A stretch of DNA of 37,376 nt, taken from IMG/VR virus record IMGVR_UViG_3300040806_001315, positions 1 through 37,376 of that record. One strand, 5' to 3'. The notes under the pieces were generated by a model. That model was given only the letters and a program-made list of their open reading frames with translations, did no database searches and had not been told where the DNA came from. Shown piece after piece: positions 1 through 37,376 of the stretch; position 1 is the stretch's first letter, and each line of letters opens with the position of its first letter. Made by a program: the position numbers and the translations under genes. The DNA is from a virus.

Positions 1-1
1 A

Positions 2-1060
2 TACACATCATTTTACAACATAGGAACTGTTGCTCCAGGTGCTGATGTTTTATGGATAAGTAGTTCTACAGGTAATGTATCTGAAAATATAATATTTGAT
101 CATTGTTCTGCCTTCTATGGAGGTGATGAATGTTTTAGTATTGCCAGTAGTAGTGGTCAAGGGGAAATGAATAACGTTACTGTTCAGTGGTGTTTAATGG
201 CGGCTAGTTCAAAAGGTTCTATTATAGGAGCTTACACAGGGCAGTCAAATGCTACCACAGCTTATTGTTCTTATCAAGATATAAGTTATAGATTTCCTAA
301 TATGTTAGGTTATGGTAGTAATTCTCAACAAGATGCTTATAATATATTTGTCGGTAATTATACTTCAAGATTAATTAGAACAACTGGTGATGCTAACTTC
401 AATGTACAGAACATGTATGTTCAAGCAAATAGAGCAGATTACGGAAGGCATAGGATGCAATACCAATCAACAGCACCTTGTCAACTTTACGCAGGCGGTA
501 CTATAATAACTGGGGTTCAAGACACTCCAGCCTACCCTGAATTTGATGATGTTTGGTTAACATTTTTAGGATCAGATATTGGAGCTGACCTACCTATTCC
601 AAATGACGCAAGAGCAAGTTCAGCATTTCCATTAATAGGTAAAGCAGGTACTATATATGATACCGCTGACATAAAGACTGAAGTATTACCTTATACTGGA
701 AATACAAAAAGGTTAACTAATGATGGTTCAGTAGTTGAAGATGAATATGCTTTAGACACATTTTATCGTGATTTAGGCGTTAATAAACAAGACACAAACG
801 ACCAAACAAGATTTCCTGCAATACAGTACCCTCAACCCAACTCAGCTACACCTTTAACATCTACATTAAAAGATGGAATACCTGATATTTGGAGAGCTGC
901 TAATATGAATGGTGAATCACATGATGATATTGTACCTGGGACAGGTTATACCTGGTTAGAAACTTTTCATAATCAAGTAGATTCTCCAACACCTCCATCT
1001 CCGCCAGTAACTAGTTTAAAAGGAAGTACAATAAGTTTAATATTTAAAGGTGTAATATAA
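2..1060 (+). CDS. Pectate-lyase-like tail spike, C-terminal part (5' truncated by window)
   Basis: The reading frame is open from base 2, so the gene begins before the window; the ATG at 167 is internal. The visible 352 residues resemble the right-handed beta-helix of polysaccharide lyase family 1-like proteins. Near the N-terminal edge is a stretch reading NIIFDHCSAFYGGDE, followed by NVTVQWCLMA, the usual pectate-lyase pattern of asparagine and aromatic ladders with acidic calcium ligands. The C-terminal part (KDGIPDIWRAANMNG, then GTGYTWLETFHNQVD) matches the tail that closes many Bacteroidota pectate-lyase-like proteins. Known family role: beta-elimination of acidic polysaccharides. Inference: a virion-bound spike that degrades or binds host capsule or exopolysaccharide. 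It lies just before another probable tail gene. The catalytic residues cannot be assigned without a structural model, and it could be a binding-only beta-helix. Confidence 0.7.
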   Translation, partial: YTSFYNIGTVAPGADVLWISSSTGNVSENIIFDHCSAFYGGDECFSIASSSGQGEMNNVTVQWCLMAASSKGSIIGAYTGQSNATTAYCSYQDISYRFPNMLGYGSNSQQDAYNIFVGNYTSRLIRTTGDANFNVQNMYVQANRADYGRHRMQYQSTAPCQLYAGGTIITGVQDTPAYPEFDDVWLTFLGSDIGADLPIPNDARASSAFPLIGKAGTIYDTADIKTEVLPYTGNTKRLTNDGSVVEDEYALDTFYRDLGVNKQDTNDQTRFPAIQYPQPNSATPLTSTLKDGIPDIWRAANMNGESHDDIVPGTGYTWLETFHNQVDSPTPPSPPVTSLKGSTISLIFKGVI

Positions 1061-1077
1061 AGCTAAAAATATAAGTC

Positions 1078-1098
1078 TTTTTTTTTTAGTTATATTTG
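1078..1098 (+). promoter_or_regulatory. Phage promoter, T-tract plus TATATTTG box
   Basis: TATATTTG at 1091-1098 fits the Bacteroidota -7 consensus TAnnTTTG. A run of ten T (1078-1087) lies three bases upstream. No clear -33 TTTG is present at the usual spacing. The gene start is 18 bases downstream, giving a leader of roughly 10-15 nt. Confidence 0.6.
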
Positions 1099-1116
1099 TT
1101 ACAATAAATATTAGTT

Positions 1117-2004
1117 ATGCCAAAGATTAGTACATACAATACCGTAACTCCTCAAGGAAGTGATAAGATTATTATTAGTCAAGAAAACGGAACGCCTACA
1201 AACGTAACTAAAAATATTACTGTAGATGGATTAAAAAATTACATAGAATTAGAAGATGGCATTCCTACACCAAATATTTATGTTCTTAAACTTCCTACAG
1301 AACCATTAGAAACTAGATATAAGGTTTGTATTCAAAAACCTATTCAAACAAATTGGTTAAATAAAAATCCTAGGCTTTTTATGTTTAGATACAAGAAAGC
1401 AAAATCTAGCTATCGAGAAGACACTAACGCTCCTGGTTTAAAAAAGAAGGGATTTATTCATCCATCTCATCAAAACGGTGTTTATCAGCAAACTAACTTC
1501 CCTGGAAGTAATTGGGGAAGTTCAGAACTTTTAACTGAACAGGGTCAGGCATTACCTCCAATCGATACAGAATGGGATATTAATACAGAATTACAAATTG
1601 CAAAAACAGGTACTATTATAACGGATTTTGCTTCACTAAGATCCGCTACTTATATTGAAATTCCTTTTAGTAAATTACAATTTCTTTATAATAAACTCGA
1701 CCCTGGTTTACCATACACCTCTTTGCCTGCTCCAAAAGCAGGAACTTTTTGTGCAATAAGAGGTGGAGATAGGCATAATACTAATACTCCTTGGGATTTT
1801 TCACCTTATAATAAATTAATATTAAAATTTGCAATAGGTATACCAAACCCTGCGTGGACAAATACAAATCATGAGTTGCCTTATATTATGGGTAATTTAT
1901 CAAATGCTATAAATATTGTATATCAACAAAGTCCACCTGCAAGTGATGTTACTAGGGTAATAATTACACATGGAAGTAATGCTACTGTTAAAAGAGCAAC
2001 TTAA
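1117..2004 (+). CDS. Probable tail fibre/appendage protein, unknown
   Basis: A 295-aa protein of unrecognised fold. Its first 45 residues (beginning MPKISTYNTVTP, with SDKIIISQENG and a TVDGLKNYI ending) follow the pattern of short N-terminal attachment segments common on phage tail fibres and spikes: a serine/threonine-rich segment, a 'G(S/T)DKxxxxQ' motif, then 'xxTVxxLxxYI'. The remainder is rich in Pro, Asn and aromatic residues, with no membrane segment. It follows the pectate-lyase-like spike and has its own promoter 18 bases upstream. A tail appendage role is inferred from the N-terminus and position; nothing shows an enzymatic activity. The gene is followed within 5 bases by a structured non-coding element. 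Confidence 0.6.
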   Translation: MPKISTYNTVTPQGSDKIIISQENGTPTNVTKNITVDGLKNYIELEDGIPTPNIYVLKLPTEPLETRYKVCIQKPIQTNWLNKNPRLFMFRYKKAKSSYREDTNAPGLKKKGFIHPSHQNGVYQQTNFPGSNWGSSELLTEQGQALPPIDTEWDINTELQIAKTGTIITDFASLRSATYIEIPFSKLQFLYNKLDPGLPYTSLPAPKAGTFCAIRGGDRHNTNTPWDFSPYNKLILKFAIGIPNPAWTNTNHELPYIMGNLSNAINIVYQQSPPASDVTRVIITHGSNATVKRAT

Positions 2005-2008
2005 AAAT

Positions 2009-2095
2009 GCGAGGACACCAGTTAGGCGTTTCCTTTGTGGAAACTTCAGTTAGGCGTTTCCTTTGTGGAAATACCAGTTAGGGAGTCCTCTTCGC
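2009..2095 (+). ncRNA. Tandem 28-nt repeat RNA element with nested hairpins
   Basis: Directly after the stop codon at 2004, CAGTTAGG occurs three times at exactly 28-nt intervals (2019, 2047, 2075). The two full units each contain a hairpin: GTTTCC-TTTGT-GGAAAC at 2028-2044, and the same with a terminal G-T pair at 2056-2072. The whole is closed by GAGGAC (2011-2016) pairing with GTCCTC (2085-2090), extended by GC (2009-2010) with GC (2094-2095). The folded form is a closing stem enclosing two identical hairpins separated by CAGTTAGG linkers. No ORF of note lies inside. It could be a 3'-UTR structure, a processed small RNA or a protein-binding site. Function is unknown. Confidence 0.55.
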
Positions 2096-2099
2096 TTAA

Positions 2100-2132
2100 A
2101 ATACCTCTGTTAATTCAGGGGTATTTTTTTTT
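2100..2132 (+). terminator. Rho-independent terminator
   Basis: AATACCTCTG (2100-2109) pairs with CAGGGGTATT (2116-2125), with one G-T pair and a 6-nt loop, followed by a T run to 2132. It closes the tail gene/repeat RNA transcript. The same T run abuts the next promoter box. Confidence 0.85.
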
Positions 2133-2143
2133 ACTTATATTTG
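2124..2143 (+). promoter_or_regulatory. Phage promoter, T-tract plus TATATTTG box
   Basis: TATATTTG at 2136-2143 follows the nine-T run 2124-2132 with a 3-base spacer. The T run is shared with the upstream terminator. The next gene starts 22 bases downstream. It probably drives the GroES-like/terminase/portal operon. Confidence 0.65.
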
Positions 2144-2164
2144 TTATAAATCAAATTAAATTAA

Positions 2165-2395
2165 ATGAATGATATTCGTAAGATAGCAGTAGGTCCTGAT
2201 TACAAAGGTGGAGCTATGCATTATGTTGTGGGTCAAGAAATACTAAATGGTACATATAAAATTCACCACATACGGTATAATGACATTAATGACTCTTTTA
2301 AAATATGGATTGAATCTACATATACTAAAGAAATTGTGTTATGGAAGCAGTTTATTAATATGCCTGTATCTATCGAGTATAATATTAACTTCTAA
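2165..2395 (+). CDS. Small conserved phage protein, unknown function
   Basis: 76 aa, first gene of the packaging operon, 22 bases after a TATATTTG box. The sequence has a conserved look (IRKIAVGPDYKGGAMHYVVGQ, ending in MPVSIEYNINF), and I associate this type with flavobacterial phages, next to terminase genes, without a known function. The middle alternates short beta-strand-like segments; there are no cysteines and no membrane segment. The leader carries AAATTAAATTAAATG instead of a Shine-Dalgarno site. The stop codon overlaps the next start (TAATG), so translation is probably coupled to the GroES-like gene. A DNA- or chaperone-binding partner is possible but not shown. Confidence 0.65.
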   Translation: MNDIRKIAVGPDYKGGAMHYVVGQEILNGTYKIHHIRYNDINDSFKIWIESTYTKEIVLWKQFINMPVSIEYNINF

Positions 2396-2958
2396 TGAAA
2401 TCACCTTACTTATTTATCACCAAACCCTTAGACAATAAAAGGTATAACAACACTAAAAAAATCAGTGATGTAGACTTTATAACAAATACTTCAGAGGAAA
2501 ACCACAAAGCATCAAATCGAATTGCAGAGGTTATTGCCACTCCAATTGTTTATAATGGTCCTATTAAACCAGGAGATAAATTATTAGTCCATCATAACGT
2601 ATTTAAGTTTTACAATGACATGCAAGGTAGACGTAAAAGTGGAAGAAGTTTTTTTATGGATGATTTATTTTTTGTTGAGCCTGATCAGTTTTACATGTAT
2701 CATGATGGGTGTCGATGGAATACTAATGGAAGGTATTGCTTTACTAAGCCTCTTCCTACAGAAGACTACTACTTATATAAGAACACCAATGAAGAACCAT
2801 TGGTTGGTGAAATAAAGTATAGCAACAACTACCTGCGTTCACAAAATGTAAATCCAGGTGATAAGGTCTGTTTTAAACCTGAAAGTGAATACGAGTTTGA
2901 AGTAGATGGAGAAAAACTATATCGAATGTTTGACCATCAAATAACAATAAAATTATGA
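2395..2958 (+). CDS. GroES-like co-chaperonin
   Basis: 187 aa. Two segments look like the strands that frame the GroES beta-barrel: PIKPGDKLLVHHNVFK (about 56-71) and NVNPGDKVCFKPESEYEF followed by VDGEKLYRM (about 151-178). The second matches the usual GroES ending 'GDKVxFxxxxxxExxxDGxxLxxM' before the last strand (ITIKL). Residues 72-88 (DMQGRRKSGRS) are polar and could be a mobile loop. Family knowledge: GroES caps the GroEL folding chamber, and several tailed phages carry their own version (T4 gp31 is the classic case) for capsid protein folding. The protein is longer than the about 95-aa bacterial GroES because of an extra N-terminal segment and a middle insertion. The start overlaps the upstream stop (TAATG). 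The assignment is from motif pattern only. Confidence 0.6.
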   Translation: MKSPYLFITKPLDNKRYNNTKKISDVDFITNTSEENHKASNRIAEVIATPIVYNGPIKPGDKLLVHHNVFKFYNDMQGRRKSGRSFFMDDLFFVEPDQFYMYHDGCRWNTNGRYCFTKPLPTEDYYLYKNTNEEPLVGEIKYSNNYLRSQNVNPGDKVCFKPESEYEFEVDGEKLYRMFDHQITIKL

Positions 2959-3080
2959 GTGATAAGCCAAAAAAGAAAAAACGACCAAGAATTAAATATA
3001 ATCCGAATCGCAATGGACTCAAAAACTTTAAAAAAGAATATTATTCAGGCAGGGATGAGAGCCGTAGAGCAACTTATTAA
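2955..3080 (+). CDS. Possible 41-aa basic protein (overlapping ORF)
   Basis: An ATG at 2955 overlaps the stop of the GroES-like gene (ATGA) and opens a 41-codon frame. The peptide is strongly basic at the start (MSDKPKKKKRPRIKYNPN) and ends in GRDESRRATY. The 4-base stop-start overlap is typical of coupled genes in compact phage operons. Against it, 68 bases overlap the next gene in another frame, if that gene starts at 3013. It might be a DNA-binding peptide or only a re-initiation site that hands ribosomes to the next gene. Function unknown. Confidence 0.4.
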   Translation: MSDKPKKKKRPRIKYNPNRNGLKNFKKEYYSGRDESRRATY

Positions 3081-3294
3081 GGTTGCAAAAGAAGACATTA
3101 TAAAGCCTGACCCAGAGGATGAGTTGGCTGCTGACAGATTAAAAAATGCTGCAGCAACAAAAAAACTAGCAATATTTGATGCGTTTGATATACTGACTAG
3201 AATAGAAAATGAAAAAAATTTAATGGAAATCGAAGAACGAGGTCCAAGTAAACTAGATACAAAACAAGGATTTGCAGAACGAAGGTCTTCATAG
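3013..3294 (+). CDS. terS: Probable terminase small subunit
   Basis: 93 aa from the ATG at 3013. The frame also has a GTG at 2959 (111 aa), but the first 18 residues from there look unconserved. The protein is alpha-helical and charged: MDSKTLKKNIIQAG, VEQLIKVAKEDII, then ELAADRLKNAAATKKLAIFD and a last helix with RIENE. This is the usual make-up of small terminase DNA-recognition and oligomerisation helices in related phages, but no classical helix-turn-helix can be proven. It sits immediately before, and overlaps by 23 bases, the large terminase. Role by position: recognises the phage DNA end and loads the large subunit. The function is inferred mainly from context. Confidence 0.5.
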   Translation: MDSKTLKKNIIQAGMRAVEQLIKVAKEDIIKPDPEDELAADRLKNAAATKKLAIFDAFDILTRIENEKNLMEIEERGPSKLDTKQGFAERRSS

Positions 3295-5437
3295 TTTATA
3301 CAGAGTTGTAGATAACTACATACCTAAAGGTATTCTTAAAAAAAAGAATAGGAATAGGTCATGGAAATATGGCTATGATGAAAAGTATGAGGTTGTTGTA
3401 ATATCTAAAACAGGAGAGATTGGTGAGGTATATGAAATTAACGGACTTAGAATTGGATTACCTAAAGCTCCAAAGTCTCTTCAAAGAGACAACAATAAAT
3501 GGGAAAGAAAAGAGCCTCCAAAGGCAATCTTAAAAATACAATCTATATTTCAATGGAATCAGCAACCCAACACTTTTAAAGCTAAGTGGATAGATTACAT
3601 CGAAGATGAGTTTGATAAAAGAGAACAAGGTTATTGGTTTATAAACAACAAAACATACACATACATTACAGGGTCACACTACATGTACCTTCAATGGACA
3701 AAGATTGATGTAGGGTATCCTGACTTTAGAGAAGCTAATAGAATTTTTTACATTTTTTGGGAGGCATGTAAAGCAGACCCTAGATGTTTCGGAATGATAT
3801 ACTTGAAGATTAGACGTTCTGGATTTTCATTTATGGCTTCCGAAGAGTGTGCAAATGTTGGGACAATATCTAAAAACTCTCGTATAGGTATTTTGTCTAA
3901 GTCAGGTTCTGATGCAAAAAAAATGTTTACAGATAAGGTTGTTCCTATTGTTAGAAACTATCCCTTCTTTTTTAAACCTGTGCAAGATGGTATGGATAAA
4001 CCTAAAACAGAGTTGGCGTTTAGAATTCCTGCATCTAAGATTACTAAAAAGAATATGTATGATGTTGATGATGAAGAAATGGAAGGCTTGGATACCACTA
4101 TTGACTGGAAGAATACAGATGATAACTCTTATGATGGGGAAAAGTTGCTTTTACTAGCACATGATGAAAGTGGTAAATGGCTAAAGCCAAACAATATACT
4201 AAATAATTATCGTGTTACTAAAACTTGTTTAAGACTAGGTAGAAAAATTATTGGAAAGTGCATGATGGGTTCAACATCAAATGCATTAAATAAGGGTGGT
4301 GAAGAGTTTAAAAAGCTTTACTACGATTCTAATCCTAATAACAGGAGTAATAATGGTCAAACAAAAAGTGGGTTGTATTCTTTGTTTATACCAATGGAGT
4401 GGAACTTTGAAGGATACATTGATGAGTATGGGATGCCTATGGAGGATGTTGTTGATTACTGGAACAACGAAGTTGAAAGTTTAAAAAATGATCCTGATGC
4501 TTTAAATGAGTTCTACAGACAATTTCCTCGTACTGAATCTCATGCGTTTAGGGATGAAAGCAAGCAGTCATTGTTTGATCTCACACGAATATATCAGCAG
4601 ATTGATTACAACGACTCGCTTATAAAAGAACACCATTTAACTCGTGGGTCTTTTTCTTGGAAGAATGGAATCAAAGACACTGAGGTTATATGGACTCCAA
4701 ACACTAGGGGGAGATTTTTAGTAAGTTGGATACCAAAAAAAAATATGCAGAATAGGTATAAGAAAAACCATAGAGGTGATTTTTTTCCTGCAAACGAGCA
4801 TCTTGGTGCTTTTGGTTGTGATAGCTATGACATATCTGGAACAGTTGGAGGTGGAGCTTCAAATGGTGCTTTGCATGGAATTACAAAATTTAATATGGAT
4901 GATGCTCCTAGTAATCAGTTTTTTTTAGAGTATGTAGCAAGACCTCAAACTGCAGAAATATTTTTTGAGGAAGTATTGATGGCATGTGTATTTTATGGTA
5001 TGCCTATATTGGTAGAAAACAATAAGCCTAGATTATTATATCATTTTAAAAATAGAGGCTACAGAGCATTTAGTATTAATCGACCAGATAAACTTAAACA
5101 CAAGCTCTCTAAGACAGAAAAAGAACTTGGAGGAATACCTAACTCAAGCGAGGCAGTAAAGCAGGCTCACGCAGCAGCTATTGAGTCTTATATTCAATCT
5201 TACGTAGGATTAATAGGTCCAGATGAAATGGGTTACATGCCTTTTACTAGAACACTAGAGGATTGGGCAAAGTTTGATATAAGCAATAGAACAAAGTTTG
5301 ATGCTTCTATTAGTTCAGGTTTAGCAATAATGGCTTGTCAAAGACACCTCTATCAACCTATAAAAAAACAATCAAATATTATTGTTAACTTTGCTAGGTA
5401 CAACAATAAAGGAAGTCATAGTGAAATAATAAGATAA
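3272..5437 (+). CDS. terL: Terminase large subunit (packaging ATPase/nuclease)
   Basis: 721 aa, starting at TTG (3272), the only sensible start before the conserved-looking SLYRVVDNYIPKGIL; the next in-frame ATG is near residue 138. The N-terminal ATPase has a Walker-A variant LKIRRSGFSF (178-187), of the R-x-x-G-x-S kind seen in terminases rather than GxxxxGKT. The Walker-B/catalytic carboxylate is LLLLAHDES (292-300; D298, E299), and the coupling motif is MMGSTSN (331-337). The C-terminal RNase H-like nuclease shows FGCDSYD (514-520, metal-binding Asp) and PILVENNK (578-585, Glu). The protein pumps DNA into the prohead through the portal and cuts the concatemer. It overlaps the small terminase and is one base away from the portal start, so all three are translated together. 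Confidence 0.9.
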   Translation: MQNEGLHSLYRVVDNYIPKGILKKKNRNRSWKYGYDEKYEVVVISKTGEIGEVYEINGLRIGLPKAPKSLQRDNNKWERKEPPKAILKIQSIFQWNQQPNTFKAKWIDYIEDEFDKREQGYWFINNKTYTYITGSHYMYLQWTKIDVGYPDFREANRIFYIFWEACKADPRCFGMIYLKIRRSGFSFMASEECANVGTISKNSRIGILSKSGSDAKKMFTDKVVPIVRNYPFFFKPVQDGMDKPKTELAFRIPASKITKKNMYDVDDEEMEGLDTTIDWKNTDDNSYDGEKLLLLAHDESGKWLKPNNILNNYRVTKTCLRLGRKIIGKCMMGSTSNALNKGGEEFKKLYYDSNPNNRSNNGQTKSGLYSLFIPMEWNFEGYIDEYGMPMEDVVDYWNNEVESLKNDPDALNEFYRQFPRTESHAFRDESKQSLFDLTRIYQQIDYNDSLIKEHHLTRGSFSWKNGIKDTEVIWTPNTRGRFLVSWIPKKNMQNRYKKNHRGDFFPANEHLGAFGCDSYDISGTVGGGASNGALHGITKFNMDDAPSNQFFLEYVARPQTAEIFFEEVLMACVFYGMPILVENNKPRLLYHFKNRGYRAFSINRPDKLKHKLSKTEKELGGIPNSSEAVKQAHAAAIESYIQSYVGLIGPDEMGYMPFTRTLEDWAKFDISNRTKFDASISSGLAIMACQRHLYQPIKKQSNIIVNFARYNNKGSHSEIIR

Positions 5438-7873
5438 ATGAAAGACGTAAAAATAAATGTTTCTTCTGTTGGGTTTCCGAGTCAGTTTGTTTCTGATAGT
5501 GAAAAAGCTTCAGATGAATTTGGCTTACAAATAGGTCAGGCTATTCAGTATGAGTGGTTTAAAAAAGATGGAAATCAATGTAGATACTATAATCAGTGGA
5601 GAGATTTTTACAGGCTTCGTCTTTATGCTAGAGGTGAACAATCTGTTGCTAAGTATAAAAATGAACTAGCAGTTGATGGGGACTTGAGTTATTTAAATTT
5701 AGACTGGACACCAGTTCCAATTATTCCTAAGTTTGTAGATGTTGTTGTAAATGGAATGAATGATCGTTTGTTTGATGTAAAGGCATATGCAGAAGATGCA
5801 ATGTCACAGGCTCAAAGAAGTAAGTATCAAGATATGATACAAGGTCAAGCAGCAGCAAAAGATATACTGCAGATTATTCAAAAAGAAACAGGAGCTGATC
5901 CCTTTATAATGAACCCTGATGACCTTCCTCAAACTGATGAAGAGCTAAACCTATATATGCAGCTTAAATACAAGCCTGCCATTGAGATTGCTGAAGAGGA
6001 AGCTATAAACACTATTTTTGCAGAAAACCATTACAACGATATTAGAAAAAGAGTTGACTATGATTTAACTGTTTTAGGTATTGGTTGTACAAAACATGAG
6101 TTTTTGCCAGGAGCAGGTGTTGAAATTAAATATGTAGACCCTGCAAATATTGTTTATAGTTATACAGAAGACCCACACTTTAAAGACTGTTTCTATTGGG
6201 GAGAAATTAAAACACTTCCAATTACTGAGTTAATGAAGATTGACCAGTCTTTAACCAAAGACGATTTAGAGGAAATATCTAAGTATTCTCAAAGTTGGTA
6301 TGATTACTACAATGTGGCTCAGTTTTATGAAAATGATATTTTTTATAGAGATACTGTTACACTAATGTATTTTAATTATAAGACTACTAAAAAAGTGGTT
6401 TACAAAAAAAAGATATTAGAGAACGGTGGTACTAAGGTTATAGAGAAAGATGATCAATTCAATCCTCCAGTAGAAATGATGGAAGAAGGAAGGTTTGAAA
6501 AAATTGAAAAAACCATTGATGTGTGGTATGAAGGAGTAATGGTTATGGGTACAAACATTCTTTTAAAGTGGGAACTTGCTGAGAATATGGTAAGACCTAA
6601 ATCTGCTCAACAACACGCACTTCCAAATTATGTAGCAGTTGCACCAAGAATGTATAAAGGGGTTATTGAGTCTTTAACTAGACGTATGATTCCATTTGCA
6701 GACTTAATACAAATAACTCACTTGAAACTTCAACAAGTTATTTCAAGGGTCGTACCTGATGGTGTGTATATTGATGCTGATGGATTAAATGAAGTAGACT
6801 TAGGAACAGGAAACGCTTACAATCCAGAAGATGCTTTAAGATTATATTTCCAAACAGGTTCTGTAATTGGTAGAAGTTATACTCAAGATGGAGACTATAA
6901 TCAAGGTAAAGTTCCAATTAAAGAACTACAATCAAGTTCTGGTACAAGTAAAACACAGATGCTTATTGCAAACTACAATCATTATTTAGGAATGATTAGA
7001 CAGGTGACAGGTTTAAATGAAGCTAGAGATGCTTCTACTCCTGATCCTAATTCTTTGGTTGGTTTACAGAAATTGGCAGCATTAAATTCTAATGTTGCGA
7101 CTAGGCATATACTTGAAGGCTCTTTGTATATATATAGAAGTTTAGCTGAAGCTATAACTTATAGGGTTGCCGACATATTGCAGTACGCAGACTTTAAAGA
7201 TGATTTTGCTAATGCCATAGGTAAGTATAATGTTAGTATTCTTAATCAGATAAAAGATTTATACATCTACGATTTTGGTATATTTATTGAAATAGCTCCA
7301 GACGAAGAACAAAAAGCACAATTAGAAGCTAATATACAAATGGCTTTATCTAAGGGAGATATTAATCTAGAGGATGCAATTGATATTAGAGAGATTAAAA
7401 ACATTAAACTTGCTAACCAATTACTTAAAGTAAAACGTAAGGCATTACAAGAGCAGCAGCAACAACAAGCAATGCAGGCTCAAGCAATGCAGGCTCAACA
7501 GGCATTAAAGTCTCAAGAAATGAAACAGCAAATGACAATGCAAGCTCAACAAGCTGAAATTCAAGGAAAAATGCAATTAAAACAGGCTGAGATTGCTTTT
7601 GAGATAGAAAAGCAAAACAATGAGGCTATGCTTAAAAGTAAGTTAATGCAGGAAGAGTTTAACTACAATTTACAGTTAAGAAGTATGGAGTCGGAGGCAT
7701 TGTCTAACAGAGAAATTCAAAGGGAAAATGCAAAGTCTGCTAGAATATCTCAAGCTAATCAAGAACAGTCAAGACTAATAAATCAAAGAAAAAATAATTT
7801 ACCACCACAAAGATTTGAATCTAACGAAGACAGTTTAGATGGATTTGATCTAGCTGAGTTTGAGCCTAGATAA
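5438..7873 (+). CDS. Portal protein
   Basis: 811 aa, starting directly after the terminase stop. Order (terminase, portal, scaffold, capsid), size and composition fit a podovirus-type portal, the dodecameric ring at the packaging vertex. The N-terminal half contains acidic/aromatic wing-like segments. The central part (SLTRRMIPFADLIQITHLK, then residues near 520 with YNHYLGMIRQVTGLNEARD) resembles the portal stem and crown region. Residues about 671-755 are a long Gln/Met/Ala-rich coiled coil, probably the C-terminal barrel extending into the capsid. Within it, CAAGCAATGCAGGCT is duplicated at DNA level near 7467-7496, giving AMQAQ repeats. There is no catalytic motif. The gene ends shortly before a promoter that separates it from the scaffold/capsid transcript. 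Confidence 0.85.
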   Translation: MKDVKINVSSVGFPSQFVSDSEKASDEFGLQIGQAIQYEWFKKDGNQCRYYNQWRDFYRLRLYARGEQSVAKYKNELAVDGDLSYLNLDWTPVPIIPKFVDVVVNGMNDRLFDVKAYAEDAMSQAQRSKYQDMIQGQAAAKDILQIIQKETGADPFIMNPDDLPQTDEELNLYMQLKYKPAIEIAEEEAINTIFAENHYNDIRKRVDYDLTVLGIGCTKHEFLPGAGVEIKYVDPANIVYSYTEDPHFKDCFYWGEIKTLPITELMKIDQSLTKDDLEEISKYSQSWYDYYNVAQFYENDIFYRDTVTLMYFNYKTTKKVVYKKKILENGGTKVIEKDDQFNPPVEMMEEGRFEKIEKTIDVWYEGVMVMGTNILLKWELAENMVRPKSAQQHALPNYVAVAPRMYKGVIESLTRRMIPFADLIQITHLKLQQVISRVVPDGVYIDADGLNEVDLGTGNAYNPEDALRLYFQTGSVIGRSYTQDGDYNQGKVPIKELQSSSGTSKTQMLIANYNHYLGMIRQVTGLNEARDASTPDPNSLVGLQKLAALNSNVATRHILEGSLYIYRSLAEAITYRVADILQYADFKDDFANAIGKYNVSILNQIKDLYIYDFGIFIEIAPDEEQKAQLEANIQMALSKGDINLEDAIDIREIKNIKLANQLLKVKRKALQEQQQQQAMQAQAMQAQQALKSQEMKQQMTMQAQQAEIQGKMQLKQAEIAFEIEKQNNEAMLKSKLMQEEFNYNLQLRSMESEALSNREIQRENAKSARISQANQEQSRLINQRKNNLPPQRFESNEDSLDGFDLAEFEPR

Positions 7874-7891
7874 TGTCTAAAATCGGTATTA

Positions 7892-7908
7892 TTTTTTTCT
7901 TATATTTG
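7892..7908 (+). promoter_or_regulatory. Phage promoter, T-tract plus TATATTTG box
   Basis: TATATTTG at 7901-7908 is preceded by seven T (7892-7898) and a 2-base spacer. No hairpin precedes this T run, so here the run belongs to the promoter rather than to a terminator. The gene start is 21 bases downstream. It gives the scaffold and capsid genes their own high-level transcript. Confidence 0.65.
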
Positions 7909-7928
7909 TAATAATTAAATTTAATCAT

Positions 7929-9032
7929 ATGGAATTCAAAGTAAAAGAAGTAACAGTAGGTGAAGAAAAATCAGTTCAAGAGGTAGAGCAAGAGCTTTTA
8001 GATAAGCATGAAGAAAAGATTAATAATGAAGAGCCAAAAGCTGAAGAGCCAAAAGCTGAAGAGCCAAAAGCTGAAGAGCCAAAAGCTGAAGAGCCAAAAG
8101 CTGAATTAAACGAGAAAGACGTTCTTTCATATATTGGAAAAAGATATAATAAAGAAATTAATTCATTTGATGAGTTAATGAGTCAGCGAGAAACTCATGA
8201 GGAATTACCTGAAGATGTCGCTGCTTACTTTAAATATAAAAAAGACACAGGTAGAGGTATTAAAGATTTTGTAGAGTTACAAAAAGACTTTGATGAATTC
8301 AATCCTGATTCTTTACTTAAAGAATATTTACGTGCTACAGAAGATGGTCTTGATGAAGAGGATATTGAAACCTTAATGGAGGATTACTCTTTTGATGAAG
8401 ATTTAGATGATGAGGGTGACATAAAGAAAATTAAGTTAAAGAAGAAAAAAGCTATTGCTAAGGCAAAAGATTACTTTAAAGAAATGCAAGAGAAGTATAA
8501 GCAACCACTTGAGTCAAGGGGAACGCAAGCTTCAAATGTATCTGAAGAAGAAATGGAAGGCTACAGGCAATACATTGCAAATGCGAAGTCTTATGAAGAA
8601 GAGACTGCTAGAAAGAAAGAGATTTATAACTCTAAGACGTTAGAAGTATTTACACCTGAGTTCAAAGGTTTTGAGTTCAATATAGGTGAAGAAACCATAA
8701 CGTATTCTCCAGGTAGTTTAGAAGATTTAAAAAAGAGTGCATTGAATCCAGGTAGTTGGGCAACCAAGTATTTAGATGACAATGGTCTTTTAAAAGATTC
8801 TAAAGGTTTTCATAGGAGTGTATCAATTGCACAGAATCCTGAAAAGTTTGCTAAGTTCTTTTATGAACAAGGTAAGGCTAAAGCCACTGAGGATGTAATG
8901 CGTAAGACAAAAAATATTAATATGTCGGAACGTAAAACACCTGAAGTGACAAGCAAAGGAGGAACACAATTTAAGTCTTTAAACACAGACAGTGGGAGAG
9001 GACTTAAAATTAGAAGTATAAAAAGAAAATAA
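7929..9032 (+). CDS. Probable capsid scaffolding protein
   Basis: 367 aa located between portal and major capsid gene, the usual scaffold position. The protein is very rich in Glu, Lys and Asp and is predicted mostly helical and disordered. Residues 34-58 are five perfect EEPKA repeats encoded by five identical 15-bp units. The middle has a dense acidic region (EDGLDEEDIETLMEDYSFDEDL) next to a basic cluster (KKIKLKKKK), which suits electrostatic scaffold-shell contacts. The C-terminus is basic (GRGLKIRSIKRK), as in scaffolds that dock on the inner capsid surface. Inference: directs shell assembly and then leaves. No protease motif is visible in it or nearby, so release by exit rather than proteolysis is more likely, unless a protease is elsewhere. 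Confidence 0.65.
   Translation: MEFKVKEVTVGEEKSVQEVEQELLDKHEEKINNEEPKAEEPKAEEPKAEEPKAEEPKAELNEKDVLSYIGKRYNKEINSFDELMSQRETHEELPEDVAAYFKYKKDTGRGIKDFVELQKDFDEFNPDSLLKEYLRATEDGLDEEDIETLMEDYSFDEDLDDEGDIKKIKLKKKKAIAKAKDYFKEMQEKYKQPLESRGTQASNVSEEEMEGYRQYIANAKSYEEETARKKEIYNSKTLEVFTPEFKGFEFNIGEETITYSPGSLEDLKKSALNPGSWATKYLDDNGLLKDSKGFHRSVSIAQNPEKFAKFFYEQGKAKATEDVMRKTKNINMSERKTPEVTSKGGTQFKSLNTDSGRGLKIRSIKRK
8028..8102 (+). repeat. Five perfect 15-bp tandem repeats in scaffold gene
   Basis: GAAGAGCCAAAAGCT is repeated five times without a mismatch and encodes EEPKA x5. Since the unit is five codons, gain or loss of copies keeps the frame. Identity at synonymous positions points to recent slippage. Confidence 0.95.
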
Positions 9033-9054
9033 TTAATTTAAAAAAATAAAAATT

Positions 9055-10512
9055 ATGCCAGGATCAGTCCAAGCTACGCCAGGTTTTGATTTGCAACCAA
9101 GTTCGCATCAAACACCTTTGGCTTCGAATTACATTACTGACTTCAACTTTTTGAATCAGTATTTACCAGATACTTACGAAAAAGAATTCGAAAGATATGG
9201 TAACAGAACAATCTCCTCATTCATTAGAATGGTAGGAGCAGAAATGCCTTCTAACTCAGACCTTATCAAATGGGCAGAGCAAGGAAGATTACACACCAAG
9301 TACGTTGATTGTGGTACTGCTGCAGTAACAGGAGGTGGAGAAGCAATTTTCCAAGTAAATGACGTTCTTAACCCTGCAGGTTCAACTGTTCAACCAGGTT
9401 CTGGTGCGACAGTTCAGATTGCAATTAGAGTTGGTCAAACAGTTGTTGTTGTAAACAACGATGGATCAGGTGAGTTCAAAGCTATTGTTATAGCAGTTGA
9501 CCTTGCAAACAACCAATTCACTGTTGCATTCTATGATGCTGCAGGTTACACAGGTGGTTCAGGATTAGGAAATGCTGATGCAAGTATTTTCATTTATGGT
9601 TCTGAATTTAAGAAAGGAACAAATGGAATGCAAGGTTCATTAGAAGCTGACGATTTCATCTTCGAAAACTCTCCAATTATCATCAAAGATAAGTATGCAG
9701 TATCAGGTTCTGATATGGCTCAAATCGGATGGATTGAGGTTACTACTGAAAATGGAGCAACAGGTTACTTATGGTACTTAAAGTCTGAGCACGAAACTCG
9801 TTTACGTTACGATGACTATTTAGAAACTGCAATGATTGAAGCAGTTCCTGCTGAAGCAGGTTCTGGTGTTGTAACACAAACTACATCTGACCAAGTTGGA
9901 GACAAAGGGTCTGAAGGTGTATTCTATGTGGTACAAAACAGAGGTAATGTATGGGCAGGTGGAAATCCAAATACTTTAGGAGATTTTGATGCAATCATTT
10001 CACGTTTAGACAAGCAAGGTGCTATTGAAGAAAATGTAATTTTCTTAAACAGAGACTTTGGATTTGACATCGATGACATGTTAGCAGCTCAAAATTCTTA
10101 TGGAGCAGGTGGAACTTCTTATGGTCTTTTTGACAATGATGAAGAGATGGCACTTAACCTAGGATTTACAGGATTCCGTAGAGGTTATGACTTTTATAAG
10201 TCTGACTGGAAATACTTAAACGACCCAACAATGCGTGGGGGTGTTGATGGTACAGGAAGTATTAACGGATTGTTAGTACCTGCAGGTTCTACAACTGTTT
10301 ATGACCAAATTCTTGGGAAGAACGCTAAGAGACCATTCTTACATGTTCGATACAGAGCTTCTGAAACTGAAGACAGACGTTACAAAACTTGGATCACTGG
10401 TTCAGCAGGAGGTGCAAGAACATCTGACTTAGATGCGATGGAAGTAAACTTCTTGAGTGAAAGAGCAGTTTGTACTTTAGGTGCAAATAACTTCTTCATC
10501 TTCCAAGATTAA
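9055..10512 (+). CDS. Major capsid protein
   Basis: 485 aa. Assigned from position after the scaffold, size, and an overall character suited to an HK97-fold shell protein: an N-terminal helical arm (FNFLNQYLPDTYEKEFERYG), then a long beta-rich, Gly/Ala-rich body. Codon choice differs from neighbouring genes: Phe is often TTC, Tyr TAC and Asn AAC, as expected of the most highly expressed structural gene. The gene shares the promoter at 7892-7908 with the scaffold and is followed by a strong terminator at 10532. The leader is A-rich (AAAAAAATAAAAATTATG) with no Shine-Dalgarno site. No cleavage site is obvious. Of the head genes, the assignment depends most on context, but no other ORF here is a better candidate. 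Confidence 0.8.
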   Translation: MPGSVQATPGFDLQPSSHQTPLASNYITDFNFLNQYLPDTYEKEFERYGNRTISSFIRMVGAEMPSNSDLIKWAEQGRLHTKYVDCGTAAVTGGGEAIFQVNDVLNPAGSTVQPGSGATVQIAIRVGQTVVVVNNDGSGEFKAIVIAVDLANNQFTVAFYDAAGYTGGSGLGNADASIFIYGSEFKKGTNGMQGSLEADDFIFENSPIIIKDKYAVSGSDMAQIGWIEVTTENGATGYLWYLKSEHETRLRYDDYLETAMIEAVPAEAGSGVVTQTTSDQVGDKGSEGVFYVVQNRGNVWAGGNPNTLGDFDAIISRLDKQGAIEENVIFLNRDFGFDIDDMLAAQNSYGAGGTSYGLFDNDEEMALNLGFTGFRRGYDFYKSDWKYLNDPTMRGGVDGTGSINGLLVPAGSTTVYDQILGKNAKRPFLHVRYRASETEDRRYKTWITGSAGGARTSDLDAMEVNFLSERAVCTLGANNFFIFQD

Positions 10513-10531
10513 GAATACCAACAAATGAAAG

Positions 10532-10559
10532 GGGGTCTCTTCAAAGAGACTCCTTTTTT
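10532..10559 (+). terminator. Rho-independent terminator after major capsid gene
   Basis: GGGGTCTCT (10532-10540), loop TCAA, AGAGACTCC (10545-10553), then six T. The 9-bp stem has one G-T pair. The core GTCTCTtcAAAGAGAC recurs almost unchanged at 35091-35106 and, in weaker form, inside the giant gene at 30524. Confidence 0.9.
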
Positions 10560-10583
10560 ATAAATTAAATTAAATTATATCAA

Positions 10584-11330
10584 ATGAAAACTACAGTACA
10601 AAGAGTAGACAAGGTCTACAAGTTAACAAGGAATGCAGCACCTTTATCTTTCATGCTTGCAACTAGACACACTAGAAGATTTCCATTACTTTGGTTTGAC
10701 CCTGAAAAAGAGATAAACAGAGAACTGCGTTATGCTAGAAATCAAAAATCACCATTTGTAGATGAGCAAGATGGTAATGCAATTATAGAACCTATTATTT
10801 TTGAAGATGGTTTTTTAAGAGTTCCTAAAAACAATCAAATTTTACAAAAATTTTTAGATGTACACCCACACAATGGTGTTAAATTTAAAGAACTTGATAA
10901 GTCAAAAGATGCTCAAGAAATTGTTGAAATCATGAACATAGAACTTGATGCAATGATAGAAGCACGTTCCTTATCAATAGCACAACTAGAAACTTTAACA
11001 AGAGTATTATTTTCAAAAGACCCATCTAGAATTAGTACAGATGAAATGAAGAGAGATATTTTAGTTTATGCTAAAACAGAGCCTCAAGAGTTTATGTCTA
11101 TTGTTAATGATCCAGTATTAAAGTTACAAGCAACGGTGCATAAATTCTTTGAAGAAGGTCTTATTAAATACAGGAATAAAAACAAAGAGGTTTGGTTTAA
11201 CACTAAAACAAACAAAACAAGGCTTTGTACTATTCCTTTTGGAGAAGACCCAATTTACATAGTATCATCTTATTTTCAATCTGATGATGGTGTAGATGAT
11301 TTAATTCATTTAGAAAAATTGTTAGATTAA
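10584..11330 (+). CDS. Conserved head/neck-associated protein, unknown
   Basis: 248 aa between the major capsid gene and the connector genes. The sequence shows an N-terminal basic segment with RNAAPLSFMLATRHTRRFPLL and RYARNQKSPFVDEQDGNA, a helical middle, and a C-terminal part with KNKEVWFNTKTNK and PFGEDPIYIVSSYFQSDDG. I associate proteins of this type with the capsid cluster of flavobacterial phages, but I know no established function. It might be a head completion, cement or regulatory protein. There is no membrane segment and only one cysteine. No promoter box lies between the capsid terminator and this start; transcription probably comes from readthrough. The leader contains TAAATTAAATTAAATT instead of a ribosome-binding site. 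Confidence 0.6.
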   Translation: MKTTVQRVDKVYKLTRNAAPLSFMLATRHTRRFPLLWFDPEKEINRELRYARNQKSPFVDEQDGNAIIEPIIFEDGFLRVPKNNQILQKFLDVHPHNGVKFKELDKSKDAQEIVEIMNIELDAMIEARSLSIAQLETLTRVLFSKDPSRISTDEMKRDILVYAKTEPQEFMSIVNDPVLKLQATVHKFFEEGLIKYRNKNKEVWFNTKTNKTRLCTIPFGEDPIYIVSSYFQSDDGVDDLIHLEKLLD

Positions 11331-11360
11331 AAAATTATACAATTGATTTATGCCAACAGT

Positions 11361-11390
11361 TTTGAATGAAGAAGAAAATTTGTATCTTTG
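11361..11390 (+). promoter_or_regulatory. Promoter with both -33 TTTG and -7 TATCTTTG
   Basis: TTTG at 11361-11364 and TATCTTTG at 11383-11390 are separated by 18 bases, close to the Bacteroides/Flavobacterium two-box spacing. It is the only promoter in the window with a recognisable -33 box. Only an ORF-less stretch and a terminator follow, so the product is probably a small RNA. Confidence 0.6.
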
Positions 11391-11393
11391 AAG

Positions 11394-11486
11394 TATGTAA
11401 AACATCAAGTCAATGGTTTTCGATTTCGGTCAATTCTGTTGACTTTTATTTAGAAGGAGGTCTATTTTAAGACCTCTTTTTTTTTT
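11394..11486 (+). ncRNA. Candidate phage small RNA (about 90 nt)
   Basis: Expected transcript between the promoter at 11361-11390 and the terminator at 11457-11486. It has no meaningful ORF: an ATG directly followed by TAA at 11395, and a 9-codon frame from 11413 (MVFDFGQFC). Two alternative stems compete for TTGACTT (11439-11445): AAGTCAA (11407-11413), giving a long-range stem, or GTCAA (11429-11433), giving a local 5-bp hairpin. That is compatible with a switch or with an accessible target-pairing loop. It contains GGTTTT-N5-TCGGT, also found at identical spacing in the minus-strand candidate at 35084-35177. Boundaries are approximate, and it could instead be a leader for the downstream operon. 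Confidence 0.45.
11457..11486 (+). terminator. Rho-independent terminator
   Basis: GAGGTCT (11457-11463) and AGACCTC (11470-11476) form a perfect 7-bp stem with a 6-nt loop, followed by ten T. It ends the candidate small RNA. Its T run is also the T-tract of the next promoter. Confidence 0.9.
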
Positions 11487-11497
11487 GATTATCTTTG
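11477..11497 (+). promoter_or_regulatory. Phage promoter, T-tract plus TATCTTTG box
   Basis: TATCTTTG at 11490-11497 follows the ten-T run (11477-11486) with a 3-base spacer, the same layout as the promoters at 1078, 2124 and 7892. The gene start is 18 bases downstream. It probably drives the connector and tail operon. Confidence 0.65.
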
Positions 11498-11514
11498 TGT
11501 AAATAATAGTCAGG

Positions 11515-12237
11515 ATGATAAACGATATTAGAAATACAGTTTTAGCCGTATTAAATAAAAACAATTACGGATACATCTCTCCACAAGATTTTAATCTATA
11601 TGCACAACAAGCTCAAATGGATTTATTTGAGGATTATTTTTATGCATATAACTATCAAGTTAATAAGGAAAACCAAAGAACATCTGGAACAGGATATGCT
11701 GATATAAAAAAAGGATATGTAGAGGTTATTGATTTTTTTTCGGTAACTTCTCCTTTATCTCAAGTTGGAGCAAATCTAGATAAGTTTTCATTACCATCAC
11801 TTACCACAACAGGTAGTGATTACTATTTAATTAATAAAATATTTATAGGTAGTACAGAGTTAGAAAGAATTGAACAAAGTAAAATACTATTACTTAATTC
11901 TTCTCCTTTAACTGCACCATCTACAATGTTTCCTGTATACACAACAGAGGGTAGTGTTGCTACAATTTATCCAACACCTACCACATTACCAACTGTTAAT
12001 TGTCAGTACATACGTTATCCTAAAGCTCCAAAATGGACTTATGTAGATTTAGGAACAAGCAATGAACCTGTATTTGACCAAACACAACCTGACTATCAAG
12101 ACTTTGAACTGTTTCCAGACGATGCAACGGATTTAACAATGAAAATATTACAATACGCAGGGGTTTCAATTAGAGAGGCATCAGTTGCTCAATATGCAGG
12201 AGCTGAAGAAGCTGCTGAAATTAATAGTGAAAAATAA
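11515..12237 (+). CDS. Probable connector/ring protein
   Basis: 240 aa, first gene of the tail operon. The N-terminus (MINDIRNTVLAVLNKNNYGY, then SPQDFNLYAQQAQMDLFEDYF) is a helical segment I associate with structural proteins that follow the capsid gene in flavobacterial and crAss-like phages. The rest is beta-rich (PSTMFPVYTTEGSVATIYP, CQYIRYPKAPKW) and ends in a short helical tail. By position, after head genes and before the stabilisation/muzzle protein, it should be one of the ring or adaptor proteins stacked under the portal. Which ring it forms cannot be told from the sequence. It lies 2 bases from the next gene, so the two are co-translated. Confidence 0.55.
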   Translation: MINDIRNTVLAVLNKNNYGYISPQDFNLYAQQAQMDLFEDYFYAYNYQVNKENQRTSGTGYADIKKGYVEVIDFFSVTSPLSQVGANLDKFSLPSLTTTGSDYYLINKIFIGSTELERIEQSKILLLNSSPLTAPSTMFPVYTTEGSVATIYPTPTTLPTVNCQYIRYPKAPKWTYVDLGTSNEPVFDQTQPDYQDFELFPDDATDLTMKILQYAGVSIREASVAQYAGAEEAAEINSEK

Positions 12238-12239
12238 TT

Positions 12240-13163
12240 ATGTCATACATCAGCCAATACGAATATTACGAAAATGGAGGTAATGCTCCTGAAGATGCTA
12301 ATTGGGGTTCGTACCAATACGTGTCATTAAAAGATATAGTTGTAAACTATCAGTTAATGTATTCTGGTAACCACTCTTTAATAAACAATGAGGAAAGATA
12401 TAAGATACTTTTTCATGCTAAAAGAGCAATTCAAGAATTAAACTACGATGCTTTTAAAGAAGTTAAGGTTTTACAGTTAACTGTTTCTGAAGAGTTAAGA
12501 TTTGTTTTACCTTCAGATTATGTAAATTGGGTAAGAATATCTTACTACCAGGATGGTGTCATAAGACCTATGGTAGAAAATGTTCAAGTAAATTCTGCTA
12601 AAGCTTATTTACAGGCTAATGACGCAAGAATACTTTTTGATCAAGATGGTAAAGCTTTGCAACCTGAGTATTCTCCATTAGACTTTGACAGAATAACAGG
12701 TCAAAAGCCAAGTATATATTTAAACAGATTAAGTCCTTATGATGGATTATTAGGATACGAATATGAGGGGTGTTGGTATTTTGATTTTGCCGTAGATGCT
12801 AGATATGGTCTTAACACAGAAACTGCAAATGCTAATCCTACTTTTAGAATTGATAAAAAATCAGGTGTTATAAACTTTGATTCAACTATGGCAGACAATA
12901 GTTGCATATTAGAATATATTTCTGATGGAATGGAAAATGGAGATGATACACAAGTAACCGTAAACAAATTATTTGAAGATTATGTTTATGCATATATTAG
13001 TTATCAAATATTAAATAGTAAATTAGGTGTCCAAGAGTATGTTGTTAATAGAGCTAGAAAAGCTAAATCAGCACTTCTTAGAAACGCAAAAATAAGATTA
13101 AGCAATATACACCCAGGAAGATTATTAATGAATCTGAGAGGTCGAGACAAGTGGATAAAATAA
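12240..13163 (+). CDS. Probable head-tail adaptor/tail tubular protein
   Basis: 307 aa. It has a helical segment (NNEERYKILFHAKRAIQELNYDAFKE), then the beta-strand pair VLQLTVSEELRFVLPSDYVNWVRISYY. This is the layout of head-tail adaptors of the P22 gp4 / tail-tubular kind, in which N-terminal helices attach to the portal and a beta domain extends the tail. The C-terminus is again helical and basic (NRARKAKSALLRNAKIRLS). Tight spacing (2 bases before, 1 base after) places it in one translational unit with the ring protein and the 1941-aa stabilisation protein. The adaptor assignment is inferred from architecture and gene order, not from a diagnostic motif. Confidence 0.55.
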   Translation: MSYISQYEYYENGGNAPEDANWGSYQYVSLKDIVVNYQLMYSGNHSLINNEERYKILFHAKRAIQELNYDAFKEVKVLQLTVSEELRFVLPSDYVNWVRISYYQDGVIRPMVENVQVNSAKAYLQANDARILFDQDGKALQPEYSPLDFDRITGQKPSIYLNRLSPYDGLLGYEYEGCWYFDFAVDARYGLNTETANANPTFRIDKKSGVINFDSTMADNSCILEYISDGMENGDDTQVTVNKLFEDYVYAYISYQILNSKLGVQEYVVNRARKAKSALLRNAKIRLSNIHPGRLLMNLRGRDKWIK

Positions 13164-13164
13164 T

Positions 13165-16100
13165 ATGGCTACATTCCAAAGAAACTTTATAGCAGGTAAA
13201 ATGAATAAATCCGTTGACGAGAGACTCGTTCCTAACGGACAATATATTGATGCAGTAAATGTTAGATTAGGATCATCTGAATCAACAGAAATAGGTGCAG
13301 TTGAAAACTCTAAAGGAAATACTTTGATTGCAGCATTATCTTATGAAGGACAGAGCTTGAGTAGTAATGCAAAGTGTATTGGAGCTTTAGAAGATGGTGC
13401 AAATGAAACAATGTATTGGTTTGTGCATGACCCTACATTTACAGGAAATAGTGCTACAGGAAAAATTGATTTAATTGTTTCTTTTAATACAATAACCAAT
13501 GATACAGTATACCATGTTATTAGTGTTTCTAAAGGTGGAATTAATCCTACAGAGACTGTTTTAAATTTCAATGAAAAGTATCTTATTACAGGAATTAATT
13601 TAATTGATGGATTATTGTTTTGGACAGATAATTATAATCCACCAAGATTTATAAATGTAAGCCGTAGTTACCCAATACCCAGTGGTTCTCCAAGAGTAGA
13701 TGGAAATGGAAATGCAGGTTTATTAGAAGAGTCATTATTGGTTATTAAAAAGCCACCTCATAGTGCACCAACAGTAGAGCTAGCCTTAACAAGTGGTGGA
13801 GATGAAAATTATTTAGAAGAAAGATTTATTTCATTTGCTTATCGTTATGAATACCAAGATGATGAGTATTCAGCAACATCTCAGTTTTCAGATGCAGCTT
13901 TTAATACAAGTCCTTTTGATTTTAGTGCAGAGTCTTATTTAAATGAGGGTGTAGTAAATAGGTTTAATACTGCTATTATTACATATAATTCAGGAGGACC
14001 TTTAGTTACGGCTATAGATTTGTTGTTTAAAGATAGCGATGGTACTATAATTAAGGTTATAGAAAAAATTAAAAAAGCTGAGTTAGGATTAGCGGACAAT
14101 ACTGATTATACTTTTACATTTAGAAACAGTAAAATATTTACAATACTTCCAGAGTCTGAGTTATTAAGATTATACGACAATGTTCCTTTATTTGCAAAAT
14201 CTCAGACTTTAATGGGTAATAGGTTAATGTATGGAAACTACATTGAAAATTATAACTTAGTTGACATTAATGACTCACCTGTAAGATTAGAGTTTGAGAC
14301 AGAACTAATTTCTGAACTTATAGGTTTAGAATCAATTCAGGACACCACAGATAACGCATCTTATACTTTTGGTGCAAGCGTAAACATAGTAGATGGTAGT
14401 CTTGTTATAGACCTAGAAGGCGTAGAGTTAGTAGCAGGTTCATTAATATCTATCGATGCTTCTTTTATTCATAGAGATTTTCAAGGTAACACACCTACAG
14501 AAACAACTCCACAAATAAATATTGAGTGGAGTTATGTATTACCACAAGATTTTAACAGTGTATATGATTTAGCTACAAGTTTAGACTTTCAAGAAAAAGT
14601 AGGTGTTGGTACTCTAAAACCAGTGTATGACTCAGACCCATTAATAGAAACCTCTTGTGATGGATTTACTTTAACAGATATAATAAACTGTAACATTCCT
14701 AATGTATTGGATTCTTCACAACCAACAACTTGGACAAAATTTGAAAGTGGAATATCTTCAGCTAATCAACCAGTAGGCATTGTTACTTCTATAGGGTCAA
14801 ACACTATTGGTTTTGAATTAATAGCTATGCGTAGAGTAGACGATGTTGCTGCTCCAACTCAAAATGCTTACGAATACTATGGATGGAATTTTGCTGAAGT
14901 TACTTACCAAAAAATATCTGACACTAAAAGCCTTCATAGTAATAGAGATTATGAGATAGGTATAATTTATATGGATGAATATAATAGAGCATCTACTGCT
15001 CTAGTAAGTCCATTAAATTCTGAACATGTACCTTGTAGGTTTTCAGATCAAAAAAATTCTATTCAAGTTACTATCCCTACACAACAAAGACCTCCATACT
15101 GGGCAACAAAATATAAGTTTGCAATAAAGCCTAGTGCTGAAGGTTATGAAACAATTTATACAAACATATTTTTTACAGACCCAACAAGTAATGAAACATA
15201 CTTTTTATTAGAAGGAGAAAACCAAAGAAAAGTAGAGACAGGTGATAGGTATATTGTAAAAGCAGATACAAGTGGTTCTTTGTTAAGATGTGCTTATGCT
15301 ACTGTTTTAGAAAAAGAAGCTAAAGAGTCAGATTTTATTGTGCCTCCAATTTTAGATGACGAAGATAATGAAGTACCTATTCCTGCAGGTACTTACATGA
15401 AAATGAAAGCTCAAGATTTCTCTGTTGCTTTAGGTGATAAACCATTTATTTTACCAGGCAAACAAAGTAAAACTGTAAGAGGAAACGATAGATACCCTAT
15501 ATTAGCATATAAAAATTTTGGAGAAGATGATGGTTCAGGTAATTTTATAAATTATACAATTCCTTCAGGAAGTAGGATTAAGTTAAATTTTAAATTTCAA
15601 AGAAGAGGTCCTAGTCGAGGTAACAATAGATGTGAACGTAGAGTGTATAATTTAGAATCTACGTTAACTGCGTCTCAAGATTATGACGATATTATAGATT
15701 GGTGGAACGGAGACAATGTACAAGAAATATTAAACACAGGTCAACAAGAAGTTGGAGGTTCAGGATGTGATGTACAAAACGAATACGATCCAACTATTGC
15801 AACTACTCCAGGTCCATTTAATAACTATGGTATTAACCCAACACTATGTACTAATTTTTACAGATGGTATAGAAACAACAGTACTCAAGAAATACGTTTT
15901 ATAGTTTCTGGTACAAGAGCTTGTGGATCAACGCCAAAGAGAAGGTCTAAAGTAGAAGTTACTTTTGAAATATTTAGAGCAGAGAGTACTATTGTTTTTG
16001 AAACATTTCCAACAGATGCACAACCTGATGTATGGTACGAAGGCTCAGAAACTTTTGACATTGTAAAAGAAGGTTGTTTGTTTGATTTAAGTGTTTCTTC

Positions 16101-18990
16101 TTCAGAAACAAATCCAATAGCATTCGAGTATACATTAAACGGTTTTCAAGAACAAGTTATTTTAGAACCAGGAGAATCAATGTCAAATATAAACGGTGAT
16201 TGTAATTCGATGGTTATATCATCATCTACACCACCTGATGATCCTGCAAACATAACAATTCTTACAACATCAGTAGAAAATGTTCATTTAGGAAACGTAC
16301 AATCTCAAACATTAAATCAGTCTGCAATTATAGATACATCGTTTTTTAATTGTTTTGCTTTTGGTAATGGTGTTGAGAGTTATAAAATAAGAGACTCTTT
16401 GGTTGGAAAACCACTTTTACTAGGTAACAGAGTTACAACTACATCTTCAGAAGATTATCGCCAAGCTAATAGATTTGCTGATATTACATATAGTGGAATA
16501 TACAATGATGAAAGTAATGTAAATAAACTTAATGAATTTAATTTAGGTTTATTAAACTTCAAAAGAACAGAAGAGTCGTTTGGTTCTATACAAAAATTAT
16601 TTGCTAGAAGTACTGATATACTTACTCTTCAAGAAGATAAAATATCTTACGTATTAGCAGGTAAAAATTTATTATCTGATTCTGCCGTTGGAGGAGCTAT
16701 AACTTCTGTGCCTGAAGTTCTTGGAACTCAGATAGCAAGACTTGAAGAGTTTGGTATAAGTTTTAATCCAGAAAGTTTTGCAGTGTATGGATACGATAAA
16801 TATTTTTCTGATCAAAAACGTGGCGTATTAATTCAATTAAAAGGTAGTGCTTATAGTAATGAGCAACTTACAGTTATATCTGAATTAGGAATGCGTTCAT
16901 GGTTTAGAGATAGATTTATTGCAGCACCAAACACACAGAAACTTGGTGGCTATGACCCTTACATGGATGAATATGTTTTTAGCACTAATGATGATTTATT
17001 GCCTATTGAAGACCCATGTATAGCTTGTGGTGTTACAAAAGCATTTGTATATAGTCAGATTTCTAGAGTTTTTTGTTTCAACTTAGGGCAGTTAGTAGGA
17101 GATGTAAATATTGATGTAACTGTTAGTAATTTATCAAATGGACCATTTATATTAACTTCAGTATATGATGGAAGTGTTTCATCAATAAATTTAAACACAG
17201 GATTAAACACTTTAACTTTTGATAAAAACAAAGTATTAACAGAAACTGTTGAGCTAACTTTTTCAGGAACATTAAATGCTACTGTAGAATTTATTGTTAA
17301 CTGTCCTATAGCTGATACTTTAGAAATAATTCAGGTATGTGTTTCTGATGATGTAGATGCAGGTCAGTTTATACACAACCAATACCGATGGATTGATGGA
17401 GTATTTGTTTCTCCATTACACCAAGAGCAAGTGGAGTTACAGTCCTCTAATACATCACCATTAATATCTCAATACAGTTCAGTTTCAGGACCACAGGGTG
17501 CAGGAGTTATTCCTGCTGATGGTGCAATTGTATCAATAATATCAAAAAAGATATTACCAACTGATGACTTTGTTTTTGCTAATCCACCGATGAACTTTAA
17601 ATATTTAAGAAGCAGTACCTTGTATGTAAACACTCCTGCCTCTATTCAAGATTTAATTAATGCATCAAATCAAGGTGGCTTAGATGCTTCAGGTGCACCT
17701 TCAACATACTTGTCACAGTTTGTTATGCCTTCTGGAAACTCAGGTGATAAGCTTTATTTAATATATGACTACAGAGAGCCTGTGTTAGCAGAGTTGTGTT
17801 ATTCAACCCTAAGTGCTTTTGATGCGTGTTGTGGATGTTCTGATGCATCTAAGTTTATCGCAACACAGTGTAGACTAGATGGTGTTGTAAACACTGAAGT
17901 AATTCAAGGTCCTTATACTATAGGTCAATTTGTACAATTAGTAGGACTACCTGATTGTTACTTTGAAATAACTGACTCGTCTACAGATGAGGTTACTGAC
18001 ACAGTTTCAGCTCTTATCTCTGGAACAGATTGTGATAATTTCTGTCAAGAATATGATTTAATTAGTACAAACCCAGGTACTACAGACATTGATTATGTTG
18101 ATTGTGATTTCTTACCTCAAACCGTAAAGTTATCACAAGACACAAATCAAACAATATGTGCACGTTCAATTGATCCGATTCCTGCAAATGTAACTATTGC
18201 ATTAAAATATTGTGAATGTAACATAGCTAGTTTAGTTCAATTAGAAAGATGTGTTTTAGATTGGAGTACAGGAGGTAGTAATACAGAATACGCAGTAAAT
18301 GCAGGCTATACAATAGGTGATTTAGTTACTGTTAATACAGATTCATGTGTATATGAAGTAGTAGCATTTGTTTCAGGAAGTGTTACAACAAATATAACAT
18401 CTGTAAATCCTGTAGCAGATTGTAGTGAAGTTTGTAATTATTATAATGTTACAGGAACAGGTCCTGGTCCACAAACTTTTACTTACAAAAAATGTGGTCA
18501 AATTAGAGATTTTTCTGTAGTAATAGATGAATTAGAAACAATACAAGTATGCACCTCTGAAGCAATAGACCAGTCAGCTAACTTTAGTATTGTTTGGCAG
18601 GCATGTGAGTGCCCTGGGTTCAATCATGTTCTTGAAGACTGTGTTACAGGTGAACAACTAGTTGCAGATTACACTACGCAGTTATCAATAGACACAACTG
18701 TTATTGTTTCAGGTGTAGGATGTTTATGGAAAGTTACAGGTTATACATTTGCAACTGCAACTGCTACTATTTCATCTATAAGTGGAGATAGTTGTGATAA
18801 CCAATGTGATTTTGTTCAATTTGAAAACAATGGATTAGCCGCTGCAACATTATCAGTGGTATTATGTGGAGGAAATACTGTTACTCAATTGTTACAACCT
18901 ACTCAAGCATATTCAGCTTGTATTAAGTCAATTTCAACTATGGGTGCAGGAATAGAAATATATGGTCAAATATGTAATTGTCAAGAATAA
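13165..18990 (+). CDS. Tail stabilisation / muzzle-type protein with Cys-rich C-terminal repeats
   Basis: 1941 aa. The N-terminus (FQRNFIAGKMNKSVDERLVP, then GQYIDAVNVRLG and TEIGAVENSKGN) is the recognisable start of podovirus tail stabilisation proteins (P22 gp10-like, called muzzle in crAss-like phages). These form the tail tube end and gate DNA exit. A long beta-rich body follows. Residues about 770-1260 contain a charged, Cys-containing region and a segment (SFGSIQKLFARSTDILTLQE) typical of the tail-plug area. The last 382 residues are three imperfect Cys-rich repeats (1560-1686, 1687-1818, 1819-1941), probably surface-exposed. The protein is longer than P22 gp10, which lacks this extension. 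It is followed after 3 bases by a 51-aa ORF. Confidence 0.7.
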   Translation: MATFQRNFIAGKMNKSVDERLVPNGQYIDAVNVRLGSSESTEIGAVENSKGNTLIAALSYEGQSLSSNAKCIGALEDGANETMYWFVHDPTFTGNSATGKIDLIVSFNTITNDTVYHVISVSKGGINPTETVLNFNEKYLITGINLIDGLLFWTDNYNPPRFINVSRSYPIPSGSPRVDGNGNAGLLEESLLVIKKPPHSAPTVELALTSGGDENYLEERFISFAYRYEYQDDEYSATSQFSDAAFNTSPFDFSAESYLNEGVVNRFNTAIITYNSGGPLVTAIDLLFKDSDGTIIKVIEKIKKAELGLADNTDYTFTFRNSKIFTILPESELLRLYDNVPLFAKSQTLMGNRLMYGNYIENYNLVDINDSPVRLEFETELISELIGLESIQDTTDNASYTFGASVNIVDGSLVIDLEGVELVAGSLISIDASFIHRDFQGNTPTETTPQINIEWSYVLPQDFNSVYDLATSLDFQEKVGVGTLKPVYDSDPLIETSCDGFTLTDIINCNIPNVLDSSQPTTWTKFESGISSANQPVGIVTSIGSNTIGFELIAMRRVDDVAAPTQNAYEYYGWNFAEVTYQKISDTKSLHSNRDYEIGIIYMDEYNRASTALVSPLNSEHVPCRFSDQKNSIQVTIPTQQRPPYWATKYKFAIKPSAEGYETIYTNIFFTDPTSNETYFLLEGENQRKVETGDRYIVKADTSGSLLRCAYATVLEKEAKESDFIVPPILDDEDNEVPIPAGTYMKMKAQDFSVALGDKPFILPGKQSKTVRGNDRYPILAYKNFGEDDGSGNFINYTIPSGSRIKLNFKFQRRGPSRGNNRCERRVYNLESTLTASQDYDDIIDWWNGDNVQEILNTGQQEVGGSGCDVQNEYDPTIATTPGPFNNYGINPTLCTNFYRWYRNNSTQEIRFIVSGTRACGSTPKRRSKVEVTFEIFRAESTIVFETFPTDAQPDVWYEGSETFDIVKEGCLFDLSVSSSETNPIAFEYTLNGFQEQVILEPGESMSNINGDCNSMVISSSTPPDDPANITILTTSVENVHLGNVQSQTLNQSAIIDTSFFNCFAFGNGVESYKIRDSLVGKPLLLGNRVTTTSSEDYRQANRFADITYSGIYNDESNVNKLNEFNLGLLNFKRTEESFGSIQKLFARSTDILTLQEDKISYVLAGKNLLSDSAVGGAITSVPEVLGTQIARLEEFGISFNPESFAVYGYDKYFSDQKRGVLIQLKGSAYSNEQLTVISELGMRSWFRDRFIAAPNTQKLGGYDPYMDEYVFSTNDDLLPIEDPCIACGVTKAFVYSQISRVFCFNLGQLVGDVNIDVTVSNLSNGPFILTSVYDGSVSSINLNTGLNTLTFDKNKVLTETVELTFSGTLNATVEFIVNCPIADTLEIIQVCVSDDVDAGQFIHNQYRWIDGVFVSPLHQEQVELQSSNTSPLISQYSSVSGPQGAGVIPADGAIVSIISKKILPTDDFVFANPPMNFKYLRSSTLYVNTPASIQDLINASNQGGLDASGAPSTYLSQFVMPSGNSGDKLYLIYDYREPVLAELCYSTLSAFDACCGCSDASKFIATQCRLDGVVNTEVIQGPYTIGQFVQLVGLPDCYFEITDSSTDEVTDTVSALISGTDCDNFCQEYDLISTNPGTTDIDYVDCDFLPQTVKLSQDTNQTICARSIDPIPANVTIALKYCECNIASLVQLERCVLDWSTGGSNTEYAVNAGYTIGDLVTVNTDSCVYEVVAFVSGSVTTNITSVNPVADCSEVCNYYNVTGTGPGPQTFTYKKCGQIRDFSVVIDELETIQVCTSEAIDQSANFSIVWQACECPGFNHVLEDCVTGEQLVADYTTQLSIDTTVIVSGVGCLWKVTGYTFATATATISSISGDSCDNQCDFVQFENNGLAAATLSVVLCGGNTVTQLLQPTQAYSACIKSISTMGAGIEIYGQICNCQE
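17842..18987 (+). repeat. Three diverged Cys-rich protein repeats (127, 132, 123 aa)
   Basis: The units are residues 1560-1686, 1687-1818 and 1819-1941 of the stabilisation protein. Each has the order C (near position 10), a Cys followed by an aromatic strand (CYFEI, CVYEV, CLWKV), a DC/SC-x2-3-C pair (DCDNFC, DCSEVC, SCDNQC), a Cys, an IC/VC/AC motif and a final C-x-C (CEC, CEC, CNC). The DNA copies have diverged, so the duplications are old. Confidence 0.8.
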
Positions 18991-18993
18991 ATT

Positions 18994-19149
18994 ATGAAAT
19001 ATATAAATAACTGGAAAGCAAATGCAAAAAAAAATAACAAAATAGATATTGTTATTAGAATTGGTAAAATAACTTTTATTACATTATGGGTTGATACCAG
19101 TACAAAGAAATTTATATTAACGGTATTAAATTTTACGGTAAAAAATTAG
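18994..19149 (+). CDS. Small 51-aa protein, unknown
   Basis: An ATG 3 bases after the stabilisation protein stop opens a 51-codon frame that ends 1 base before the next gene, exactly filling the gap. The peptide starts MKYINNWKANAKKNNKIDIV and continues with hydrophobic beta-like stretches (IGKITFITLWVD, KKFILTVLNFTV). It has no cysteines, unlike both neighbours, and no clear membrane helix. The tight fit and strand bias make it a likely real gene, translated in line with the tail operon. Function unknown; a small virion component or assembly factor is possible. Confidence 0.55.
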   Translation: MKYINNWKANAKKNNKIDIVIRIGKITFITLWVDTSTKKFILTVLNFTVKN

Positions 19150-19150
19150 T

Positions 19151-19855
19151 ATGGCTACTTTAGGGAATTATTATTTAAATGGACCAAGTTTATCAACTGC
19201 AACAAAAGTTTTTACTGACTTTGATCAAACAATTTGTGCACCTGATGGATGGTATTCAGATGGAGTAATTTCAAGAAAGTTAACAAATTGTAAATTACAA
19301 AAAGCTAAACAACCTTGTGAAAATTGTAACGAAAACTTAATTAGTTTACAATTTAATAGCATCTCTGCTTCAGATTTATTTTGTATTGGTGGTGCAAATG
19401 TTTCCGTTTATATGCCACTTGGAGAAGTTTTTAGTACAGGAACTGCAATATATCAAGATGCAGCATTAAGTATTCCTGCCCTTGATGGATTTTATAGAGA
19501 GCCTTTTAATGCTGATTACAGAGAACAAGCTTCAGGAACGTTAGGTGTATTAACAACAGGTCCATCTTGTTCTGGAGATTTCTTTATTTCAGCTAACAGA
19601 CTAACCTGTAATGTTTACTGTAACAATAGTTATGATATAAATATAAGTGCAACTGCAGTAAGTGGTAATGATTATTTTACATTAACAATAGGTGACGTAG
19701 TTCAGGTTGGTGCTTTTGGTTTAGGTGATGGGTTTTATGCTTATGCAGAAACAAGTACAAATACAGGCACAGGAACGTTTAAAGTGTTTGAAATATTAGA
19801 AGGAGAAATAGTCGATATTTCACAGTGTATAGCAGGAACTTGTCAACCACAATAA
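19151..19855 (+). CDS. Cys-rich tail-associated protein
   Basis: 234 aa with ten cysteines, including CENC. It starts MATLGNYYLNGPSLSTATKV, and the following segment (TDFDQTICAPDGWYSDG) contains QTIC, also present in the first Cys-rich repeat of the stabilisation protein (NQTICARSI). The beta-rich body (YQDAALSIPALDGFYRE, TLTIGDVVQVGA) suggests an extracellular adhesin-like domain, and the C-terminus holds two closely spaced cysteines (QCIAGTC). Located between the stabilisation protein and the propeller protein, it is probably a tail tip or fibre component. It might be stabilised by disulfides in the extracellular virion. No enzymatic motif seen. Confidence 0.55.
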   Translation: MATLGNYYLNGPSLSTATKVFTDFDQTICAPDGWYSDGVISRKLTNCKLQKAKQPCENCNENLISLQFNSISASDLFCIGGANVSVYMPLGEVFSTGTAIYQDAALSIPALDGFYREPFNADYREQASGTLGVLTTGPSCSGDFFISANRLTCNVYCNNSYDINISATAVSGNDYFTLTIGDVVQVGAFGLGDGFYAYAETSTNTGTGTFKVFEILEGEIVDISQCIAGTCQPQ

Positions 19856-19863
19856 ATTAAAAT

Positions 19864-21798
19864 ATGGCAACAGAAAATTTATGTTACGGATGGTTACCAG
19901 TAGATTTTTATATGTTAGATATCATATATGAAAATAATACCACATATTATTATGGTAACTTTAATACATTTACAAACGGAGAGACTGATTATCCATATTC
20001 TGGCTTAATAAAGTTAAATGAAGATTTAAGTGTTGATACTTCATTTGACATTGGGACTGGTTTTAATCAAGTTTTATACTCAGGAGAGAGCATCACAAAA
20101 CAAGCTGATGGTAAAATAATATGCACAGGATTTTTTACTAGCTTTGATGGAGTTTCTCAAAATAGAATAACAAGATTAAATGCTGATGGTTCTATAGACT
20201 TGGCTTTTTCTCAAAATATTGGAACAGGATTTAATAATTTTACTCAAGGCTCTAAAGTAGACTCTAATGGGTCAATAGTTGTAACAGGATTTTTTACTAG
20301 CTTTGATGGTACACCATCTAACCGTATCGCCAGATTGTTGTCTGATGGAACAATAGACCCTAGCTTTGTAATTGGTTCAGGTTTTTCAGGAGGAGGTGGC
20401 ACAGGTATTGATGTCTTAATAAACCCTGACAACTCAATGTTTTGCTTAGGGTATTGGAATACATTTAATGGAACACCTGTATCACCTGGAATAACAAAGC
20501 TAACTTCTACAGGAGCATTAGACCCTTCGTTTAACGGAGGAACTGGGTTTAATCCCTACCTTGCAGGAAATCCTAATTATTTTATTAGATACGCAAATGA
20601 GACATCTTTTTATGTAACAGGATATTTTACATCTTACAATGGTGTTTCAGCAAACTATATTATAAAATTAAATGAAGACGGATCAATAGACACATCTGCA
20701 GACTTTGGCACTGGATTTAATAATGTAACATTTTTATCTACAATAATATGGGATGATAAGATATATATAAAAGGAGATTTTACTTCGTACAATGGAGTAA
20801 ATTCTTATCAAAACATTATTTTAAACTTAGATGGGTCTGTGTTTTATTCTTTTGCAGAGCCTGTTTCTGTTGCTCCTTACAGTTCTTTTCAGCCACTTAT
20901 TATTGGTGACAAAATATATGTTCCAAAAAACGGTTGCTATGAAGAAATATTTGACAGGATAGGTGGAGTTCAGGTTAATGAAACATCTATCTATACTCTC
21001 ACATATGATGATGGTGTTAAGGGTTTTCCTTCTTTTTATACTTACTATCCAGATTGGATTCAGGGTATGAATAATTACTTATACACTTTTAAAGAGGGTA
21101 ATCTTTATAGGCACAATACAAATAATAGAAGAAACAATTATTATGGAATAGATTATGCGTCTATAATAACTTCTGTATTTAATGAAGAGCCTTTAACAAA
21201 TAAAATATTTAAAACACTAGCACTAGAGTCTGATGATTCTTGGAGTGCTACTGTAGATAGTGACCAACAGTTGGGTAATTTTATTCAAGCTGATGAGTTT
21301 GTTTTAAAAGAGGGTGGATACTTTGGATATCTTAGGGCATCAAGTTCAGAGCCTGCAAGTGTAACACAGTACCCTTTAAGGTCTGCCAATGGAATTGGTA
21401 ACAACATTTTTGCTAACATAAGCAATCCTGCACAGGTCCTTGTTTATTTTAGTGTAAACCCACTTGTTAGTATAGGTACAATTATAAGTATAGGTGACTT
21501 GTTGTATACCAATGTTAGTGGTGTAATTACATTAATAGGTAAAGTAATTAATAAGGTTGAAGATATAGTTAACGGAGAAAATTATTTAATTGTTGACACC
21601 ACTATTACTGATGGTGCAGGAAATCCTTTAGGTAGCGTTCCACCAACAACACCAGTATATTATTTCTTTATAAAGAACGGTACTGCAGAGTCTCATGGTA
21701 TATTAGGTCACTATGCAGTGTTTACTTTAACTAATAACAATACAGGTGCAGTTGAGTTGTTTGCAGTCGAATCGGAGGTGATGAAATCATTTCCTTAA
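19864..21798 (+). CDS. Delta-60-repeat beta-propeller tail protein
   Basis: 644 aa. The first 320 or so residues consist of about six repeats of the delta-60 (DUF5122) type, each with a 'G-x-F-T-x-(F/Y)-(D/N)-G' strand, then 'NRIxRLNxDGSIDxxF' and 'GxGFN'. Examples are GFFTSFDGVSQNRITRLN, GFFTSFDGTPSNRIARL and GYFTSYNGVSANYIIKLN. In known proteins these repeats build beta-propellers. Two blades share an identical 26-bp stretch. The second half (about 330-644) is unrecognised, beta-rich, and has a C-terminal domain with LGHYAVFTLTNNNTGAVELF. Inferred role: receptor-binding or adhesion component of the tail. The start ATG is preceded by AATAAATTAAAAT. Confidence 0.7.
   Translation: MATENLCYGWLPVDFYMLDIIYENNTTYYYGNFNTFTNGETDYPYSGLIKLNEDLSVDTSFDIGTGFNQVLYSGESITKQADGKIICTGFFTSFDGVSQNRITRLNADGSIDLAFSQNIGTGFNNFTQGSKVDSNGSIVVTGFFTSFDGTPSNRIARLLSDGTIDPSFVIGSGFSGGGGTGIDVLINPDNSMFCLGYWNTFNGTPVSPGITKLTSTGALDPSFNGGTGFNPYLAGNPNYFIRYANETSFYVTGYFTSYNGVSANYIIKLNEDGSIDTSADFGTGFNNVTFLSTIIWDDKIYIKGDFTSYNGVNSYQNIILNLDGSVFYSFAEPVSVAPYSSFQPLIIGDKIYVPKNGCYEEIFDRIGGVQVNETSIYTLTYDDGVKGFPSFYTYYPDWIQGMNNYLYTFKEGNLYRHNTNNRRNNYYGIDYASIITSVFNEEPLTNKIFKTLALESDDSWSATVDSDQQLGNFIQADEFVLKEGGYFGYLRASSSEPASVTQYPLRSANGIGNNIFANISNPAQVLVYFSVNPLVSIGTIISIGDLLYTNVSGVITLIGKVINKVEDIVNGENYLIVDTTITDGAGNPLGSVPPTTPVYYFFIKNGTAESHGILGHYAVFTLTNNNTGAVELFAVESEVMKSFP
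20125..20309 (+). repeat. Exact 26-bp direct repeat in propeller blades
   Basis: The 26 bases at 20125-20150 are identical to those at 20284-20309, in frame and encoding TGFFTSFDG in adjacent blades; synonymous positions also match. It suggests recent duplication or gene conversion and offers a site for blade gain or loss. Confidence 0.9.
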
Positions 21799-21804
21799 AA
21801 TTAG

Positions 21805-21812
21805 TATCTTTG
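21805..21812 (+). promoter_or_regulatory. TATCTTTG promoter box, near-leaderless start
   Basis: TATCTTTG ends only 6 bases before the ATG of the cupin gene at 21819. With transcription beginning a few bases after the box, the message would have almost no leader. There is no T run or clear -33 box, unlike the other promoters. Confidence 0.5.
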
Positions 21813-21818
21813 AAGTAA

Positions 21819-22283
21819 ATGAATAGTGAGTTATCAGTTAATTTTATAAAAAAATTAGAAGGATTACAAAATGTAATTATAGAAAGTAATTTAGAAGGAA
21901 CATATGGAGATGGTAAAAATTTAGTTAACAATGAAGAGTTTCCAATAACAAACAACTTTACTGATGGATTATATATGCGTCAGATGAAAATGAAAGCAGG
22001 TACTATAGTAATAAGTGCTATACATCATACCAATCATTTTTGGTTCTTATTGTCTGGGAAAGTTGTAGTAGAAAATGAAAATGAAATTGTAGAACATATA
22101 GCTCCTTGTTGGTCATACTCTTTGAAGGGAACTAAAAGATTAATTAAATGTCTAGAGGATTGTGTTTGGATAAATGTAATAGCTAATCCATCTGACACTA
22201 GAGATATGAAAGCAATAGAGAATAATTTTTTTTCAATGACAATGGAAGAATACAATAAAAAAGAAAAATTATGGCAGGAGTAG
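21819..22283 (+). CDS. Cupin-fold protein
   Basis: 154 aa with a single cupin barrel. Motif 1 is GTIVISAIHHTNHFWFLLSGKVVV (61-84), split by potential metal ligands H69, H70 and H73. The following strands (EIVEHIAPCWSYSLKG) and VWINVIANPSD complete the barrel. Small cupins of this shape occur in tail gene clusters of many tailed phages, with unknown role. Cupins otherwise include dioxygenases, isomerases and sugar-binding proteins. The usual second-motif histidine is not obvious, so metal catalysis is uncertain. It has its own promoter ending 6 bases upstream, and its last 13 bases overlap the next gene, so it also feeds translation of the ejection-protein genes. Confidence 0.7.
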   Translation: MNSELSVNFIKKLEGLQNVIIESNLEGTYGDGKNLVNNEEFPITNNFTDGLYMRQMKMKAGTIVISAIHHTNHFWFLLSGKVVVENENEIVEHIAPCWSYSLKGTKRLIKCLEDCVWINVIANPSDTRDMKAIENNFFSMTMEEYNKKEKLWQE

Positions 22284-23239
22284 TAGCAGCAATTGGTTTA
22301 GGAATAGCGGCAATAGGAACAGGAATGTCTTTTGCTCAGGCAGGTCAACAACGTAAGGCTCAGGCAAAAGCAGAGCGTGAGGCAGCTATGGCAATGGCAG
22401 CAGCTAGAAAAAAACTTGAGGTAAACTACTTGGATGCATTAGGCATACAGAAAGAACCTTACGAACTTGAACGTGAGGCTTTACTGGTTGCAGGAGCACA
22501 GGGCGTTGAGGCAGCAAGAGAGTCTGAACGTGGTGCTGCAGCAGGTGTAGGTAGAATACAACTAGCACAACAAAAAGGGCAGCAGGGAATTAGATCAGCA
22601 ATGGGTCAAGAAATGACTGCATTGGATAGGGCAGCAGCAGCAGAAGAATCAAGGCTTCGTGACGTTGGTGTTCAGTTAGATTTAGGTGAAGTTGCAGGAG
22701 CACAGATGGCAGCATCAGATGCTAGTCAGGCAGCAGCAGCAGCACAGTCACAAGGGTTTCAACAGTTAGCTTCTTTGGGTGCACAGGCTTTAGAGGCAGC
22801 ACCATTGTTTTCAAAGAGTCCTGCAGCGAGAGCACAAGCAAAAGCACAGAGGCAGGCAATAAGAGCTGATAAAGCTGCTTATATGGAAGGTGCAGGAAAA
22901 GGAAAAGGTTTCTTAGGACTATTTACAGGATATAATAAATTAGATAAGCCAGGGATAAGTTTTACTCCAAGTTCTTTTGGCTTAGGATTTGATGCCAATG
23001 TATATGGAGGAAAAGACTTTGCTTTAGCTAACCTTCAGAAAAAGCAGTTTAGTGCTTTTGATGCTAATATGATAAATAGAATAAACAAAGCAGGCTTGAG
23101 TACAGATGGTGAACAAATTGGTCAAGACTTTGATTTAGAAGCTATTCAAGCAATGAGTCCTCAAGAATTAAGAATGTTTATGGCAGGTCTAACTCCTGGT
23201 CAAACGAATCTCATAAATCAAGCTATAGGATTATATTAA
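22271..23239 (+). CDS. Probable internal virion (ejection) protein, Ala/Gln-rich
   Basis: 322 aa. The N-terminus MAGVVAAIGLGIAAIGTGMS is a hydrophobic Gly/Ala helix able to cross a membrane. It is followed by a long Ala/Gln/Arg/Glu helical region (residues about 24-175). The layout resembles the small ejected proteins of podoviruses (T7 gp14-like), which insert into the outer membrane to start the DNA channel. The C-terminal 130 residues are more globular (GKGFLGLFTGYNKLDKPGIS). It overlaps the cupin gene by 13 bases and precedes two larger probable ejection proteins, matching the small-medium-large order of internal proteins in many podoviruses. Assigned from architecture and order. Confidence 0.6.
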   Translation: MAGVVAAIGLGIAAIGTGMSFAQAGQQRKAQAKAEREAAMAMAAARKKLEVNYLDALGIQKEPYELEREALLVAGAQGVEAARESERGAAAGVGRIQLAQQKGQQGIRSAMGQEMTALDRAAAAEESRLRDVGVQLDLGEVAGAQMAASDASQAAAAAQSQGFQQLASLGAQALEAAPLFSKSPAARAQAKAQRQAIRADKAAYMEGAGKGKGFLGLFTGYNKLDKPGISFTPSSFGLGFDANVYGGKDFALANLQKKQFSAFDANMINRINKAGLSTDGEQIGQDFDLEAIQAMSPQELRMFMAGLTPGQTNLINQAIGLY

Positions 23240-23253
23240 AAATAATAAATTAA

Positions 23254-25167
23254 ATGGCAACATATTATAAGTACGCAGAAAGGGATGCTAGTAGTCAGGT
23301 AAATTGGGCAGAGATTACCTCTAATATGGTAAACTCTCTTAAAGAAGTTGAGGCTATTAGAGAGTCTAAGAGACAGGCTATTGATGATGCTACTACAGAG
23401 TTAAGTAGAACCCTTTCAGAAGCTCCACAAGGCGAGCATAGTGGCTTAAATGAGTTTGCTATGACCTATGCAAACAATGCTCAACAGATGCGTTTAATGC
23501 AGGATCAGTTATTAAAGTCTGGTCAGTTAAAACTAAAGGACTATAATATTGGTCGTGCTAACCTTACTGAAGGAACTACACAACTTTTTAATTTAGGAAA
23601 AAAATATCAAGCCGTTTATAAAGAAAAAATGGATAGGTTTAAAAACGGTGAATCTGGATTGCAAGAGCAATTTCAAATGGCAGAGCTTGAAGCTTTTGCA
23701 AATTTTTCTAACCACGAGGCTTATATTAATCCTACAAATGGTCAGGTTAGTGTGGGTAAGTTAATAAACGAAGATAGGAATGGAAAGACTGTTCGGACTA
23801 TGGACAAGACACCTGGTAGTTTTATTACTGTTCAGGAGCTTAATTTTTCTGTTTCACAAAAAGTAGACAAGTATAAGCTTGATGGTTTAGATGCAGACGT
23901 AGATAGGTTGGCTAAAAGATACGTAAAAACCTTTGGACCAAATTTTTCTGTTGATGACATTAGGCAGTTACCTGAGTTTGAGGATAAGATTAAGAAAGAC
24001 ATGATAAATGCACAAATGGCTACAGGAGAACAGAATATTGGTAGCATGTTGGCTGATTATGTTAAAATTGCACCTAATGGGAAGGCATACGGATACACAA
24101 GAGACCCTAACAAGCAAGACGAAAACACTATACTATTAGTTCCTGACCCTGGTCAACCAGGATCAGGTAGGCTTGTACCAGATTTTAGTAGTGAGATTGG
24201 AAAGAAGCAATATAAAGAGGCAGAAGATTTTATTGGTAGAGAGATTGAGAAACAACTAAGTCGTACTGAGACTGAAAGAAAGCCTGATAAGCCTAGTGTT
24301 ACAGAAATAGAAAGAGGTACAAAACTTAAAGACGACACGTTAGCAATGACTAATATAGGTGACCTATACTATGCCACGACTCAAGGAGAGGTAAATGCTG
24401 CTGCAAGTTTCTTAGAGGGTATACAAGGTAATAAGGTTAGGTCTATACAAAAAGTAAAAACTGATCGAGGAGAAAACGAAGACCCAGACTACTCTATAGA
24501 GGTGATATTTGATGATGGAACTACAGGTTCTTACCCTCTTACTGTTGATGGTACTCCAGTTGACCCTATAACATTTGTAGAATCAATTTCTTCATCACTT
24601 GTTCCTGGAATGAAAGATATAGATAAAGTTATACAGAGAACTAAAAATTTAAAAGGTAAAACGATAAAAGACTTCCAAGGAAATACTGGAGGTTTTGAAA
24701 GAAAACCTGCTCAAGAGAAAGCACTGGCAGACCCTGTCTTATCTAGAAATGTATTCTTAGAAAACCTAACAGGAACTACAAAAGATGGAGAAGAAATTTT
24801 ATTAAAAGATTTTAATGATACAGAAGAAGTTTTTGTTGACGCATTTAAAGATGTGTTTAATCAACTTGGATTAACTATAGAGCAAGCTGATATTACAGGT
24901 GATGTAGTAAAAATACTTGGTTCAGATAATAAAGAAATAACTAGAATTTCTACCCAATATAAAGGCTCTGGTCAAAAATTTATTGACTTCCTTAAAGGGT
25001 ATCTTAAAAATGTAGATGGTGGAATTCTTAAAGAGTTATTATCTCAAGGTGTAATACCAAAAATAGCAAAAGGTGGTAAACCAAAAGATGAAAATAATGG
25101 TACACCAACAACTACAACTTGTCCTGATGGAAAAACATACGATACGATTACAAAAAAATGTATATAA
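23254..25167 (+). CDS. Probable internal virion/cargo protein (medium)
   Basis: 637 aa, hydrophilic, largely helical in the first 350 residues (EITSNMVNSLKEVEAIRESK, LQEQFQMAELEAFANFSNHE), with no signal peptide. The middle repeatedly alternates charged helices and loops. The C-terminus ends in a Thr-rich linker and TCPDGKTYDTITKKCI, a short two-Cys tail that in Bacteroidota proteins often caps repeat or adhesin domains. Position between the Ala-rich membrane-type protein and the giant protein suggests the middle component of the ejection set. No enzyme motif recognised. The start follows AATAAATTAAATG. Confidence 0.5.
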   Translation: MATYYKYAERDASSQVNWAEITSNMVNSLKEVEAIRESKRQAIDDATTELSRTLSEAPQGEHSGLNEFAMTYANNAQQMRLMQDQLLKSGQLKLKDYNIGRANLTEGTTQLFNLGKKYQAVYKEKMDRFKNGESGLQEQFQMAELEAFANFSNHEAYINPTNGQVSVGKLINEDRNGKTVRTMDKTPGSFITVQELNFSVSQKVDKYKLDGLDADVDRLAKRYVKTFGPNFSVDDIRQLPEFEDKIKKDMINAQMATGEQNIGSMLADYVKIAPNGKAYGYTRDPNKQDENTILLVPDPGQPGSGRLVPDFSSEIGKKQYKEAEDFIGREIEKQLSRTETERKPDKPSVTEIERGTKLKDDTLAMTNIGDLYYATTQGEVNAAASFLEGIQGNKVRSIQKVKTDRGENEDPDYSIEVIFDDGTTGSYPLTVDGTPVDPITFVESISSSLVPGMKDIDKVIQRTKNLKGKTIKDFQGNTGGFERKPAQEKALADPVLSRNVFLENLTGTTKDGEEILLKDFNDTEEVFVDAFKDVFNQLGLTIEQADITGDVVKILGSDNKEITRISTQYKGSGQKFIDFLKGYLKNVDGGILKELLSQGVIPKIAKGGKPKDENNGTPTTTTCPDGKTYDTITKKCI

Positions 25168-25174
25168 ATAAACT

Positions 25175-28100
25175 ATGACTGATAGACGATTTAAAGCTCC
25201 AGATGGACAAGAATATGAGGAATCATTTTTAATTGAAAGATATGGTCAGGAACAGTTTGATGCTTTTGTAGCTGACCAAACTTTTTTAGAGATACCAGAT
25301 GGCGAACAAACAATCTTAGATGAAGATGAGTTTACTGCACCTGATGGTAAAAAATATTCTCAGTCATTTTTAGTAGAACGATATGGTCAAGAACAGTTTG
25401 ACTCATTTGTTGAAGATGGTACGTTTAAAAAAAAAGATGTTACCGATTCAGACTCTTCGGTTATCATTTCAGAATTTCAAGGCTTTGATTCTATCCCTAA
25501 ACCAAAAGCAAAAACTATTGATCAGTTAGGAATGTACCCTTCCAAAGAAGAGGTAGATGCTGCATTTCAAATTGAAGTAGATAAAATAAAAGCTTTAGCC
25601 GAAAGACAAGCTCAGAGAGAAGCCGAAAGACAAGCTCGATTTGATATAACTGATGAAGAAGCTTTAGCTGCTTTACAAAAGAAAGAAAAGCAAGAGCAAG
25701 AAAAAATTCTTGAGGCACAGAAAAAAGACTTAGAAGAGTTAACCAGTTCAAAAGAATTTATAGAAGATGTATCTACAGTAACTTCTGAATTAGCATACAA
25801 AGAACAAGATGAGGTTGCATCTATACTAAATAAAAAGTTTGGTAAGTATGGTTTTATTGCTATTCCAGTAGGTCAATTTGGAAGAGATGCAGTGCACTTA
25901 AAAACTATAGATGGTAAAAATAGAATTGTATTAGAGGTTGATGCATTTAGTTTTGATAATACAGCAGAGCCTGTAGCTAAATCAATAAAAGAATTTATAA
26001 ATACCAATGCAAGGTCTATTAAAGATTCAACTCAAGTACAAACCGAGGAAGATTTAAAAGTAGAAGATGAAATAAATAAAGCCTTTAGAGCAAAACAAAT
26101 GAGACCTGTTGCTATGGTTAATTCTGATGGGTCAGAGTCTACTGTTAAGTTCATGTCATATGAGGAAGATGGTAAGTATTATGTTGCTCCAACTTTATTT
26201 CCTAAAGACCCAGACAATCCAACTTCAAAACCAAGTGATTGGTTTGAGTTAAACATGAGTGAGGCTATCATGCTTGCTAAACAAAGAGGTGAGGTATTTG
26301 AGTTTGATACTGAAGAAGCTGCTGAGGATTTTGCTGAAGGTAGTTGGAAGGATGTCAGCACTGCTGATTCTGAAGCTGATAAGTTTTATGCCGAAAGAGG
26401 TTTAGATTATTTTGCTAGTAGAAAAGCATATGATGATTACCAAGATTTAAATGAAGAGATAGATTTTTTAGAAGATGCTATATCAGGTAGAGAATTTGAA
26501 AAAAGATACGAAGAGTCATTAACTCCTGAAGAGAAAGCAGAGTTCGGTGAGTTATATGTAAATGGAAAAATAAGATCAGATGCTCAACAATATGTAGATG
26601 AACTAAAGAAAAGAAGAGATAAGCTTTCAGGGATTGTTATGTTGGATGAAAACCAAGTAAGAGCGAGAGAAGACTTTGATGAATATTTAATAGACAGAGT
26701 TCAGAAGACTGCTGCTGTGGCTGCAGAATCAAACCGAGACGCTAAAATTGCAGAGGCTAATGTATATACTAGTATAAGAAATAACCTTGGTATAAGTCCT
26801 GATGAATTACAGAATTATGTTCCAAAAACTGAACGTGAGGTAATACTTAAAAACAAATACATAGAAGACTTAGTTACTGTTGATGCTGCAAAATCACAAG
26901 CTGCTTTAAAATATGAAGTAGCAAAAACCTTTTACAACAAGAAGGTAAATAAATCTCTCCAAGGAAAATATGTAGACAACCTTGAGGCTTTTAATACTGC
27001 AGTTAGTAATGGATATAAGAGAGGTCAAGCAATGGAAGTGATACTTGCTATGTCTTTAGGTATAGAAGACTTAGGTCTTTTAAATGCCACAAACAGTAAA
27101 AAGAAAAATGCAGAATTAATATCTAAATACTTAGGTTCTCAGTCACCAAATTTAGGTCGTGTAAGCAGTAGATATGCACAAGCTAGAACGGCTAAAGAAG
27201 TAGCAGATGTTATCTTAGATAATCCACTTGAGTGGTCACTTACCTTGATGGGAGAATCATTAAGTCAAATGCTTCCTTATGGAACAAAATTAGTAGCAAC
27301 TACTGCAGGAACTGGAACTGCAACAGGTGCAGTTGTGGGTAGTGTTGTACCTGGAGCAGGTACTTTTGCAGGAGGATTAACAGGTCTTTCTTATGGTGTA
27401 AGAACAGGTATGGCTGCTACATCGTTTGCAATGGAATACACTAACTCTGTGTTAGAAGGCTTAGAAAAAAATGGATATAATTATCTTGACCCTAAGCAAG
27501 TAGAGAAAGGGTTAGAGGACCAAAGGGTATGGGATTATGCTAATGATGTTGGTGCAAAAAGAGGTAGTATAATTGGTCTAGTAGACTTTGCTTCCTCTGG
27601 TTTGGCAGGTAGAGTATTTAAACCTTCATCAAAACTTATGTCAAAAGGTACACGAATGGGATTGTTTGCTGCAGAACGTGCTATATATGACCCTGCTGCT
27701 GAAGGTTTTGGTGAATACTTAGCACAGGTAGGTTCTGGTCAAGAGGTAGATTTTAAAGAGATACTTGCTGAGATGGGTGGAGCTATAGGAAATCAAGTTT
27801 CAACTGCAGGAATCAATGTCATGATGGATGCAAGGAGAAATACTAACTTAAAGATAGCAGACTTTTTAGCAAATGATTTAGCAGGAATGGTAAATGATCG
27901 TGCAAGCGATGTTCGTATTTCAAACTGGGCAAACAACATGTTAAGCCTTGGCAAAATAAATGAAGACCAGGCACAAAGAATACAAGAAAATGTTGGAATT
28001 AGAAGACAGATAAATGAGTTACTTAATGTAAGTAAAGCACCATTAATACCATCAACTCAAACTAAAAAAATCAGAACAAGGTTGGCTGAGTTAATAGATG

Positions 28101-31100
28101 CAAGAAATCAACTTACCCAATCAACCAATACAAAAGAAATATTTAGAAAAAAAATTAGCGATATCAATGCAGAGATTGCAGAGATTGCAGAAACCAACAA
28201 GATACCAGAAGAACAATCAATAGACGCTGAAGGTAATGTTGTAGGTACAGGTGTAAATTTAGATAGCATATTAGGAAAGACTAGCAGAAAAAAAGCTGCT
28301 AAATATGTTTGGGGTGGAAAAATGTTAACAAAAGAGGAGTTTTTAAAAAAATTAGATAACCTAACTAGCAAACAATTTAGAAGAATGGGTAGCACGACAG
28401 TAGTCGGTGACCCTGAAATTGCTGCTAAACTAAAAGCAAAAATAAATGCCATTCAAGAGTCAAGCACAAAGAAGGTGGATGTACCTCAACAAGCCAGAGA
28501 TGGCGAAACGTTGGGAGAGAGAGACACCCAAGTCGACAGTGTTACCGAAGAGGTTACGCAAGTCGAAGATGAGACGCAGACGCAACAAGCGATAACAATA
28601 GGACCAACACCTGTTGAAGTAAACGAAACTATAGCAGAAACATTTACTCCTGAAGCAGTAGTAGAAAATGTTATTGTTGAAGAAACTCAAGAGCCTACAG
28701 GTGTACAGATTGTTACTAAGCCAGACAATACATTTGCAGTTATTGAAAATGACGTTGTTGTTGAAGATAATATTGAGACTAAAGAAGCAGCATTGAATGT
28801 AGCAAATAAAATTGCTCCTATAGCTGAGGTTGAAGCTGAGGTTGAAGCTGAGGTTGAATTAGCTCCTTCTTTTTTAAAACCATTAAAAAAACATAAGACT
28901 GCATATGAAAATAATACTCTAGAAGAAGCAGATAGACGAGGTATTATTGCGTATGCATTAGATAAAAAATCAAAAGGTAAAAGATTAACTGCGTTTGAGA
29001 ATACTATTTTAGATACATCTAACCAGGAGACTGTAAGTGATATACAGATATTGATTGAAGATATTGATACTCGTCAAAGACAACGTCAGGATTTTGATCA
29101 AGAGGTTGCAGACCTAGAAGCATTTATTAACGAAGCTAATCCACAGTTTCAACTATCCACAAAAGTTACTCCAGAGAATAAGAAGAAAGAACTTGAGGCT
29201 GAAGCTTTGAGACTTATGGAAAACTTTGAAGAGGAGGAGATGGCTTCTGTTGCATTCTCTATAAAGAAATTAAAACAAACTAAAGAAGCGTTGCCTGAAA
29301 ATTACTGGACTGTATCTGAAGTAGAAGACGAGACTGGTCTTGTACCTATAAATGTTGAAGGTGGTTCAGGTTTTGTAGATGCCGAAGGAGACATCAAGGG
29401 TGTGTATAAATTTACAGAGGCAGTAGAGAAAAAAGTAAAAGGAGTTGCTGATAGGATATTAAAAAAAGCAGTAGACTTTGGAGGTATCAAGCTAGATAAC
29501 TTTGATAATTACCTTACAGATATCTATAAGCGTAATGGTTTTAGAGTAGTTTCTAGAACTCCATTCAATGAGAAGTATGCACCAGAAGGTTGGAATAAAG
29601 AAACTGATGGAACACCTGATGTAATTGCAATGGTGTATGATCCAGAAAATGTAATGGATATTGAAGAGAAAACTTTTTCTGACCCAGAGACAGGTTATGA
29701 CCAAATGATAGAGTACAGAGATTCTGTAATTCAAGACGCTAAGAATAAAGCAATGCCTGCTATAGTTCCTATTACTGTAAAAGAGGGAACTAAGTTTGCT
29801 GACAAAATAAAACGTATGGGTCTGTTTGAATTGATTGGTAAAAAAATAAACTTAGTCATGGCTGACCAATTGGTAGCAGATGGTAAGTTTATGGGAGGTC
29901 CAATGTTTCCTTTTATGGATAAGTTGTTTGGTAAGGTTGCATGGGCATCTATTACAGAGAAGGCTGCGAAAGCAATTATTGAGGGTGCTACTAAATCAGA
30001 CTATACAGTTGTGTTTAATATGAGTCCTACTGCAATTATTGGTAATGTAGCTTTCAATGCCAACTTGCTAGAGAATCTTAATGAGCAACAACAAAAAGAT
30101 TTATTAGTAGAGATTCAAAAATATGCTGAAGCACAGAAGAAAAACTTATTTAAAAAGGAAGCTGCTGAAGCTACAACTTTAAAAGGATTCTTTGATGCTA
30201 TAAATGAATCTTCTTCCACTAAAAGAAAAGAATTTTTACAAGCCATAATACCTACTACTAAAAAGAAATCCAGTACAGACATAGGAATATTTTTAGAGAA
30301 CATAGGTTTAACTATGGAGAAATTGACATCTGATGTGGCTCAAGACTTTGCTGCTGATTTACCTACAGGTGCATTAACTACAGTTCTTGAGGTTACAGAT
30401 AAGAATGGAAACAAGATTACTAAAGAAACTGCAAGTGAGGCACTTATAACTCCTGAAGAGCAAAAGAAAGAAGGTTTACCTGAACATCCTAACTATCCAT
30501 ATTTTGTTAGAGGTAAAGCAATTGGTCTCCTCAAAGAGACTACTCCTTTTTGGAATATGGTAGATAATGTTAGAGATATTATAGAGAAAAAAATCACAGG
30601 TGTTATTAAGAGAAAAACAACTAAGGATGGTAAGACTGGTAAAAAGATAGCAACTAAAGTAAAGTTTACTGCCAAGCAAGCTTTCAATGATGCTTACTAT
30701 CAAGCTCAGTTAAACGCAGATAAACTATACCAAATTACTAATCCTAGAATATCAAAGTATTCTGAGTTTATAAACCTACTTAAAAGATCATTCCCTAATG
30801 TTGAGGTGATTGATAGTCAAGAAGGTTTTGATAATCTATTAGCTAATCCAGAGGTTGTTGCATTAACAACAAAACAACAAAGAGACCAAGGGAAAGTTTA
30901 TGGTGCAGTATTTCAAGGTAAGTTATATTTAAATCCTAGTGCTGCTAATCTTAATACACCTATACATGAGTTTGGTCACATATGGAATAACATTGCTAAA
31001 CAACAAAGACCAGAGCTATATAATAAAGGCTTAGAGCTTATTGAGTCTGACAACACATATGTAAAGCAGATTGAGAATAGTCTTGAGTATCAGAGGGTGA

Positions 31101-34100
31101 TAAAGCAAATGCAAAAAGAAGGAAGAACAGAACAAGAGGTTCGTGAGTTTATCCTGGAAGAAGCATTAGCGACTGCTATCGGAGACAAGGGTGAGTCATT
31201 TGCTAATGCAGCCGTAAAAAAAGACTTTAAGAACTGGTTAAAGAAACTGTATCGTTTCGTAAAATCAATGACTGGGTTATCTCAGTATACTGATGAGCAA
31301 TTACAAGACATAACACTTGATGAATTTTTACAAGGAGTTGTAGTTGATTTATTATCAGGGGAGCAGGTATTTAAAGATGCTCAAGTTAAGGAGTTCCCTG
31401 ATCAGCTTCAGTTGATGACAGGTATAACTGTTGATGAAGCATCTATGACTAACATAATATCTGCAGGTAGAGAGCAAGGATTCTCTGATGCAGTTATAAA
31501 GGAGGTATTGAAAGGAAGAGGTTTTAAAGCTACTGATATAAATAAAGCAATGGTTGTAAACCTAGGCAATACATTGTTTGAAGATGTAGTTGTGCCATCT
31601 GAGTTTGGTAATATGGAAGGTGGTATGGAGCAGGGTCAAGAGTTATTTGATAAGATTAGAAAAAAACTAAAAGCTTACGCACAACCAAGAACTACCAGAA
31701 GAACACGTAGAGAAACGGCAGAGGAAAAAGCTGAGAGAGCAACAATGCTTAGGTCTGCAAACCCTACGTTATTTGCAATGACAGACGAGGAAATACTTAG
31801 CAGATATCCAAGGATAGGTGTAACTGAAACTATAACTACACCTCCTAAAACCAAATCTGAAATTAGAGCAAAGGCTTTAGAATTATTAAAAGCTGAAGCT
31901 TCGTTCCAGGCACAACCTGAAACAACTCAAAGACAACTTATAATAGCCTTAGACAAGACTATAGGAACTCGTGCTAACAAAGTAGTGTCTCAGGAGATAA
32001 ATGCTCTTAAACAAAGAATAAAGGACTATCAGAAAGGGATTAAAGATATACAAGAAGCTAAACGTATTCTTAGAAACTATATACGAAAAGCTTTACCTAA
32101 ATCTAATCTTTACACCAAGGGTAGTATCACTAAGATTGTTTCACGTATTGCAAAAGCTACTCCTGCAACTATTCTTAGTGATGTAGAGTATGTAAACAAA
32201 CAGGTAGATGCTCAACGAGAAATAATGAAAAGGTCTGTTATTAAGAAAATGGCAAAGCTTGTTTCTGAAAAAAGTAAAAAAAGAATAACAGAGGCAAACA
32301 AAGCCAAGAGTAAGGGTATAGCAGCAGAGGCTCAAGCATTTTTTCAAGAAGCAAATAATATATTTAAACTTGTTTTGAAAAATGACGTTGAAGGTATGTT
32401 GAAAGTTTTAGAAGAACTTAGTATAAATGAAGATGTAATTACTCAAGCTATAATAAAAGAAATTAATGGTAAAAAGTTGACTGTTGATGAGCAAAGACTT
32501 ATCAATCTATCTTATGCTTTTGATAATTTCTCTGACCTTGGGAACATGACCTTAGAGGAAACTACTGAATTATATAATGCATTCAAAGATTTAAATGCAG
32601 AAGGGATAAGAAGGTTTAAAAGTAGAAGAGCAGCTCGTGCAGAGCAGATTGCTAATATGAACAAACAGGCTGAGGTTGAAATAAAAGAAGGTTTTCCAGA
32701 AGTAATAGATCAAGATGGTAACCCAAAAAACACAAACCAACTTGCACAAGACCGAGTTAGAATAGAAAAACTATATGCTGAAAAGAAATACTTGAAGTGG
32801 GCAAAAGAATACGTAAACCATTATAGGTTTGGTTCATTTGCTGAACTGATAAGAGGATTTAAAAATAGCCTCAAACATTTAGGAACACTAACTAATAACC
32901 TTGACAAAAAAGGTAGTTTTTTTACAGATAATGTATACCGAAGATTAAACCTAGCTGATGAAGCCAACATGAAAGGTTATTTCAGAACAATGAGTAAACT
33001 AGATGATATAGCTAACAGTGTAGGTGGTATAACAAAAGGGTTTAGAGAGATTCGTAATAAAATCTATGAGTCTGGAACAATGGATATAAAAACAAGAAGT
33101 ACACTAAGTGATGGAACAATGGGTTCATTCAGTACTACCACGCTTAGTCGAGATAAACTTTTAAGAATTTATTCCTTGTATAAAAATGATGTTCAAAGAG
33201 ATAAACTTAAAAGACAAGGCTTTGATAGGAAGACTATGGATGACATTGAAACTTTTTTAGGTAAGGATGTAACTGAGTTTGCAGATAAAATGGTTTACTT
33301 CCTAAGTAATGAGTATTATAATGAAACCAATGACGTATATCGTGCTGCTAATGATGTAAATCTTAATTACGTACAAAATTATTTTCCAACTCAAACACTT
33401 TCTTCTAGTAAAAAAATGACATCGCTACTTGCTGATGGAGATTTTAATGCAATATTTAATGCAGAAAGTGCACCTGCACTTAAACGTAGAGTAGATGCTA
33501 AAGGAGATGTTAATTTAGAAGTAGATTTTTCTGCTACATTAATTGACCATGTTAAAGCAATGGAAAGATACAAGGCATATGCTATTCCAACAAAAATGCT
33601 TCAAGGTGTTTTTAGTGACCCATATGTTAAGTCACTTTTAGAATCTTTAAAAGTGCAGAAAGTCATGAGACAAGCAGTTAACTACGCTATAAACCCTGAC
33701 TCATATGTACATAACTCTGCACCAATGAAGTTTATTACATCTCTTCAAAGTAAATATACTTCTTTTGCTTTAGCTTTAAAGTTTATGCAGATACCTAAAC
33801 AAATGTCTTCGTTTGTGAATGCATTTGAAAACTATAGTTTTAGGAAAGAAGGACAAACACCTGGTCTTGATTTAGTAATGTTTATGGTTGATGCCTCTAT
33901 GATGTATGCAAATTTATTAGCAGAAATCGCAGTGATTGGAGCAGAGAAAGTATCAGGTAAACATATTGGTTTAAAAAGCAGACCATTAACAGAAGCTATG
34001 GAGATGTCTGGTTCATTAAGAAAAAGGATCGAACTTGGTGTGAAAGGAGACTTGGTTGGACTAGAGGCAGGTCAACCAACTTTCAAAAACATCGAAAGTA

Positions 34101-35080
34101 ACCAGGCATTATGGGCAAAGCTTGGTAGAGGTGGTCGTAGACTTGCTGCGTCTCCAACTGTTATTGGAGATATTGCAGGTGTAATGGGTTACATGATTAA
34201 CTATAGACGTAATATTAAAAACGGAATGAGCAAAGCCAAGGCTTTGGAAGAGTTTAATGATTATAATGCCACTCAGCAATCAAGAAGAGCTACTGAAAAA
34301 ATTCCTTTACAAATGAATGCAAATGCAATCACTAGGAGTTTACTAATGTTTGGTAGTACATTGTTTTTGCAGATGAATAAGGTAATGTCGTCTAGTACAA
34401 ACATAATGAGGGGAATTAAAGATGTTGGTAATGCAGTAATAGAAGGAGACATGAAAAAAGCAAAGGAAGGAGCAAAGAATATTAAAATAAAAGATATTCG
34501 TGGACTCTATTTAAATCTTGCCGTTGCTAATGTTATGTTTACTGCTATGGCTAATATCTTTAAAATAACTAGTGATGACCCAGAAGATAGAGAAGCAGCA
34601 TACCAAAGAATGAAAGATGCTATGTTTGGATTAAACTTAATATATGCAATTCCTTTTATTGGTGCGGCAGTTGAGCAACAAATTATAGACTACAGAGGTG
34701 AAAGAAGAAAAGTAAGTGAAGGAGTTAATCCATTAAACTCAGTAGTTAATAGAATAAGCAATGAAGTGAAGTATGATGATTCATCTTTAATATATGCCAC
34801 TTCTAAAAACTTAGCTGAAATAGGACTAGGTGTTCAGTTTGACCCAATTATAGGATTAGCTGAAACTTTTACAGGAGGGTTTGATGAGGAAACAATGTAT
34901 GATATGCTAGGAGTTAGTTACTCATACAGACCAGGTACTGGCAATAAGAAAAAGAAAAGTTCTTCTAATAAGAGTAACTCAGGTGGGATTGAGATGACTA
35001 TGGATGGTGAATCATTAAGTGGTAAACGTGGTAAACGTGGTAAAAGTAGTGGAGGAGGAATAGAAATAGAAATGGATTAA
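25175..35080 (+). CDS. Giant polyvalent ejection protein with zinc metallopeptidase domain
   Basis: 3301 aa, over a quarter of the window. Seen in order: two copies of a 35-residue motif (4-38, 51-84); a charged coiled coil (about 115-200); a domain with GKYYVAPTLFP, FEFDTEEAAEDFAEGSWKD (309-392), as in other phage polyvalent proteins; a Gly/Ala hydrophobic stretch (about 690-755); an EVEAE repeat (1217-1228); a segment with LDNFDNYLTDIYKRNGFRVV and GTPDVIAMVYD (about 1425-1510); GGPMFPFMDK (about 1574); and HEFGH (1931-1935) with LEEALA (1994-1999), fitting a gluzincin-type zinc site with E1995/E1996 as third ligand. Long helices follow. Three hydrophobic helices lie near 3050, 3110 and 3150, before a basic Gly/Ser tail. 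Inference: injected with DNA, cleaving host proteins or peptidoglycan-linked targets and helping form the channel. No RNA polymerase motif was found. Confidence 0.7.
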   Translation: MTDRRFKAPDGQEYEESFLIERYGQEQFDAFVADQTFLEIPDGEQTILDEDEFTAPDGKKYSQSFLVERYGQEQFDSFVEDGTFKKKDVTDSDSSVIISEFQGFDSIPKPKAKTIDQLGMYPSKEEVDAAFQIEVDKIKALAERQAQREAERQARFDITDEEALAALQKKEKQEQEKILEAQKKDLEELTSSKEFIEDVSTVTSELAYKEQDEVASILNKKFGKYGFIAIPVGQFGRDAVHLKTIDGKNRIVLEVDAFSFDNTAEPVAKSIKEFINTNARSIKDSTQVQTEEDLKVEDEINKAFRAKQMRPVAMVNSDGSESTVKFMSYEEDGKYYVAPTLFPKDPDNPTSKPSDWFELNMSEAIMLAKQRGEVFEFDTEEAAEDFAEGSWKDVSTADSEADKFYAERGLDYFASRKAYDDYQDLNEEIDFLEDAISGREFEKRYEESLTPEEKAEFGELYVNGKIRSDAQQYVDELKKRRDKLSGIVMLDENQVRAREDFDEYLIDRVQKTAAVAAESNRDAKIAEANVYTSIRNNLGISPDELQNYVPKTEREVILKNKYIEDLVTVDAAKSQAALKYEVAKTFYNKKVNKSLQGKYVDNLEAFNTAVSNGYKRGQAMEVILAMSLGIEDLGLLNATNSKKKNAELISKYLGSQSPNLGRVSSRYAQARTAKEVADVILDNPLEWSLTLMGESLSQMLPYGTKLVATTAGTGTATGAVVGSVVPGAGTFAGGLTGLSYGVRTGMAATSFAMEYTNSVLEGLEKNGYNYLDPKQVEKGLEDQRVWDYANDVGAKRGSIIGLVDFASSGLAGRVFKPSSKLMSKGTRMGLFAAERAIYDPAAEGFGEYLAQVGSGQEVDFKEILAEMGGAIGNQVSTAGINVMMDARRNTNLKIADFLANDLAGMVNDRASDVRISNWANNMLSLGKINEDQAQRIQENVGIRRQINELLNVSKAPLIPSTQTKKIRTRLAELIDARNQLTQSTNTKEIFRKKISDINAEIAEIAETNKIPEEQSIDAEGNVVGTGVNLDSILGKTSRKKAAKYVWGGKMLTKEEFLKKLDNLTSKQFRRMGSTTVVGDPEIAAKLKAKINAIQESSTKKVDVPQQARDGETLGERDTQVDSVTEEVTQVEDETQTQQAITIGPTPVEVNETIAETFTPEAVVENVIVEETQEPTGVQIVTKPDNTFAVIENDVVVEDNIETKEAALNVANKIAPIAEVEAEVEAEVELAPSFLKPLKKHKTAYENNTLEEADRRGIIAYALDKKSKGKRLTAFENTILDTSNQETVSDIQILIEDIDTRQRQRQDFDQEVADLEAFINEANPQFQLSTKVTPENKKKELEAEALRLMENFEEEEMASVAFSIKKLKQTKEALPENYWTVSEVEDETGLVPINVEGGSGFVDAEGDIKGVYKFTEAVEKKVKGVADRILKKAVDFGGIKLDNFDNYLTDIYKRNGFRVVSRTPFNEKYAPEGWNKETDGTPDVIAMVYDPENVMDIEEKTFSDPETGYDQMIEYRDSVIQDAKNKAMPAIVPITVKEGTKFADKIKRMGLFELIGKKINLVMADQLVADGKFMGGPMFPFMDKLFGKVAWASITEKAAKAIIEGATKSDYTVVFNMSPTAIIGNVAFNANLLENLNEQQQKDLLVEIQKYAEAQKKNLFKKEAAEATTLKGFFDAINESSSTKRKEFLQAIIPTTKKKSSTDIGIFLENIGLTMEKLTSDVAQDFAADLPTGALTTVLEVTDKNGNKITKETASEALITPEEQKKEGLPEHPNYPYFVRGKAIGLLKETTPFWNMVDNVRDIIEKKITGVIKRKTTKDGKTGKKIATKVKFTAKQAFNDAYYQAQLNADKLYQITNPRISKYSEFINLLKRSFPNVEVIDSQEGFDNLLANPEVVALTTKQQRDQGKVYGAVFQGKLYLNPSAANLNTPIHEFGHIWNNIAKQQRPELYNKGLELIESDNTYVKQIENSLEYQRVIKQMQKEGRTEQEVREFILEEALATAIGDKGESFANAAVKKDFKNWLKKLYRFVKSMTGLSQYTDEQLQDITLDEFLQGVVVDLLSGEQVFKDAQVKEFPDQLQLMTGITVDEASMTNIISAGREQGFSDAVIKEVLKGRGFKATDINKAMVVNLGNTLFEDVVVPSEFGNMEGGMEQGQELFDKIRKKLKAYAQPRTTRRTRRETAEEKAERATMLRSANPTLFAMTDEEILSRYPRIGVTETITTPPKTKSEIRAKALELLKAEASFQAQPETTQRQLIIALDKTIGTRANKVVSQEINALKQRIKDYQKGIKDIQEAKRILRNYIRKALPKSNLYTKGSITKIVSRIAKATPATILSDVEYVNKQVDAQREIMKRSVIKKMAKLVSEKSKKRITEANKAKSKGIAAEAQAFFQEANNIFKLVLKNDVEGMLKVLEELSINEDVITQAIIKEINGKKLTVDEQRLINLSYAFDNFSDLGNMTLEETTELYNAFKDLNAEGIRRFKSRRAARAEQIANMNKQAEVEIKEGFPEVIDQDGNPKNTNQLAQDRVRIEKLYAEKKYLKWAKEYVNHYRFGSFAELIRGFKNSLKHLGTLTNNLDKKGSFFTDNVYRRLNLADEANMKGYFRTMSKLDDIANSVGGITKGFREIRNKIYESGTMDIKTRSTLSDGTMGSFSTTTLSRDKLLRIYSLYKNDVQRDKLKRQGFDRKTMDDIETFLGKDVTEFADKMVYFLSNEYYNETNDVYRAANDVNLNYVQNYFPTQTLSSSKKMTSLLADGDFNAIFNAESAPALKRRVDAKGDVNLEVDFSATLIDHVKAMERYKAYAIPTKMLQGVFSDPYVKSLLESLKVQKVMRQAVNYAINPDSYVHNSAPMKFITSLQSKYTSFALALKFMQIPKQMSSFVNAFENYSFRKEGQTPGLDLVMFMVDASMMYANLLAEIAVIGAEKVSGKHIGLKSRPLTEAMEMSGSLRKRIELGVKGDLVGLEAGQPTFKNIESNQALWAKLGRGGRRLAASPTVIGDIAGVMGYMINYRRNIKNGMSKAKALEEFNDYNATQQSRRATEKIPLQMNANAITRSLLMFGSTLFLQMNKVMSSSTNIMRGIKDVGNAVIEGDMKKAKEGAKNIKIKDIRGLYLNLAVANVMFTAMANIFKITSDDPEDREAAYQRMKDAMFGLNLIYAIPFIGAAVEQQIIDYRGERRKVSEGVNPLNSVVNRISNEVKYDDSSLIYATSKNLAEIGLGVQFDPIIGLAETFTGGFDEETMYDMLGVSYSYRPGTGNKKKKSSSNKSNSGGIEMTMDGESLSGKRGKRGKSSGGGIEIEMD
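25184..25426 (+). repeat. Duplicated 35-aa N-terminal motif of giant protein
   Basis: Residues 4-38 and 51-84 align with a 47-residue offset. They share F-x-APDG-x2-Y-x2-SFL-(I/V)-ERYGQEQFD-(A/S)-FV-x-D-x-TF. DNA copies differ at several synonymous sites, so the sequence is held by selection rather than recent copying. Confidence 0.85.
28823..28858 (+). repeat. Three perfect 12-bp tandem repeats
   Basis: GCTGAGGTTGAA is repeated three times in frame, encoding AEVE x3, in an acidic low-complexity linker of the giant protein. Copy number can change without frameshift. Confidence 0.9.
30524..30551 (+). other. Terminator-like sequence inside the giant gene
   Basis: GGTCTC-CTCAAA-GAGAC followed by TACTCCTTTTT closely matches the capsid terminator at 10533-10558, with one base changed in the stem and two bases inserted before TCC. 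It lies in coding sequence (encoding about GLLKETTPF). The stem is weaker (about 5 bp), so full termination is unlikely while ribosomes follow. Confidence 0.45.
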
Positions 35081-35083
35081 AAA

Positions 35084-35177
35084 GAAAAGAGTCTCTTTAA
35101 AGAGACTCCTTTCGAGCTATTAATCAAAGTATCAACTATGAGAGCAACCGACACTTAAAACCAAACAGAATTTATTA
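35084..35177 (-). ncRNA. Candidate minus-strand small RNA (about 95 nt)
   Basis: This is the stretch between the minus-strand box at 35181-35188 and the terminator. It contains no ATG-started ORF on the minus strand. It carries GGTTTT-N5-TCGGT, then GTTGA and AAAGGAG before the terminator stem, the same elements in the same order as the plus-strand candidate at 11394-11486. The gap between convergent blocks would otherwise be empty. It could equally be the 3' UTR of the minus-strand operon. Confidence 0.35.
35089..35108. terminator. Bidirectional terminator between convergent blocks
   Basis: A perfect palindrome with arms GAGTCTCTTT and AAAGAGACTC. On the minus strand it is followed by TTTTCTTTTT, a good T tract. 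On the plus strand the following CCTTTC is weak, but it can still stop the 33-kb rightward transcript. The core is shared with the capsid terminator at 10532. Confidence 0.85.
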
Positions 35178-35180
35178 AGA

Positions 35181-35188
35181 CAAATATA
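35181..35188 (-). promoter_or_regulatory. Minus-strand TATATTTG box
   Basis: CAAATATA on the plus strand reads TATATTTG on the minus strand, preceded by TTTTAG. It points away from the minus-strand genes, toward the terminator at 35108-35089, with no gene in between. Confidence 0.4.
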
Positions 35189-35199
35189 CTAAAATTTTT

Positions 35200-35388
35200 C
35201 TAAATCTCGTCCTTAAAAGAAGATTTTATATTTTCTAAGGTTGAAATAAGTTGATTGATGTTGTCCTCTGCCTGATTAAAATCTTTATCTATAAGGCTTT
35301 CATATATCTCACTTGACTGGTCATGTATATTATCCATTAGATGGTTTATGTATTTTACTCGTTGCTCATCTAACGGACTTATGATCAT
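35200..35388 (-). CDS. Small acidic helical protein, unknown
   Basis: 62 aa, last gene of the minus-strand operon, 2 bases after the preceding gene's stop. The sequence is hydrophilic and helical with an acidic bias (LIDKDFNQAEDNINQLISTLENI), resembling short coiled-coil proteins. No motif recognised. Strand, spacing and codon use fit the operon. It may be a small regulator or an inhibitor of a host process, as is common for terminal small genes in early phage operons, but nothing in the sequence shows this. Confidence 0.55.
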   Translation of the reverse strand: MIISPLDEQRVKYINHLMDNIHDQSSEIYESLIDKDFNQAEDNINQLISTLENIKSSFKDEI

Positions 35389-35390
35389 AT

Positions 35391-35699
35391 TTATATTATT
35401 GTGTCAGCGTTTTTAATTTTAGATAAGTCATACCTTAATTTACCAACTTTTCTTTTAAGGTTTTGAATCTCGTTTTCTTGAGAAACTAATATGTCTTTAA
35501 CATCTTTATATACAATACCTTTATTTACAAAATTAGGATCTGTAGACCTATTTAGTATCTCAATAGATGCATAATATCTGTTGTAGATGTTGTTTATTTT
35601 GTGTAAATCCATTGTTATAAGGTTGTTCTTTTTTGCTGCGTTTCTAACTTTTTTTATTTCTTCAAGTCTTTCTTTTAATAAATCAATTGGTTCTGTCAT
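35391..35699 (-). CDS. Small coiled-coil protein, unknown
   Basis: 102 aa. The N-terminal half is basic and helical (IDLLKERLEEIKKVRNAAKK); the C-terminal half has a leucine/isoleucine heptad-like stretch (DILVSQENEIQNLKRKVGKLRYDLSKI) that predicts a coiled coil, so an oligomer is likely. The start overlaps the end of the 118-aa gene by 17 bases. It is not recognised as any known family and has no helix-turn-helix that I can see. Its place in the replication operon suggests a DNA-metabolism accessory or regulator. Confidence 0.55.
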   Translation of the reverse strand: MTEPIDLLKERLEEIKKVRNAAKKNNLITMDLHKINNIYNRYYASIEILNRSTDPNFVNKGIVYKDVKDILVSQENEIQNLKRKVGKLRYDLSKIKNADTII

Positions 35700-36039
35700 A
35701 ATTTCTTAATGTTTGTTTTTGTTTTATATAGTCTAAATACTTTTCAATATTTATTTCTTCTATAAGTACATAAATTGGTTTAGTGTTTTCTTGTATTTCT
35801 AATGCAATAGCAAAAAAGAATGGATTTTTTGTCTTTACAACTCCACCTATAACCTCTATGTAATTTTTTTCATCGTCATTTAAAAAGAAATTATAATCTA
35901 CTTTGGAAAGTAGTTCCATAATTCCAATCTGAACGTCTTCAGGAAGGCTGCGTAAATATTCAACTACATAAAAACTAAGATTAAATAAATTTAATCCATC
36001 ACTTAATATCTCCTCTGTAAACCTCTGTTTTAAATCCAT
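35683..36039 (-). CDS. Unknown protein, 118 aa
   Basis: 118 aa, mixed helix and strand: a helical start (MDLKQRFTEEILSDGLNLFN, then VEYLRSLPEDVQIGIMELL), two beta-like strands (NYIEVIGGVVK and NPFFFAIALEIQE) and a basic, hydrophilic end. It overlaps the nuclease gene upstream by 41 bases and the next gene by 17, the kind of chaining seen in compact early operons. No recognised domain, no membrane helix, no cysteine. It may act with the VRR-NUC protein whose end it overlaps, but that is only context. Confidence 0.55.
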   Translation of the reverse strand: MDLKQRFTEEILSDGLNLFNLSFYVVEYLRSLPEDVQIGIMELLSKVDYNFFLNDDEKNYIEVIGGVVKTKNPFFFAIALEIQENTKPIYVLIEEINIEKYLDYIKQKQTLRNYDRTN

Positions 36040-36247
36040 GTTTTTCTAATTCTTTTAATCTGTATTTCTGCAACTTCGACAACACCCCACCTTCTTTTTT
36101 TATCTCACTGAATAGTATCTTGCCATCAGGGTGAACTGCAATTAGATCAGGGATTCCGTTCTTGTTAGTCTTTATAAGCTTGATTACATAGTAACCCTCT
36201 GACTCTAATTGCAATATTCTTTTACCTTGTATCCTCTGTTCTGTCAT
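35999..36247 (-). CDS. VRR-NUC (PD-(D/E)XK) nuclease
   Basis: 82 aa, the length of a stand-alone phage VRR-NUC domain. The active-site pattern is complete: an N-terminal helix with E15, KNGIPDLIAVHPDGK (29-43, catalytic D34), then FSEIKKEGG (46-54, E48 and K50) and LSKLQKYRLKEL (57-68, Q60). VRR-NUC proteins cut branched or flap DNA, as in FAN1, and phage versions are thought to act in recombination or in resolving replication intermediates before packaging. It overlaps the 49-aa gene upstream by 26 bases and the 118-aa gene downstream by 41. It shares the operon with an SF2 helicase. Confidence 0.8.
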   Translation of the reverse strand: MTEQRIQGKRILQLESEGYYVIKLIKTNKNGIPDLIAVHPDGKILFSEIKKEGGVLSKLQKYRLKELEKHGFKTEVYRGDIK

Positions 36248-36371
36248 TGTCCCAAAGATTATTCTCGGTTAAATATACTGGGTTCATCATTGGTATCCAT
36301 GATTTTATTGGTCTCCCAAATACCCAGATTGTTTTATAATACTCCCCTAAAGTCTTTTTTGTTTCTGCCAT
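36222..36371 (-). CDS. Small 49-aa protein, unknown
   Basis: The minus-strand frame from the ATG at 36371 gives 49 aa beginning MAETKKTLGEYYKTIWVFGR and continuing PIKSWIPMMNPVYL, ending DNDRTEDTR. It fills the gap between the 79-aa gene (4 bases upstream) and the nuclease gene, which it overlaps by 26 bases. It is aromatic-rich with no recognised motif. The tight fit supports it as real. A plus-strand frame over the same region (36209-36583) is best seen as a shadow. Confidence 0.5.
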   Translation of the reverse strand: MAETKKTLGEYYKTIWVFGRPIKSWIPMMNPVYLTENNLWDNDRTEDTR

Positions 36372-36375
36372 TGTA

Positions 36376-36615
36376 TTACAAGTTATTTAAAGCAACTTCT
36401 AAAAAAGATTTAAGATATTTAGCGTCTTCAATACTCATAACAAATGTTGTTTCAACAGGTATTTTAACACTTTCGTCTATAGGTATTAAATTATCAAAAT
36501 TATTCAGCTCAAAAGAAATACAATCTTCGAGTTTGCCTTCATCTCGATTGTGCCATTGTGCTTTTTCTATTGCCATTGAATAGAGGAAATTTTTGTCTAA
36601 AGTTGTTAATGTCAT
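36376..36615 (-). CDS. Small acidic protein, unknown
   Basis: 79 aa, acidic, starting MTLTTLDKNFLYSMAIEKAQ and ending IEDAKYLKSFLEVALNNL. The final 20 residues form a probable amphipathic helix. It lies 5 bases after the helicase gene, and its leader contains TTAAATTAAATATAATG, the same AT-rich pattern seen before several plus-strand genes. No domain recognised. Position suggests an accessory of the helicase/nuclease group. Confidence 0.55.
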   Translation of the reverse strand: MTLTTLDKNFLYSMAIEKAQWHNRDEGKLEDCISFELNNFDNLIPIDESVKIPVETTFVMSIEDAKYLKSFLEVALNNL

Positions 36616-36620
36616 TATAT

Positions 36621-37376
36621 TTAATTTAAAGTTAATAAATCTTTTTTAAAGTGTTTAAGTGTGTAATCCTTTTTTTGAATTACTGCCTTGTATATTTGTT
36701 TCTCTATCCCATCCTTAGCAAACACCCAGAAAACTTTACTTAATTTGCTATCCTTAGTTGTCATTCGGTCACGACTCTGCCAATAGCTTGTAGCACTGAA
36801 GTCTATGTTGTAGTACACCAGGAACTCAGCATTACGTAAGCTAATCCCCTCACGACCACTAACAATCTGAAGTGCTATGGTTTTATCTGTGGAATTAAAC
36901 TCTTCAAGCTCTGTACACAACTGATCCCCATAAACTTTTTTTAGTGCGTTCAGCTCCTCCTTAAACTTGTAGAATATTCCAACCTTTGATACACAAAAGT
37001 TGTCATAAATAAACTTAGCTTTACTGAGGTCAAGTATCATGGAGTTGCCACTCTCAAACTTCACTGTGCCACTATACATTTGATGAAGCTTCATCATAAG
37101 TTTTACTGGAGTATCTGCAAGTATAACATCATCCCTGCCCTCAATAACTAAATCTTTTTTTAGTTTAGAACTTAAGCTATAGGTTAACTCATCCATCTCG
37201 ACCTCCAAAACCTCTTCAACTATATCATTCTCAAAGCCTGCTTCTTTTTGAGTAAATCTAATTGTGTAAGGGTTCATCTTATCAACAATCGTTTCAAGTC
37301 CTCTAGAGTAGTCATTAATCATCATAGAGTTTATCATTCTCTGCTTTACATTCACATAGTCCTTTGCAAACTTATA
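36621..37376 (-). CDS. SF2/SNF2-type helicase, C-terminal part (N-terminus outside window)
   Basis: The frame is open to the window edge, so about 251 residues of the C-terminal RecA-like domain are visible; the GTG near 37355 is internal. Motif V is IVSGREGISLRNAEFLVYYN, followed by FSATSYWQSRDRMTTKD, which carries a motif VI variant (QSRDRMT instead of QxxGRxxR). The final segment (FWVFAKDGIEKQIYKAVIQKK) matches the end of phage SNF2-like helicases. Such helicases remodel DNA or protein-DNA complexes during phage replication and recombination. The motor's Walker A and B motifs (N-terminal domain) cannot be checked here. It is the first visible gene of the minus-strand operon, and its promoter is beyond the window. 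Confidence 0.8.
   Translation of the reverse strand, partial: YKFAKDYVNVKQRMINSMMINDYSRGLETIVDKMNPYTIRFTQKEAGFENDIVEEVLEVEMDELTYSLSSKLKKDLVIEGRDDVILADTPVKLMMKLHQMYSGTVKFESGNSMILDLSKAKFIYDNFCVSKVGIFYKFKEELNALKKVYGDQLCTELEEFNSTDKTIALQIVSGREGISLRNAEFLVYYNIDFSATSYWQSRDRMTTKDSKLSKVFWVFAKDGIEKQIYKAVIQKKDYTLKHFKKDLLTLN

Follow-up and report, generated by a model that had tools for sequence, protein, structure and literature searches.

Between a tail gene and its terminator, a phage genome from IMG/VR carries an element that, on comparative sequence evidence, is a true structured RNA: a pseudo-threefold three-way junction that accompanies one particular C-terminal domain of the tail protein. Neither the Rfam database nor the literature searched describes a phage RNA linked in this way to a single tail-protein domain. 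As for its role, the explanation that we tentatively favor is a cis-acting 3' untranslated region (UTR) RNA specific to the tail protein, that is, a binding site for this protein or its assembly factor.

Genomic setting and parts of the element

The source DNA, here called the window, is the 37,376-base record of a virus in IMG/VR. Its terminase and portal genes have relatives in Flavobacterium phage elemo and Cellulophaga phage phi38:1, and the nearest public record is that of an uncultured podovirus (Manatee Spring). The element, about 88 to 90 nt long, occupies positions 2008 to 2095 of the + strand, between the stop of the tail gene and an intrinsic terminator, and gene and element form one transcription unit bracketed by promoter and terminator. 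The putative promoter element, TTATATTTGTTA, has two exact copies in the window and six matches with at most one mismatch (1.4 expected); it would act as a promoter judging by the known TAnnTTTG consensus. The features are as follows.

1090 to 1101, + strand: putative promoter element TTATATTTGTTA, Bacteroidetes-type, exact match 5' of the tail gene
1117 to 2004, + strand: gene for a putative tail appendage or receptor-binding protein of 295 aa (open reading frame, IMG/VR relatives and homologue alignment)
2009 to 2019, + strand: 5' strand of the outer arm (GCGAGGACACC), pairing with 2081 to 2095 (97.9 to 100% of cells paired in 24 relatives)
2020 to 2024, + strand: junction linker 1, AGTTA (consensus ARTTA, class A alignment)
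2025 to 2047, + strand: arm 1 hairpin, GG-C-GTTTCC-TTTGT-GGAAAC-T-TC (95.8% of cells paired, double changes in 7 of 8 pairs)
2048 to 2052, + strand: junction linker 2, AGTTA (class A alignment)
2053 to 2075, + strand: arm 2 hairpin, GG-C-GTTTCC-TTTGT-GGAAAT-A-CC (96.3% of cells paired, double changes in 7 of 8 pairs)
2076 to 2080, + strand: junction linker 3, AGTTA (class A alignment)
2081 to 2095, + strand: 3' strand of the outer arm with a TTCGC tail, pairing with 2009 to 2019
2098 to 2132, + strand: intrinsic terminator distinct from the element, a 12-pair stem followed by a T run, kept in relatives
2135 to 2146, + strand: putative promoter element TTATATTTGTTA of the following gene (2165 to 2395), exact match

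An earlier note on this DNA had described three boxes 28 nt apart, and the spacing is indeed exact: CAGTTAGG stands at 2019, 2047, and 2075, with a sole additional copy in the window at 25523. When the entire window was dinucleotide-shuffled 100 times, only 2 shuffles contained an 8-mer (with more than two letters) in three equally spaced copies. The note's further observations hold as well: boxes 1 and 2 each precede a copy of one hairpin (GTTTCC-TTTGT-GGAAA), the strands of an outer stem (GAGGAC/GTCCTC) enclose the structure, and the terminator is separate and comes after the element, which eliminates the element itself as the intrinsic terminator. Its range of 2009 to 2132 stands as far as about 2095, the remainder being terminator, and its box, though present in three copies, is better defined by the conserved unit C-ARTTA-G: ARTTA stays unpaired and links two arms at the junction, and the C and G on either side of it belong to the pairs that close the arms. 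From box 3 the sequence runs into a third arm, namely the outer stem, whose TTCG tail is similar to the loops of arms 1 and 2. The folding energy of 2008 to 2095 is moderately unusual (z of -2.5); the strong evidence for the element comes from sequence comparison and not from folding energy.

A conserved three-way junction with covarying arms

Scans of IMG/VR guided by protein (two, with the tail gene and with the downstream GroES-like gene), by DNA patterns, and by a profile supplied many related loci. In these an element of this type, though with other stems, again lies between the tail stop and the conserved terminator, and 24 distinct elements, here termed class A, were aligned almost gap-free over 90 columns. 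This alignment replaces the double hairpin of the earlier note with a pseudo-threefold three-way junction. It has three near-equivalent arms, the outer stem being the third, and each consists of about 3 bp at the junction, a single bulged base in the 5' strand, and about 6 bp beyond it. Two arms are capped by pentaloops, and the outer stem is open where its loop would be. The linkers between the arms are 5 nt long, ARTTA or rarely AACTA, with all three identical in 19 of the 24 members.

Standard pairs fill 96.9% of the pair cells in class A, 18 of the 26 pairs have double changes, and the covariation score is 0.513 versus 0.129 in shuffles, with shuffled or slid versions nowhere near; RNAalifold, unaided, predicts the three-way junction from the alignment. 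The earlier note had made its dedicated RNA, apart from the terminator, depend on conservation of spacing and pairing in relatives. Both are clearly conserved, with strong covariation that RNAalifold corroborates, and the dedicated RNA is upheld. Other folds explain the alignment less well than the junction, with 93.2% of cells paired for a rod formed by pairing of repeats 1 and 2, 80.3% for short local hairpins, and 78.7% for three separate hairpins. Rod and junction have equal pair counts in 14 of the 24 members, and the junction is better in all 10 others. Since the energy model ranks other folds, such as an extended rod, above the junction in every member, its formation may depend on magnesium, on tertiary contacts, or on a partner.

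An excess of G-U pairs over A-C mismatches is expected under selection on the + strand RNA; neither a DNA site nor the opposite strand should show it. Paired positions in class A include 35 G-U and 2 A-C, which, together with the proportion of standard pairs and the double changes, argues that + strand RNA is under selection.

The same architecture recurs 3' of more distant tail genes in two further classes, which have nearly no primary sequence in common with class A. Class B (L102, L103, L105, and L110) has TTAGTGTAA boxes, and class C (L145, L147, L150, and L496) has TGGTT[TCA]G boxes at a spacing of exactly 28 nt. Consensus folding of class B alone and of class C alone yields the same three-helix junction, each with its own compensating changes, and a covariance model of class A, built without class B, detects class B at 28 to 29 bits (28.7 bits, E of 7e-5).

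These comparisons bear on the possibility that the element is a functionless by-product of repeat mutation, in which tandem palindromic repeats of 28 to 29 nt are homogenized by template switching. The arms inside one element are much alike and paired changes can arise through template switching, but the outer stem has double changes too (columns 8 and 81: AU 9, UA 9, and CG 5) despite strands about 70 nt apart, the junction beats the rod 10 to 0 where the arms differ enough, the shape is kept in three unrelated sequence classes, and the pairs of class A show a G-U bias. After the covariation and pairing tests, this explanation is largely refuted and we regard it as highly improbable.

Coupling to the tail C-terminal domain

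We found the element in all 31 distinct regions 3' of genes with this C-terminal domain (23 of class A, 4 of B, and 4 of C), 30 being assigned by script and L145/L490 assigned to class C by eye. At the same locus, no element was found after other tail C-terminal domains, including those joined to the same N terminus (L082, L090, L100, and L097), nor in L143, where a class C N terminus is combined with another C-terminal domain. As this site also accommodates tail genes that lack it, the element appears tied to one protein domain. The covariance model found at most one copy per related record searched.

Element distances follow those of the C-terminal part of the tail protein (Mantel r of 0.81, partial 0.79) and hardly track those of the downstream genes (partial 0.30). 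Between the window and L059, the downstream genes are 0.8% different with none of 78 fourfold sites changed, whereas the elements are 42% different. These patterns indicate that gene and element move jointly as a cassette. As expected of an autoregulatory protein-binding RNA of a phage structural gene, the structure lies within the tail mRNA and is co-inherited with the tail domain (31 of 31, and the distance correlation). Because the element adjoins the gene and swaps with it as a cassette, the coupling could also be plain linkage, which is a real alternative for the coupling and not for the structure.

The earlier note had also proposed a packaging or recombination site, and a DNA-level site for packaging, recombination, or cassette exchange between tail and packaging genes would fit the position of the element at the edge of an exchanged cassette, where the downstream genes can be near identical while the element differs by 42%. 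However, the 35 G-U pairs versus 2 A-C mismatches indicate selection on + strand RNA, the element tracks the tail domain and not the packaging genes, related phages with the same packaging genes lack it, and its sequence is too variable for homology-based crossover. On present evidence a DNA site is disfavored, indeed largely refuted, and very unlikely.

A further observation at this same locus concerns L082, L090, and L100, in which a different C-terminal domain is followed by a different short conserved hairpin (CTCAGTAGGTGACTTACCTAC), on the 5' side of the terminator that precedes the orf76 homologue. Other tail modules may therefore have 3' UTR elements of their own.

The tail protein of 295 aa, whose C-terminal domain is the one always trailed by the element, has no match in PHROG, Pfam, or PDB, and its gene has none in the public cultured-phage collection. 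Its homologues have several highly variable segments between almost invariant ones; among close relatives, the variable segments and the RNA element differ and the adjoining coding sequence is nearly identical. Predicted structures of low confidence (mean pLDDT of 57 and 63) gave no significant PDB fold match with either model and no significant BFVD fold match with the first, and no known RNA-binding fold was found in these models.

Possible functions

The preferred explanation, held tentatively, is that the RNA is bound by the protein encoded upstream or by a dedicated assembly factor. The tail protein or such a factor would bind the 3' UTR junction of the single-gene tail mRNA and thereby adjust the translation or stability of that one mRNA; alternatively, the bound RNA might keep nascent chains together for fiber assembly. 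Tail fibers are usually homotrimers, which makes the threefold form suggestive, since the RNA could offer three equivalent contacts to a putatively trimeric fiber. In its most specific form, which we consider possible but somewhat doubtful, the threefold RNA would be the operator or assembly scaffold of a trimeric receptor-binding protein and would co-diversify with it at receptor-binding domain swaps. The symmetric design predicts three equivalent binding sites. Should the coupling prove functional, an RNA partner would have to travel along with host-range proteins, which would bear on swaps of receptor-binding modules and on the regulation or assembly of tail fibers.

The element could instead be a general stabilizer of the 3' end, a compact junction that blocks exo- or endonucleases and, without any specific partner, lets an abundant late mRNA persist for longer. 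Its position between stop codon and terminator and its compact fold, with sequence free to vary and shape kept, are what such a block would show. However, other tail genes at the locus lack the element, which ties it to one protein domain, and the identical linkers in 19 of 24 members exceed what a generic block needs; we consider a stabilizer unlikely. We judge it quite unlikely that the element is a small RNA or decoy, cut from the 3' UTR and working in trans, either against a target of host or phage or by sequestering an RNA-binding protein. Three identical linkers and similar loops do resemble repeated binding sites, in a self-contained fold with its own terminator after it. Yet an RNA working in trans would not be expected to stay strictly linked to a single tail domain, linkers that differ among classes A, B, and C fit a constant host target poorly, and no promoter of its own was seen for the element.

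Comparison with known systems

Some of the RNAs known as GOLLD and ROOL are phage-borne. GOLLD and ROOL are large, ornate bacterial and phage RNAs that form symmetric homo-oligomers (PMC12286853). The element resembles them as a structured, symmetric noncoding RNA but differs in being about 88 to 90 nt long, against hundreds of nucleotides, and in being single copy within the 3' UTR of a tail gene. Another comparison is with phi29 pRNA, a small phage RNA with a three-way junction that oligomerizes by complementary loops and binds the packaging motor. In contrast, the hairpin loops of the element are alike (TTTGT and TTTGT in the window) and noncomplementary, and related phages whose packaging genes are homologous showed no element in the vicinity of the terminase.

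The coat-protein operator of the MS2 type is one hairpin at a start codon. By analogy, the working principle proposed here would be the same, an RNA structure in the mRNA of its own binder, although the element is a three-armed junction located 3' of the stop codon. To our knowledge, operators recognized by phage structural proteins are placed close to the ribosome-binding site and not in the 3' UTR, which speaks against the preferred explanation.

Diversity-generating retroelements require a structured site 3' of their target gene, and the element, a structure directly 3' of a tail gene with several very variable segments and constant ones between, could be part of a system that mutates variable tail loops. 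However, reverse transcriptase (PF00078) was absent from 10 related records, two of them 61 to 63 kb long, in searches whose controls were detected; no template repeat of the 3' part of the tail gene was found in the window; the variable segments are scattered over the whole gene; and selection acts on the RNA. A retroelement is refuted within the records searched, and its probability is close to negligible.

Searches for counterparts and rejected readings

That no element of this form has been described, as the earlier note had surmised, agrees with searches of Rfam and of literature covering few subscription journals; in that literature, too, we found no account of a phage RNA that belongs to one tail-protein domain. 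Rfam 15 had no match in the window at the gathering threshold, the best hit below it being suhB with 18.3 bits against a cutoff of 41, and none at E of at most 0.1 in five loci holding members of class A, B, or C. A BLAST search of the element against phage records returned chance hits only.

Several other readings were set aside. In the window a frame of about 25 codons begins with an ATG at 2007, but among relatives its length differs or the ATG is missing, which speaks against a short peptide, and stop-codon readthrough fails since the reading frame is not conserved. A CRISPR array or repeat mimic is excluded, the units between boxes being near identical and mutually pairing and not unrelated spacers. 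Origin from a host genome found no support among the three-box matches listed from genome contigs and ranked by hairpin energy, which were microsatellites or other simple repeats and one coincidence from Clostridia. The latter, in a bacterial genome assigned to Clostridia by its genes (L431, 2874 to 2937), carries CAATTAG three times at a spacing of 28 nt, together with identical hairpins, and is thus similar in design. It lies in an unrelated context, after a cell wall hydrolase gene and before a terminator-like hairpin, and scores at chance level with the model (14.7 bits, E of 0.54).

Among unrelated viral contigs, seven (L156, L172, L173, L183, L187, L206, and L231) carry arrays of repeats of about 30 nt of the form CAACAGTTAGACTTAGG. 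A perfect tandem array of 26 nt, CAGTTAGGTGTGCGTCGCTCGGCTCA, occurs in L002 and L028 (IMGVR_UViG_3300043449_001455). In the window itself, a gene for a GroES-like (Cpn10-type) protein (2395 to 2955) lies immediately 5' of the terminase genes, and perfect 15-nt tandem repeats (8012 to 8105) lie within an open reading frame (7929 to 9032) beside the portal gene. A single open reading frame of 3301 aa, with no function assigned, spans 25175 to 35080.
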